From positions 1-45,949 of the IMG/VR virus record IMGVR_UViG_3300022750_000019: 45,949 nt of DNA. One strand, written 5' to 3'. Positions 1 to 45,949 of this stretch are shown here, one piece after another (the stretch's first letter is position 1; the number at the start of each line of letters is the position of its first letter). The stretch is from a virus. The position numbers and the translations under genes were made by a program. The notes under the pieces are model-generated. The model saw only the letters and a program-made list of their open reading frames with translations, did not search any database and was not told the origin of the DNA.

Positions 1-749
1 TCGGTGAAGTACGGGTTGTCGGTGTAGTTGATTTGCTTGGTCACGGCATAGCGTACGGTCTTTGTCTCATCCGTCCACGCCTTGCACGCCCCTGGTCCGT
101 ACCTGATGTGGGTAGCGTCAAGAACGTTCTTCGGGTTATAGCAAACCATTAGTTCGGCGCCAGGCTTCCGTAGCGTAGGCGTGAGGACGTTCCACGACTC
201 CTCTGAAATATTCTCCGCCTCCTCACAGAAGGCTATGTCGATCCAGTCCATCCCCTTGATGCTGGTGACGTTCCGGTACAGGCCAGCAAACACCATCTTC
301 GACCCGGTCGCCATATGGCGAATTTCCTTGTCGGTAATGTAGAACTGGTCGCGGAGCCCCAGCTCCTCAATGATGGATTCGATTGTCTGCTTGATCGAGT
401 CGGCAATAGACTTCTGGATTTCCCGGAAGCACCCGACGTGGGTCCGGCTGGCCTGCATGCGCGCCAGGATGATTCGAATAAACGAGTGGGTCTTGGCCGA
501 CCCTCGGCCGCCCCTGGCTACCTTGATCATTGCCGGCTGTAGGTAGGCGCCGAAAATCTCAGGTATGAAAATCTGTGGCGGCTTGAGCGTGTCCACGACC
601 TGGCGCCCGACAAGCTGCACGGTTCGCACCGGCTGACAGTTGCGGTCAACCAGGGCGATAACCATAGACTCAACGGTCCCGGACTTGGCGGCGGCGCGGC
701 GCTCTAGATCCTCGACAAGCTTTGCCGTGATCTTCTTTTTAATCGCCAT
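1..749 (-). CDS. terL: Terminase large subunit, N-terminal part (runs off left edge)
   Basis: Packaging motor ATPase. The 249 visible codons start with MAIKKK at 749 and stay open to the window edge. A Walker A loop (RGGRGSAKT, about residues 79-87) and a Walker B segment (WIDIAFCEEAE, about 169-179) are visible, followed by the 'CYNPKN' segment usual in PBSX/Terminase_3-type large terminases. The C-terminal nuclease domain lies outside the window. The start overlaps the end of the upstream small-terminase-like gene by 11 nt. Family assignment is firm; the packaging strategy (cos or pac) cannot be told from this part. Confidence 0.95.
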   Translation of the reverse strand, partial: MAIKKKITAKLVEDLERRAAAKSGTVESMVIALVDRNCQPVRTVQLVGRQVVDTLKPPQIFIPEIFGAYLQPAMIKVARGGRGSAKTHSFIRIILARMQASRTHVGCFREIQKSIADSIKQTIESIIEELGLRDQFYITDKEIRHMATGSKMVFAGLYRNVTSIKGMDWIDIAFCEEAENISEESWNVLTPTLRKPGAELMVCYNPKNVLDATHIRYGPGACKAWTDETKTVRYAVTKQINYTDNPYFT

Positions 750-1215
750 CGGACTTAGCTAGCAGTTCCTCGATACGCGCCAGGCGGTCTGCCAGCTCGG
801 TTACCTCGAATACTTTGATGCCTGCCACGATCATGTTCACCATGGTGTTACCCATGTCCACCGGCAGGGTGCCGGACGCTACGGCGGCCTGTACCGCTTC
901 GATCTTCTGGCTAGCGCTGCCGTTCTCGGGGAATGGGAACTCGATAGCCGGCATGGTCGCCTTGTCGGTCGGGAACAGGCGCGCAAGCATTTCCTTGAGG
1001 AGCTGACCCGAGGCCGGATCTGCCACGGTCAAGGACCGGCGAACCATTAGACCGTAGAAAGCTTCCTCGGCCTTTTCCGGCGCCAGGTCTTCATACCCGA
1101 CAAGGCCTGAAAGCTGCTCATGCAGAGCTTCGAGCAAAAGCGTTCGCTTGTTCTTGCCTCGCGGCCTACGGTCAACGGGCTGATTGTCAGAGCTGAATCG
1201 TCCTGAGTTGCTCAC
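739..1215 (-). CDS. Putative terminase small subunit
   Basis: 158 residues directly upstream of terL, the usual place for the DNA-recognition subunit. The N-terminus is basic (DRRPRGKNKRTLLLEALHE), as in phage terminase-associated proteins with a GRPKG-type start. A long middle region follows, then a helical C-terminal end (ADRLARIEELLAKSDGD) that could form a coiled coil. The start is set at GTG 1215 because it overlaps the stop of the holin-like gene as GTGA; a longer reading from 1326 would run through that gene. No specific motif proves DNA recognition, so the role rests on position and general character. Confidence 0.6.
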   Translation of the reverse strand: MSNSGRFSSDNQPVDRRPRGKNKRTLLLEALHEQLSGLVGYEDLAPEKAEEAFYGLMVRRSLTVADPASGQLLKEMLARLFPTDKATMPAIEFPFPENGSASQKIEAVQAAVASGTLPVDMGNTMVNMIVAGIKVFEVTELADRLARIEELLAKSDGD

Positions 1216-1538
1216 TGCGCGGGATCCTTTTTGTAAATGTACTTGTCGGCCAGAAAGTCGACGATGTCGCGGACCTTGTCCACGCCCAAGAATGCAATGC
1301 CCATGTTGGCCGACCAGATAGCCCACGGCTCGAAGCCTGCAAGATGCAGGATAAAGCCCGTGATAAGCCCTGTGACGGCGCCGGCCAGGAAGTCTAGAGC
1401 GCGCTTGCCGTAAGGTCGGTCGCTCTTTCTCAGGGCCAGCAGGAAGCCAAGCGGGCTGGTCATGATCGCGGCGCGAACTGGCTCGCTCAGGCTATGCCAC
1501 AGGGCTGCAAGTGTTTCAGGGTTGCTGTCAAGGGACAT
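1212..1538 (-). CDS. Holin-like small membrane protein
   Basis: 108 residues with hydrophobic stretches at about residues 14-35, 58-80 and 84-98 and a charged tail ending YIYKKDPAQ. This resembles lambda/P1 LydA-type holins with two or three membrane spans. Holins open the inner membrane at lysis. It sits between the RNA array and the terminase genes, about 29 kb from the endolysin/spanin genes as drawn. The ATG at 1538 was chosen because it lies downstream of the terminator at 1584-1620; its ribosome site is weak. It could instead be another small membrane protein. Confidence 0.6.
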   Translation of the reverse strand: MSLDSNPETLAALWHSLSEPVRAAIMTSPLGFLLALRKSDRPYGKRALDFLAGAVTGLITGFILHLAGFEPWAIWSANMGIAFLGVDKVRDIVDFLADKYIYKKDPAQ

Positions 1539-1583
1539 GGGTAGGTAGCTCGAATATTGGCGTGGCCCAATAATACCACGCAT

Positions 1584-1620
1584 AAAAAAACCCGCTTGCC
1601 GATTGGGTCGGAGCGGGTTT
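1584..1620 (-). terminator. Intrinsic terminator after the RNA array
   Basis: On the minus strand AAACCCGCT (1620-1612) pairs with AGCGGGTTT (1596-1588) and runs into seven T's. It ends transcription coming from the tRNA array. The holin/terminase genes just downstream then need read-through or their own promoter. Confidence 0.75.
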
Positions 1621-1681
1621 AGTACCACTGGAGAGACTAGCCCGGTTACGACGTCCGGGGCCATTCTTGATGGCCGGTTGT

Positions 1682-1808
1682 TGGTAGGTGCTGGCGGGAT
1701 CGAACCACCACGCTATCCAGGCTTATCTAGAAAGCCTGGATAGCCCATCGCCCTCGCTACTTTTGGCGAGCCTTGCAAAGCTCGCGTATTCGCGAATCGA
1801 AAACACCT
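1682..1808 (-). ncRNA. Oversized tRNA-like RNA 1 (acceptor stem, T-arm, CCA end)
   Basis: A 7-bp acceptor stem can form between AGGTGTT (1808-1802) and AGCACCT (1692-1686), followed by A and an encoded CCA. A normal T-arm (GGTGG, loop TTCGATC, CCGCC) precedes the 3' acceptor strand. The interior is about 50 nt longer than a normal tRNA. It holds a GCGAGC/GCTCGC hairpin whose loop is TTTGCAAG, a competing CTCGC/GCGAG pairing, and a 12-bp hairpin (CTATCCAGGCTT with AAGCCTGGATAG) where a variable arm would be. No standard D-arm is seen. It may be an extreme class II tRNA, a decaying tRNA, or a tRNA-like RNA with another role. Confidence 0.4.
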
Positions 1809-1868
1809 ATTGCTTGGCGGCGCCCTAGGCCGGGTCGCAATGACAGCCCGCTTTCGGTGCGCCTAAGT

Positions 1869-1955
1869 TGGCGGACGATCCAGGATTCGAACCTGGGAAC
1901 CCTTTCGGGCTGCCGCTTAGCAAGCGGTTGCGTTAAACCTCTCTGCCAATCGTCC
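1869..1955 (-). tRNA. tRNA-Ser (GCT)
   Basis: 87 nt including encoded CCA. Acceptor GGACGAT/ATCGTCC with discriminator G; anticodon loop TTGCTAA gives GCT; a long class II variable arm (CCC GAAA GGG) and a T-arm CCAGG TTCGAAT CCTGG. Four clear pairs in the anticodon stem. A tRNA scan should call this one. Confidence 0.93.
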
Positions 1956-1962
1956 CTGTAAC

Positions 1963-2032
1963 TGGAGCGGATAAAGGGAATCGAACCCTTATTGCAAGCT
2001 TGGAGGGCTAGCTAGCGACCTGCGCTACCCGC
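1963..2032 (-). tRNA. tRNA-Gly-like (TCC), atypical
   Basis: 70 nt with encoded CCA. Acceptor GCGGGTA/TATCCGC (one G-T pair), discriminator T, T-arm AAGGG TTCGATT CCCTT. The anticodon region CTAGC-CCTCCAA-GCTTG matches the arrangement of bacterial tRNA-Gly(TCC), but position 33 is C instead of the near-universal U, the stem has a T-T mismatch, and the D-arm is short (GCG/CGC only). Reading it one base along would give a CCA anticodon but breaks the stem. It is either a decaying gene or an unusual tRNA. Confidence 0.6.
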
Positions 2033-2043
2033 TGAAACGGTGC

Positions 2044-2150
2044 CACCGGAGTTCCCTCAAGCCTGATTACCCTGCGCGCCAGGTCGGTCGTACTTGAGGT
2101 AGGCGCGCTGAGTCGCCTCGTTTTAGTTCTGCCTTTCGGCCTTCTCCGGT
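2044..2150 (-). ncRNA. Oversized tRNA-like RNA 2 (acceptor stem only)
   Basis: A perfect 7-bp stem ACCGGAG (2150-2144) / CTCCGGT (2051-2045) encloses about 92 nt and is followed by G-GCA rather than CCA. A GCC-GAAA-GGC hairpin follows the 5' strand. Inside, GCGCGCC/GGCGCGC (7 bp) and CTCAAG/CTTGAG (6 bp) interleave, so both can form together only as a pseudoknot. No T-loop motif is present. It starts 2 nt after the end of RNA 3. Function unknown; the structure is read by eye. Confidence 0.3.
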
Positions 2151-2152
2151 GC

Positions 2153-2269
2153 TCCGTGCGGAGAGTATCGAACTCCCTTTGCACCTAAGCTAGTTGACGA
2201 CCCTCAGGGTAATTACTCCGTCAAGGTCGACTGTTCGTCATAGGTTCCGGTCCTTACCGGCCCGCACGG
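2153..2269 (-). ncRNA. Oversized tRNA-like RNA 3 (53-nt loop in the anticodon arm)
   Basis: Reads as a tRNA with a large insert. Acceptor CCGTGCG/CGCACGG, D-arm CCGG-TAAGGA-CCGG, anticodon stem ACCTA/TAGGT, 5-nt variable loop GCAAA, T-arm GGGAG TTCGATA CTCTC and discriminator A. The anticodon loop is 53 nt instead of 7 and contains its own stem TTGACG/CGTCAA with an inner ACCC/GGGT. The 3' end is GCA, not CCA. It is too small for a group I intron. Confidence 0.4.
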
Positions 2270-2292
2270 TCAAAACTGTAAAGCTACTTGTC

Positions 2293-2369
2293 TGGCGCCC
2301 TATAGCGGATTTGAACCGCTGACCTATCCCGCGACAAGGGATTGCTCTATCCAGCTGAGCTAATAGGGC
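2293..2369 (-). tRNA. tRNA-Asp (GTC)
   Basis: 77 nt with encoded CCA. Acceptor GCCCTAT/ATAGGGC, discriminator G, D-stem GCTC/GAGC, anticodon stem ATCCC/GGGAT with loop TTGTCGC (anticodon GTC), T-arm AGCGG TTCAAAT CCGCT. All stems pair perfectly. First RNA downstream of the promoter at 2495-2522. Confidence 0.95.
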
Positions 2370-2494
2370 TTGATGCCGGTCTATTCCCGGCTGGCAATCG
2401 CCATGCGATATAACTGCCTGTTATGCACTAGGCTTGTGCTGCGTAAAGGCCGGTAGACAATAAGTCTGTTTCGTTTTCGCCCGTTGCCAGGTGA

Positions 2495-2522
2495 ATAATA
2501 CAGACCTTTTTCGCTGTGTCAA
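2495..2522 (-). promoter_or_regulatory. Sigma70-like promoter for the RNA array
   Basis: On the minus strand: -35 TTGACA (2522-2517), 16-nt spacer, -10 TATTAT (2500-2495). Both boxes are at or near consensus and point into the tRNA array. It sits directly after the stop of the 2524-3027 gene. From here to the holin start (about 950 bases) there is no protein gene. Confidence 0.75.
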
Positions 2523-2523
2523 A

Positions 2524-3027
2524 TCAAACTGACCAGGCCTTGATATACCCGCAAAGGATGCGGTCCTTTGTCTCAGGGCTGATACTGTCGTCAGCGTCAA
2601 CCTTGCGCAGCTCAACCCGCCAGCGCTTTAGGGCGAACCCTTCGAGCTGGTCCTCAGCCCATCGCTCGACAGTCATGCCGGCCGGAACTGGCGACGTGTA
2701 GGGGTCAGGGATCGAGTCGATCCAGTGCGCCATGGTCCCGAGGTAGGAGCCATCCCACTGACCGGAAAACCCTGGAATGCCATGTAGTAAGTCCAGGTCA
2801 TCCGGCGCAATGTGGTACGACACTTGCGAACCGTCCGGGAGCTGGATGTAGACGACGTGGCGCCACTCGGGCTCGCTCTCCTCGTTGCTGTCGATAGCCT
2901 GGCCGGCAGGCCACCCTAGAAGCAATGCCATCTTGACGGCGGCGACCGCCAGGGTATTTCGCTGTGAGTATGCGCGATCCTTTGCGCGGTTCAGCGCTTC
3001 GATACGGCTTTCGTCTTGTATGCTCAT
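2524..3027 (-). CDS. Conserved phage protein, unknown function
   Basis: 167 residues, not recognised by function. The N-terminus is helical and charged (IEALNRAKDRAYSQRN). The middle carries a pattern common in small phage proteins (VVYIQLPDGSQVSYHIAPDD, then GFSGQWDGSYLG). The ATG at 3027 overlaps the upstream stop as ATGA, which fixes the start and implies coupled translation. It is the last protein gene before the RNA array. Confidence 0.75.
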   Translation of the reverse strand: MSIQDESRIEALNRAKDRAYSQRNTLAVAAVKMALLLGWPAGQAIDSNEESEPEWRHVVYIQLPDGSQVSYHIAPDDLDLLHGIPGFSGQWDGSYLGTMAHWIDSIPDPYTSPVPAGMTVERWAEDQLEGFALKRWRVELRKVDADDSISPETKDRILCGYIKAWSV

Positions 3028-3512
3028 GCTGGGCGGGCCTCCAGGGAATCCTGCCACCCCTCGACCGGGAAGCTTCTCCCCATGATCATGGTGTGCCGTT
3101 CATTTTCCGCCGATGTTGGGAAAAGCCACTCAGCTATCCCGACTTTTGGCTCTCGATTGTACCAGTGGGCCTTTCCGTTGGGGTCCGTAGCTGCGAATTG
3201 CGCCCAGTCAGGCGCGATATTCCACGGGTAGCGCGTATCGCCAGGCGTAGCAACCTCTAGGCGCGGCACGGCAGCGCTGTCGCGCGTTACGTCAAGTGTG
3301 CCAGCGTCCTCTGCCCGCATTTCCTGCCATCGGGTCAGGGTGCGAATGCAATCGCTGATATCAGTGTCCAGGTCTTTCGCGCCTTCGCGCTTACCGGCCA
3401 CAAGCAGCTTTTTGACGACGTGCTCGGCACACGGGTGCATATGGTACAGCTCTTGCAGGCGGTACGGGTCCAGGGTTTTCAGGTGCGACACGTTGCGGGC
3501 GTAGATGCTCAA
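3024..3512 (-). CDS. Hypothetical phage protein
   Basis: 162 residues. A helical first half is followed by a tryptophan-rich C-terminal segment (WNIAPDWAQFAATDPNG, then HWYNREP), a type often repeated in Pseudomonas phage accessory proteins. It overlaps both neighbours by 4 nt (ATGA), so it belongs to one translationally coupled block. Function unknown. Confidence 0.75.
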   Translation of the reverse strand: MSIYARNVSHLKTLDPYRLQELYHMHPCAEHVVKKLLVAGKREGAKDLDTDISDCIRTLTRWQEMRAEDAGTLDVTRDSAAVPRLEVATPGDTRYPWNIAPDWAQFAATDPNGKAHWYNREPKVGIAEWLFPTSAENERHTMIMGRSFPVEGWQDSLEARPA

Positions 3513-3700
3513 TTCTGTTTCTCCAGCTTATCGTTGATATCGGCGCAAGTATGGCAAATGTCGCCAAGCTCGGGCAACTGTTTTCTGAGGTGGCTCAAGT
3601 CACGCCGCAACCACCACCGGCCACACAGGGCGCGTGACGACCCGAATGGCAGGGCGTGGAACTTCTGCGCGGACTTGCGCCTGAACCAGTTAACGGCCAT
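3509..3700 (-). CDS. Small basic hypothetical protein
   Basis: 63 residues, rich in Arg, Lys and Trp (FRRKSAQKF, CGRWWLRRDL), with three cysteines (CGRW...CHTC) that could bind a metal if paired with histidines. The start overlaps the upstream stop by 11 nt and the stop overlaps the next start as ATGA. No function recognised. Confidence 0.65.
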   Translation of the reverse strand: MAVNWFRRKSAQKFHALPFGSSRALCGRWWLRRDLSHLRKQLPELGDICHTCADINDKLEKQN

Positions 3701-3881
3701 TTAGCTTTTCCTCCATTGCGTCAAGCGCCTTGACGATGGCCGCTTTGCGCTCGGGCGTGTGCCTGGGCGGCTCTGGCGGGTAGTCGTGGCAGTGGCGCGG
3801 ATCCGCCTGCATCCCGGTATAGGTCGGCGACTCCGTGCGACGGCGGGCCCGCTTATTCCTGGCTTGTTCCCATGCGTTCAT
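3690..3881 (-). CDS. Small hypothetical protein
   Basis: 63 residues, basic N-terminus (RNKRARRRTE), proline-rich middle and a helical end (KAAIVKALDAMEEKLNGR). Coupled by overlaps to both neighbours. A perfect GTCAA-N5-TTGAC palindrome lies inside it at 3720-3734. Confidence 0.65.
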   Translation of the reverse strand: MNAWEQARNKRARRRTESPTYTGMQADPRHCHDYPPEPPRHTPERKAAIVKALDAMEEKLNGR

Positions 3882-4506
3882 GCTTTCTCTTGCTCCAGTT
3901 GGTTCGCCACGGGTGCGGGCCGTGCGCTTCGAGTCGAATGGCGGGCTCCCGAGTCAATCGAAACGGCTTCGGCTTGGGCTTTCTTCTTGGGAATGATACC
4001 TCCACCCCCCTTGCGGCGAGCGCCTGAGTCAGCCCGCACCCGCTCGCGTACCCTATGAATCTTGCGGCATCAGTCACGCAGTAGCCTTTGCTTGCAAGGT
4101 CCCTGGCTACGGATACGACCGTACTACCCGTGTCAATCAGGCACTGCCTTGCCTTGAGGAACTTCGGAAACTCATCATCTTGCGGCCTATCGCTCAATAG
4201 CTTGAGGAAGGTTCGATACTCGACCCCGAGCAGCTCGGATGCCTGGCGTCTGGTCTTTCCGGCCTCGGCCATAGCCCTTGCGGCGTCAGAGAACGGAGCA
4301 CCGCACAGCGCGGCAACCCTGGTCCGGGCCTTACAGCGCTCGAACTGGATCCCGTACCCCGAGGCAATGTGCCTAACTTGGCTTTGAGACATTCCTGTGG
4401 TCATTGACGCCTGAGTAATTGAGAGCCCCTGGGCCGCAATCGAATCAAGCAGTTCCTGTATCGGGATCCCCCAGCGCAGTTCGATAGATCGTCTATTGCG
4501 GCGCAC
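3853..4506 (-). CDS. Protein with three helix-turn-helix-like repeats
   Basis: 217 residues, probable DNA-binding protein. Three segments each look like a helix-turn-helix: about residues 25-50 (SITQASMTTGMSQSQVRHIA), 80-105 (KTRRQASELLGVEYRTFLK) and 140-165 (CVTDAARFIGYASGCGLTQA). A basic tail follows (RRKPKPKPF). The start is set at GTG 4506 because GAGAGG lies 7 nt upstream of it; a TTG at 4521 has no such site. Its target and role (regulator or nucleoid-type protein) are unknown. Confidence 0.7.
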   Translation of the reverse strand: MRRNRRSIELRWGIPIQELLDSIAAQGLSITQASMTTGMSQSQVRHIASGYGIQFERCKARTRVAALCGAPFSDAARAMAEAGKTRRQASELLGVEYRTFLKLLSDRPQDDEFPKFLKARQCLIDTGSTVVSVARDLASKGYCVTDAARFIGYASGCGLTQALAARGVEVSFPRRKPKPKPFRLTREPAIRLEAHGPHPWRTNWSKRKHERMGTSQE

Positions 4507-4717
4507 GCGGTTGCCTCTCAAGGTAGCCTGGAATCTCGCAGGAAGGCGCGCAGATTAGCCGGATGTAGAAGCCGCTTGCAAGCTCTTTGGGCGGCGGCAT
4601 GAAACGCCCATCATCCATGCGCCAGCGGCCGTACACGTCGACTGAGCATTCAATCTCGACGTTGGGCCGCCCGAGCTGGCCGGGAAACTCGACAAGGTAC
4701 TTTACGCCGGGGGTCAT
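4493..4717 (-). CDS. Small hypothetical protein
   Basis: 74 residues. The first half has a beta-rich pattern (VKYLVEFPGQ, VEIECSVDVYGRWRMDDGRF). Start overlaps the upstream stop as ATGA. Not recognised. Confidence 0.65.
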   Translation of the reverse strand: MTPGVKYLVEFPGQLGRPNVEIECSVDVYGRWRMDDGRFMPPPKELASGFYIRLICAPSCEIPGYLERQPRAPQ

Positions 4718-5175
4718 TTCATCATTCCGAACAGTCCTTTCATGCCTGGGTATCGCGCCAGGAACCGCTCAAACCTGGCGACCTTGGCGGATTCCTTCCG
4801 AAGCTCTCGGCTTGCCTGCGATAGGTAGTGATCAGCCCACAGCTGAGCCTCCCGCGTGATCCGCAGTGACTCGCGCAGCCCGTCCTCATTCGCCAAAAGC
4901 GCCCGGTTGTTCGCCATGTAGCGGCGGCGTTCGTCGCCGTGCTTGAGGGCAATGACGGCGTTCTTTTTGACCGTCTCGCAAAGCTCATCAATGATCGCTT
5001 CGCGATCCGCCAGGGTGCGGCGCAGCTCGCCAATCGGGTCAAGGTAGCGCCCCTGGTGCGGGTCCGTGTCGGCAATCTGCACAAGCGCCGCCAAGTCAGC
5101 CTTGCGGACCATTGCGAACTCGCGCCCGTCGTCGACAAGCAGTGCTTTCAGGTGTTCGGTTGTGGTGCTAGACAT
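4714..5175 (-). CDS. Hypothetical coiled-coil protein
   Basis: 153 residues, almost entirely helical with heptad-like charge (GELRRTLADREAIIDELCE, then ARFERFLARYPGMKGLFGMMK). No enzyme motif. The ATG at 5175 overlaps the upstream stop by 8 nt; a longer reading from 5205 would sit deeper in the neighbour. Could be a scaffold or partner protein; unknown. Confidence 0.7.
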   Translation of the reverse strand: MSSTTTEHLKALLVDDGREFAMVRKADLAALVQIADTDPHQGRYLDPIGELRRTLADREAIIDELCETVKKNAVIALKHGDERRRYMANNRALLANEDGLRESLRITREAQLWADHYLSQASRELRKESAKVARFERFLARYPGMKGLFGMMK

Positions 5176-5515
5176 TTGAAGCCTCGTTGCGAACGATGTC
5201 CGCAAGGTCAGTGGAATTTATGACGCCGTAATCTTTCAGGGAAATAACAATGTGTCCGCCATCAATCAAGCCGACAAGCATGCGCCAAAGCTCGCCGTCG
5301 TCAGGCTCGTATGGCTTAGGAGGCTCCGCGTAGTGCTCCCATTCGACAGGAACGCGGGTAGGCCTGTCCTCTGCCGTCTCGCCCTGGATCACTTTAAAGC
5401 GGCGGGTTACCGGGTGCTGGATGATCCACACGTAAGCCATGTCACCGCGAAGCTTCTTGGCCCGCTTGTATGCGTCACGGTAGGCGCTGTAATCGTACTG
5501 GAAAACGAACTGCAC
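5168..5515 (-). CDS. Hypothetical phage protein
   Basis: 115 residues starting at GTG 5515, chosen because GGGGAGG lies 6 nt upstream. The N-terminal part is aromatic and basic (FQYDYSAYRDAYKRAKKLRG), then a beta-type stretch (YVWIIQHPVTRRFKVIQG). Immediately follows the 33-codon membrane gene in one operon. Function unknown. Confidence 0.7.
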   Translation of the reverse strand: MQFVFQYDYSAYRDAYKRAKKLRGDMAYVWIIQHPVTRRFKVIQGETAEDRPTRVPVEWEHYAEPPKPYEPDDGELWRMLVGLIDGGHIVISLKDYGVINSTDLADIVRNEASNV

Positions 5516-5516
5516 C

Positions 5517-5618
5517 TTAGACCTCCCCGGACTCAATGGCCCGCTGAGCGCTCTTTACAAGGGCAGTGATGGACGCTGCAAGGCCGGAAAGAAGAACGAT
5601 AACGGTAATGGCGATCAT
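5517..5618 (-). CDS. 33-residue single-span membrane microprotein
   Basis: Very small but well-formed gene: TTGGAGG, 5 nt, then ATG at 5618; ends TAA at 5517, 1 nt before the next gene's GTG. The peptide starts with a hydrophobic span (MIAITVIVLLSGLAASITAL) followed by a polar tail (VKSAQRAIESGEV). It is first in the operon behind the 5647-5674 promoter. Possibly a lysis accessory or membrane-targeting peptide; role not known. Confidence 0.75.
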   Translation of the reverse strand: MIAITVIVLLSGLAASITALVKSAQRAIESGEV

Positions 5619-5636
5619 GATGCACCTCCAATAAAG

Positions 5637-5663
5637 AAGGCCCGACTTTATAGGTCGGGCCTT
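5637..5663 (-). terminator. Intrinsic terminator after the exonuclease gene
   Basis: Minus strand AAGGCCCGAC, loop CTATAAA, GTCGGGCCTT, then a T-rich tract. The loop contains the -10 box of the next promoter. Confidence 0.75.
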
Positions 5664-5674
5664 GGTTGTGTCAA
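5647..5674 (-). promoter_or_regulatory. Promoter overlapping the terminator
   Basis: -35 TTGACA (5674-5669), 16-nt spacer, -10 TATAAA (5652-5647) in the terminator loop. The -35 overlaps a near-perfect palindrome GTCAAGCAGCTTTAC (5670-5684). It drives the 5618 microprotein and the genes after it. Confidence 0.75.
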
Positions 5675-5691
5675 GCAGCTTTACGCTTAAT

Positions 5692-6435
5692 TTAGGCCGG
5701 CAACACCCCTGCTCGTTTAAGCGCGATAATTACGTATGGGTCCGTGTTGTCGGTCCCTGCGTACCACTCAGCCCATCCAGCCTCTACGGCCGTAACGGGC
5801 TGCCCCTTGAACTTGCCAAAGCTCATGATGGTTGGCACCCGAGAATCATCCGTAATGCGGTGCAAGTCCTCCCAGGTCAACTTACCTTTTACCGGGTGCT
5901 CCTTGTCGATTGTCCAGATAATGTACTTGAGGATCCTGGCGCAGTTCAGGACGTCACAGTCTGCCCTGTGAGCGCCGCGAATGAGGTCCAGCGCCCAGGC
6001 GTACCCGCGACCAGTCAACAGCGCGATATGAACCAGCACGGCGCCCTGCGTGTGCGAGTCGAGTTCAGGCCATAGCCGGCGCGAAAGGTACATGGTGTCA
6101 ATCTGGCGAGCGCCCACACAGTTGGTCATTCGAGCGTCAAATTCGACGTTGTGCCCAATGATGTATCGGCCGACGTAGTCAACCGCCTTGAACAGCGGCA
6201 GGCCTACCAGCTTCTCAGGGTTGATCAGGGTTGTTACCACGGCGCCAAGGGCCATAGGCTTGGTGTGGCCGTATAGTTCGTGGAACATCGGCAGGTTATC
6301 GCCGTCAAGCGGCATCTTGAGGAACTCTGCCGGTGTGTCCGGAAGTTCCAGGCGGGCCAGTTCGACTACCTGGTCAGTGTGGAAGTCCAGGCCGGTTGTC
6401 TCGGTGTCGACGATGAAAGCTTTTTCAGGAAGCAT
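5692..6435 (-). CDS. DnaQ/ExoX-like 3'-5' exonuclease
   Basis: 247 residues, DEDDh exonuclease fold. Motif I VDTETTGL (Asp10, Glu12), motif II GHNVEFD (Asp100), motif III HRADCD (His156, Asp161). The last ~45 residues form a separate small domain (MSFGKFKGQPVTAVEAGWAEWY) of the FGKxKG type that is also attached to ExoX-like proteins. The enzyme would trim DNA 3' ends in repair, recombination or proofreading. ATG overlaps the nucleotidyltransferase stop (TAATG), so the two are co-expressed. All catalytic residues are present. Confidence 0.88.
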   Translation of the reverse strand: MLPEKAFIVDTETTGLDFHTDQVVELARLELPDTPAEFLKMPLDGDNLPMFHELYGHTKPMALGAVVTTLINPEKLVGLPLFKAVDYVGRYIIGHNVEFDARMTNCVGARQIDTMYLSRRLWPELDSHTQGAVLVHIALLTGRGYAWALDLIRGAHRADCDVLNCARILKYIIWTIDKEHPVKGKLTWEDLHRITDDSRVPTIMSFGKFKGQPVTAVEAGWAEWYAGTDNTDPYVIIALKRAGVLPA

Positions 6436-6872
6436 TAGAACAAGTCTCCAGGCGCTGAGTGGCTGGTGATGCGAGCGGATAGGTAGGACGCGTCGCCGTC
6501 AAGCATGCAGGAAAAAAGAGCCTTTCGATCATCCTTACACTGGATGTTCAAGTGCTTAGCTATGGCGGTGGCGCGCAAGAACTCCCGGTAATACTGTTCC
6601 GAGTCCGTCAGAAGGTAGTTGTATTCGTCCAGGCGCATAGGCAACAGCGGGCACTCATCGTCATAATCCCGGCCGCACTGCTCGCCACCATAAAGATAAA
6701 CCGCATCCCTCAGGGCCGGCAGCTGGCCTGGCTGGTCGCACAGCACGATAATATCGCAGTCCGTATCCATAACAGGCGGTTCGCACGTCACGCGGGAACC
6801 CACAAAGGCGTACTCGGTGCAGTTTTCACCAGGGGCCAGCTCGATAAGGCCGGTTGATTTCTTGTCGGTCAT
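6435..6872 (-). CDS. Nucleotidyltransferase-fold protein
   Basis: 145 residues. An N-terminal GSR...DTDCDIIVL pattern (about residues 25-45) matches the GS/DxD signature of the Pol-beta-type nucleotidyltransferase family (MNT-like), which moves a nucleotide onto a small molecule, RNA or protein. The rest is helical and less conserved. Good ribosome site (TTTCTGGAGAGAGAGT, then ATG). Located between ParB-like and ExoX-like genes; the substrate is unknown. Confidence 0.75.
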   Translation of the reverse strand: MTDKKSTGLIELAPGENCTEYAFVGSRVTCEPPVMDTDCDIIVLCDQPGQLPALRDAVYLYGGEQCGRDYDDECPLLPMRLDEYNYLLTDSEQYYREFLRATAIAKHLNIQCKDDRKALFSCMLDGDASYLSARITSHSAPGDLF

Positions 6873-6922
6873 ACTCTCTCTCCAGAAAGAATGGCGCCCG
6901 AGGACGCCCGTAAAGTTGATTG

Positions 6923-8110
6923 TCAGCCCAGGAACGCGAATTCTTCGTCGTGCTGTTTCGGGTCGACGTGGGCCAGCTCTCTATCTAGCTTTGCCCGTAC
7001 CTCTGGCGGCATTTCGTCGCCCAGGTCAGGCGAGACGCCCAGGGTCGAAGCGTCTAGCGTTGCGTCTCCAGTCAACTGTCCAGGGTCTTGCAGTCCGTCG
7101 CCGCCAATCGCTTTAGCCCCCCTTACCAGCTCCCGCTCCTCCGCATCAAGGTCGATAGGTTCCTGATTGCCCTCCTCGACCTTAGCCTTGGCCTTGGACG
7201 CCTTGACTTCGAGCTGGCGCTCACCCTCGGAATGCAGTGCTACCAATCGCGCCAGGTGGCCGACCTCGACATAAACCTTATCGGTTGCCGGACGCTCGCC
7301 GCGCAAGAACTCCTCAGCAGCAGCGGCAGTATCGGGGCGCAGGCTGCGACGTAGGTTGCTGGTCATGGTGAACATATCGGACAGAAGCGCCGGAGCGACG
7401 GTTACAGGCTTCGGCTCCGCCCTGGCCTTGTCCTTGCTTGCGTTTGCGGTTGCTGCGGCCTTGAGCGCGACCGTAGATGCCTCGGCGTCATCACGAACAG
7501 CCTTGACCGCCTGGGCTACGGTTACTTTCCCGTCAGCAACCAGCTTTTTGCCTTCATCGTCCAGCTTTTCGAGCTTGAGAATCTGGTCAACATACTGGCG
7601 AGTGATGTTCACGCGGTCGGCGATCTGCTGGAGCGTGCCCTTTTCGCCCATGGCCCGCAGCTCCTCGCGGATCGAGACGTACAGGTCCATAAGCTCAAGC
7701 GGGGAGAGCTTTTCGTCACGGTTCGAGGTGTCGATACGAATCAGGCAGTCCAGCTCATCACCCTTGAACGGGGTGATAGGGACCCACACGTCACCCGTGC
7801 CGCTGCCGTCGGCAATGCGATAGCCCTCAACCCGGCAATGACCGTCGATCTTGACCACGCCGCCGCCGTCACGAATCTGCACCTCGACCGCTGGCACTGC
7901 GCCGCCTTTCATGATGTGCTTTGCGATTGACTTAACGTTGAGCTGGGTTTTGACCGACTCCATGTCACGGCGGTTCCACGGGCTGCCGTCGGCACGGGTC
8001 TTGTTGTGGATGTTCTTGAGCTGGATCGTCATGCCAGCGTCAGTGCGCTTGATCATGCCGCCCTTGATCATCTTGGCGAAGCTGTTGATTGTGTAGTCTA
8101 CGTCGGACAT
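6923..8110 (-). CDS. ParB-like nuclease/DNA-binding protein
   Basis: 395 residues. An N-terminal ParB/Srx-type domain contains the box VVKIDGHCRVEGYRIA (about residues 84-100). A helix-turn-helix follows (GTLQQIADRVNITRQYVDQILKLEKL, about 158-185), then a long charged, low-complexity C-terminal half that ends QHDEEFAFLG. Such proteins occur in lytic phages and are thought to bind or cut DNA or regulate; no ParA partner is visible, so partition is unlikely. Ribosome site GGAGAG upstream of ATG 8110. Confidence 0.85.
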   Translation of the reverse strand: MSDVDYTINSFAKMIKGGMIKRTDAGMTIQLKNIHNKTRADGSPWNRRDMESVKTQLNVKSIAKHIMKGGAVPAVEVQIRDGGGVVKIDGHCRVEGYRIADGSGTGDVWVPITPFKGDELDCLIRIDTSNRDEKLSPLELMDLYVSIREELRAMGEKGTLQQIADRVNITRQYVDQILKLEKLDDEGKKLVADGKVTVAQAVKAVRDDAEASTVALKAAATANASKDKARAEPKPVTVAPALLSDMFTMTSNLRRSLRPDTAAAAEEFLRGERPATDKVYVEVGHLARLVALHSEGERQLEVKASKAKAKVEEGNQEPIDLDAEERELVRGAKAIGGDGLQDPGQLTGDATLDASTLGVSPDLGDEMPPEVRAKLDRELAHVDPKQHDEEFAFLG

Positions 8111-8130
8111 CGGGAATCTCTCCAGGTTGA

Positions 8131-8346
8131 TTAAGGTTTTTTTGCTTTGATTGCGCGCCTGTCGCCAGGCTCATGACAGGAAGGCAGTACCAGCATATTG
8201 GCGGGCACGTCGCGCAGGTTGATAGACAGGTTCAGGATCGCGCAGTTATCAGGCCCTGTAGGTCCGTAAAAGTCAGCCTGCCGCAGGTCGACGCAGGGAG
8301 AACCCTGGATGCAGACCTTGAACAAAAGAACCGCTGTAATGCCCAT
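8131..8346 (-). CDS. Small hypothetical protein
   Basis: 71 residues starting at ATG 8346 with AAGGAG 8 nt upstream. Short hydrophobic start (MGITAVLLFKVCI) and then a mixed region with three more cysteines. Not recognised. Confidence 0.65.
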   Translation of the reverse strand: MGITAVLLFKVCIQGSPCVDLRQADFYGPTGPDNCAILNLSINLRDVPANMLVLPSCHEPGDRRAIKAKKP

Positions 8347-8406
8347 GCTGGTAACTCCTTGTTGGTGTCGGCTCATCCTACCGACTGCGCCGGGGTGTTG
8401 CAAGGG

Positions 8407-8433
8407 TTTCTGTCAATTAAATTGACGGGTCAA
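8407..8433 (-). promoter_or_regulatory. TTGAC-rich regulatory site with perfect palindrome
   Basis: Contains the perfect palindrome GTCAATTAAATTGAC (8412-8426) and a TTGACC (8433-8428) to CAGAAA (8412-8407) arrangement similar to the promoters at 10254 and 29128. It lies over the stop codon of the 59-codon gene. Whether it fires or only binds a protein is unclear. Confidence 0.45.
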
Positions 8434-8596
8434 TTGGCCTGCTTTGCACTTCAACCACGGTAGGCCCGTGCGCCTCGATAGCCCTGGCGCGCAGCTGGTG
8501 GATTGTCAACGATTCGTCGTACTGTGCCCACGGCACTTGCACGCGCTTAAAAGTAAACTCATCGGTGTACTTATAGCTGAACTCGCGGCCGCTCAT
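8417..8596 (-). CDS. 59-residue hypothetical protein
   Basis: Starts at ATG 8596, overlapping the upstream stop as ATGA, and ends TAA at 8417. Sequence begins MSGREFSYKYTDEFTFKRVQ and continues with a helical region (IHQLRARAIEAHG). Coding is supported by the coupled start; function unknown. Confidence 0.7.
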   Translation of the reverse strand: MSGREFSYKYTDEFTFKRVQVPWAQYDESLTIHQLRARAIEAHGPTVVEVQSRPIDPSI

Positions 8597-8919
8597 ACGA
8601 CATAATCCCCGTAAATCTGCGTTATCGGGCTGTCATGGTTGCGGAATTTCAGAACCCCGACGTGGCAGAATGGCGTGCTAGCGTATCGAGTTCGGTAGCG
8701 CTCACGGGACGGCGTAGCCAGGTGCAGATCAACCTGGCGCGGATCCGGTAGCCCGTTGCAGCGCTGGCAAAGCGTGATCAGCTTGCGCATGCGCTTAATG
8801 ACCACTGCCGGGACCCTGGCACCAGCCTGCCACAGCGCCATATCGCTTCGCGGCGTGTATCCGTACTTGTCTCGGAGCTGTTCGAGTTCCGCCCGGTATG
8901 CCTGGTTGAGGGCGCTCAC
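8593..8919 (-). CDS. Hypothetical protein with CxxC
   Basis: 108 residues starting at GTG 8919, which overlaps the upstream stop as GTGA; a longer reading from 9012 would run through the neighbour. Contains LCQRCNGLPDPRQ, a possible metal-binding knuckle. A helical start (ALNQAYRAELEQLRDKYG) suggests a small regulatory protein. Not recognised. Confidence 0.65.
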   Translation of the reverse strand: MSALNQAYRAELEQLRDKYGYTPRSDMALWQAGARVPAVVIKRMRKLITLCQRCNGLPDPRQVDLHLATPSRERYRTRYASTPFCHVGVLKFRNHDSPITQIYGDYVV

Positions 8920-9128
8920 AGTCTGTACGCTCTGGCCGACCAATAGGCGTGGCCCTGGGGCGTCAGGCTCCACAGGATGCTGCCGCCGATATCCCACCGA
9001 CCGATATCCCAATCACTACCAGTCGCACGGCGAATAGCCCGCATGTCATACCGCATAGCCTGCCGACGGTGCTTGCCGGTCAACCCTTGCTTTGCGTAGA
9101 AAGCCTGTAGCTGCTGCTTGCAATTCAT
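8916..9128 (-). CDS. Small hypothetical protein
   Basis: 70 residues, basic first half (KHRRQAMRYDMRAIRRATG) and a short repeat DIGRWDIGG followed by SLTPQGHAYW. ATGA overlap with the upstream gene. Function unknown; the C-terminal 'TPQGH' style is seen in winged-helix domains. Confidence 0.65.
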   Translation of the reverse strand: MNCKQQLQAFYAKQGLTGKHRRQAMRYDMRAIRRATGSDWDIGRWDIGGSILWSLTPQGHAYWSARAYRL

Positions 9129-10225
9129 TCTGCGATCCCCTTTTCTACCAATAATTGGATTGCTGCGCCCATAGCGACTACCGCTCGATCTTTCTTTTGC
9201 GCCTTGGAGCTGGTAATGAACCTGATCGACTCAAGCAGCGCGATGGCGGCGCGCAGCTCACGAACCACGGCCGCGCCCTCGCCGTGGCCTGTATTGCCTA
9301 CCACTGCGCCTTTGCATCGGTCGGCCTGGTCGATGATTTCTTTGCGGCTGATTAACCTCAGCCACCCGGACATCGCGCCGACGGTAACCAGGTTGTTGAC
9401 GATCCACTCAGCGCTGTCTGCGCACTTGCCGTGAATGGCCTGTAAGTTGCGAGCCATTGACCGGACCAGGTCTGCGGACAGCTGATTCTTGCGCAGCATG
9501 TCGCGAACGCTGTAATCCTGGGACATCCGCCACAGGTATTGCGCGCAGTCGGCGGTTTTTTCGCGGTCCTGGTACAGCCTTTCGAGAAACTCAGCGTCAC
9601 CAAAGCGGGTCGAGTTATACGGCACACCAATGTAGCCCTGGCCGAACTCGAAGCGTAACAGCGGGACGTCGTCACGCAAAAAGCCTACACGGCACGGATT
9701 GCAAACCCGGTACAGGTCTTCCGAGTTTTGCGCTGCCTTTAGCGCGCTCTCGACCATGCCCTTTGGCGGCTCGATCTTGCACCCACACTCATCCACAGGC
9801 TCAGCCCCGAACAGGCGCCAGCCTAGAGGCGTGTATCGGCGGCGCGGCCAGTTAAACCCCATCAGGGCAGCACCCAGAGCGCGTTTGACCGCCAGAATCT
9901 CCTCGCAGCTCATCGACTCCAGCACGTCGACCTCTGCGCCGGAGTCAAGGAACAGGGATTTTGCCGCCTTGGCGACCGGGCCGCGCTTGCTGTTGAATGC
10001 CTTGAAGTCCTCGGCGGCGGCTGCGCGAATCGCCCACGGGAGCATCAGCCCGAGCTCTTTTTTGTCGTACCCGCAGTGACGCACCAGGAACTCAGCAGCG
10101 TCCGCCGTTTCGGTGCGCTCAGCCTCGAACTTGTCGGTGGCGCGAGTGACGATTGCCGAAAGATTCAGCGCCGCAGCGCCTGCAATCTCCTCTGCGATCA
10201 ACTCCATCAGCCTTTTATTCTGCAT
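9125..10225 (-). CDS. Large hypothetical phage protein
   Basis: 366 residues starting at ATG 10225 (TGGAGGGGTAGAC upstream); a longer reading from 10348 would cross the promoter at 10254. Mostly helical, with cysteine pairs CGC and CNPC near the middle. No enzyme motif recognised. First gene of an operon of four driven from 10254-10282. Could be a structural or host-takeover protein; unknown. Confidence 0.75.
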   Translation of the reverse strand: MQNKRLMELIAEEIAGAAALNLSAIVTRATDKFEAERTETADAAEFLVRHCGYDKKELGLMLPWAIRAAAAEDFKAFNSKRGPVAKAAKSLFLDSGAEVDVLESMSCEEILAVKRALGAALMGFNWPRRRYTPLGWRLFGAEPVDECGCKIEPPKGMVESALKAAQNSEDLYRVCNPCRVGFLRDDVPLLRFEFGQGYIGVPYNSTRFGDAEFLERLYQDREKTADCAQYLWRMSQDYSVRDMLRKNQLSADLVRSMARNLQAIHGKCADSAEWIVNNLVTVGAMSGWLRLISRKEIIDQADRCKGAVVGNTGHGEGAAVVRELRAAIALLESIRFITSSKAQKKDRAVVAMGAAIQLLVEKGIAE

Positions 10226-10253
10226 GTCTACCCCTCCACTTGATTGAGGCGCC

Positions 10254-10282
10254 ATCCTGTCAAATTGCTTTACACGGGTCAA
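10254..10282 (-). promoter_or_regulatory. Promoter, TTGACC-17-CAGGAT type
   Basis: -35 TTGACC (10282-10277), exact 17-nt spacer, -10-like CAGGAT (10259-10254), about 25 nt before the start at 10225. It overlaps a near-palindrome GTCAAATTGCTTTAC (10259-10273). Its sequence closely resembles the plus-strand promoter at 29128. Confidence 0.65.
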
Positions 10283-10309
10283 GGAATATTTTCGCTTTAA
10301 TTCGCGCAC

Positions 10310-10330
10310 AAAAAAGCCCCGCAATGGGGC
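10310..10330 (-). terminator. Intrinsic terminator
   Basis: Minus strand GCCCC-ATTGC-GGGGC followed by six T's. Ends the short operon 10928-10349 just before the next promoter. Confidence 0.8.
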
Positions 10331-10348
10331 CTTTCCTTTGGCTGTCAA

Positions 10349-10522
10349 CTAGACTGACAACTCCTTTATAGTCCGCTCAAGCAGCTCTACACGCTGCCTG
10401 GATTCCTCTGTTCGCCGTCGGTACGCCTTGGCGGTCTTGCCGTCTGTATCGTCCGTGTTGAAATACGCCTCAACGGCCTTGAGCTGCGCCTGGTGATGCG
10501 CTAGCAGGTCATGCAGGGTCAT
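10349..10522 (-). CDS. 57-residue helical protein
   Basis: ATG 10522 overlaps the end of the peptidase-like gene by 14 nt; TAG at 10349. The sequence is fully helical and charged (LLAHHQAQLKAVEAYF, then RRRTEESRQRVELLERTIKE), a likely short coiled coil. The stop lies in an imperfect GTCAA-N5-CTGAC palindrome (10344-10358). Unknown role. Confidence 0.65.
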   Translation of the reverse strand: MTLHDLLAHHQAQLKAVEAYFNTDDTDGKTAKAYRRRTEESRQRVELLERTIKELSV

Positions 10523-10928
10523 GGGTCAGCCTCGGCTGGTTGCTGTAGTGCCAGGCCCTGCGAACGATCCGGCGCGGTCTGTGTGAATGGTCGTGAACAA
10601 CTCCATCTATCACCGCCAGGGCGTGCCCGCTTACCTCAACCCAGTATCGCCCCCTGGGGTGCGCCTGAGTAAACTGGTTCAGTGTTACCCCGCTATCGCG
10701 GTCAAGTCCGCGCACCATATCCATTCCTCTGATAGCGGCGGCCTTATGCATCCATCGGCCTTCCCTGTGCTTCCTGCCGCCTAAGCTCATAGTCACATGC
10801 GCAGACTCGTATCCGCTGCCGGTAATGACCGCAAGAGACACGACCGTACAGTCGTTTGTCTCATTGAGCGCTTCGCGGGCCGCGACCATATCAGCCGTGT
10901 AACTGTCAACAAACTTGACTTTTGCCAA
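10509..10928 (-). CDS. Putative cysteine-peptidase-fold protein (C39-like)
   Basis: 139 residues. NDCTVVSLAVITG gives a candidate catalytic cysteine and GRYWVEVSGHALAVIDGVVHD a candidate histidine and aspartate, the order and spacing of papain/C39-like domains in phage proteins. No transporter or leader-peptide substrate is nearby, so the target is unknown. The start is uncertain: TTG 10928 has AGGGG 8 nt upstream and follows the promoter; a GTG at 10958 has no such site. A perfect GTCAA-N5-TTGAC palindrome lies just inside the gene at 10905-10919. Confidence 0.65.
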   Translation of the reverse strand: MAKVKFVDSYTADMVAAREALNETNDCTVVSLAVITGSGYESAHVTMSLGGRKHREGRWMHKAAAIRGMDMVRGLDRDSGVTLNQFTQAHPRGRYWVEVSGHALAVIDGVVHDHSHRPRRIVRRAWHYSNQPRLTHDPA

Positions 10929-10969
10929 AACCCTTTCCCCTGAGTGTCCACGAAACACGTAACGTGGAC

Positions 10970-10999
10970 ATCCTGGCAAGTCCAGGCATGCAAAGTCAA
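10970..10999 (-). promoter_or_regulatory. Candidate promoter, TTGACT-18-CAGGAT
   Basis: -35 TTGACT (10999-10994), 18-nt spacer, CAGGAT (10975-10970), directly after the terminator at 11005-11031. Same -10 variant as the promoter at 10254. Confidence 0.45.
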
Positions 11000-11004
11000 G
11001 CAAT

Positions 11005-11031
11005 AAAAAAGCCCGCCGATGGGTGGCGGGC
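11005..11031 (-). terminator. Intrinsic terminator
   Basis: Minus strand GCCCGCC, 7-nt loop, GGCGGGC, then six T's. Ends the 11597-11049 gene. Confidence 0.85.
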
Positions 11032-11048
11032 TGTTAACCGGGTTATCA

Positions 11049-11597
11049 CTAGGCCGCAAGACGCAGTGCCGGTGGCGCCTTGCGCGTGTACTTGGCTACC
11101 AGCTTGCGCACGGCTTCCTCCAGGGCGCTCTGCTGCTCTTCTGGTAGGTTTTCCCACAGGACTATCGCGTCGTGCCACAGCGAGCCCGTGAGGGCTGCGG
11201 GATGGTCAACCTTCACGCCCTTCATTTCAGGCGGGGTCGGTTCAGGCTTTGGGCTTGATGCAGCCTTGCCCGAGCGAGCCGAACGGATGGCCTTGCGCAG
11301 CTCGCCAATGGCCGAGTAGTCAAGCACGTTGACCTCCAGGCGGTAGGCGGCACGAATGGTCGACACGTAGACCTTGACCGAGGCAGGCGCCGGAACATCC
11401 CCAGGCACTGGCGGGCCTATGCGACGACTCCAGCCCTTGGCGTCATAGGCTGCCCAGGTCATCACGTTGAACGCCTCCAGGGTGTCGGCCTTGGCCTCCT
11501 TGATGGCCGCCAGGATCTTGCCGGCCACCTCATCAACGATCATGGCGCTGCTTTCGATTTGGGTAAAGATCGCGGCGAGGTCGAGTTTAGTTTTCAT
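11049..11597 (-). CDS. Hypothetical phage protein
   Basis: 182 residues, single-gene transcription unit between two terminators. Ribosome site CTGGAGTG upstream of ATG 11597. N-terminal half is helical (VDEVAGKILAAIKEAKADTLEAF) and mentions of YVSTIRAAYRLEVN suggest a small fold; a proline-rich linker (SPKPEPTPPEM) joins a helical C-terminal end (EEQQSALEEAVRKLVAKY). Such two-part proteins occur among early phage genes; function unknown. Confidence 0.75.
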   Translation of the reverse strand: MKTKLDLAAIFTQIESSAMIVDEVAGKILAAIKEAKADTLEAFNVMTWAAYDAKGWSRRIGPPVPGDVPAPASVKVYVSTIRAAYRLEVNVLDYSAIGELRKAIRSARSGKAASSPKPEPTPPEMKGVKVDHPAALTGSLWHDAIVLWENLPEEQQSALEEAVRKLVAKYTRKAPPALRLAA

Positions 11598-11720
11598 CAG
11601 GTCACACTCCAGTTGCGCGGGCCAACCCCGCTACATTCATACTATGCGCTAACTGTCAACCCGTGAAATACCGTTTACTCACAAGGATTATTCCCGCCTG
11701 GAATATGGATCCAGGGGCAC

Positions 11721-11744
11721 AAAAAAAGCCCCTGTAAAGGGGCT
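11721..11744 (-). terminator. Intrinsic terminator
   Basis: Minus strand AGCCCC-TTTACA-GGGGCT followed by seven T's; ends the long operon that begins near 15.2 kb. The 120 bases between it and ATG 11597 hold a TTGACA at 11653-11658 but no convincing -10. Confidence 0.85.
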
Positions 11745-11749
11745 TGACA

Positions 11750-12193
11750 CTAGTACCAGGTTACCCCGGCGTACTCGGGCGGCATGCCGACTTCGATTGA
11801 CCTTGTGCGCGGGCAAGTCTGGTAGTCCAGTCCGGTCGAGGCAATCCGGTTCGCCGCGGCCAGGGAGTGGCGCGCCTTAACTAGCGATGCCTCGGCGTGC
11901 CTGATTTGCGCCGCCTTGCGGCACGCAAACGACTCCATAGCTTCAAGCTTGGTCGGGTAGCAGTGGCGCCGGCCCGAATGCTTTAGCACGAACTTGACGC
12001 CCCGCGCCGTGCGCCTGTTGTCGTATACGCTGTCCGCTTGCTCTTTGGTGGTCAGCTTCCCGCCGCCACCAATAAGCCTGACCCAGTACCCCCCAGGCGT
12101 CTCACGGATAACCTGGTAGGTCTTCTCTACCAGGTGAATGCCGCCCTCATTGAGGACGTCCTGGTAACGATAGTGATCTGGTCCGATATTCAC
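11750..12193 (-). CDS. Hypothetical phage protein
   Basis: 147 residues beginning at GTG 12193 (GTGA overlap). The N-terminal half has a beta-type pattern (KTYQVIRETPGGYWVRLIGG), then KFVLKHSGRRHCYPTKLEAMESFACRKAAQIRHAEASL, a pattern of small phage proteins. Last gene of the coupled operon. Function unknown. Confidence 0.7.
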   Translation of the reverse strand: MNIGPDHYRYQDVLNEGGIHLVEKTYQVIRETPGGYWVRLIGGGGKLTTKEQADSVYDNRRTARGVKFVLKHSGRRHCYPTKLEAMESFACRKAAQIRHAEASLVKARHSLAAANRIASTGLDYQTCPRTRSIEVGMPPEYAGVTWY

Positions 12194-12285
12194 TCTGCAC
12201 GCCCCTCAGTAATAGCCCAAACAACCGCCCCAACCGACCGCCACCCGACCGAGTAGCGCCATTCATTCCAGAATACCTGGCTCAT
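12190..12285 (-). CDS. 31-residue tryptophan-rich microprotein
   Basis: ATG 12285 overlaps the upstream stop (ATGA) and its TGA overlaps the next GTG (GTGA), so it fills exactly the gap between two genes. The peptide carries four tryptophans (FWNEWRYSVGWRSVGAVVWA) and one weakly hydrophobic stretch. It could be a membrane-active peptide. No homology recognised. Confidence 0.6.
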   Translation of the reverse strand: MSQVFWNEWRYSVGWRSVGAVVWAITEGRAE

Positions 12286-12743
12286 TGATTCAGCTCCTTG
12301 ACCTTGTCGAGGCAGGCGTCGATCTCGGAATCTGCATCGCCAAGCACCAGGATTTGGTCTGAAAATGTCCCACCCCAGAATTTCTTTACGATGCAGAAAT
12401 CGCGGACGCTGTTTGCAGCGTCGTCGCGAAGAAAGCGATACCGCTCGGCATCACGGATGACGTCCTTAGGCAGCACCACCGCTACCGGCGCGGGCGTCGA
12501 TGTGTAGAGGGGTTCGACCGGCCCGAGCCAATGTTTTGCGATGTCCCATCGACGCGTCAGATCCCTAACCTTTCCATCACCTGATATAGAAGCCCACGCC
12601 ACTGGCTCTTGCAGCTCGACGACCGGCCCCGCTTCCTGAGCGAGAACGGCGCGGAGTTCTTCAATAGCAGGGTAGCTTTCTCGGCATACTGGTATGCATA
12701 CCCTCTCCAGAAGCTCCCGCTTCACCATCACAAATGCGCTCAT
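12282..12743 (-). CDS. Conserved phage accessory protein
   Basis: 153 residues. EPVAWASISGDGKVRDL..., PLYTSTPAPVAVVLPKDVIRDAERYRFLRDD is a mosaic seen again and again in accessory proteins of gammaproteobacterial phages, with the C-terminal AERYRFLRD segment as the hallmark. Function is not established. ATGA overlap with the upstream gene. Confidence 0.75.
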   Translation of the reverse strand: MSAFVMVKRELLERVCIPVCRESYPAIEELRAVLAQEAGPVVELQEPVAWASISGDGKVRDLTRRWDIAKHWLGPVEPLYTSTPAPVAVVLPKDVIRDAERYRFLRDDAANSVRDFCIVKKFWGGTFSDQILVLGDADSEIDACLDKVKELNQ

Positions 12744-12982
12744 GACGTCACCTTCGCTGTTTCTGGAAATGATGCCTCGGCCTCAGTGCGGAATTTAATA
12801 TCAGCACCATCACCGTGACGGCCTTCAGACCAGCTGATCCGCTTGCCGCAATAACATCCTGTCTTTTGTGAAAGGTCGAAGTTCTGCCGGAACTCCATAG
12901 AAATTCCAGTCATCCCGTGCTGGCGCGAAAGTGCGACAACCGCTTGCGCGAACTCGACATCGTGGTCTGTTATGGCGCTCAT
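12740..12982 (-). CDS. Small hypothetical protein
   Basis: 80 residues from ATG 12982, overlapping the upstream stop as ATGA. Helical start (DHDVEFAQAVVALSRQHG) and a GCYCGKRISW segment. Not recognised. Confidence 0.65.
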   Translation of the reverse strand: MSAITDHDVEFAQAVVALSRQHGMTGISMEFRQNFDLSQKTGCYCGKRISWSEGRHGDGADIKFRTEAEASFPETAKVTS

Positions 12983-13428
12983 GACTTGGCCTCTTCGGGT
13001 TTGGTGAGGGCGGCGTCGACCTTTGACCATAGTGCACGCGGTCGAAATGATCGAACTCCTGGCAGCTCGACAACCTCGCGTAACAATTCAACCAGTTCCC
13101 CATTCCGCCGCTCGGCGTCCGCAAGGCGCTGCTGCACAATGTCACGCGCCTTCTCACGTCCCGCGCTAACGTTCAGCGCCATTGCCAGCTCTCCCCGCAG
13201 CGCCTCTACTTCACGGACAGCATTGAAGTCCGGCACCGGCTTCCCGGCCATGCGGTGCTCCAGCATAAGCCAGGCAAAGCTGTACTCTGGCCAGTCTCGC
13301 TCTAGCACCACGCAATCAACCATGGACCCGGCGTGGCAGTCGCGCAAATACTCAGCCTCATCCTTGGGAAGCCTGCTGAGCTTCAAGACTATGTACCGTT
13401 CCTCTCGCTCGAATTTAGCTTCACTCAT
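12979..13428 (-). CDS. Hypothetical protein with coiled coil
   Basis: 149 residues from ATG 13428 (ATGA overlap). A compact N-terminal part (YIVLKLSRLPKDEAEYLRDC) is followed by a long helical stretch (EALRGELAMALNVSAGREKARDIVQQRLADAERRNGELVELLREV), a probable coiled coil. No catalytic motif. Confidence 0.7.
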   Translation of the reverse strand: MSEAKFEREERYIVLKLSRLPKDEAEYLRDCHAGSMVDCVVLERDWPEYSFAWLMLEHRMAGKPVPDFNAVREVEALRGELAMALNVSAGREKARDIVQQRLADAERRNGELVELLREVVELPGVRSFRPRALWSKVDAALTKPEEAKS

Positions 13429-13787
13429 TCCGGAATCCTCATCCAGCGCTTTACGGTCATCAGTTGGCGACCGCACTTAGTGAACCACTTGTACTCGCCC
13501 AGGCCAGTCCCTGGCTGCATGCTTGGCTGCTCGACGTGCGCGGCAATCTCATGCACGCCCGACTCCAGCTCAACAAGGAGATTAACGTCCTTGGGCGCGT
13601 CGTGGTAGCGCCATGGCGACGGCCCGTCACCCAGCGCCCGAATGCACACATTAAAGTCGTACAGGATGTCAGCCGACGCCGCTCCGCGCAGGCCTGCCTC
13701 GGTCACGTACTCCTCGTTCAAGTGAAGCCACAGCGCCGCGCTTGCCACTGACTCGCGGCTCACTTCGGACATGCGAATTCCGCTCAC
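13425..13787 (-). CDS. Hypothetical phage protein (DUF551-like end)
   Basis: 120 residues from GTG 13787 (GTGA overlap). The C-terminal half (PWRYHDAPKDVNLLVELESG... TVKRWMRIPE) has the DAPKDVxLLVE and WxxIPE pattern of the DUF551-like phage accessory proteins. The family assignment is a by-eye resemblance. Function unknown. Confidence 0.65.
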   Translation of the reverse strand: MSGIRMSEVSRESVASAALWLHLNEEYVTEAGLRGAASADILYDFNVCIRALGDGPSPWRYHDAPKDVNLLVELESGVHEIAAHVEQPSMQPGTGLGEYKWFTKCGRQLMTVKRWMRIPE

Positions 13788-13984
13788 TTAACACCCCCAG
13801 GGATGTGCACGCAGGATAATTTAGCCCAGTCCCGGCCATAGCAGGCCACGCTGTTAGCTTGGTCCACTGAGTATGGCGATTCAAGCGACTTCTTTTCCTT
13901 GGCGGCCTGGTTCTTGGCGCCTTGCTCAAGAGGCCCGCACCCGACCGCAGCCAGCGCAAGCGCGATAATAATAATCCGTTTCAT
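13784..13984 (-). CDS. Small lipoprotein
   Basis: 66 residues. A signal peptide MKRIIIIALALAAVGC with a lipobox ending at Cys16 predicts lipid attachment and export. The mature part (~50 residues) has two further cysteines (ACYGRD...LSCVH) that could form a disulfide. Phage lipoproteins of this size are often superinfection-exclusion or lysis factors; which applies is unknown. Confidence 0.75.
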   Translation of the reverse strand: MKRIIIIALALAAVGCGPLEQGAKNQAAKEKKSLESPYSVDQANSVACYGRDWAKLSCVHIPGGVK

Positions 13985-14000
13985 TCCGTTTCAACTCCAG

Positions 14001-14294
14001 TCAGTTGTTGATGCCGATCAGGAAGCCGGCAATAAATGCCAGGACAACCAGGACAAGGACGTAGCTTGACGCGGTGCGCGGCCTTTCGTCAAGCGGCTTT
14101 ACATAGAGCGGGTGCGCTTCGTTCGCCTCTCGCCGATGATTGCGGACCGCCGCAACGTGACGCCCGAAGTCGCCAAAGCGTAGCGCATGCTCATCAACTA
14201 GCCCGAGTAGCCACGCCCGCTGGGCGTATCCGGCGCTAACGTCCTGAGCCGTGTAGTTCCGGCCATAGCCAAACACCATAGCAGCCCGCATCAC
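14001..14294 (-). CDS. Tail-anchored membrane protein
   Basis: 97 residues. A charged soluble part (RHVAAVRNHRREANEAHPLYVKPLDERPRTA) ends in one C-terminal membrane span (SSYVLVLVVLAFIAGFLIGI). GTG 14294 and ATG 14291 are both possible; GTGA coupling favours the first. Role unknown. Confidence 0.7.
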   Translation of the reverse strand: MMRAAMVFGYGRNYTAQDVSAGYAQRAWLLGLVDEHALRFGDFGRHVAAVRNHRREANEAHPLYVKPLDERPRTASSYVLVLVVLAFIAGFLIGINN

Positions 14295-14863
14295 AGGTCC
14301 TCCAGGGCTTTGCGCAGGCGGTCAGCGTCGAACGATGTAACCGGCAGGGTCGGATGGTCAAGGATTGCGAGTATCGCCCGCGCAGCGTCGATCAACTCCC
14401 ACTTAACCACCCGACCCGCTACATGCTCGCGGTCGCTGTCCGGCACGAACCCGTATTGTCTTGCGCCCCGAATGATACTGCCACTCATGCTGCCCCACAG
14501 CGAAGCAGCGCTAAGACCGTGACGGTCAAACATGAACCACGCCGCGTCCGCGCAGGTCTGGCGAAGGCGCTGTGATGCACGGGAGATAGCGCCAAGGGCC
14601 GGCATTGCGGACCGGAGTAGTGACGCCTCCGCGACCATTGCCGCGTGCGGCGCCACCCGAACCATAAACGGATCGCTGGGCTTCTCGCGCTCGACTGGTG
14701 CACCCACCGGCACGCTAAGGCGGTCCAGGTCGTCCATCATGTCCCGCTGGTCCTTGGTCAGCTCGCTGAAATTGATAGTGATGCGGTCGATACCGCGAAC
14801 CCGCTCAATCTCCGCAACCTGGTGCGGGAGCAGGGGTGATGCCCTTTTGTTTTCGTTGTCCAT
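14291..14863 (-). CDS. Hypothetical phage protein
   Basis: 190 residues from ATG 14863, chosen for the GAGG 8 nt upstream and because the longer reading from 14947 would overlap the hairpin at 14893. Helical throughout (HQVAEIERVRGIDRITINF, LRSAMPALGAISRASQRLRQ); the N-terminus is polar. Starts the chain of overlapping genes that runs to 11750. Not recognised. Confidence 0.7.
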   Translation of the reverse strand: MDNENKRASPLLPHQVAEIERVRGIDRITINFSELTKDQRDMMDDLDRLSVPVGAPVEREKPSDPFMVRVAPHAAMVAEASLLRSAMPALGAISRASQRLRQTCADAAWFMFDRHGLSAASLWGSMSGSIIRGARQYGFVPDSDREHVAGRVVKWELIDAARAILAILDHPTLPVTSFDADRLRKALEDL

Positions 14864-14892
14864 GGTCGAATCCTCAGTGTCTGGTACGTGGA

Positions 14893-14910
14893 AAGCCCCT
14901 TTCGGGGCTT
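14893..14910 (-). terminator. Intergenic hairpin AAGCCCC/GGGGCTT
   Basis: Minus strand AAGCCCC-GAAA-GGGGCTTT with only three T's, so a weak terminator or attenuator. Same hairpin type and similar flanks as at 15243 and 29575. Confidence 0.55.
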
Positions 14911-14927
14911 GAGGTGGGCGGGCGGGG

Positions 14928-15209
14928 TTAGGCGTAATGCTCATCAAGCGTGCGGCGAATAGCCGGCTTCAACTTGCCGCAGATTTTCGACCACTTGTCA
15001 CAGAATTGCTGAACTGTAGTGCCAAAGCAATTCTTTTCAGTTTGACGACGCTTGATGATGTCGGCGCAATCGTCACCTACGTGGCCGATTGGAAGAATTT
15101 CACCCTTTACGATTCGCTGACCGCAGCACGCACACAGCTTGCGCTCATTCATCGGCGGGCTGATTTTCTTGCCAGTATGAAAGCAGGTCTTACGGTCGTC
15201 GAATCTCAT
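14928..15209 (-). CDS. Small cysteine-rich protein, probable zinc binding
   Basis: 93 residues. CFHTGKK, LCACCGQRI and GHVGDDCAD provide paired cysteines and histidines suited to a zinc ribbon; DDC/GHVGDDCA is a pattern seen in small phage zinc proteins. Basic overall. SD AGCGGAG before ATG 15209. Flanked by two attenuator hairpins, so it forms a single-gene cassette. Confidence 0.65.
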   Translation of the reverse strand: MRFDDRKTCFHTGKKISPPMNERKLCACCGQRIVKGEILPIGHVGDDCADIIKRRQTEKNCFGTTVQQFCDKWSKICGKLKPAIRRTLDEHYA

Positions 15210-15242
15210 TTCGTCTTGCTCCGCTAATGTCTGTTACTGGCA

Positions 15243-15260
15243 AAGCCCCTTTCGGGGCTT
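15243..15260 (-). terminator. Intergenic hairpin AAGCCCC/GGGGCTT
   Basis: Minus strand AAGCCCC-GAAA-GGGGCTTT. Sits between two small-gene cassettes; partial terminator by appearance. Confidence 0.55.
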
Positions 15261-15267
15261 GTGGCGG

Positions 15268-15450
15268 TTAGATGGCCGAGGCCGTCTTTTCGGTTGGGCG
15301 GCCCTGGAAGTCCAGCAGACCAGCAGAGAACAAGGTCATCATCATGCGGTCAGTAGAGGCGCGCCATACGTTGCCCCAGGCGTTCCAGGCGTTGCCGGTG
15401 TCTACTGCGGACTTGAGGGCTTTGCGCTGCTGTGCTGTGAACTTTGCCAT
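15268..15450 (-). CDS. 60-residue hypothetical protein
   Basis: Basic helical start (MAKFTAQQRKALKSAVDTG), tryptophan/methionine-rich middle (AWNAWGNVWRASTDRMMM) and FSAGLLDFQGRPTEK, which resembles a short winged-helix end. SD CGGAG before ATG. First gene behind the promoter at 15495; its 5' leader resembles that of the 38-residue gene at 29189. Confidence 0.7.
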   Translation of the reverse strand: MAKFTAQQRKALKSAVDTGNAWNAWGNVWRASTDRMMMTLFSAGLLDFQGRPTEKTASAI

Positions 15451-15475
15451 GTCATTTACTCCGACTCGTTGATTT

Positions 15476-15490
15476 GTCTAGCTGCTTGAC
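15476..15490. promoter_or_regulatory. Near-perfect palindrome at promoter
   Basis: GTCTAGCTGCTTGAC differs by one base from GTCAA-N5-TTGAC. It lies just downstream of the -10 of the 15495 promoter, where a bound protein would block transcription. Confidence 0.4.
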
Positions 15491-15494
15491 AACA

Positions 15495-15523
15495 AATCTA
15501 CGCACAACAAAAAGCCCCGTCAA
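15495..15523 (-). promoter_or_regulatory. Promoter embedded in terminator
   Basis: -35 TTGACG (15523-15518) lies in the 3' arm of the terminator hairpin; a 17-nt spacer leads to -10 TAGATT (15500-15495). The 20 bases ending in the -35 recur exactly on the plus strand at 29114-29133. Confidence 0.65.
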
Positions 15524-15544
15524 GCATTATTTTGCTTACGGGGC
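15509..15544 (-). terminator. Intrinsic terminator
   Basis: Minus strand GCCCCGT ... ACGGGGC (7 bp plus inner AGC/GCT) followed by five T's. Ends the operon that starts at 19820. Confidence 0.8.
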
Positions 15545-15562
15545 ATAACTACACCGATGAGT

Positions 15563-15799
15563 TTACTTTTTCCCGTCTTGCCGCCGTTTGGGTCGGTCGT
15601 GGCGCGGGTAAAGGTCGGACAGAGCTGCCTTGCATGCGTCTGTGACGCCCTGGGCGTATGCTGGCGGCCTTTCGGCCTTCTTGAGGCCCTCCAGCAAGCG
15701 GTTGGCAACCCCTGCCCGCTCCTCGCCCTGGGAGCCCCCTACTTCACGCGCTACGTGCTGCGCCCCCTCATACCACAGCGCGGTTCCCTGGTAGCTCAT
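15563..15799 (-). CDS. Small basic hypothetical protein
   Basis: 78 residues, ending in a strongly basic tail (PRHDRPKRRQDGKK). The central helix (AGVANRLLEGLKKAERPP, then TDACKAALSDLYP) suggests a small nucleic-acid binding or regulatory protein. ATGA overlap with the gene before it. Last of its operon. Function unknown. Confidence 0.65.
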   Translation of the reverse strand: MSYQGTALWYEGAQHVAREVGGSQGEERAGVANRLLEGLKKAERPPAYAQGVTDACKAALSDLYPRHDRPKRRQDGKK

Positions 15800-16206
15800 T
15801 TGCCCGCCTTCTTGTTCTTGCGGAACCCGTTTTGAGCCAGCGCAAGGTACTTGACAAAGTGCGCCGGGGTGGCCTTCTTGAAGCCGTCCTCGACCGCCCG
15901 TTCCGCCTGGTTCTCGCCGCGACCCATGCGGACCTTGCGAGTCTTGTAATTGATCCAGTGGTCTACTGGTGCTGGCGGCTCAAGGTCTACCGGATCGCCG
16001 TTGACGTCGCCCAGCACCGCACCGGTATGCCCTGGACAATCAGCCAGGAACTCAACCGCCTCAATCGCCGCTAGTGCAACCGTCTCAGCATCAAAGTGGC
16101 GGTCCTCGCTGTCGCCGTGCGGGCTTCTCCAGGTCAAATGGAAAGGGTAATGGCGCCCCTCGACGTATGCGGGGTCCGCATAATCAAGCGGTACACGCTG
16201 AGTCAC
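15796..16206 (-). CDS. Hypothetical phage protein
   Basis: 136 residues. Start set at GTG 16206, which overlaps the upstream stop as GTGA; a longer reading from 16251 would overlap by 49 nt. The N-terminal half holds a beta-type segment (HYPFHLTWRSPHGDSEDRHF). The C-terminal third is basic (FKKATPAHFVKYLALAQNGFRKNKKAGK). Unknown. Confidence 0.65.
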   Translation of the reverse strand: MTQRVPLDYADPAYVEGRHYPFHLTWRSPHGDSEDRHFDAETVALAAIEAVEFLADCPGHTGAVLGDVNGDPVDLEPPAPVDHWINYKTRKVRMGRGENQAERAVEDGFKKATPAHFVKYLALAQNGFRKNKKAGK

Positions 16207-16361
16207 TCGACCCGGATCTTGCTCTTGTCCGTCGTTGCCCAAATTGTCCATACGGTTTCCAGCGCCTCTTGGTGTGTCATGGGCTCGCCACCCATAGTGA
16301 AAGGTTTCTGATCCGGCAGGTAAACCCACCAGATCGCTTTTTTAGTGAGGGCCGATTGCAT
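16203..16361 (-). CDS. 52-residue hypothetical protein
   Basis: Starts ATG 16361, 20 nt inside the previous gene, and ends where the next begins (GTGA). Contains WWVYLPDQKPF and an HQEALETVWTIW helix. Coding is supported by position between coupled genes. No function recognised. Confidence 0.6.
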   Translation of the reverse strand: MQSALTKKAIWWVYLPDQKPFTMGGEPMTHQEALETVWTIWATTDKSKIRVE

Positions 16362-16707
16362 GGTTAGCCAGGGTGCAATAAACCTCACCCTGCAAGCCGG
16401 CAATAACGCCCGCCGCCTTCTCTGACAGGCTCATTGGGCCGCCCTCATACTCTCGACCATCAAACCCGCCCACCGCCCGGATATACGCCGCGTGCTGCCT
16501 TAGCGCGTTCGGCCTCAACTCCACAGTGATGATGGTCATGCCATTGCGCGTCACAGCGCTCCAGTGCTCTGTGTGCCGATTAAACGCCGCGCAAACCTTG
16601 AGGGCCTTCGCCTTGGTCTGTACCAGCGCCAACGGACAGACCGGGGTTCGCTCTACCCAATATCGAGCCCCAGGCAATACCGACTTGATCACTTCAAACT
16701 TTTTCAT
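16342..16707 (-). CDS. Hypothetical phage protein
   Basis: 121 residues from ATG 16707 (GGGGTTGAAG upstream). Pattern of alternating strands and helices (KSVLPGARYWVERTP, then MTIITVELRP), with GGFDGREYEGGPMSLSEKAAGVIAGL near the end. Not recognised. Confidence 0.65.
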   Translation of the reverse strand: MKKFEVIKSVLPGARYWVERTPVCPLALVQTKAKALKVCAAFNRHTEHWSAVTRNGMTIITVELRPNALRQHAAYIRAVGGFDGREYEGGPMSLSEKAAGVIAGLQGEVYCTLANHAIGPH

Positions 16708-17005
16708 CTTCAACCCCATCAGCCGCATACGCCGCTCCCGCCGTCATAGCCAGAACCTTAAGCGAGTTATGCAGCTCTTGAGGCGTATAGCTGCCCATAT
16801 CCCGGATTAACTTCCGCAGCTTGCCACGGTAGTAGTGCGTATCCACGCCGTACGCGTTCTGACCTACCGGGCCATCCTGGACATCCAGGAACAGCTCGAC
16901 CGCGTCGGCTATCGACCGCGTCCGGTTCCGTGGCGGCAACCTGTCAAGTCGGTTCACATGCTCCGACAGCAGCGCCACGCTAACACCCTGAAATCCTTCT
17001 TTCAC
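16694..17005 (-). CDS. Hypothetical phage protein
   Basis: 103 residues from GTG 17005 (GTGA overlap). Helical, with RLPPRNRTRSIADAVELFLD resembling the Arg-rich N-terminal part of ribbon-helix-helix or HTH proteins. Function unknown. Confidence 0.6.
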   Translation of the reverse strand: MKEGFQGVSVALLSEHVNRLDRLPPRNRTRSIADAVELFLDVQDGPVGQNAYGVDTHYYRGKLRKLIRDMGSYTPQELHNSLKVLAMTAGAAYAADGVEDEKV

Positions 17006-17187
17006 ACCGCCTCCAGCTTGAAATAGACCTGATCGAATGGGACGGTGCGGGTCTTTGTCATGCCGTCCGCCGCCATCTTTATTTTAACAACCGCCTTATC
17101 TGCGTGATACAAAACCACGTCGCAAGGTAACTCATAAGGCAACTCAATGTCACCTATTTTGTGTGCCAATTTAACGTGCATCCCCAT
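17002..17187 (-). CDS. 61-residue hypothetical protein
   Basis: Beta-rich (KIGDIELPYELPCDVVLYHADKAVVKIKMAADG). ATG 17187 or ATG 17181; GGGATGGGG before the second supports it. Overlaps the upstream stop. Unknown. Confidence 0.6.
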   Translation of the reverse strand: MGMHVKLAHKIGDIELPYELPCDVVLYHADKAVVKIKMAADGMTKTRTVPFDQVYFKLEAV

Positions 17188-17608
17188 CCCGCTTTAACTC
17201 CCATGAGTCAGTATTTTTGCACCGGCCGCCAGGGTAGACGACGATGATTCCTTTTCGAGTCCACTCCTTGCAGGTGACCCTGGCCCCGCCGTGGTAGCAC
17301 GCATCGCCGACCGCTGGCTTTACGTACTTGACAGGGCTATCAGGGAAGTAAAGAGGCATTGACCGCTTGACAGTTGACATGCGCGAAACGGTCACAGTAG
17401 ACCGGTCACCGGCCAGGAACTTCTGCGCGTCCGAGCCGTTCACGTACCCGAAACGACCCTTGCACACGACCCCGCCAGATACCGGCCGGGATGCAGCCCG
17501 CAAGGCCTCCAGCTCCTCTAGCAGCTTCTCAACGTCTCGCCATTCGACTAGATCGCCGTGCACGGAGTCGATTAGCTCGCCCTCCCAGGACAGCGATAGG
17601 CGGTTCAC
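17171..17608 (-). CDS. Hypothetical phage protein
   Basis: 145 residues from GTG 17608 (GTGA overlap). Helical start (VEKLLEELEALRAASRPV) and a beta-rich C-terminal half with three cysteines (DACYHGGARVTCKEW, PGGRCKN) that could hold zinc or a disulfide. Unknown. Confidence 0.65.
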   Translation of the reverse strand: MNRLSLSWEGELIDSVHGDLVEWRDVEKLLEELEALRAASRPVSGGVVCKGRFGYVNGSDAQKFLAGDRSTVTVSRMSTVKRSMPLYFPDSPVKYVKPAVGDACYHGGARVTCKEWTRKGIIVVYPGGRCKNTDSWELKRDGDAR

Positions 17609-17778
17609 TGGGCTGCGTGCTCGGTTGCCAGCACTTGACCAGGATTTACCTTTTGCTTGCGACGCTGCGCCCGGTGGCGATTGATCCGAATGTTCCGCTT
17701 TCGAGCTTGTTCCGCGCTCTCAATATAGCCCTTAGGCTTGCCTTTCTTCTCGAAGTTGTCGCCGCCAGTGCCTTGCAT
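17605..17778 (-). CDS. 57-residue highly basic protein
   Basis: Start ATG 17778 with GGGGGATTC upstream; another ATG at 17799 lacks a site. The middle is strongly basic (EQARKRNIRINRHRAQRRKQK), consistent with RNA or DNA binding, perhaps an antitermination-type peptide (speculative). Confidence 0.6.
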   Translation of the reverse strand: MQGTGGDNFEKKGKPKGYIESAEQARKRNIRINRHRAQRRKQKVNPGQVLATEHAAQ

Positions 17779-17850
17779 GAATCCCCCAAACCAAACCATT
17801 GAATTGAGCCCGGATCATGGCACACGCCACAGCCCGAACTCAAGCACTTT

Positions 17851-18012
17851 TTAACGCCAGCGGTTCGCCTTGCCTTGTCGGCTTCGAGGCGAATGCGGGC
17901 CGCGCTTGCGATCCACCTCGGCACCCCGCTCATGAACCCACTCGACCGCCATCTTGGTCAAGGCTTGAGCCATGATCGCCCCGACGCCGCACCCCAACAA
18001 AACACGCTTCAC
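17851..18012 (-). CDS. 53-residue protein with hydrophobic N-terminus
   Basis: GTG 18012 overlaps the upstream stop (GTGA) and TAA is at 17851. Begins KRVLLGCGVGAIMAQALTKM, a short hydrophobic segment that could be a membrane span or a lipid-type signal (cysteine at position 8), then a basic polar tail. Another, longer reading of this stretch (17646-17933) overlaps a better gene and was rejected. Confidence 0.6.
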   Translation of the reverse strand: MKRVLLGCGVGAIMAQALTKMAVEWVHERGAEVDRKRGPHSPRSRQGKANRWR

Positions 18013-18656
18013 CGCCAGCGCTCCGCCCGCCCCTGGCGGCTACGCTGGGACACGGCCAACCCCTTGCGCTTAACCGGGTTAACCGCTTCCACCGCTGCAA
18101 ACTGATGCGGACGCACCTCAATCTCAACCATAGGACCGCCGTAGCCCGCGTTCAAGGCCATTGCGTACTGCTTGCGGGTCAACACCAGGGGCGGCACCTC
18201 TTGAGGCTCCAGAAGCCGCTCAAACTCTTGGATTAGCTCGGTCACAATCCGGCTCTTTCCACCCCGCTGAGGTGGGGACATAACCGTAACGGATACCCCG
18301 GCATCCTCCATCGACTTTGCGATTCGAGCTATAGCGCCACGCTGCTCATCATTGGTAACCAGTGCGATTACATGCCGTGGTCGGTTACGCTCAAGCACCT
18401 TGGCATAGTCCACGACATCCGCCATATACCCCACGGAAACATCCCCCGTCTGGCTCGCCGGATCCCACCCGATCAACCGGGCAACCGCCGACGGCATCAC
18501 CAGATCCCACTCAAGCCCCAGCACAAGCTCCTCATCGACGCACACCGGGAACGGCTCAAGCTGGGGAATGCTGCGATACCCCCTCGACAGGCTGGCACCG
18601 TGCATCAGCACACCTCTCGCCAACTCATCAATCCACGCCTGATTAATGCTTTTCAT
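18009..18656 (-). CDS. Hypothetical phage protein
   Basis: 215 residues from ATG 18656 (GGGGGTTGACG upstream), overlapping the HTH gene by 14 nt. An alpha/beta middle (HVIALVTNDEQRGAIARIAKSMEDAGVSVTVMSPPQRGGKSRIV) alternates hydrophobic strands and helices as in a Rossmann-type or Toprim-like fold, and the tail is Arg-rich (VKRKGLAVSQRSRQGRAERWR). It sits among regulators but shows no HTH. Function unknown. Confidence 0.65.
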   Translation of the reverse strand: MKSINQAWIDELARGVLMHGASLSRGYRSIPQLEPFPVCVDEELVLGLEWDLVMPSAVARLIGWDPASQTGDVSVGYMADVVDYAKVLERNRPRHVIALVTNDEQRGAIARIAKSMEDAGVSVTVMSPPQRGGKSRIVTELIQEFERLLEPQEVPPLVLTRKQYAMALNAGYGGPMVEIEVRPHQFAAVEAVNPVKRKGLAVSQRSRQGRAERWR

Positions 18657-18879
18657 CGTCAACCCCCTTTACAACGATTTCAACCTTGAAGCCCAGCGCC
18701 TCAAGGATGTCGATTTGCTTCTCGATTGAGCACCCTTTTGCCCGGATGGCTGCGGATATGTTCGTTTGATGCTTACCACATGCCTCTCCGGCCGCCTGGT
18801 GGCTCATTCCAGACGTTTTAAGCGCCTTGCCTATGGCATCGCCTAGGTTAGACCTTAGCGCCTCTACAGCGGGGCTCAC
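18643..18879 (-). CDS. HTH-domain regulator (XRE/Cro-like)
   Basis: 78 residues from GTG 18879 (GTGA overlap). GMSHQAAGEACGKHQTNISAAIRAKGCSIEKQIDILEALGF has the layout of a small Cro/XRE helix-turn-helix. One of several HTH proteins encoded at the start of the leftward operon; candidate binder of the GATATC iterons or the GTCAA palindromes (inference). Confidence 0.7.
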   Translation of the reverse strand: MSPAVEALRSNLGDAIGKALKTSGMSHQAAGEACGKHQTNISAAIRAKGCSIEKQIDILEALGFKVEIVVKGVDDEKH

Positions 18880-19259
18880 AGGCCCGAGCCCCAACAAACG
18901 AAACGACTCTCACCCTGGACCTGTCCGAGTGGCATCCCGAGCAAGTAGGCCTCGCACTCAATCCCCTCCAGTGCGCACTGATCCTCGAACAGCTCGCCGG
19001 CCTCATCGCGAGACAGCGCGTGCACGACTGCGACCACTTCGAAGTTGCGGGCAATGTGGAACGCCTGGCGCTTCGCCATGCCACCCTCAACCCGAGCGCG
19101 ACCCATCATGTATGCGACTGAGCCCCATGCTTCCTTGGCGATCTTGCGGAACCCGTCACGCTGGCCGCACGAAAGGCCGAAGCTGTTCGCACACACGGTC
19201 ATTCGATTGGCCCGACCCCGGTGATACAGCGCCAGTGCAACGTAATCATTCTTGTTCAT
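18876..19259 (-). CDS. Hypothetical phage protein
   Basis: 127 residues, ATG 19259 with AGAGGTGG upstream. Mostly helical with several Cys (FGLSCGQRDGF, EDQCALEGIECEAY). Lies between two HTH regulator genes and overlaps the upstream one by 14 nt; could be a co-regulator, but no domain is recognised. Confidence 0.65.
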   Translation of the reverse strand: MNKNDYVALALYHRGRANRMTVCANSFGLSCGQRDGFRKIAKEAWGSVAYMMGRARVEGGMAKRQAFHIARNFEVVAVVHALSRDEAGELFEDQCALEGIECEAYLLGMPLGQVQGESRFVCWGSGL

Positions 19260-19521
19260 GATCCACCTCTAATTCGATTGATACCTTGACCCCAGCAATG
19301 CCCGCGATGATCAGAAGCCTTTCCAGGGATGGCGACAGGACGCCTCGCATAAGCTTCCCAGTCTCAGCAGACGATATGCCTAGGCGATCCCCTGCTGCCT
19401 TCTGCGTTACGCCCCACGACTTCACCACGGCGACAATGGCGGCTTCGATCTTCGCCTTGATTGCCCAGGTACGCTCAAACCGCTCTGCATTTTCGTAAAC
19501 GCACTTTCTCCCTAGGCTCAT
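19246..19521 (-). CDS. HTH-domain regulator (XRE family)
   Basis: 91 residues. GVTQKAAGDRLGISSAETGKLMRGVLSPSLERLLIIAGIAGVKV is a typical XRE HTH of the type used by HigA-like and phage regulators. Start overlaps the upstream stop (TGATG). No toxin gene is adjacent, so an antitoxin role is not supported. Confidence 0.8.
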   Translation of the reverse strand: MSLGRKCVYENAERFERTWAIKAKIEAAIVAVVKSWGVTQKAAGDRLGISSAETGKLMRGVLSPSLERLLIIAGIAGVKVSIELEVDHEQE

Positions 19522-19820
19522 CAGAAACCCCCATCAGCAAAAGGCGAGTCAGGCGACACGCCCGAGTCGAACGGTGATACGTCCGATCCGTCACAGCGCA
19601 CCGCAGGGCACTCAGTGAGCGATAGCTCTACTCCGATACCGAATGCCCGAGCAATCGTTACCAGCAGGTCCGTGGACATCGTGTTGACCGCACGACCGCG
19701 AGTGATCGCGCTCAAGTATTCCTGCCGCACGCCAACCGACACAGCCTTTCCCTTTTGGGTTCCGTTCATGTTCATGAGCTTTGCCAGGATGGCGTCCGCG
19801 ATCATTCCCTTGTGATTCAT
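19521..19820 (-). CDS. HTH-domain regulator (XRE family), first gene of operon
   Basis: 99 residues. GTQKGKAVSVGVRQEYLSAITRGRAVNTMSTDLLVTIARAFGIGVEL fits an XRE HTH. First gene after the iteron region; SD GAGGGCTGAAA before ATG 19820. The C-terminal tail (DGSDVSPFDSGVSPDSPFADGGF) is acidic. Likely an autoregulator of the leftward early operon (inference). Confidence 0.78.
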   Translation of the reverse strand: MNHKGMIADAILAKLMNMNGTQKGKAVSVGVRQEYLSAITRGRAVNTMSTDLLVTIARAFGIGVELSLTECPAVRCDGSDVSPFDSGVSPDSPFADGGF

Positions 19821-19968
19821 TTTCAGCCCTCGGTTATTGAGCAGCCACTGTGCCAGCCATAACAGCTCTAGTCAATATAGAAATTATTAATCCGCCTCTA
19901 AGATATAGAAGACCTTAAAATCTCTTAAAAGGCGCGGGTGAGAAAATTCCTTTCCACTCCCGCTGAGA

Positions 19969-19986
19969 GCGAGATATCGAGATATC
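19969..19986 (+). repeat. Iteron copy 1: GCGAGATATCGAGATATC
   Basis: 18-bp direct repeat identical to 20053-20070 (84 bp apart). Each contains two GAGATATC units. Confidence 0.85.
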
Positions 19987-20052
19987 GGCGAGTTATCTGA
20001 CTGGATATTTCGGCCAAACCCCTACGTATGCGGGACTTGGTCGGGGTACTTA

Positions 20053-20071
20053 GCGAGATATCGAGATATCC
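20053..20071 (+). repeat. Iteron copy 2, left arm of inverted pair
   Basis: GCGAGATATCGAGATATCC. Faces the inverted copy at 20110-20128 across 38 bases that are AT-rich, a layout suited to protein-assisted opening. Confidence 0.85.
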
Positions 20072-20109
20072 GGGGAGTTTTAGAGATTGACCATTTATCA
20101 AAATGGTCT

Positions 20110-20128
20110 GGATATCTCGCTATCTCGC
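20110..20128 (-). repeat. Iteron copy 3, inverted
   Basis: Reads GCGAGATAGCGAGATATCC on the minus strand. Identical to 23304-23322 on the plus strand, which lies on the other side of the primase gene. Further half-copies (AGATATC, GGATATCTCC, CAGATATT) follow at 20157-20186. Confidence 0.85.
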
Positions 20129-20299
20129 TATGTCCTTTGTTTCCGGGGGTCTGAGTAGATATCACGCTGGATATCTCCAGATATTTACCCCTCTGCATCG
20201 GGGGATTTACCCGTCGTCTGATGGCGGGAGCCGTTTTCAGAGCGAATGTGATCGACCCTACAGAAGCTCATGCCCAGTGTCAAATCCAGCATTGAAAAA

Positions 20300-20341
20300 C
20301 CTTACCCAAAAGTCAGGTTTTCCTTACCCAAAAGTCAGGTT
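20300..20341 (+). repeat. 22-bp tandem repeat, two copies
   Basis: CCTTACCCAAAAGTCAGGTT at 20300-20319 and 20322-20341, separated by TT. It lies just 3' of the stop of the 20359-20859 gene. Confidence 0.9.
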
Positions 20342-20358
20342 CCTGTAAAGCGCGCAAT

Positions 20359-20859
20359 CTACTTGACGGAAATAGTGAATACTTCGCCGCGAGGGCACTC
20401 GACTGTAGTCAGGTTTCCTGCGCGTTCTTGCCTGGCAACGGACGCCCATACAGCCTTGACCGGCTCGCCCCGCATCCGGTTCTTGAGTACCCCGAACGTC
20501 ATTTTCTGGCCTGGTGCGCGACTGATGATCGAGTAGATCCTGGCGTCTATAGCCTGGTCTGGAGACGGCACTGGGGACCGCTGGCGACGTGCAACCGGCT
20601 CGAACCATACGCCCCACTTATTGATGCAGAACGCGCCCCACTTGCGCCAGTTTCCTCTCCAGCGGGCGCACGTACTAAGCTCAAAGTGAATGTGTGAGTA
20701 GTCCCTGCGAAAAACCCCGAAACCCTCAATGGAACCGTTCTCACTCATATAAGTGGTGACCCCCTCGGCCTGGTTCGAGGCGTGAGCCTTAGGGCATCCG
20801 TGATAGGTCCCCGTCTCAAACGTGCCGTCAGGGTGAACATCGATGAAAATCCGCGCCAT
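20359..20859 (-). CDS. Hypothetical protein with possible winged-helix end
   Basis: 166 residues. First half: unrecognised, with GTYHGCPKAHASNQAEG and an aromatic stretch (RWRGNWRKWGAFCINKWGVWFEP). C-terminal 70 residues (DARIYSIISRAPGQKMTFGVLKNRMRGEPVKAVWASVARQERAGNL) look like a winged helix. The ATG is directly at the end of an intrinsic terminator whose 3' arm supplies the ribosome site (GAGGG, 7 nt upstream), so its translation or transcription may be controlled by that hairpin. Lies between the iterons and the primase. Confidence 0.7.
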   Translation of the reverse strand: MARIFIDVHPDGTFETGTYHGCPKAHASNQAEGVTTYMSENGSIEGFGVFRRDYSHIHFELSTCARWRGNWRKWGAFCINKWGVWFEPVARRQRSPVPSPDQAIDARIYSIISRAPGQKMTFGVLKNRMRGEPVKAVWASVARQERAGNLTTVECPRGEVFTISVK

Positions 20860-20883
20860 AAAAAAGCCCTCATAAGTGAGGGC
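20860..20883 (-). terminator. Intrinsic terminator overlapping a ribosome site
   Basis: Minus strand GCCCTCA-CTTA-TGAGGGC plus six T's, then ATG at 20859. Ends the primase transcript, and its 3' arm holds the GAGGG ribosome site of the next gene. Confidence 0.8.
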
Positions 20884-20911
20884 TTAGTGTCTCCGCTACA
20901 GGTCTATATTG

Positions 20912-23266
20912 TCAAGTGGCTACGGGCGCAATTGACAGGCGTTCTGTCTTGCGGTTGTTGGTGGCGTTGACGTGCTCGGTGCGCTCCAGAGTGCCGGACT
21001 TCACCATAGCCGTTATGACCTTCTCGACGTCCTCGCGCTTCCACTTCTTGCAGCGGTTGATCACCACGCCGATTGTCTCGCTGTGGCCGTCGCCCAGCAT
21101 ATTGACGATACGGGCTCGCACGGCCTCGGCGGGGCTGCTCTCCTCGTTTTCGTTCGCGTAGGCAAGCATGGTCTTCTCTCGAATGTCCCGCTCCACGAAC
21201 GCATAGGCCCACCGGACGTGCTCGGCGGTTCGCAGGCCGGACGGTGCCGCAAGGGTAAGGCTGATCTTGGAAACCATTTCACGCGCTCGGCGCGGGATCG
21301 CCTCAAGGCCTGTACGCTCCTTGTGGTGCTCTGCCTTCTCCCAGGCCCACTGGGCGACCTGCTCAAGCATGTCCTTGGCTTCGGGGTCGCTTCTCACGGT
21401 GGACCGCTCGCCGTACCACTCCACCCGGTGGTTCTCGAAGTCGGCATACCCGCCATCGTACAGGGACCGAATCGTCATACTCATGCGGTCGCCCATCTTG
21501 GAGGACTTGAACCCTTTCTTTGCTTTGGGGTTGGTTTCCTTCTCGCTGATGATGATCGATCGACCAATAAACCCGTTGGTGGCCTGCTCGGGCGTTACCA
21601 GGGCGTCAAACGTCACAGGGGTAGTGAATCCGATCAGCGATAGATAAGGCTTCTCCAGGCCGTTGTCGATGGCCTGGATAGCATTGTCCAGTTGCGGGAT
21701 GCGGCGAGCAAGCGCCCCGCTCTTGTCCTCGTTTTCCATTACGGCCTTGCGCGCCGCCTTGACCTCTCCGATTAGCGCCTTGCGGACCTCCCGCTTTGTA
21801 TCGCCCGTCAGCGGCATGAAGCTGTTTGCCTTCGAGTACGCCGACATGAGCACGCCGATGACGCCCGAATGGTAGGACTCTTTCGAGGTGGTAATGGTCT
21901 TGAGCAGGACCCCGAATTCGTCAATAACGTAGTTCGCCGCCTGATTGTCGATGAGGTTCCGAATGATTTCCTGCTCGGACTTGATAGAGCCGACGGTCGC
22001 CCGCTGGATCCCGGCAGCCTGGTGAATGGCGTTAATGGACTGCATAACGGCCTCCTTGCCCGTTGCGGAGCCGGCCACGCACATTGCGAACAGGTTGGCG
22101 GTCACGCCGTCGAGGTCGTCCGTCCAGCGCAAGCCGATGACATTCGACATGGATACCAGGGCGGCGGCCACGGCCAGGTTCTCCCGAGGAAACCGCGACT
22201 GATCGTTGATCCACTTGCAGACTTCCCCGACGAACCCTGGCGGGCGCAGCAGGTCAATGCCGTTGACGTGGAAGGGGTGCTCGGACTTCTTGACCTTCTT
22301 GGGCGCCTCGCCGTCGACAACTTCCGCCGCTATCTCCTCGACAAGCTGCTTGACAGGCTCCGGCTCATCCTCAAACCAGGTAGTGGGCGTGAACTCTACC
22401 GGCTCCTCCCACCCGCCTTGCTCCGCGTGAAAGATCAGCGTCCCGAGGGTTACCGGGTTGGCTGACTTGCCGAAACGGTCCCAGTCGTTGCGTAGCTTGT
22501 TGGCGCCTGGGTAGGTGTCGCCCTTGGCGCTCCAGTCGTTCCACAGGTCGAAGCCTGACCCGCCCGTCGCGTGATGCAGCGCCATGCCCACGGCCAGCCA
22601 CTCGGCGCGGCCTGAGTTGTAGTCGATATGGGCAAGCATGCCCGTCAGGTCCTCCATGGTGACGTCAACCGCCGACCCGTTCACGTCAGCCCGGAAGGCG
22701 TCCGGCCGGCGCAGAAGGTCTAGCAGTTCCTGGGGCGCCTCGGTGATGTCCGAGGGGCTGCCAAAGAGAACTTGGTAGGTGTTGCCGCTGGCGTGCATAG
22801 AGCCGGGACCCACGCAGAACCCTGAGGACTTGAAGTCAATCCCCTTGTAGTCCTTGTGGTTTTGCAAAAGGCTCATGCCTTCCGGCGCTCTATAGTAGAC
22901 GTGCATGGATCCCTGGCCGGACCCGGTCTGCACGGTTAGGCCCGCAGTTGCTGCCAGGTCCACGCCAAGCGCCCCTACCAGCCTGTGGTAGGCGTCCACG
23001 CCGCCGTTACGGGCATCCACGTCGACCACTAGCAAGCCCTTCACCAGGACGCCGTAGCCCGTGTCGAGCTGGCCCATTTCTTCCATCCCTTCGAGCTGCT
23101 CCTCGGACCAGTCGGGGGTGTGCTGCCAGTTGCTGGCAATCGGGTGCTTATAGGCTGCCAGGCATTCCGGCTTGCCGCACGCACACCCGCCGTCATCGCT
23201 TGCGCCATGCAAGCCGAAGATGCGTAGCCCTGCATCAATGAATTCAAAAGCGTTCTGGATAGCCAT
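20912..23266 (-). CDS. Primase-polymerase / ATPase replication protein
   Basis: 784 residues. The N-terminal part is a bifunctional primase-polymerase domain: a CACGKPEC knuckle at about residue 28, LLVVDVDARNGG (catalytic acidic pair) and SMHVYYRAPEG with the following histidine. A PriCT-like helical segment follows (YNSGRAEWLAVGMALHHATGG). The second half is a DUF3987-type ATPase with AGSATGKE (Walker A) and YVIDEFGVLL (Walker B), and a helical C-terminus with a winged-helix-like end. It would start and drive DNA replication. Start ATG 23266. It is a single-gene unit flanked by iterons on both sides. Confidence 0.88.
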   Translation of the reverse strand: MAIQNAFEFIDAGLRIFGLHGASDDGGCACGKPECLAAYKHPIASNWQHTPDWSEEQLEGMEEMGQLDTGYGVLVKGLLVVDVDARNGGVDAYHRLVGALGVDLAATAGLTVQTGSGQGSMHVYYRAPEGMSLLQNHKDYKGIDFKSSGFCVGPGSMHASGNTYQVLFGSPSDITEAPQELLDLLRRPDAFRADVNGSAVDVTMEDLTGMLAHIDYNSGRAEWLAVGMALHHATGGSGFDLWNDWSAKGDTYPGANKLRNDWDRFGKSANPVTLGTLIFHAEQGGWEEPVEFTPTTWFEDEPEPVKQLVEEIAAEVVDGEAPKKVKKSEHPFHVNGIDLLRPPGFVGEVCKWINDQSRFPRENLAVAAALVSMSNVIGLRWTDDLDGVTANLFAMCVAGSATGKEAVMQSINAIHQAAGIQRATVGSIKSEQEIIRNLIDNQAANYVIDEFGVLLKTITTSKESYHSGVIGVLMSAYSKANSFMPLTGDTKREVRKALIGEVKAARKAVMENEDKSGALARRIPQLDNAIQAIDNGLEKPYLSLIGFTTPVTFDALVTPEQATNGFIGRSIIISEKETNPKAKKGFKSSKMGDRMSMTIRSLYDGGYADFENHRVEWYGERSTVRSDPEAKDMLEQVAQWAWEKAEHHKERTGLEAIPRRAREMVSKISLTLAAPSGLRTAEHVRWAYAFVERDIREKTMLAYANENEESSPAEAVRARIVNMLGDGHSETIGVVINRCKKWKREDVEKVITAMVKSGTLERTEHVNATNNRKTERLSIAPVAT

Positions 23267-23303
23267 TTATTGCGTGTCTCCGTGTAGGTGGCGCGAGTAT
23301 ATA

Positions 23304-23322
23304 GCGAGATAGCGAGATATCC
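23304..23322 (+). repeat. Iteron copy 4 in divergent promoter region
   Basis: GCGAGATAGCGAGATATCC, identical to 20110-20128 (minus). It lies in the 150-bp gap between the divergent primase and recombinase genes, where it could control both directions. Confidence 0.85.
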
Positions 23323-23350
23323 AATCGTCAAAATATTATTTAGAAATTAG

Positions 23351-23379
23351 TTGACCTTCCCTTATTCCGTCCGTAGAGT
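23351..23379 (+). promoter_or_regulatory. Promoter for the recombination operon
   Basis: -35 TTGACC, 17-nt spacer, -10 TAGAGT; ATG of the first gene at 23417. A TGTCAA half-site lies at 23386. Confidence 0.6.
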
Positions 23380-23416
23380 TCGCCCTGTCAAACGACACAC
23401 CACGGAGAAAGCAACA

Positions 23417-24373
23417 ATGATTATCGAGGCACCCAAAGAACGCCCACCAGTTATTACGCTCCTCGGCGAGCCAGGCATGGGCAAAACGCTTCTGGCCTGC
23501 ATGTTCCCTGATGCAATTATCATTCGCCTTGAGGACGGCATCCAGTCCGTGCCGGTCGAGAAGCGCCCAGCGATCATGCCGATTGTTACCACCGTCGACA
23601 TGCTGGAGGAGCAAATCCGCTGGGTCGTGATGAACCGCAAGGCTCACGGCAAAAAAACGCTCATCATCGACAGTATCACCCGCGCCGAAACGATGTTCGA
23701 GAAGCATATCGTCGAGACGGACGGAAACAACCCTGCATCGATCAACCAGGCGTGCGGCGGCTTCGGTGCCGGCCCTAAAGCGCTGGGCGCCCTACACGCC
23801 AAGTTCCGTGGCCTGCTCAAGGCGGCGAATGATCGCGGCTTTACGGTGATCATCATTGCCCACGCATCGACTGAAACGGTCGAGCCGCCAGACGGTGAGA
23901 ACTACAGCCGCTACACCATGCGCCTGGGCAAGCACTCCATTGCTCCATGGTCCGACGACGTCGACATGATTGGCTTCCTGTGCTTGCAGAAGTTCGTTCG
24001 CGGCGCCAAGGATGAGACGAAAATGGGCAAGGCTAAGGCCGGTAAAGCCCTGTCGGATGGCACTCGACTGCTCGTTGTCCACGCTGTGGCCGGGAACATT
24101 TCTAAGAACCGGTTTGGTATCGAGGAACCTATCGAGCTTCCGCCTGTTGCTGCCTGGGATAACCCGCTGCTCAAGCTGATTCCGTACTATTCGGGTAATA
24201 TCGGCCCGTTGGTTTCAGTCCAGGAACAGGCCAAGCCTGAGCCGGAAGTCAAGACAGCCACAAAGCCGCAGAGTGAAGACCAGGGCTTTGACGCTACCGA
24301 AGCTCAGGACGATGACGACAGTCCGGACGCCCCAACGGCCGAGGAAGTGGCCTACCAAGAACCCGAACTGTAA
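23417..24373 (+). CDS. Sak4-like RecA-fold ATPase (AAA_24)
   Basis: 318 residues. Walker A GEPGMGKT near the start, TLIIDSITRAE as the Walker B region, then a RecA-type core (FTVIIIAHASTETV) and a long acidic tail (ATEAQDDDDSPDAPTAEEV). This family acts as a single-strand annealing/recombination ATPase in phages, usually beside an SSB. Start ATG 23417 has a GGAG upstream; an earlier in-frame codon at 23351 lies within the promoter. First gene of the rightward operon. Confidence 0.85.
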   Translation: MIIEAPKERPPVITLLGEPGMGKTLLACMFPDAIIIRLEDGIQSVPVEKRPAIMPIVTTVDMLEEQIRWVVMNRKAHGKKTLIIDSITRAETMFEKHIVETDGNNPASINQACGGFGAGPKALGALHAKFRGLLKAANDRGFTVIIIAHASTETVEPPDGENYSRYTMRLGKHSIAPWSDDVDMIGFLCLQKFVRGAKDETKMGKAKAGKALSDGTRLLVVHAVAGNISKNRFGIEEPIELPPVAAWDNPLLKLIPYYSGNIGPLVSVQEQAKPEPEVKTATKPQSEDQGFDATEAQDDDDSPDAPTAEEVAYQEPEL

Positions 24374-24415
24374 ACCCGCTTTACACCCTACTTTTATTGA
24401 TTGGAGATTGACCGC

Positions 24416-25144
24416 ATGACCGCAAACTTTTGGGATACCGGCGACGGCGAAGTGGTACAAAAGCAAGACACCATCGAGGTGGAAGGTGGTAACAGTGGCT
24501 TGATGCCGATCCCGGCCCGAACTCAGGTCAAGATTGGCATCCAGGAAGCCAAGTGGGAAACCAGCGACGGCGACGGCACCTACATCAACCTCAAGCACCA
24601 GGTGCTTGCGCCGGAGTGCTACAAGGGCCGTATCGTGTTCCAGAAGCTGCACGTTAACCCGCTCGCAACTTCGCCCAATAACAAGTCCTTGACCGAGGAG
24701 AAGCTACGCAAGAAGAAAGCCAAGGCCCTTCGCATGCTGGGCGTGATCGACACGAACGCGGGCGGCAAGCTGCTCAGCTCCCCGCAGGCGCCGACCGATG
24801 AAACGCTCACGCTTCACTTGGTCAACAAAACCATGATGATGGAACTCGACGTGTACGAGTTCGATCACAAGGACGGCGTCAAGATCCCGAACCCCGTCGA
24901 CTACATGCGCGGCAACTGGGTCAAAAAGGTTGCGCCGAAGTCCGCCTTTGTCGACATGACCAAGGATGAGCAGGCCGCCGCCGTGGAGAAGACCAAGCAG
25001 GAATATGCAGCACTGCTTGCTCAGGGTCCAAGCCAGCGCGAACAGCCGGCCGCACGCCAGCAGGCGCGCCCAGCGGGTCAGCAGTCCTCACCGGCCGCCG
25101 CCTCGACGTCCTTCGACGAATTCGACGACGATATCCCGTTCTAG
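24416..25144 (+). CDS. SSB-like protein (DUF669-type)
   Basis: 242 residues from ATG 24416 (GGAG upstream). The core (VKIGIQEAKWETSDGDGTYINLKHQVL... FQKLHV) is an OB-fold-like beta pattern. A Q/A/P-rich linker leads to an acidic tip, FDEFDDDIPF, the classic SSB C-terminal tail that docks partner proteins. It would coat single-stranded DNA for the Sak4-like and YqaJ-like proteins around it. Confidence 0.85.
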   Translation: MTANFWDTGDGEVVQKQDTIEVEGGNSGLMPIPARTQVKIGIQEAKWETSDGDGTYINLKHQVLAPECYKGRIVFQKLHVNPLATSPNNKSLTEEKLRKKKAKALRMLGVIDTNAGGKLLSSPQAPTDETLTLHLVNKTMMMELDVYEFDHKDGVKIPNPVDYMRGNWVKKVAPKSAFVDMTKDEQAAAVEKTKQEYAALLAQGPSQREQPAARQQARPAGQQSSPAAASTSFDEFDDDIPF

Positions 25145-25179
25145 GCCCTTCTGTTAACCGGATTAACACCAACAATCTA

Positions 25180-25193
25180 GGGGCTTCGGCCCC
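25180..25193 (+). terminator. UUCG-type hairpin in the lipoprotein leader
   Basis: GGGGC-TTCG-GCCCC with no T-run; an attenuator or RNA stabiliser rather than a full terminator. A GTTAACCGGATTAAC palindrome (25153-25167) with the same 5-5-5 layout as the GTCAA sites lies just upstream. Confidence 0.5.
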
Positions 25194-25214
25194 GCTCAAC
25201 TAGGAGTTTCACCC

Positions 25215-25643
25215 GTGAAAGCATCCCGTTTCTTTGGCGCCCTGGCGCTGTCGGTCGCCGCCATGGCTTGCCTGTCCGGCTGCGATAGTGACGCCCGCGT
25301 AGCCTCCCGCAACCTTTCGCAAGCGGCCGATAACTTCGAAGTGTCACGCCGCGTCGTGTTCTACAACGGCATCACTGGCGATTACGTACTATCCCTGGAG
25401 GGTCGCTGCTCGTTCGACGCGAGCGTCGCACGAAAGGTTGACGTTACCTGCAAGGTCGGCCCCAAGGAGTTCAAAAAGCACTCCCTCGGCCTGTCGGATA
25501 ACGTCACCTATTTTTCCGAGCAGTTGAACCCGGTGGACGTCAGCGTCTATCACTACCGGGTAATCTTTAAGCCCCAGGTGATCCTCCCCGACATTGATTT
25601 CAAGGGTAGCGCCACGGCCGTTGGTGACGCCCTGGTCAAGTAG
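25215..25643 (+). CDS. Phage lipoprotein
   Basis: 142 residues from GTG 25215 (AGGAG upstream). Signal peptide with lipobox LSGC (Cys23). The mature part is beta-rich (VSRRVVFYNGITGDYVLSLEGRC, FKKHSLGLSDNVTYFSEQL). Similar lipoproteins occur inside replication operons of Pseudomonas phages; superinfection exclusion is the usual guess. It is unexpected among recombination genes. Confidence 0.8.
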   Translation: MKASRFFGALALSVAAMACLSGCDSDARVASRNLSQAADNFEVSRRVVFYNGITGDYVLSLEGRCSFDASVARKVDVTCKVGPKEFKKHSLGLSDNVTYFSEQLNPVDVSVYHYRVIFKPQVILPDIDFKGSATAVGDALVK

Positions 25644-25658
25644 CCACACCTATCATCC

Positions 25659-25682
25659 GGGCGCTTCGGCGCCCTTCTTTTT
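25659..25682 (+). terminator. Intrinsic terminator with UUCG loop
   Basis: GGGCGC-TTCG-GCGCCC then TTCTTTTT, the strongest hairpin seen on the plus strand. It must be passed (or used as a regulator) for the exonuclease and helicase genes to be read. Confidence 0.85.
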
Positions 25683-25699
25683 GCCTGGAGAGACAGAAA

Positions 25700-26590
25700 A
25701 TGACCGAAGTAACCACCGCCTCCGCACTGGAGAAAGCCCCGCGCAAGAAGCATGGCCGGATCACCGGAGGCCAGATTGCGGCTATCCTGGGCGTTAGCAA
25801 GACAATGAAGCGTGCCCAGGTGCTGCGGGCAATGGTTCGCGAGTACCACGGTGATGCGAGCGAGTACGCGCCAAGCGTAGCCACTGAATACGCCGACATG
25901 TACCGCCAGCAAGCAGAGCGCGCCTTTGAAGACAAGTTCAAGCTGAACATTACGCGCTCTGACGTAAAGAAGCCGCACAAGCTCCTCAGCACCCACCCAA
26001 TGCTCATTAAGTCAAAAACCGAGCCAGGGCCTGGGCTTCTGTACTTGCGCCTCCCATACGGCCAGCGAGACGTTGCAGAGCCAACCGGATTCAAGCCGCT
26101 TGCAGACCAGGCGCACCACTTCGCGCAAATGCAGTTCGAGCTGTTGAACGCTGGCGTGGAGTGGGGCGTGTTTTGCCAGTGGTCCGTCCTTGGCATGCGT
26201 AACGAGAAGGTCGCGATCGATCGCCGCTGGATCGACGTAAACCTTCCCCAGCTCGAAGCCTTTTACGATGAGTACAAAGAGGCCTGCAAGGATAAGGCGC
26301 ACCGCGAGCCACTGCGCAAGCAGATTGACAACCAGAACGCCGCGAAGCTGCTGGTTGAGTACGACGAATTGTCAGTCGTCACCACGAACGCCAAGGCCCG
26401 CCAGGACGAAATCCTGGAGAAGCTCAAGCAAATGGCCGGCGACAGCTCCGTGACGATCTGCGGGCGCAACCTGACCCGCACCGAGACGCAGGGATCAATC
26501 TCCTACGCCGCCGCAGTCAAAAAATTGTTGCCTGGCGCAGACCTTGAAGCGTACCGTGGCGCACCCTCAACGAAGTGGAAGCTTGATTAA
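25700..26590 (+). CDS. YqaJ-like viral recombinase exonuclease
   Basis: 296 residues. GGQIAAILGVSKTMKRAQVLRAMVREYHG is the typical YqaJ N-terminal motif (G(S)SDxAAxLGxSPY), followed by QQAERAFEDKF and HFAQMQFELLNAGVEWGVFCQW. The C-terminal half is helical and ends with YRGAPSTKWKLD as in that family. It would resect DNA 5' ends for single-strand annealing with the Sak4/SSB pair. SD GGAGAG before ATG. Confidence 0.85.
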   Translation: MTEVTTASALEKAPRKKHGRITGGQIAAILGVSKTMKRAQVLRAMVREYHGDASEYAPSVATEYADMYRQQAERAFEDKFKLNITRSDVKKPHKLLSTHPMLIKSKTEPGPGLLYLRLPYGQRDVAEPTGFKPLADQAHHFAQMQFELLNAGVEWGVFCQWSVLGMRNEKVAIDRRWIDVNLPQLEAFYDEYKEACKDKAHREPLRKQIDNQNAAKLLVEYDELSVVTTNAKARQDEILEKLKQMAGDSSVTICGRNLTRTETQGSISYAAAVKKLLPGADLEAYRGAPSTKWKLD

Positions 26591-28426
26591 ATGTCATACG
26601 TCCTGCGACCCTATCAGCTAAACGCTGTTACCGCCGCACTGACTGAGATTCGCCGATCCCTAGAGCCGTGCCTTATCGAGGCGGCCACGGGGGCCGGCAA
26701 GTCCCTGCTTGTTGCGGACATCGCCAACAAGGTCAACAAGATGAGCGGCAAGCACGTGCTGTGCCTGGCGCCGTCCAAGGAGCTTGTAGAGCAGAACTAT
26801 GAAAAGTTCCTGCTTACTGGCGAGCCCGCATCGATCTACTGCGCATCAGCCGGACGCAAGGACCTTCGCCACCCGGTCATTTTCGCGTCGCCAGGTTCGT
26901 TCAAGTCGGTTGCCAAGCAGGTTGGCTCACGCATCGCTGTGGTGATAGTGGACGAAGCCCAGGGCATGACGGCGACGGTAATCGGCATCATTGAGGATAT
27001 CCGCTCAGTAAACCCGAACGTCCGCGTTATCGGCCTTACAGGCACTCCGTACGTAATGGGCGGCGGCTACATCTACCGCATGGACGAAAACGGCAAGGTC
27101 ATGGGCGACAACAAGGCCCGTAACCCGTATTTCATGCGCAAGGTTTACAGCATCACCGCGCCCGAGCTGATCGACCTCGGATTCCTCACGCCTCCGGTAA
27201 TGGGCGCTCTAGGGGTCGCTGGTTACGACACGTCCGGTATTGACTTCACGGACGCGAAGAAAGAGGTTGACGCGCAGATTGACCGCGCCTTTATGGGCGA
27301 CAACCGCATAACCGCCAAGATCATCGCCGACATCGTCTACCAGTCGCGAGACAAGCGCGGCGTAATGATCTTTGCGTCATCGATCCAGCACGCAGAGGAG
27401 TGCATGCGGTCGCTGCCTCCGACCATGTCCAGGATCGTTACGGGCAAGACGCCGAAGAAAGAACGTGAATACATAATTTCCGAGTTCAAGGCGCAGCGGA
27501 TCAAGTACCTGGTAAACGTCGCGGTACTGACGACTGGGTTTGACGCTCCGCACGTCGATGTAATCGCAATCCTTCGGGCGACTGAGTCCATCGGCCTGAT
27601 GCAACAAATCATTGGCCGTGGCCTGCGCCTGTTCGACGGCAAGGATTACGTTCTGGTCCTGGACTACGCTGAGAACATAGAGCGCCACTGCCCGGACGGC
27701 GACATTTTCCGCCCGGACGTAAAGGCCTCACTTGGCGGCACGTCCGGCATGCCAATGAATGTGGTTTGCCCTGACTGCTCAGCGGACAATGAGTTTTCAT
27801 CACGCAAGAACGATGAGGGCCACGCCATCGACGACCAGGGCTACTTTGTAGACCTTGCCGGTGACCGCGTGATGATCGACACGGCCGAGGTGGATCCTGA
27901 GACGCAGAAGCCTATCAAGCTGCCCGTCCCGGCTCACTTTGGGCGCAGGTGCCAGGCGTTCCACCCTGCGCGTGACGGGTTCTCATATCAGTGCGGTTAC
28001 CGTTGGTCCTCCAAGGAGTGCCCGCACTGCAAGGCGGATAACGATATCGCCGCCAGGTACTGCAAGGAGTGCAAAGGCGAGATTATCGACCCTGGCAGCA
28101 AGCTCAAGATCGAGTTCAAGCGCCAGAAAAAAGACGCTACACAAATGCAGTGCGATCAGGTACTGTCAGCGGTCAATCAGTACGGGGTTAGCCAGAAAGG
28201 CAACAAGCAGTGCGTTACGACCTTCACGACCCCGTACAGGACGTTTCAAATCTACTTCCAGTACGAAAGCACCAGCCCAGCCCGTGCGGCCGAGTGGGCG
28301 CGATATATGGAAGTGAGCGACGGCGGTAACTTCGAGCCGGATACCGTGACCTACAAAAAAGACTCCCTGAGCGGAATGTACAGGGTCTACGACTACAACC
28401 AGCCAGCGGACAGCGACGGACTATGA
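26591..28426 (+). CDS. SF2 DEAD/DEAH-type helicase with zinc-binding C-terminus
   Basis: 611 residues. Motif I ATGAGKS, motif II VDEAQG, motif III GLTGTP and motif VI QIIGRGLR identify an SSL2/UvrB-fold helicase. Beyond residue 400 several CxxC pairs (CPDC, CPHCKADND, CKECKG) suggest two zinc ribbons. Acts in replication/recombination together with the VRR-NUC gene that overlaps its end. The start is 1 nt after the upstream stop. Confidence 0.92.
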   Translation: MSYVLRPYQLNAVTAALTEIRRSLEPCLIEAATGAGKSLLVADIANKVNKMSGKHVLCLAPSKELVEQNYEKFLLTGEPASIYCASAGRKDLRHPVIFASPGSFKSVAKQVGSRIAVVIVDEAQGMTATVIGIIEDIRSVNPNVRVIGLTGTPYVMGGGYIYRMDENGKVMGDNKARNPYFMRKVYSITAPELIDLGFLTPPVMGALGVAGYDTSGIDFTDAKKEVDAQIDRAFMGDNRITAKIIADIVYQSRDKRGVMIFASSIQHAEECMRSLPPTMSRIVTGKTPKKEREYIISEFKAQRIKYLVNVAVLTTGFDAPHVDVIAILRATESIGLMQQIIGRGLRLFDGKDYVLVLDYAENIERHCPDGDIFRPDVKASLGGTSGMPMNVVCPDCSADNEFSSRKNDEGHAIDDQGYFVDLAGDRVMIDTAEVDPETQKPIKLPVPAHFGRRCQAFHPARDGFSYQCGYRWSSKECPHCKADNDIAARYCKECKGEIIDPGSKLKIEFKRQKKDATQMQCDQVLSAVNQYGVSQKGNKQCVTTFTTPYRTFQIYFQYESTSPARAAEWARYMEVSDGGNFEPDTVTYKKDSLSGMYRVYDYNQPADSDGL

Positions 28427-28848
28427 AACCACTTGAAGGCATTCGCCACTTCGGCGACCTGAAATTTCGCGACCCAAAGTGCCCTCGGGAGGGGGCCGAA
28501 CAGGTCACGTTTTTTAACCAGTTGCGCAAGGGCTACCCGGACACTTACGGCATGACCGCCGTACACACCCGCAACGAAGGCAAGAAGACTCCGGGCCAGG
28601 TCCAAAAAGAAAAGGCCGAGGGCATGGCGGTCGGCACGCCAGACATTGCGATCCCCGGTAACCCTGCGTTCCTTTGCGAACTCAAGCGCAAGGACCGCAC
28701 TCTTTCTGACCTCCAGCCAGGCCAGGAACCGTACCTACGCCAGGCGCAAGCCCAGGGGGCATGGTGCTGCATCGCCTTCGGATGGGAGGCAGCAATGGAA
28801 GCATTCCACGAATGGCGGGAGCTGGTCGAATGTTCGCAGCCCAACTAG
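28423..28848 (+). CDS. VRR-NUC domain nuclease
   Basis: 141 residues, ATGA overlap with the helicase. TAVHTRNEGKK, VGTPDIAIPG and FLCELKRKD match the PD-(D/E)xK core of the VRR-NUC family; Asp, Glu and Lys are all present. Such small enzymes are the structure-specific nuclease partner of phage SF2 helicases. DNA Holliday-junction or flap cleavage is likely. Confidence 0.88.
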   Translation: MKPLEGIRHFGDLKFRDPKCPREGAEQVTFFNQLRKGYPDTYGMTAVHTRNEGKKTPGQVQKEKAEGMAVGTPDIAIPGNPAFLCELKRKDRTLSDLQPGQEPYLRQAQAQGAWCCIAFGWEAAMEAFHEWRELVECSQPN

Positions 28849-29114
28849 AGGCAGTGATAGCTGGGGATGCGCCCGTTGATTCGTGCGTTCGCTCCCAGCT
28901 TGATTTTTGGGTATACCAGCAGGCAGTCAAGGTGCTGGACGCCTTGCGCTGCCACCGCATTCAAATGATGGACGAACACCCCGAGGAGGTCGGCAACCTG
29001 ATCCGAGCCGAGGTGCTGCGCATTCACGGGCTGCGGCGCAGGACCCCGCGACCGCCGCCGAAGGTCCAGCAGGAACCAGCCGTTCACAGACCTGAGTGGA
29101 TGGATTGGACGTAA
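28830..29114 (+). CDS. Small hypothetical protein of the replication operon
   Basis: 94 residues from ATG 28830 (GGGAGC upstream). Helical (VYQQAVKVLDALRCHRIQMMDEHPEEVGNLIRAEVLRIHG) with a basic, proline-rich tail. It overlaps the nuclease gene by 19 nt. Such proteins often accompany phage VRR-NUC genes; role unknown. Confidence 0.75.
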   Translation: MFAAQLEAVIAGDAPVDSCVRSQLDFWVYQQAVKVLDALRCHRIQMMDEHPEEVGNLIRAEVLRIHGLRRRTPRPPPKVQQEPAVHRPEWMDWT

Positions 29115-29133
29115 AGCAAAATAATGCTTGACG
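29114..29133 (+). repeat. 20-bp repeat shared with 15518-15537 (opposite strand)
   Basis: AAGCAAAATAATGCTTGACG occurs here on plus and, exactly, at 15537-15518 on minus. Both copies end in a promoter -35 box. Confidence 0.85.
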
Positions 29134-29156
29134 CGTGTGAACTGAATTGACAGAAT
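29128..29156 (+). promoter_or_regulatory. Promoter, TTGACG-17-CAGAAT
   Basis: -35 TTGACG, 17-nt spacer, CAGAAT. Closely matches the minus-strand promoter at 10254-10282, including the internal TTGACAGRATGG. Drives the small-gene tail of the operon. Confidence 0.6.
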
Positions 29157-29188
29157 GGGCTCACACCAACCAACAACGAGTAAATGAC

Positions 29189-29305
29189 ATGAACAACTTC
29201 AACACTGATGCATTCATGGCCTGGCTGAAAGCGAGCGGCAAATGCTTCAACCACATGAATACCGCTGAGCAGCGCCAGGCTATGAAAGAATACAAAGCGC
29301 TGTAA
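29189..29305 (+). CDS. 38-residue hypothetical protein
   Basis: ATG 29189 after CAACGAGTAAATGAC; ends TAA 29305. Sequence MNNFNTDAFMAWLKASGKCF... YKAL. The leader is almost the same as that of the 15450 gene, which supports coding. Helical; unknown role. Confidence 0.65.
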   Translation: MNNFNTDAFMAWLKASGKCFNHMNTAEQRQAMKEYKAL

Positions 29306-29324
29306 GCCCAGCCTCCCACCCAAA

Positions 29325-29338
29325 GCCCCGAAAGGGGC
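29325..29338 (+). terminator. Short GC hairpin
   Basis: GCCCC-GAAA-GGGGC without T-run; attenuator of the small-gene cassette type. Confidence 0.45.
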
Positions 29339-29356
29339 CTAGCCGAGTAACAGAAG

Positions 29357-29557
29357 ATGAATAATGCAATCGCCGCACTGAAAATGCTCAAGGAAGCCGG
29401 TTACAAGGCCGTGACCGTGCACGACCACACGGTCGTAGCAATCGACTACGTGCAATGCAGTAGCGGGTCGCGCAAGTGGGTAGAGGAGCGCGAAGTGCCA
29501 ATGAACGTATCCCGCAACCTAAACGGCGTTGCTGCATTCATCCTTGACCGGAAGTAA
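29357..29557 (+). CDS. 66-residue hypothetical protein
   Basis: Helical start (AIAALKMLKEAGYKAVTVHD) then a beta hairpin (TVVAIDYVQC, REVPMNVSRN). Weak ribosome site. Function unknown. Confidence 0.65.
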   Translation: MNNAIAALKMLKEAGYKAVTVHDHTVVAIDYVQCSSGSRKWVEEREVPMNVSRNLNGVAAFILDRK

Positions 29558-29574
29558 CCAACCCCGCCCACCTC

Positions 29575-29595
29575 AAGCCCCTTTACTGGGGCTTT
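29575..29595 (+). terminator. Intergenic hairpin AAGCCCC/GGGGCTTT
   Basis: AAGCCCC-TTTACT-GGGGCTTT with three T's. Flanks match the minus-strand hairpin at 14893 (AACCCCGCCC...ACCTC upstream), so these are copies of one cassette boundary. Confidence 0.55.
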
Positions 29596-29623
29596 GCCAG
29601 TACAACCACGGGAGCATCACGCA

Positions 29624-29908
29624 ATGCCAGCTACCTACCTGACAAAGCCAGACCAGTCGCTAACCGTCCTGATCCAGGGTGAGAGCGGAACCGGGAAAAC
29701 CGGGCTCGCCCAGCTCATTAAGGACATGGTCGTATCCCATGGCGCAATCATCGAGCACCACAGCGACGGCGCTGGCAACAAGGCTGATCGCATCGTTATC
29801 CGCTCGAAGACTACCGCCGAACTGCGCAATGAGTACGTCAAGGGTCTAACCTCTGCTGACCGCGCAACCTTGAAAGTGCACCTATCTTACCTGGGGGTGG
29901 AGCTGTGA
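29624..29908 (+). CDS. 94-residue P-loop protein
   Basis: GESGTGKTGLAQLIKDMV is a full Walker A loop at residues ~19-27 (GESGTGKT), but the protein ends before any Walker B or sensor motif could fit. ATG 29624 has GGGAGC 8 nt upstream. It may bind nucleotide without hydrolysis, work as a subunit with another protein, or be a relic of a larger ATPase. Overlaps the next gene as GTGA. Confidence 0.7.
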   Translation: MPATYLTKPDQSLTVLIQGESGTGKTGLAQLIKDMVVSHGAIIEHHSDGAGNKADRIVIRSKTTAELRNEYVKGLTSADRATLKVHLSYLGVEL

Positions 29909-30078
29909 TCCTCGGGTTCTTTATCGGTCTGGCGCTGTGGTCTGCGCTCTTTATTTATGAGCGCAACGCACAGACCCTGCTACAGGTAACCGACTACGGT
30001 GCCGTCGCATCCTCCTTTGTGATCCTGGCCGGAAACTGCGCCTTTATCGGATATCTGGTGGAGAGGTTCGCCGGGTGA
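29905..30078 (+). CDS. 57-residue two-span membrane protein
   Basis: GTG 29905 overlaps the upstream stop (GTGA). Two hydrophobic segments (ILGFFIGLALWSALFIY and SSFVILAGNCAFIGYLV) with a short polar loop between them, the outline of a small holin or antiholin. Near, but on the other strand from, the spanin genes. Role unproven. Confidence 0.65.
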   Translation: MILGFFIGLALWSALFIYERNAQTLLQVTDYGAVASSFVILAGNCAFIGYLVERFAG

Positions 30079-30326
30079 TCTGGCAGTCTAGGTGCCGGAA
30101 GTGTCGAGGCCGTCGCACATTCAAAAGTAAACCAGTCGGTGTACTTTGTCCGTGCGGCGGCAGTTTCTCGGTCGATACGTACCGCCAATCGAAGCGGGAA
30201 GGGCGCAAGTCTGGCTGCCGCTGTTCGGGGTTCCCGTGGCAGATAGACAATGCCCCTCACCGTCGCGGATCCTCCAGCCCGTCTAAAGGCTGGTTCTGCG
30301 TATATAGTCAGCCTTCTCCTTGTTGA
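30075..30326 (+). CDS. Small zinc-ribbon-type protein
   Basis: 83 residues from GTG 30075 (GTGA overlap). CRKCRGRR...LCPCGG...GCRCSGFPWQIDNAPHRRGSS.. gives at least three cysteine pairs and a histidine, a likely zinc knuckle; the 'HRRGS' end is common in phage zinc proteins. The 3' end overlaps the spanin gene on the other strand by 44 nt. Nucleic-acid binding is likely, role unknown. Confidence 0.65.
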   Translation: MIWQSRCRKCRGRRTFKSKPVGVLCPCGGSFSVDTYRQSKREGRKSGCRCSGFPWQIDNAPHRRGSSSPSKGWFCVYSQPSPC

Positions 30327-30558
30327 GCTGCCTGCACTCGCGCAGAGCTGCGCCCCAGGCTGTTAGGGCGTTCTGCGCGGCCTCCCCGGTCACGTCGGTA
30401 ATGTCTGGCGGGTTACGGCACTCCGTCAGCATTACCGCCTGGAGCTGGCCCGTTCTTGGCGGCATTGGCGTTGCGCAGCCCGTCAACATCAAGGCATACG
30501 TTACGATAGACAGGCCTGTCCACCAGCTTGACGTTTTCGCGGATGATGGTCGTTTCAT
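30283..30558 (-). CDS. Rz1-like outer-membrane spanin (o-spanin)
   Basis: 91 residues starting at ATG 30558 inside the Rz gene in another frame and running 130 nt beyond it. A signal peptide ends in lipobox LTGC (Cys28), then a proline-containing short periplasmic part. With Rz it would fuse inner and outer membranes at the last lysis step. Confidence 0.85.
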   Translation of the reverse strand: MKRPSSAKTSSWWTGLSIVTYALMLTGCATPMPPRTGQLQAVMLTECRNPPDITDVTGEAAQNALTAWGAALRECRQLNKEKADYIRRTSL

Positions 30559-30751
30559 TGGCTCGGAACTCCGAAAGTTTGCTTTGAATGGCCTCAGCCT
30601 GCTCCAGGTTGGTAGCTGAAACAGCCTGAGCTGCCGCTGTGGCGGCCTTACTTGCTGACAGCTCCAGCGAGTCAGTGTGCCAGCTAGAAGCCAGCCAGCC
30701 GCCCGAGAAGGCCGCGGCAAGGCTAAGCGCTAGTAGAGATTGCTTGATCAT
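30413..30751 (-). CDS. Rz-like inner-membrane spanin (i-spanin)
   Basis: 112 residues with an N-terminal membrane span (LLALSLAAAFSGGWLASSW) and a helical periplasmic part (SKAATAAAQAVSATNLEQAEAIQSKLSEFRANETTIIREN). ATG 30751 overlaps the endolysin stop by 29 nt. The nested Rz1 frame confirms the pair. Confidence 0.85.
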   Translation of the reverse strand: MIKQSLLALSLAAAFSGGWLASSWHTDSLELSASKAATAAAQAVSATNLEQAEAIQSKLSEFRANETTIIRENVKLVDRPVYRNVCLDVDGLRNANAAKNGPAPGGNADGVP

Positions 30752-31112
30752 AAACGGACCTCAGCGTTTTCATCGAGTGTTCATGCTGGCCGTAGCCCGC
30801 ACCTGGTAGCGAAGCCCATCGGCTGCGGCACTTGTGGATTGCGACCTCGAAGCGCCCGGCAAGGACGTCAGCCTTTGCGCCGCACTCGCCGATAAGGCAC
30901 CAGGCTATAGCGTCCTGGGATGCCGGCCCGAAGTCTGGCAGGCGAAGCTGCTCGATGTAGTGCTCTGCGTACTTCTTGAGTATCTGGTAGCGGCCAGCTG
31001 CGGTCGACTTGATACCGAGCTTGGGCAGGCTGACCAATACACCTGGGTTTTCGCGTGCCTCAGTAAAAAATTGTTTACGCCCGTTTTTGGGCTGGTATCC
31101 TGCGCTCATCAC
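30723..31112 (-). CDS. Lambda R-like endolysin, N-terminally truncated
   Basis: 129 residues that align with residues ~33-150 of the lambda R transglycosylase: FTEARENPGVLV against FTDYSDHPRKLV, KSTAAGRYQIL against KSTGAGRYQLL, and WASLPGAGYGQHEH against WASLPGAGYGQFEH. The N-terminal ~30 residues, which in lambda hold the catalytic Glu19 (SEGT), are missing. An in-frame stop (TAA) directly precedes the GTG/ATG start, and no good ribosome site is present. Upstream lies a plus-strand cassette. Either an inactive remnant or a protein with an unusual active site. Confidence 0.75.
   Translation of the reverse strand: MMSAGYQPKNGRKQFFTEARENPGVLVSLPKLGIKSTAAGRYQILKKYAEHYIEQLRLPDFGPASQDAIAWCLIGECGAKADVLAGRFEVAIHKCRSRWASLPGAGYGQHEHSMKTLRSVYDQAISTSA
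31074..31101 (+). promoter_or_regulatory. Promoter of the antisense cassette
   Basis: -35-like TTTACG, 16-nt spacer, extended -10 TGG-TATCCT. It lies inside the 5' end of the endolysin gene and points away from it, toward the 31130 gene. Confidence 0.55.
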
Positions 31113-31129
31113 TTAAGAGAGTAACCATT

Positions 31130-31369
31130 ATGAACCAAAACAAAAGCGCGGGTTTCGACAAGGTACAGGAAATGGTTCGAAACCATTTGCGTGACGCCGC
31201 AAAGGGCTTCACCGGCCGCGCAGGCGACAACCCTGGACCAACCCCTGACCAGTCGTACTCAGTCGCCTACGCAACCGCCAGCGGAGCCTATGCAGGGCGC
31301 GGCATCAACGTTGATGAGTGGGTTAGCTTGCAGGGTGAAATCCGCTCGCATCAGGCAGAGGGCATTTAA
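31130..31369 (+). CDS. Hypothetical protein of an antisense cassette
   Basis: 79 residues, AAGAGAG 10 nt before ATG. Helical N-terminus (FDKVQEMVRNHLRDAAKGF) and SVAYATASGAYAGRGINVDEW. Not recognised. On the strand opposite to all neighbouring late genes. Confidence 0.7.
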   Translation: MNQNKSAGFDKVQEMVRNHLRDAAKGFTGRAGDNPGPTPDQSYSVAYATASGAYAGRGINVDEWVSLQGEIRSHQAEGI

Positions 31370-31539
31370 TGATCCCGTCGCTCAAGGCCCTTGTGGAGTC
31401 AAGCGACTTGACGTACACGGGGCTATGCAAGCACAAGCATCAACTAGGAGGGACTGGCGCTATCTTTTTCCAGTCCCTGGGCTTTCTCCGGTGTGACCAC
31501 TGCAAGAAATACCAGGCTATAAAAAAACCCCTCAAATGA
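31369..31539 (+). CDS. 56-residue hypothetical protein with CxxC
   Basis: ATG 31369 overlaps the upstream stop (TAATG). Contains GLCKHKHQLG and LRCDHCKKYQ, two Cys/His groups fit for zinc. A perfect palindrome GTCAA-GCGAC-TTGAC lies inside the gene (31398-31412). The stop is inside the terminator stem. Confidence 0.7.
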   Translation: MIPSLKALVESSDLTYTGLCKHKHQLGGTGAIFFQSLGFLRCDHCKKYQAIKKPLK

Positions 31540-31553
31540 GGGGTTTTCTTTTA
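31521..31553. terminator. Bidirectional terminator
   Basis: AACCCCTCA-AA-TGAGGGGTT with T-runs on both strands (7 on minus, 4 plus more on plus). It closes the antisense cassette and also the tail operon coming from the right. Confidence 0.85.
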
Positions 31554-32315
31554 TACGGTGATTCCTTTTCCGGCGACATATTTTCTAATGTCGGCGACGA
31601 CTAGGTCACGCTCCGAAGTTGTAAGATCGACGGAATGTATCTGAGAAAAAATGATATCCGCTGTTCCGGTGCTATTCGTGACCTCAGTAGCGCCGATCCT
31701 GATAGACCCGCTTGACACTAGGCGCTTCTCAGTAAATGCGAGCGTTCCCGACGTGCCTGCTGTGTGGTTCCTGAGGGTTAGCGAGCCCTGGTTTACCGTC
31801 ATACTCAGCAGCACCCATTCACGAATATTGCCCGGAGCTGCGGCGGCAACCGTGGCGCTTGATGCCAGATCATCACCAACCCCTACAAGGCACCCGAAGT
31901 GCCCGCCGTTGGTTGGGTAAATCGCAACCCCTCGCCCCACCCGGGGGGCTCCGTAGTTTCCGATGATGATCGGCCGGCTCGCAGCCGGGATGGGGTCGAT
32001 GCCAGAGATTGGCGGGATATTGGTACACCTAACCGCGACAAATACAGTCATGGCTACAGAGTCCTTTACGAAAGTGTCCGCGCCACTGCCAACCGCGCCG
32101 CCAAGGCCTCCAGAAACAACCGACATGAACTGAGCGCCCACGACAGGCGCGCCGATGATTCGCCCGTCAGCCTTTGACAGTGCGTAATTCCGCTGGCACT
32201 TTACGGCGCTGTCATTGGTGATGAACATCGCTTCAAGCCCGCGACCTACGGGAGAGCTTCGCTTTGTGGCGAACTTCTCACCGCTGACACCCTTTGAAAT
32301 AATAGCCGTTCCCAT
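31551..32315 (-). CDS. Tail fibre-associated / virion protein
   Basis: 254 residues. Glycine- and valine-rich start (GAQFMSVVSGGLGGAVGSGAD), then a LamG/concanavalin-like beta pattern (REWVLLSMTVNQGSLTLRNHTAGTSGTLAF, GSIRIGATEVTNSTG). Last gene of the tail operon, next to the fibre; receptor or sugar binding is likely. Function inferred from position. Confidence 0.65.
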   Translation of the reverse strand: MGTAIISKGVSGEKFATKRSSPVGRGLEAMFITNDSAVKCQRNYALSKADGRIIGAPVVGAQFMSVVSGGLGGAVGSGADTFVKDSVAMTVFVAVRCTNIPPISGIDPIPAASRPIIIGNYGAPRVGRGVAIYPTNGGHFGCLVGVGDDLASSATVAAAAPGNIREWVLLSMTVNQGSLTLRNHTAGTSGTLAFTEKRLVSSGSIRIGATEVTNSTGTADIIFSQIHSVDLTTSERDLVVADIRKYVAGKGITV

Positions 32316-32324
32316 TTTGACCCC

Positions 32325-34334
32325 TTAAAAACCTAGTGTTCTGCTGTACTGGAAGACAACGCACGGATTGTGCAAGTCGAATATGTCGCCGTTTGGGGCT
32401 GACCGCTTATCATAATCCCCCGCCATGTCGCGAATATTCCCCCTTGCCCCGCCTACAGGCCCGGAAATCTGGCCGGCTCTACCTCTGGCGTATGTTAGCA
32501 CGGATGCCGGATTGGCCTTTGAGGAGAGGTTTATGCGGACTGTATCAACCCCGGTTACCTCGACCGAGGTAATAATGTCCTCCCTGGTCGCGTCGTTGAT
32601 CCACAGGTCAAAACCCGAGTTGTCAGTGATAGCAGCGAGCGCACCATCAATCACCAGCGCGCCGGACGGTACGTGAAACTTCACGTCGATACGGTTGTCA
32701 AGCCAGTTTACACTGACAGGCTCAAGCGGGCGCCACTTCTCACCCCTGGAAATCATCGTGGTGTGCATGGCGCGGGAGAAGTATTCACCCATAAGCCATG
32801 ACCCCAGGTTTGACAGGTGGAGATTGTCACCGGCCACCGGGAATATGTAGGCGGGAGCAACGCACACGACGTCTGGCCGGCTCTTTGACAGCCTCCATTG
32901 AGCCAGGGCGGTAAAGTTTTGCCCTGGGAATCCGTAGCGCCTGTTTGCTGCGGTCTGGTACGTGAAAAGGTATGGCCTGAATTCCTGACTTGTGATCCTG
33001 ACGACGTCGCCAGTCAGCGTGTCAAAAAGCTCAATCATCTTTTCCGCGTAGCCATAGCTTGACTGGGTTCTGCCGTCACCGGATGCCGATGAGTAGTTCG
33101 ATTCTCCCTGTTGCCAGGTGTAGGCCCATACCGAGTACGATTCCCCTGCTGCGTCGGCGCACCGCTTAGAGTCCTCGATGGTTTCTACCATCTTCTCATA
33201 CGGGTGCACGCTACCCGGCGCGCCTGGGAAAAGATTTTCGACCGGCTGACCGCCAAGGCCTGCGGCGGTCCCTGCAAACTTCCAGTCGCCTACCGCCTCA
33301 CCGCCTTCAATAAGTCGGCGAACCAGGCCGTTAAGCGTCCCGCTAATAGGCGTCTCGCCCTCATTGCTCGCTGTTAGCTGCTCAATCAGCGGGACAAAAT
33401 GTGACCCATCATAATCTGCCTGCCCCGGCCTGGCCTTGAGCCCGCTTGCGAGCATGACGTTTCGATATGGCTGAGAGGTCGACAGGATTGGTACCGCCTC
33501 GCTCCCTCGGGACAAGGATTGCCCGTACCCAACTACCTGAATGACAGTCGTGCGGATTTGCCCGCCGGTAACCAGCGGTCGCGACTGCTGCTCCGGTGGA
33601 ACTGACCCGCTAACGCCGAACTGCACTGAGTCGTTGGAGATTTCCCCAACGATGAATCCATCTTCACCCATGAAATAAGTCCCTGGCGGAAGTCCGGGTA
33701 TAGACTTAAATTCAAGGCCGTTAATTTCGCTGGACTCCGGGCCAAACGATGACCAGATAAACCCGTCGTCGCCGAAAATGTCCAGGCGGTCCGAGTCAGT
33801 GGCTTTCAGGACTGTTTTTAGCAGGTCTAGCGACCCGTCATTAAGGATGTTGGCGATAATGAACCCTAGCTCATCCTGGAAGGTGAAGGCTACGTCTCCG
33901 GTCCCTTGGAGAGCCTTGACGATTTCGAAGATGCTATCTACAAGTTGCTTAGAAGGCCAGCGCTTGCGCTCAACGGCGGCGCCAGAAACGTTCTGATAAA
34001 GTATCAGATACCCGTCAGGATTTGAGTCAAGTACGTTGAAATACTTGCCTACCGCAGTCGCCGGGAGTCCGGACGCAACGCTTTCGTAGATACCGCCGTT
34101 AGACAATAGGATGGCATCGCGCGCCGACTGCGCATCAATGGCTGCCTGTACGGCGGGAATACCTGTGGCGGCTCGCTCCATCCATTTAAGTGTATAGCGA
34201 AGCTCACCAAGGCGGTCAGTGTAGCTATCCTGCTGTCCGGTTACGGCCTCATCAAGCGCCAGGCTGTTATCGTGCCTGTCCCTTGCGTCAGATGATGGAA
34301 CCGGGTTCCCTGTTCTGATCATTATTTCAGTCAT
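32325..34334 (-). CDS. Tail fibre with SGNH-type esterase domain
   Basis: 669 residues. The first ~260 are a virion-attachment and stalk part. The middle has an SGNH hydrolase core of the sialate O-acetylesterase type: GQS at 271-273 (nucleophile Ser273), WQQGESN at 407-413, and DNLH at 503-506 (catalytic Asp/His). A beta-rich end follows (VNWLDNRIDVKFHVPSG). It probably removes acetyl groups from host surface sugars during attachment. Start ATG 34334 overlaps the previous gene by 8 nt. Confidence 0.85.
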   Translation of the reverse strand: MTEIMIRTGNPVPSSDARDRHDNSLALDEAVTGQQDSYTDRLGELRYTLKWMERAATGIPAVQAAIDAQSARDAILLSNGGIYESVASGLPATAVGKYFNVLDSNPDGYLILYQNVSGAAVERKRWPSKQLVDSIFEIVKALQGTGDVAFTFQDELGFIIANILNDGSLDLLKTVLKATDSDRLDIFGDDGFIWSSFGPESSEINGLEFKSIPGLPPGTYFMGEDGFIVGEISNDSVQFGVSGSVPPEQQSRPLVTGGQIRTTVIQVVGYGQSLSRGSEAVPILSTSQPYRNVMLASGLKARPGQADYDGSHFVPLIEQLTASNEGETPISGTLNGLVRRLIEGGEAVGDWKFAGTAAGLGGQPVENLFPGAPGSVHPYEKMVETIEDSKRCADAAGESYSVWAYTWQQGESNYSSASGDGRTQSSYGYAEKMIELFDTLTGDVVRITSQEFRPYLFTYQTAANRRYGFPGQNFTALAQWRLSKSRPDVVCVAPAYIFPVAGDNLHLSNLGSWLMGEYFSRAMHTTMISRGEKWRPLEPVSVNWLDNRIDVKFHVPSGALVIDGALAAITDNSGFDLWINDATREDIITSVEVTGVDTVRINLSSKANPASVLTYARGRAGQISGPVGGARGNIRDMAGDYDKRSAPNGDIFDLHNPCVVFQYSRTLGF

Positions 34335-34788
34335 TTTCTGGCCAATTCCTGTTCATGGTTATATCAAAAAGCTTGCTGTAGACGATGTCCTCAGGGAATA
34401 ATCCGTCTCCAATCTTGATTAGCGGGCGTTTCATGAACTCGATTTCAGCCGAGAACATCCACAAGTCAGGACCTCTAAGGGTCGGCCCGTCGTAACTGTC
34501 CGTCATGCGGATTGTGTGAATGTTCAGCCCGAGCGGCGTTTTTGCCGGACAGTCGAACCAATCAACACAATCATGGATAGCGTCGCGGCACCACCCCTGA
34601 AACGCCTGTGACTCCGCGCTGTTCATCAACCATTCAAACTTTGCGTACGTCGGCACGTCCGGGTATCGCTTCCTTTGCAGGGCTCTACCCGTTGCCATAG
34701 TCGAGCGCTTTACTGTTGACGTGGTCTTGTAGGACCGGCCATTCTGGAGCGCTAGAGGCAGCACCGACGGATATTGAGCGTATGCCAC
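34327..34788 (-). CDS. Conserved minor tail protein
   Basis: 153 residues beginning MAYAQYPSVLPLALQNG, a start conserved in many Pseudomonas siphophages. Contains SAESQAFQGWCRDAIHDCVDWFDCPAKTPLG and a C-terminal WMFSAEIEFMKRPLI. It sits between the J-like protein and the fibre; probably helps attach the fibres. Precise role not known. Confidence 0.75.
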   Translation of the reverse strand: MAYAQYPSVLPLALQNGRSYKTTSTVKRSTMATGRALQRKRYPDVPTYAKFEWLMNSAESQAFQGWCRDAIHDCVDWFDCPAKTPLGLNIHTIRMTDSYDGPTLRGPDLWMFSAEIEFMKRPLIKIGDGLFPEDIVYSKLFDITMNRNWPEND

Positions 34789-34837
34789 TTGTCAACCTCC
34801 GTTCATCGGTGCGCCAATTGTACCACCGGCTGAAAAC

Positions 34838-37800
34838 TCAGGCTGAGGGTGGCGCTGGTGAGTCATCATAGGTGTAGACATCGGCCGAGTAGATCCGGGC
34901 CTCAACTCCGCAATCATCCGTGCCGCGTGGCTTGATGTCGGTAATCTGTACCGAGTATCCAACCCCCAGCAGGACCAGGGGGCGCTGCATGGCTGGATCG
35001 TCAAGCAGTGGCGTGAAGTTCAGCGGCAGGGATAGCTGGGCGTTAAAGTCGTCTACCTTGGTCACCTGGAGCGGCCCGAAGCACTGCCCGTCTTCTTTGC
35101 GAACGGACATAAAGTACGGCGGCACGAACTCATCCCAGTTGAATGGCTCGGTGGCAGTCAGAACCCGCGTTGCTGGGTTGTAGGCCTCCATAATTGTCGA
35201 CTGCGAGTAACCAGGCGTGTCCCCGGCAACCTGGACGTAATCAAGGTAGTTGCTGTTGAGCCCTGCCATTTCCGTATCCCAAGTAAACGTTTTGCGCCTG
35301 TACTGAATTTCGCCTCGGCGTCTCATGCCGAACTGGTACGCCTTGTCGCGGTTCGTGATGCCGTCGGCGGTGATTGTCAGCATGCGCTTACCTGCGTCAC
35401 CAGGCAGAAGGCAGCGAACCGTTGCAACTTGCCATTTGACGCCGTCCGTGTATTTGACTTCCACGCCGTCGTAATCGTCCACCCGTACCGAGTCGAATCG
35501 GATGTCCAGGCCTTCGCCTTCCTGGGCGTCTACCGTGTACAGGGCCTTGTAGAACAGTTGCGGCTCATCACGTACCGGGCGAAGCAATCCGTTTACCACG
35601 GTCAGTTCCGCGAAACCAACCGCAAGGGCGTCCTGTAGGATCTGCTGGACGGTGCTAGCCGAGTTATGGACCTGGTCGTAAGTGTCGCCGCGAGCGCGCC
35701 AGAATTCATCTAGGCGATCCCACTCGGACAGGTCCAGGTCTGCGTCCTTGTAACCTACTGACTTGAGCAGGTACAGGCAGAACGGGACGATATCGCGAGT
35801 TGCCTCGGCTGGCTGCCATACCCCGCCGCGACGTACCGGCAGCTTCCTGGTAGCGCGCACCCACACCTGCGACTCAGCTTGCGCTGAAAGCCTGTCACCG
35901 CCACGCACCATAAGCGTCATGGTCGTGCTCCCAGGGTAGGACGTTGCGCCGCTCAGGCGCGACCTCAGGCCGTACCATACCGTTTCATCTTTCTTCTCGT
36001 CGTCGGTTCGCCCTGGCTGGCTGACAAACCGCTTGATGATTCGAGCCTCTGCCCGCATTGGATACGGCAGAACCAGCGTGTCAGTGAACCCGCACGAATC
36101 TAGCTTTCCGTTACGGTGCTGGACGTCTACCACTGTCCATGCGCCAGCGGTTGCCATGTCCCTATACTCAAGTGAGTGATAGGCGTTCACTTCATAAATC
36201 TGACCCTCTCGACCGACCCCGCACAGCCCTTGTGGGTGGAACGTGTCCCACTTAATCTCTGTTGCTAGCTCGCCCTCGGGGCACACAGCGAAAGGCCCTC
36301 TGTAGCCCCCGACAAGGTTTGACGGGTCCAGGGTGATGACCGCGCCGGTCGTCTCCATTGGCAGGAAGCCAGGGAATGAGGGGTCTGGAGCGCCGGACGA
36401 CGTCAAGCGGTCAACCGTCAGATTGGTGGTTGACGCGGTAACCAGACGGAACCGCAGCCCGACAGGGCCGATTGCCATAGGAACCGACCCGGTAGCCAGC
36501 GAGCGCACAGGGTTGCCGTCAGGCGTGCTCAGGGTGATTTCCGGCTGTTGCTCGGGAGTCCCGGCCGTAGGTGCTGCGCCGGCCGCAATGATTGGCGTAG
36601 ACCCGAGGATGTCGGCCCCGCCAGTCACTGAGAACGTCCCGCCGCTAGGTGTGCCAGTCTCTGCGATCCTCAGGACGCCGCTAGAGGCTGCGGCGCTAAA
36701 TGGTGCGCCTACCGGCTTAGCGGCGTTCACAGCGGCAACCAGGCCCGCTAGGTTGGTGGTTGCCGTGTTGAGCGTGATCGGGTAATCAATCGAGTTGATT
36801 CTAAGCGTGAAGGTCAGCGGGGTAACATCAAAGTCGAAGCGCGTCGGCGGTGCTGATCCCTTCACTACGGATGCCGTGCCGGGAGTGCCTGGTACTGGCG
36901 GCTGGTACGGTGAGAATGAACGGACGTTGTAGTACCCGCCGTTCACGCCTGCGATTTCTATCGGATCGCCCACGACAGGCGCGAGCATTGCCACGGCTGG
37001 CCCGCGAATGATGTCGGCCGCCGCGTCGTTGATCACGTCGTAATTGTACGGGGCCACCACGCGAACGATCAGGCCGGCCGTCCAGTCAGCAGGGAAGTTG
37101 CCAGACCCGACAGGGATGGACACAACCGTTCCATTGAACTGATGCGAGTAGGCAATGTAGCCAAGCGTCAAGTCAGTGGACAGGGTCATTTCCAGGCCAG
37201 ACGAACCGTTAGAGCCTGCCCCGACCTCGGCCACGTCATGCCACCATACCGCCCTGTCATCGGCCGCCAGGCTGGCGCCAGGCTGATAGATGCGAAAGCT
37301 CGCGTTGTCGCCCATGCTCAGAATCGGGGTGTCCCCGATATAGATATCACTCGGCTGGATATCGAACGACCCTACGCCGACGTCAAGGCACAGGTTTACG
37401 CGCTGGTCCCGCTTCCCGTGGAAGTAGCGGTGTGGCGGCTTAAGCACGTTCATGTAGACTTTTCGGCGGCCGGCGATCTGCGGTCGCACGTCGTTTAGCT
37501 TGATCTTGTTGCCCTTGACAGAAACCTGGTCGAGGTCTTTCCCGGTCGCACTGATCGCGCTGTTCATCTTGGGGATTTTTGGCGTCATCATCCGGGTTGC
37601 CACCAGGAACAGGCCGCCAAAAAACAGCTCTGTACCCTTCGGCTCAACCGTGATTGCGATGCTATCCAGGGTCGATACCTGGTGCTGGTGCCACGACTCT
37701 TGAGGCAGTACCTTGCCGTTAATCGCGACACTGAATTGCTGGGTCACGTACCGGCAGTAGGATGGCAGCGTGTCCAGCCAGTCGCCCACAGTAGGCCCGT

Positions 37801-37861
37801 CGAACTGGTGGACCTCAGCAGGCGTGGCGCTGAACTTTGACGGGAAAACCTTAATTGTCAC
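34838..37861 (-). CDS. Tail tip / host-specificity protein (J-like)
   Basis: 1007 residues. Large beta-rich protein with an N-terminal hub-like region (VHQFDGPTVGDWLDTLPSY), repeated Ig-like modules in the middle (FTLRINSIDYPITLNTATTNLAGLVAAVN), and a C-terminal part with QYRRKTFTWDTEM and PALLDDPAMQRPLVLLGVG. Position between NlpC/P60 and fibre genes equals that of lambda J. It would form the central tail spike that touches the receptor. Overlaps the peptidase gene by 11 nt. Confidence 0.85.
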   Translation of the reverse strand: MTIKVFPSKFSATPAEVHQFDGPTVGDWLDTLPSYCRYVTQQFSVAINGKVLPQESWHQHQVSTLDSIAITVEPKGTELFFGGLFLVATRMMTPKIPKMNSAISATGKDLDQVSVKGNKIKLNDVRPQIAGRRKVYMNVLKPPHRYFHGKRDQRVNLCLDVGVGSFDIQPSDIYIGDTPILSMGDNASFRIYQPGASLAADDRAVWWHDVAEVGAGSNGSSGLEMTLSTDLTLGYIAYSHQFNGTVVSIPVGSGNFPADWTAGLIVRVVAPYNYDVINDAAADIIRGPAVAMLAPVVGDPIEIAGVNGGYYNVRSFSPYQPPVPGTPGTASVVKGSAPPTRFDFDVTPLTFTLRINSIDYPITLNTATTNLAGLVAAVNAAKPVGAPFSAAASSGVLRIAETGTPSGGTFSVTGGADILGSTPIIAAGAAPTAGTPEQQPEITLSTPDGNPVRSLATGSVPMAIGPVGLRFRLVTASTTNLTVDRLTSSGAPDPSFPGFLPMETTGAVITLDPSNLVGGYRGPFAVCPEGELATEIKWDTFHPQGLCGVGREGQIYEVNAYHSLEYRDMATAGAWTVVDVQHRNGKLDSCGFTDTLVLPYPMRAEARIIKRFVSQPGRTDDEKKDETVWYGLRSRLSGATSYPGSTTMTLMVRGGDRLSAQAESQVWVRATRKLPVRRGGVWQPAEATRDIVPFCLYLLKSVGYKDADLDLSEWDRLDEFWRARGDTYDQVHNSASTVQQILQDALAVGFAELTVVNGLLRPVRDEPQLFYKALYTVDAQEGEGLDIRFDSVRVDDYDGVEVKYTDGVKWQVATVRCLLPGDAGKRMLTITADGITNRDKAYQFGMRRRGEIQYRRKTFTWDTEMAGLNSNYLDYVQVAGDTPGYSQSTIMEAYNPATRVLTATEPFNWDEFVPPYFMSVRKEDGQCFGPLQVTKVDDFNAQLSLPLNFTPLLDDPAMQRPLVLLGVGYSVQITDIKPRGTDDCGVEARIYSADVYTYDDSPAPPSA

Positions 37862-38249
37862 GGTAGTAGACCACCTTTAAATATTGAGCCTGAAATTCTA
37901 ACACGCGCTTGAATGACGGGCTTTTCTTGGGGTTTACCTCCAGGCACCACAGGCCCATTCCGGGCACCTCAATGACAACCCCGACATGGACGCAAAGGCG
38001 GTTGATGAACACGGCGGCAATGGCCCCGTGCTCAGGCTGGCACTCAACCATTGCCGCCGACTCCGCCTCATACGCCCGCGTGAACTCTTTCGGGCTGGTG
38101 TTGCGGATGTGGCCCCAGCTAGGAAGCAGGCGCTTCCCGCAGTGCTTGTGCCGCACCTCGCGGACCAGACCCCAGCAGTCGTACTGCACCGGCCCGCGCC
38201 CGCCGTCAAGGTACTTGACGTTGAGCATGTACTCATTGATCCAGTTCAT
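37851..38249 (-). CDS. NlpC/P60-family tail assembly peptidase (K-like)
   Basis: 132 residues. YDCWGLVREV supplies the catalytic cysteine and HVGVVIEVPG the histidine; EVNPKK follows. Comparable to lambda K, thought to trim peptidoglycan or to help tip assembly. A perfect GTCAA-N5-TTGAC palindrome lies at 38205-38219 within its first codons. ATGA overlap with the upstream gene. Confidence 0.85.
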   Translation of the reverse strand: MNWINEYMLNVKYLDGGRGPVQYDCWGLVREVRHKHCGKRLLPSWGHIRNTSPKEFTRAYEAESAAMVECQPEHGAIAAVFINRLCVHVGVVIEVPGMGLWCLEVNPKKSPSFKRVLEFQAQYLKVVYYRDN

Positions 38250-38731
38250 AGGTAGGCAAGGTCCGGAACGTAGTTGAGGTCGTAGGAGTCACGCGGCCAG
38301 CGAAAGTCGAGCAGGTTATGGAAGCCCGCGTTTAGCTGTATGACGGTTCCCTTGATGCCGCCCCCGAGAACGGTCGCAACAAATGGCGGTTGCGCCGGCC
38401 CGTACAGGTTGTTTTCCAGGTAGCGGCGCATGGTGATCTTGATTGGCTCGTTAGCCGCCAGTGACTGGTCAATCAGGCGCTGAGCGGTGCCAAGGACGTT
38501 GTCCAGGGCAAACACCAGCTTCTGATTGGATTGGTTGCTTTTTTCCGGCAGGACAAGCCCCATGGGCACGGCCTTGAAAGTGGCGTAGGACCCATTGCCG
38601 AATCCGAGGGGCATATCATAGAACCCCTGGACAAGGCGTTGAGGTCCCGGCCAGGATGCGGCGGAGAGTTCGAGGGAGTCGATAATCGCGATGTTCCCCC
38701 CGCTTGCGCATACCTGTTCGAGAAGTGACAT
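38246..38731 (-). CDS. DUF1833-family minor tail protein
   Basis: 161 residues. LELSAASWPGPQRLVQGFYDM and the following FKAVPMGLVLPEKSNQSNQKLVFALDNV match the DUF1833 tail protein type found next to NlpC/P60 genes. Lies between tape measure and peptidase, so a tail-tip or distal-tail part. One nucleotide from the tape-measure stop. Confidence 0.8.
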   Translation of the reverse strand: MSLLEQVCASGGNIAIIDSLELSAASWPGPQRLVQGFYDMPLGFGNGSYATFKAVPMGLVLPEKSNQSNQKLVFALDNVLGTAQRLIDQSLAANEPIKITMRRYLENNLYGPAQPPFVATVLGGGIKGTVIQLNAGFHNLLDFRWPRDSYDLNYVPDLAYL

Positions 38732-38732
38732 T

Positions 38733-41700
38733 TTAGCTTCCTGGGCGCTGAGTCCCGGTGATATTGTTGGTTGCCTGGCTGATTGGCCCGCCTTCCATCA
38801 TATCACCGACGACGATTTCGATTACTTGCTTGCGGTCCAACTGCTTACTGGTCTGCGTTACCTGGGCGCCCGTGTTGTTGATGATGGTTATCTCTACGTT
38901 CGAGCCGCCGCCGCCACCGCCGAATGCGTCCTTGTTGCTGGTGATATTGCCGTCAGCCCCGGTCAAGTACTGCTTGCCGTCGTTGGCCGTCAGGATTTCC
39001 GGGCCAGTTTCGTTAATCCGGTACATGCTGCCCGAGTTCACGTCACCACCGTACTGACGACCGCCGCCGAAAGACTTCGCAAGCAGCATGGTGCCAAGCA
39101 GTGCCGCGCCGCCGATCACCGCCGCGCCGCCGAACGATGCGATAGACGACAGGCCGGCAGCGGGCGCCATGGATGTTGCCACCGCCGCGCCGGTCGTTGC
39201 TGCTGCGCCAGTCGTGGTCGAGGCAATTGCCGCCGTAGTGCCGACTTGAGCTGACCCTACCGCCGCGATGCCTGCAACCTGCGCGGCCTCGGTCGCCTTG
39301 GTCGCAGAGCGCTTGATAATTTCCTGCTTAACCCACTCGATACCCATTTCGGTAAACGAGCCAATCACCGTGTTGAATACGGTGTTTGCAATGCCTTGCA
39401 TGGCGTCTTGTAGCGACATTGTGCCGGACAGGATGCCACTGATAGCCTGGGCGCCGGAAGCCCCTAGAGCGTCAAGAGAGGCCATCATTACCTCATTGCC
39501 AGCGGACATGGCGCGGAATTCCTGCTCGCGGATCGCCACAAGGTTTTTGCTGTGGGCGTCCTCAGCCAGGCTTTTCAGCTCAAGGTATCGTTCGTTGCTA
39601 AGCAGCTTCTGCTGGTTGAGTAGCTCAAGGTCAGCAAGCTCCTTGACGTGCGCCTGGTTGGCCCCCTGGATAGGGTCGACACTTCCGAGCAGCTTCCTGT
39701 TCTCCTCGGCTTGCTGGACTCGATACATGGCCTTCGCCAGGGCGTCCATGGTTGCGACGTCCTCAGGGGTGGCGAACTTATTCAGCTTCGCCGCCGCCTG
39801 GGCGCGGGCAAGGTCCTCGCCTTTCATTGCCGCCATGCCGATTGATACGGCGTAATCGGTAATCGCCTTGGTGTTTTCTTCGGTGTTTTTCTTTGCCTCT
39901 GCGTCGTCTTTCTTCTGCTCTTTCGCTGCGTCCTTGCTTGCCTTGCTCTCGGATTTCTTGGCGTTCTCAAGGCGGTAAATCTCAACCGCTAGATCGCCTA
40001 CCTTCTGTTTCTCCTCGGCTGTTGCCGTGGTTGAAAGTTTCTGCTCTGCCGCAAGTCGTGCGCGAGCCTCTCCAGCAAGGTCTGCTAGTGCGCGCTGCTC
40101 TTTGAGGCTGTCGATTACCTTCTGGTCTGCGTCCGAGGTTTTATGCTTTGGCTCTGACGATCCGCCCGACCCGCTGTTTATCTGGTCCTTTGACAGCTGG
40201 TCCTGCTGAGCCTTGATTGCCGTTTGAAGCTCTCGGCGGGCATTGATTTCGTTCTGGATGCCGTCGAACTCGGCCTGCATTTCGGTCTTGCGCTTTGAGA
40301 AATCACCGTCGCTTTCCCACGGCTTCTGAGTCTGCGTGCGCAGCTCGGACATGGATGCAGACAGGCGCTTGTTCAGCTTGGTGATGTCGTCGCCAGCGTC
40401 ATTGGACGCCTTCGCCAGCTGGCTAAAAGTCAGCTTGTCCAGGGATCCGCGCAACTGGTCGACATCTACCTTTGTCTCCCTGGATGCCTTGGCAAATTCA
40501 TACATTGCGTACACGGCGAGCAGGATCACCCCAGCAGGGCCTCCAAGGAACGCCATAGCCGTTTTCAGGCCGGACATTGCGGCAGACGCAAGGGTTACGC
40601 TTGCTGCGCTTGTGGTCATGGCTGCGGATAGCTGCATAGCTGCTAGCGTTGTGCGCTCCTCAGCGATAGCGGCAGCGTTCAATAGACCGACGTAGGTAGG
40701 CATGCCGACTGCTGCCTTTGCCCTTGCTGTGGCCGCTGTGCTGGTCGCCAGGGCCGCGTCAAACTCAGCGCGAGCAAGTGCCAAGGCCGAGGCTGCGGCG
40801 GACGCCTGAGGGCCTACCATAGCCATGGTGGACTTTATCGCAGCAAGCTGGGCGGTAGCTACGCCGTAAAGGGACATGAGGACGCGGCCGGCCATGATCG
40901 CAGCGAATGAGGACGCGGCGCCGCCGATCATGTCGAGCGCATCCGAAAGCGCCTGGGCATCCCCGGCAAACCCGGAGATTTTCGCGGCTACAAGGTCGAT
41001 CCCCTTCGCCAGGGACGCGGAGAATCCAGACTCCTTGTCGAGCTTCGCCAGGGCGTTACCGAATTCGTTCGTGATCGCGTTCGTAGCCTGCGCAACGGTA
41101 CGCGGCATGTTCGCAAAATCCCTGTCAATCTCCTTTACTTGCTTCTTGAGTGCTTCGAAAACGACGTCGGTCGTCAACTTGCTGTCGAGCATCATTTTCC
41201 GCAGCTCGGAGAACGGAACGCCCAGGCCCTTGGCGAGCTGTCGAGCGATTTCCGGGGTGTTCTCCAGAACACTGTTGAACTCCTCCCCGCGAATGATCCC
41301 GCCTGAGAACGATTGCCCCAACTGGCGCAGGCCGTTTTTCATTTCCTCAGCAGACGAACCGCCAACCACGCCCATTTTCATGAGGGTGTCAGTCAGCATA
41401 ATAATGTCGTCGTTAGACTTGCCCATTTCCTTGAGCGCGCCCGTCAGGCTCTCCCAAGTCTTTACGGCCGTGCCCATGTCGGAGCCGGTCTTGCTGGAGA
41501 TTGTCAGCAGGCGCTGATAGTTGTCTGCGCCCGCCGCCACGCCGCCCGAGAACCGATTGATCCTGGCTTGCAGTACGGTGAACTCCTCGGACAGGGCTTG
41601 AAGTCTGCGCAACCCCTCGATAGTGGCGAGCCCCCCGAGTGCTGCGGTGATCTTGTTAATCCCGCCGCCGAATGCCTGGCCCGACTTGTCGGCCTTCTTG

Positions 41701-41813
41701 AAGCCCTGATCTAGTCCTGCTAGCTCCTTGTCAACCTCGCGCATACCGGCAACGAATTTACTTGTGTTTACGTCCAGGTTATAGACGATTTGCCCAGCTA
41801 CTTGCGACGTCAT
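38733..41813 (-). CDS. Tape measure protein
   Basis: 1026 residues; sets tail length. By the usual rule of about 0.15 nm per residue, roughly 150 nm of tail. The N-terminal 250 residues are of the tape-measure type (VAGMREVDKELAGLDQGF... SFSGGIIRGEEFNSVLENTPEIARQLAKGLGV). Two hydrophobic stretches (about 300-330 and 420-450) and a third near 925-955 would insert into the membrane during DNA entry. Long coiled-coil middle. ATGA overlap with the chaperone gene. Confidence 0.92.
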   Translation of the reverse strand: MTSQVAGQIVYNLDVNTSKFVAGMREVDKELAGLDQGFKKADKSGQAFGGGINKITAALGGLATIEGLRRLQALSEEFTVLQARINRFSGGVAAGADNYQRLLTISSKTGSDMGTAVKTWESLTGALKEMGKSNDDIIMLTDTLMKMGVVGGSSAEEMKNGLRQLGQSFSGGIIRGEEFNSVLENTPEIARQLAKGLGVPFSELRKMMLDSKLTTDVVFEALKKQVKEIDRDFANMPRTVAQATNAITNEFGNALAKLDKESGFSASLAKGIDLVAAKISGFAGDAQALSDALDMIGGAASSFAAIMAGRVLMSLYGVATAQLAAIKSTMAMVGPQASAAASALALARAEFDAALATSTAATARAKAAVGMPTYVGLLNAAAIAEERTTLAAMQLSAAMTTSAASVTLASAAMSGLKTAMAFLGGPAGVILLAVYAMYEFAKASRETKVDVDQLRGSLDKLTFSQLAKASNDAGDDITKLNKRLSASMSELRTQTQKPWESDGDFSKRKTEMQAEFDGIQNEINARRELQTAIKAQQDQLSKDQINSGSGGSSEPKHKTSDADQKVIDSLKEQRALADLAGEARARLAAEQKLSTTATAEEKQKVGDLAVEIYRLENAKKSESKASKDAAKEQKKDDAEAKKNTEENTKAITDYAVSIGMAAMKGEDLARAQAAAKLNKFATPEDVATMDALAKAMYRVQQAEENRKLLGSVDPIQGANQAHVKELADLELLNQQKLLSNERYLELKSLAEDAHSKNLVAIREQEFRAMSAGNEVMMASLDALGASGAQAISGILSGTMSLQDAMQGIANTVFNTVIGSFTEMGIEWVKQEIIKRSATKATEAAQVAGIAAVGSAQVGTTAAIASTTTGAAATTGAAVATSMAPAAGLSSIASFGGAAVIGGAALLGTMLLAKSFGGGRQYGGDVNSGSMYRINETGPEILTANDGKQYLTGADGNITSNKDAFGGGGGGSNVEITIINNTGAQVTQTSKQLDRKQVIEIVVGDMMEGGPISQATNNITGTQRPGS

Positions 41814-42481
41814 CTTTTTGGTGGCCTCAGTTTGTTTACTTGCTCAAGCCAATTCATGGTCGAGTCGTGTTCTTCGCTGTACCGCTCTTGCTTGTTCTCG
41901 CCGAATTTGGCTTCCCAGTGAGCAGCAAACCCGGTAAGGGTCAGGTTCCAGGCCTCGCCCTCGGAAAGCCCAAGATGCGCGATTGCCTTGGATACGAACG
42001 GCAGGGCGTCAAACTTCTTTGTAAAGGTCCCTTGCTTCTTTGGCGCGTCAGCTTCTGGCTTGCTCTTTGGTAGCGGGCCTATAACGCCGTGCTGCATCAA
42101 GGAGCGGGCAAGCGCTAGCATCACCTCAGGATTGACCGGGCCGAGTCTGTACGAACCGTAGCGGCTGCCAGGCTCGCCAATGAAGGGAGTTAGGTCGTCG
42201 TCGCTGCACGCGGTCATGACTTCCCAGGACAGAAAAAGCATGTCGCGCCAGTGCCTGCGGATCAGTTGCAGGTTTACCCTGTGCGCCTGCTCCCTTGCGC
42301 CAATTGTGTCGAATGACATCGACTGAATCAGAGGGGGCGCCCTGTGGAGTTCCGCGAACAGTTCCACGATCCGCTCAGGCGTGCCTAGCTGTGTCATTGC
42401 GTAGAAGCTCGGGCGCAATAGGGCCTGCCTCCCGTCGGGGTGTGATAGCCCCTGCTCCCCGATTGCTGTTATAACGCGCAT
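41810..42481 (-). CDS. Tail assembly chaperone (DUF6246-like)
   Basis: 223 residues from ATG 42481. VITAIGEQGLSHPDGRQALLRPSFYAMTQLGTPERIVELFAELH matches the tail-assembly chaperone family with the phrase 'RPSFxAMTxLG'. It sits between tail tube and tape measure as expected. No slippery site or second frame was found, so it seems to work without the -1 frameshift of lambda G/GT. Downstream of a strong terminator at 42525. Confidence 0.75.
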   Translation of the reverse strand: MRVITAIGEQGLSHPDGRQALLRPSFYAMTQLGTPERIVELFAELHRAPPLIQSMSFDTIGAREQAHRVNLQLIRRHWRDMLFLSWEVMTACSDDDLTPFIGEPGSRYGSYRLGPVNPEVMLALARSLMQHGVIGPLPKSKPEADAPKKQGTFTKKFDALPFVSKAIAHLGLSEGEAWNLTLTGFAAHWEAKFGENKQERYSEEHDSTMNWLEQVNKLRPPKR

Positions 42482-42524
42482 GGTGCCGCATCCTGTTATG
42501 TCGATGCGCAATTCTACCACGCAC

Positions 42525-42553
42525 AAAAAAAGAGGCCCGTAGGCCCCTTTTTT
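42525..42553. terminator. Bidirectional terminator within the morphogenesis cluster
   Basis: GAGGCC-CGTA-GGCCCC (one G-T pair) with 7 A's on one side and 6 T's on the other. It should lower expression of the chaperone and tape measure relative to capsid and tube genes, as those are needed in small amounts. Confidence 0.75.
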
Positions 42554-42568
42554 GTCAAGCAGCTTGAC
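42554..42568. promoter_or_regulatory. Perfect palindrome GTCAA-GCAGC-TTGAC
   Basis: Lies in the 15 bases between the tube-adjacent gene stop (42569) and the terminator. Includes a -35-like TTGACA on the minus strand but no convincing -10. Confidence 0.5.
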
Positions 42569-42916
42569 CTATTCGACCAGGTACGCCACAACCCCGACGC
42601 CACCCTTTACGGCAACGGTGCCGACCAGGTACTTGGAGATATTGCGCAACTGCACGGCAACCGCGCCATTGGCCGGAACCGGGATTACCAGGCCCGTGGA
42701 CAGGTCCAGGGTTTTACCGATCCCGCCAGGGGCGAATGCCGCCGAAGCGCCGTCACCGTCGACGGTCACGCTTACCGGCGACGCCGTACCGTTCTCAAGG
42801 TACAGCGTCTGCGATGCGCCTGGGTTGTAGACCATGGTATCAGCCGCCGTCAGCGTGGTTTTAACCAGCGTGACGGGGACCGGGACGTTCAAGTTATTGC
42901 TGAGGATAACGGCCAT
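42569..42916 (-). CDS. Small beta-rich virion protein
   Basis: 115 residues, Ser/Thr/Gly/Val-rich with Ig-like strands (SQTLYLENGTASPVSVTVDGD, LVIPVPANGAVAVQLRNISKYLV). Directly follows the tail tube gene and precedes the terminator; a decoration or tail-surface protein is likely. Not recognised by family. Confidence 0.65.
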   Translation of the reverse strand: MAVILSNNLNVPVPVTLVKTTLTAADTMVYNPGASQTLYLENGTASPVSVTVDGDGASAAFAPGGIGKTLDLSTGLVIPVPANGAVAVQLRNISKYLVGTVAVKGGVGVVAYLVE

Positions 42917-43407
42917 TAAGGAGCTACCACCGGAGTTGGTTCAACAATGACGCCGTGCACGGAGCTGGTGGCCGTGGCTTCGAAGTTGAAGGTTGACAGT
43001 TCGTCGTATGGCATGGTGCGGCCGATGGTCGTGATCACGCAGAACGCATAGACGGTGATGTCCGGGCAAGTGATGCGGATCCAGGCGATAGGCTGCCCAC
43101 CAGTGCCTTGCGGCTCGTTGACGTGCATGAACAGCGCGGTCTGATTCGACTGCGTGTCGTCTTTCTTCTTGCAGGTCCCGTCACCCGAGCAAGAGAAAGT
43201 CTTGTAGGTTGCGATTGCGGTACGGGTGCTGCCCTTGGTAGAGTCAGTGGTGCCGTCCACGGTATCCCACTCAAGCGAGAATTCCTTGGCCCGCAGCGCG
43301 CCAATAGGCAGGTAGTTCAGCGTTCGAGGGTCCACGTCTCCGCACGCGAGTGCGAACTCAAGGCCGACGTCTCGGCCGATATATTGATCCAGTTCACAGC
43401 CGGCCAT
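42916..43407 (-). CDS. Major tail tube protein
   Basis: 163 residues. Begins MAGCELDQYIGRDVGLEFALACGDVDPRTLNYLPIGALRAKEFSLEWDTVDGTTDST, the 'KEFSxEWDTVD' pattern of phage tail tube proteins, and ends with a beta-rich FNFEATATSSVHGVIV. Expected to be abundant. Its position between neck proteins and tape measure fits. Overlaps its neighbour by 1 nt. Confidence 0.85.
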   Translation of the reverse strand: MAGCELDQYIGRDVGLEFALACGDVDPRTLNYLPIGALRAKEFSLEWDTVDGTTDSTKGSTRTAIATYKTFSCSGDGTCKKKDDTQSNQTALFMHVNEPQGTGGQPIAWIRITCPDITVYAFCVITTIGRTMPYDELSTFNFEATATSSVHGVIVEPTPVVAP

Positions 43408-43800
43408 TTATGGGCCTCCTTTAATCGTGATTTCGATAGTTACTTTGTAGATGTCCCGCATTTCCTCGGATACCATCGGGCCGATTATACCAGTAATTGA
43501 TTTCACGTTTACGAAACAGCTTGACGACGGGTTGGCAAGTATGTATTGGCGAACTGCGCTGGCCTTTGAGTATGCCGCCATACGCCCACCCTCGCGGTCT
43601 TGCTGGTCCCTGGCCGACACGATCCACAGGTCTACGTGCTCGAATAGAGAGATAACCCCAGGCTGCGGGCTGGGCGCCAGGTTGATCGACAGAAACTCTG
43701 TGTCAGCCTCCCCTGGTGACTCATCCCACAAGCCGAGGCATGGCGTCATAGTCGTGGTGACCGGCGCCAGGTAGTCGGTAAGCTCTTGAACAAGGTTCAT
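43408..43800 (-). CDS. Tail terminator-like protein
   Basis: 130 residues. The start (VQELTDYLAPVTTTMTPCLGLWDESP) and a C-terminal IYKVTIEITIKGGP strand fit small neck proteins that cap the tail tube. Lies between the gp10-like and the tail tube genes, where the tail terminator usually is. By position rather than by motif. Confidence 0.7.
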   Translation of the reverse strand: MNLVQELTDYLAPVTTTMTPCLGLWDESPGEADTEFLSINLAPSPQPGVISLFEHVDLWIVSARDQQDREGGRMAAYSKASAVRQYILANPSSSCFVNVKSITGIIGPMVSEEMRDIYKVTIEITIKGGP

Positions 43801-44159
43801 AGGTTGAATGCCTTCAATACCATTGCGTCTATCTGCGCTATGTTCTGCTCGAATCCCTTCTTAAGGAACTCCTTTTCGGCCCCAGGTTTTTGGAAGTTCT
43901 GGATAACGCTAGGGTCGTGGACGGCCGCCGCGTACTCAGCGATATACCCAACCGATCCACGGTATCCCATATTCGTTTTATCCACTCTGCGGTACTGGCC
44001 GTTAATCAGAAACGAGGTGTCTACCGGGGTGAGGATCTGCGCCCACCCCTGGCCGACGATGATGCCAGCCGTCACAGCCCTGCGAGCCTTTACGTCAACC
44101 ACGTTCGCAGCTATGCGCTTTGTGCCATTCCTGGCTTGGGTCAGCCCTTTGACAGCCAT
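43797..44159 (-). CDS. HK97 gp10-like tail-completion/neck protein
   Basis: 120 residues. TPVDTSFLINGQYRRVDKTNMGYRGSVGYIAEYAAAVHD is the conserved 'TPVDTGxLxxS ... YAxYVExG' region of gp10-like neck proteins. ATGA overlap with the tail-terminator-like gene. It joins head and tail. Confidence 0.8.
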   Translation of the reverse strand: MAVKGLTQARNGTKRIAANVVDVKARRAVTAGIIVGQGWAQILTPVDTSFLINGQYRRVDKTNMGYRGSVGYIAEYAAAVHDPSVIQNFQKPGAEKEFLKKGFEQNIAQIDAMVLKAFNL

Positions 44160-44515
44160 TATGTGGCGCTCCTAAAGTCCGGCATGTCTTTATCCTTTTT
44201 GCCAAAAAAAGACATATCCCAGTTTGTGTGGCTCTTGATTTCGTCGGTGCCGCCAAGAGCAATAGGGTTCGAGTCGAAGTGCGCGCCCTGGCGGATCCGG
44301 TCGCCGTGGTTGGGGCGCTTGTCCTCATGGAAGTACTGGCAGCTACTCACGAATTCGGCGCCGCCGTTGTCGCGCATCACCTCAGTTTTAGCTGTCCAGG
44401 TACAGGCGATCTGGTACGGCTCACCCCAGGCGCTGCCGCCGTTTAGGTGGTCCTTTTTACCGCGCTTCCACACGGTTGCCGTGTTCGTGTAGACCCACCG
44501 GCTAACGCTACTCAA
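44159..44515 (-). CDS. Head-tail connector / head-closure protein
   Basis: 118 residues; TTG 44515 is the only start near the neighbour (8-nt overlap). RWVYTNTATVWKRGKKDHLNGGSAWGEPYQIACTW is in the style of head-closure proteins with a beta-barrel start. Position between the gp6-like adaptor and the gp10-like gene agrees. Start codon less certain. Confidence 0.7.
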   Translation of the reverse strand: MSSVSRWVYTNTATVWKRGKKDHLNGGSAWGEPYQIACTWTAKTEVMRDNGGAEFVSSCQYFHEDKRPNHGDRIRQGAHFDSNPIALGGTDEIKSHTNWDMSFFGKKDKDMPDFRSAT

Positions 44516-44912
44516 AGACGCACCCGCCAGGCCCTGGGGAAACGAACAGGGCGCACGAATCTTTCTGATCAGGATCGGCAGGAATCAGCGACGATACGCA
44601 CCCTTCCGGATCAAGCTGCAATAGGAGGGCGTTAAGGGATTTCCAGCGCTCGCCCAGCGTGCCGAACTGAAACGACCGGCTAGCGCTGTTAGGGGCGCCT
44701 TGAGACTTGATCCGGCCGTCAGCCCCGAACAGCCCGAGCATTGCGATGAGGTAGCAGTAGATAAAGTAGATGTCGTTTTCGTCGTACCCGTGATCGATAA
44801 AGCACTGTTCGTATTTAGCGATACGCGCCATCAACCGAATCAGCATGCTTTCCGGGATTTCGATTTGCTGCCCTTCGAGGTACTCTTGCACCTCCTCGAT
44901 AGTAACGGCCAT
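44508..44912 (-). CDS. Head-tail adaptor (gp6-like)
   Basis: 134 residues. MAVTIEEVQEYLEGQQIEIPESMLIRLMARIAKYEQCFIDHGYDENDIYFIYCYLIAML is the helical adaptor layout of DUF7370/gp6-type proteins. First of the neck genes after the terminator at 44954. Confidence 0.8.
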   Translation of the reverse strand: MAVTIEEVQEYLEGQQIEIPESMLIRLMARIAKYEQCFIDHGYDENDIYFIYCYLIAMLGLFGADGRIKSQGAPNSASRSFQFGTLGERWKSLNALLLQLDPEGCVSSLIPADPDQKDSCALFVSPGPGGCVFE

Positions 44913-44953
44913 GTCGTCAACTCAGTTGATAAAAAACCAATTGTACAGGGATT

Positions 44954-44981
44954 AAAAAACCCCGCACTTGGCGGGGTTTTC
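44954..44981 (-). terminator. Intrinsic terminator after the capsid genes
   Basis: Minus strand ACCCCGC-CAAGT-GCGGGGT plus six T's. It lowers read-through from the strongly expressed capsid genes into the neck genes. Confidence 0.85.
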
Positions 44982-45287
44982 TTAGGTGTTGTCGTCGTCA
45001 GCGGGCGCCGTGGTCTTTTCGACCTTGGCTTTAGGGACCTTTACCTTGGTCTTCTCGGCCTCGGCAAGCGCCATCAAGGCGGCCTCTGCGTGAGCCTCAT
45101 CCCAGGCCAGTGCAAGCTCCTTCTCGTCCTCGTCGACATCGTCGACCGGCTTAGCCGAAGCCTCGGCCTTAGGGGTCTTGACAAGCGCCACGTGCTGTTT
45201 CATGACGCGGTGTAGGTTGTCGGTTTCGAATACCTTGCCGACTGGATAATCCAGGCCGGGAGAGGTAACTACTTGATAGAACGGCAT
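44982..45287 (-). CDS. Small acidic/basic protein next to the capsid gene
   Basis: 101 residues. MPFYQVVTSPGLDYPVGKVFETDNLHRVMKQHVALVKTP is followed by a charged, low-complexity half (VDDVDEDEKELALAWDEAHAEAAL... KTKVKVPKAKVEKTTAP). Proteins of this kind sit between the capsid and adaptor genes of many siphophages. Possibly a head-assembly helper; unknown. Confidence 0.7.
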   Translation of the reverse strand: MPFYQVVTSPGLDYPVGKVFETDNLHRVMKQHVALVKTPKAEASAKPVDDVDEDEKELALAWDEAHAEAALMALAEAEKTKVKVPKAKVEKTTAPADDDNT

Positions 45288-45305
45288 TGGCGAATCTCCA
45301 GAGGA

Positions 45306-45325
45306 TGGCGGGGCTTCCCCCGCCA
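45306..45325 (-). terminator. Intergenic hairpin after the capsid gene
   Basis: TGGCGGGG-(GAAG)-CCCCGCCA without a T-run; an attenuator or RNA processing stem between capsid and next gene. Confidence 0.45.
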
Positions 45326-45330
45326 GGTGC

Positions 45331-45949
45331 TTAGGTCAGGTTGGCCGCGTAGAACACGGAGCCACGACCGTTGGCGTCAGCCTTGATCTGGAGGCCCATG
45401 GCGCCCCAGATTTCAAAGTTGAAGTTGTCTTTTGGTGCGCGGCGTTCGACCGGCACGGTCCCGACAGCTTGACCAACCAGCGGCTGGATCGAGTCGCGGT
45501 CGCGGTTGTACGCGATGAACTCGTTGCCGCTCAGCTTGTAAGTGGTCTGAAATTCGCCGATCCGAGCAAAGTTCAGAATGGCTTGTTCCAGGGTGCCGCC
45601 CTTGAAGCCCGAGGAGGCCGAGAACGGTCGGGTCATGACTCGGCGGATTTCCGGGGATACCCACACTACATCGATTTTGCCGTTGACGTAGTTAGCGTCC
45701 AGCTGAATCGCAAAGTTGTAGTTCCAGAAGTTCAGCAGGTCGTCATTGTTGGCGGTCGGGTCTGCCAGGTTGATCGCCGCCAGGGTCAGGTCGATTTTTT
45801 TGGTGTTGCGGTGATTTCGGATGCCTTGGCCCTTGAAGCCCTTTTCCTTGATCTTCGCGTCACCGTCCAGGCAGTAGTCGACCATTGCTTCGAACATGTC
45901 TTTCAGTTTCAGCGCCTGGCTGTCCGCAACGGTGTTCAGGTTGGCTTGA
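45331..45949 (-). CDS. Major capsid protein, C-terminal part (runs off right edge)
   Basis: About 205 visible residues, open to the window edge. FWNYNFAIQLDANYVNGKIDVVWVSPEIRRVMTRPFSASSGFKGG and QTTYKLSGNEFIAYNRDRDSIQPLVGQAVGTVPVERRAPKDNFNFEIWGAMGLQIKADANGRGSVFYAANLT has the 'NFEIWGAMGLQIK' type end of siphophage capsid proteins in which a last strand pairs with the capsid core. Lies upstream of all neck genes, as expected. Family by sequence style and order. Confidence 0.8.
   Translation of the reverse strand, partial: QANLNTVADSQALKLKDMFEAMVDYCLDGDAKIKEKGFKGQGIRNHRNTKKIDLTLAAINLADPTANNDDLLNFWNYNFAIQLDANYVNGKIDVVWVSPEIRRVMTRPFSASSGFKGGTLEQAILNFARIGEFQTTYKLSGNEFIAYNRDRDSIQPLVGQAVGTVPVERRAPKDNFNFEIWGAMGLQIKADANGRGSVFYAANLT

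Follow-up and report, generated by a model that had tools for sequence, protein, structure and literature searches.

A Conserved Four-Way-Junction RNA Core Adjoining an Anticodon-Defective tRNA-like Domain in a Phage tRNA Array

The locus considered here raises the question of what is encoded by three stretches of viral DNA that an earlier note had read as separate, oversized tRNA-like RNAs inside a tRNA array. The DNA is IMG/VR virus record IMGVR_UViG_3300022750_000019, positions 1–45,949, and this whole 45,949-nucleotide stretch is referred to as the window. The three stretches do lie in the array, on the minus strand, as do all window features listed below. The description as tRNA-like holds for RNA1 (1682–1808) and RNA3 (2153–2269), the only ones of the three with a 7-bp acceptor and a T-arm, and does not hold for RNA2 (2044–2151), which by itself lacks a T-arm. 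RNA1 is indeed separate, whereas RNA3 and RNA2, which are adjacent in homologues as well, are two domains of one conserved unit.

Upstream of the array is a σ70-like promoter sequence, TTGACA-16-TATTAT (2495–2522), that agrees with the consensus at 11 of 12 positions; shuffling predicts 0.3 promoter-like sites for the region. Then come tRNA-Asp(GUC) (2293–2369), called by ARAGORN and scoring 64.3 bits with the Rfam tRNA model, RNA3, a single linker G (2152), RNA2 (108 nt), a tRNA-Gly(UCC)-like gene with a shortened D-arm (1966–2032), tRNA-Ser(GCU) (1869–1955), recognized both by ARAGORN and by the Rfam tRNA model, and RNA1. A terminator-like hairpin with a U-tract, read directly from the sequence (1584–1620) and overlapped by weak terminator-containing Rfam matches, ends the array. 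The tRNA-Gly gene, absent from the earlier note, was missed by ARAGORN in the window and scores 28.4 bits against an Rfam cut-off of 29; ARAGORN does call it in three relatives (L004, L005, L123), as a short tRNA-Gly of 71 nt with the anticodon at position 30. Elsewhere in the window are genes for a ParB-like protein (6923–8110; phrog_1033, E = 1.5e-35) and a DNA polymerase exonuclease-like protein (5692–6435; phrog_192, E = 1.5e-28).

Standard tRNA searches of the window do not report the three stretches. ARAGORN called only tRNA-Ser and tRNA-Asp, and RNA1–3 were unmatched by the Rfam tRNA model (RF00005) even at E ≤ 5. When the whole window was scanned for a 5-bp T-arm with a TTC loop together with a fully paired 7-bp acceptor, five minus-strand matches were obtained, corresponding to Asp, RNA3, Gly, Ser and RNA1, all inside the array, along with one plus-strand match; shuffled windows give 0.6, which marks RNA1 and RNA3 as genuinely tRNA-like. 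Fold z-scores relative to dinucleotide shuffles are −5.0, −3.6 and −2.9 for RNA1, RNA2 and RNA3, respectively.

RNA1 has an acceptor (AGGUGUU/AGCACCU), a T-arm and an encoded ACCA end, all as noted previously, and an extra hairpin that is 13 bp long rather than the 12 bp first given. There is neither a recognizable anticodon arm nor the core motif described below for RNA2. No relatives of RNA1 were found: a BLAST search of phages gave one 31-bp match, and a 19-mer match in IMG/VR (L182) shows no further similarity and was judged to be chance. RNA1 may be a tRNA that has decayed or diverged, or else a one-off tRNA-like RNA.

RNA2 is of a quite different kind. The stem that closes it is present, but has 8 bp, and RNA2 ends at 2151 and not at 2150; this closing helix, P1, pairs CACCGGAG (2144–2151) with CUCCGGUG (2044–2051). 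Within it, in the order of the chain, are hairpin A (GCC-GAAA-GGC, 2131–2140), a near-invariant joining strand AGAACUAAAACG (2119–2130), the near-invariant hairpin B, AGGCG-N8-CGCCU (2101–2118), and P2 (2093–2099/2055–2061), a helix enclosing a conserved internal loop, hairpin C (CCUG-GCGCG-CAGG, 2071–2083) and the sequence UAAUCAG (2063–2069). Joining strand and hairpin B together (2101–2130) make up a signature motif, AAMACGAGGCG-N8-CGCCUA, read as AGAACUAAAACGAGGCG-N8-CGCCUA in the near-invariant strand, and it is this junction strand of the core that is the most conserved part of the whole element. P1, hairpins A and B, P2 and the motif, all of which RNA2 has, define the class of cores to which it belongs.

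In order to establish this structure we used an alignment of 17 homologues from which the window and its close relatives had been left out. All alignment cells are paired in P1, with 6 of 8 pairs doubly changed, as are 7 of 7 pairs in P2 and 3 of 4 in hairpin C, and in hairpin A 3 of 4 pairs covary. For the nested junction as a whole (P1, hairpins A and B, P2 with C) 97.7% of cells are paired, with double changes at 20 of 29 core pairs; none of 500 shuffles reaches this, and slid controls pair at 28–44%. Because the search patterns that retrieved the homologues demanded the motif, its conservation is partly by construction; the pairing tests are independent of it. A covariance model (R1) built from the 17 homologues, without the sequence group of RNA2, detects 2044–2151 with 109.3 bits and E = 1.5e-31, and the RNAfold minimum free energy structure of RNA2 is the consensus four-way junction. 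Related phages have neither plain tRNAs nor random sequence here, outcomes that would have spoken against the earlier note, and keep the same stems through compensatory changes. The interleaved stems that had been proposed to form a pseudoknot in RNA2 did not hold up, since the GCGCGCC/GGCGCGC pairing is found in 74% of cells, with no covariation over 21 sequences, and what is conserved is the nested junction. One 310-kb phage carries a second copy of the core (L032, 3248–3357), in which the otherwise invariant A-U pair closing hairpin B is replaced by C-G.

RNA3, the tRNA-like domain (TLD) of the window and referred to as TLD1, has an acceptor (2263–2269/2154–2160), a D-arm (2247–2260), a T-arm (2161–2177) and a discriminator A (2153), assigned from structure and from relatives. 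Where a tRNA has a 7-nt anticodon loop on a 5-bp stem, RNA3 has an abnormal arm whose 53-nt loop holds a hairpin with conserved CGGAGUAAUUACCC (2207–2220), so that the first description of its arms stands. In RNA3 and three relatives the acceptor, D-, T- and inner stems are 100% paired, with 6 of 20 pairs doubly changed. Across four relatives only one position changes in the apical CGGAGUAAUU(A/G)CCC of the hairpin at 2207–2220, and this apical stretch contains a self-complementary GUAAUUAC, by which a dimer or kissing contact would be possible.

The discriminator A of RNA3 is followed by G and then at once by P1, so that a free 3′ end would need cleavage at this point. Most loci of the window type have the same arrangement, an acceptor/T-arm unit plus "N-G" immediately before the P1 strand. 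In a set of 42 homologues, comprising upstream or insert sequences from both chain orders (see below) and excluding the Vibrio loci and three others that lack a clear P1, a TTC-type T-arm and an acceptor ending 1–3 nt before P1 were found in 29 (0.41 in shuffles), and the last base before P1 is G in 41. ARAGORN reports no tRNA in 33 of these 42 domains and an undetermined tRNA in 4. Their anticodon arms range from tri-loops (L032, L041) and 6–8-nt loops (L050, L065) to long hairpins (the window, L016, L044, L084, L138). As the TLD adjoins P1 in most homologues, with the G retained, RNA3 and RNA2 are probably one RNA of ∼226 nt. In the related phage Torfinnsbu the entire RNA3–RNA2 unit is missing from between tRNA-Asp and tRNA-Gly, and the unit therefore behaves as an exchangeable cassette.

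The same helices are also found in a second chain order, type (c), which reads P2 strand, AG, P1 strand, tRNA-like insert, P1 strand, G(U)AG, hairpin A, AGCAACU, AACACGAGGCG-N8-CGCCUA and P2 strand. It fits 23 of 27 distinct AACACG loci under strict criteria, as compared with 0.0 per shuffle; full pairing and the end letters were themselves search criteria, and it is the shuffle control that carries the weight. The inserts mostly end in an acceptor, a T-arm and N-G, and P1 has 8 bp in both orders. The window form, in which the P2 end is closed by the loop with hairpin C and UAAUCAG and the chain ends at P1, is a circular permutation of type (c). In long forms, type (b), the TLD is at the P2 end (L045, L062, L083, L085) or at both ends (L031). 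Separately, we note that L031 and L151 have tRNA-like domains on both P1 and P2, that long forms such as L045, L062, L083 and L085 contain an extra structured domain of ∼170 nt (GGUGAGACCGCGUAACG...), and that six loci (L048, L057–L059, L080, L124) form another variant (AAGUUAAAAACGAGGCG...CGCCUACAC), in which a CGGU-hairpin-GGUGCGG loop caps P1, hairpin A is larger and no tRNA-like domain is evident.

How widely the core is distributed can be gauged from several searches. BLAST with RNA2 returned phage TPWB-08, three Vibrio phages, the jumbo Pseudomonas phages D6 and Psa21 and, in part, Erwinia phages. A scan of IMG/VR for the signature motif gave at least 119 stretches, versus 10 when the letters of the pattern were scrambled without altering its composition; with tighter requirements, 20 contigs with the window's own form of the element were obtained. 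Named phages that carry the core include Erwinia phage ChrisDB, Serratia phage Moabite, Pectobacterium phage CBB, the Ounavirinae phiEa21-4 and SE5, Acinetobacter phages SR and NL, Arthrobacter phage Kumotta and Rhodococcus phages. The second chain order is seen in jumbo phages, Ounavirinae, Chaseviridae and others, and the longer forms in lambdoid phages and some prophages. In phiEa21-4 a gene annotated as "tRNA-OTHER" (L176, 800–936) is the TLD of a type-(c) element, and other undetermined phage tRNAs may be TLDs of the same element. The Vibrio cores lack tRNA neighbors, carry a plain hairpin of 8 bp where the TLD would be, and have a terminator of their own.

The lambdoid phage CUS-3 (L179) has a form related to type (b) in its late leader region, between Q and S. 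This region is annotated only as a module boundary ("bsq3 boundary sequence"), whereas here it is recognized as encoding a structured RNA, the element overlapping part of bsq3. At least 80% of the CUS-3 lambdoid query is present in 116 of 5426 E. coli genomes. Enterobacteria phage IME10 and Escherichia phage Huey are further lambdoid phages with the long form. Phage lambda itself was rejected as a carrier, its match to the query being to downstream sequence only and not to the core, and a search with a lambdoid D-arm pattern, probably too strict, gave no matches. Outside of phage collections, convincing GTDB matches come from Bacillota, Bacteroidota, Pseudomonadota, Chloroflexota and Patescibacteria; roughly half of 16 GTDB pattern matches have no flanking structure and look like chance. 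The type-(a) core model was found in the chromosomes of 0 of 369 gammaproteobacterial genomes, under strict filters and in a set without a positive control. Three exact motif matches occur among these genomes, that in Serratia without flanking structure.

RNA3+RNA2 belongs to no catalogued RNA family among those checked. Neither RNA1–3, nor 17 related loci, nor two long forms gave a match in Rfam 15 at relaxed thresholds, and searches of the open-access literature brought up no matching RNA, an earlier description under another name being possible. With a tRNA (RF00005) the TLD shares a 7-bp acceptor, a UUCGAAU-type T-loop, often a D-arm, and the same operons, but in place of an anticodon arm it has nothing, a tri-loop, a 6–14-nt loop or a long hairpin, the 3′ side of its acceptor runs on into P1, and it scores below the reach of the tRNA model. 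In a tmRNA, a larger folded body is attached to a tRNA-like domain, an architecture that the composite RNA shares, but the bodies differ, no tag frame was noticed, and the TLD of the window form lacks a free 3′ end; there was no Rfam tmRNA match at relaxed thresholds and none was reported by ARAGORN, which also looks for tmRNA. The bacterial Y RNA YrlA is likewise a longer non-coding RNA that includes a tRNA-like module; it carries a Ro60-binding stem where the present RNA has a four-way junction with an A-rich invariant strand, and no Rfam match to YrlA or Y RNA was obtained for the window, the related loci or the long forms.

The species 1 and 2 stable RNAs of T4 (rnaC, rnaD) are stable, oversized and encoded in a phage tRNA cluster, but lack the core motif; blastn found no similarity of either to RNA1–3 and model R1 did not match the T4 cluster, so that homology was rejected, RNA1 resembling rnaC only in outline (T-arm, long extra hairpin). 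GOLLD and ROOL are large phage-encoded structured RNAs found near tRNAs; they are longer (several hundred nucleotides) and structurally unrelated, and neither is matched in Rfam by the window RNAs. A retron, suggested by AGC after the outer stem, was also rejected, since type (a) has either A or G at that position and no gene product resembling a reverse transcriptase was noticed. The proposal in the earlier note of a new tRNA-like class is supported for RNA3+RNA2 by compensatory evolution, recurrence in unrelated phages and the lack of an Rfam family.

What such an RNA might do can be approached from its two domains. We incline, by a small measure, to the explanation that it is a composite phage RNA, acting in trans, which undergoes tRNA-type maturation and whose core binds a conserved host target. 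The anatomy, drawn from covariation, the adjacency of TLD and core, the two chain orders, the distribution among phages and the absence from Rfam, stands on very firm ground; the mode of action is offered tentatively. The anticodon-defective TLD1, joined via "N-G" to the four-way-junction core in one ∼226-nt non-coding RNA, would be co-transcribed with the tRNAs of the array, starting at the promoter at 2522. Acceptor and T-arm are features recognized by RNase P and other tRNA enzymes, and such enzymes, RNase P first, would trim the 5′ end at the TLD, so that the RNA would mature like a tRNA. An RCCA end is a positive determinant for bacterial RNase P and its absence from the TLD counts against this step; moreover, maturation driven by the TLD would not be universal, since the Vibrio versions have none. 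The TLD could not receive CCA or an amino acid for as long as its 3′ side continues into P1 and, with decoding lost and no free 3′ end in the window order, would not be chargeable as it stands. The core would then bind, in trans, a host component common to many bacteria, most likely a part of the tRNA/translation machinery or of a tRNA-dependent defense. We favor such binding because the TLD keeps the features seen by tRNA enzymes and the junction strand of the core is the most conserved. The Vibrio cores, with a hairpin for the TLD, no tRNA neighbors and their own terminator, suggest a stable trans-acting RNA and not a purely cis-acting one.

Among the alternatives, that of a tRNA decoy is unlikely, if still worth keeping in view. 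A TLD without a cleavable anticodon loop would, together with the core, sequester host defenses that target tRNAs during infection, such as anticodon nucleases or effectors that cleave tRNA tails. The position of the element in tRNA arrays, the systematically abnormal anticodon arms next to a retained acceptor and T-arm, and an apparent restriction to phages, to judge from the 369 gammaproteobacterial genomes without a core-model hit, are all consistent with a decoy. Yet it is the core and not the TLD that is most conserved, the Vibrio versions do without a TLD, and the anticodon arms vary so that there is no common recognizable bait.

Quite improbable is that the core represents a new ribozyme, self-cleaving or RNA-processing, with a part in cutting the polycistronic precursor of the tRNAs. 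Ribozymes such as hammerheads are typically found circularly permuted, with one stem or another open, and the occurrence of the same four helices in two chain orders, as well as small, invariant junction strands with peripheral helices free to vary, would fit. However, in Vibrio phages the core is solitary, followed by a terminator of its own, and there is nothing for it to process; there is no conserved cleavage context at one open end, and no Rfam ribozyme family is resembled.

We give very little credence to a tmRNA-like or ribosome-associated RNA, in which the TLD and structured body would enter or block the ribosome; the TLD of the (b) forms does have a free 3′ end and an anticodon stem leading into a large body, but the tmRNA searches described above were negative, no tag frame was noticed and the 3′ side of the window TLD is not free. 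Decaying tRNA genes or randomly folding sequence, the first of which had been raised earlier and fits RNA1 insofar as no relatives were found, can hardly account for the locus, as compensatory changes and wide recurrence rule it out for RNA2 and RNA3 and leave only RNA1 as a possible case. Intron-containing tRNAs of group I, permuted group I or archaeal type, already doubted in the earlier note, have next to no claim in spite of the 53-nt anticodon loop of RNA3, the interruption of the TLD at the anticodon stem in the long forms and the possibility that permuted introns escape the standard model, since the strands that flank the insert in the long forms are complementary and form a 7–9-bp helix, so that a palindromic hairpin without an anticodon loop would result from joining them, a group I core would not fit into the 108 nt of the present core, and the un-permuted long forms have no Rfam group I/II match.

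Returning to the favored trans-acting composite RNA, we judge the chances to be about even that it represents a modular, widespread phage RNA class, with one circularly permuted core and TLDs on P1 (the window form), P2 or both, that acts in trans, with a host component conserved in several bacterial phyla as its target, either as a tRNA-mimicking effector RNA or as a new class of ribozyme. Phage tRNA arrays have been much studied, yet an RNA with a near-invariant core has been left unannotated in lambdoid phages of E. coli, Ounavirinae, Chaseviridae and jumbo phages, or has sometimes been labeled "tRNA-OTHER". The element may explain some undetermined phage tRNAs and part of the lambdoid "boundary sequence", and it raises the question of the role of an anticodon-less tRNA look-alike during infection. 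The element is a ready target for deletion, pull-down and structural work. That one RNA core is circularly permuted across phages is rare and is informative as to where function lies.
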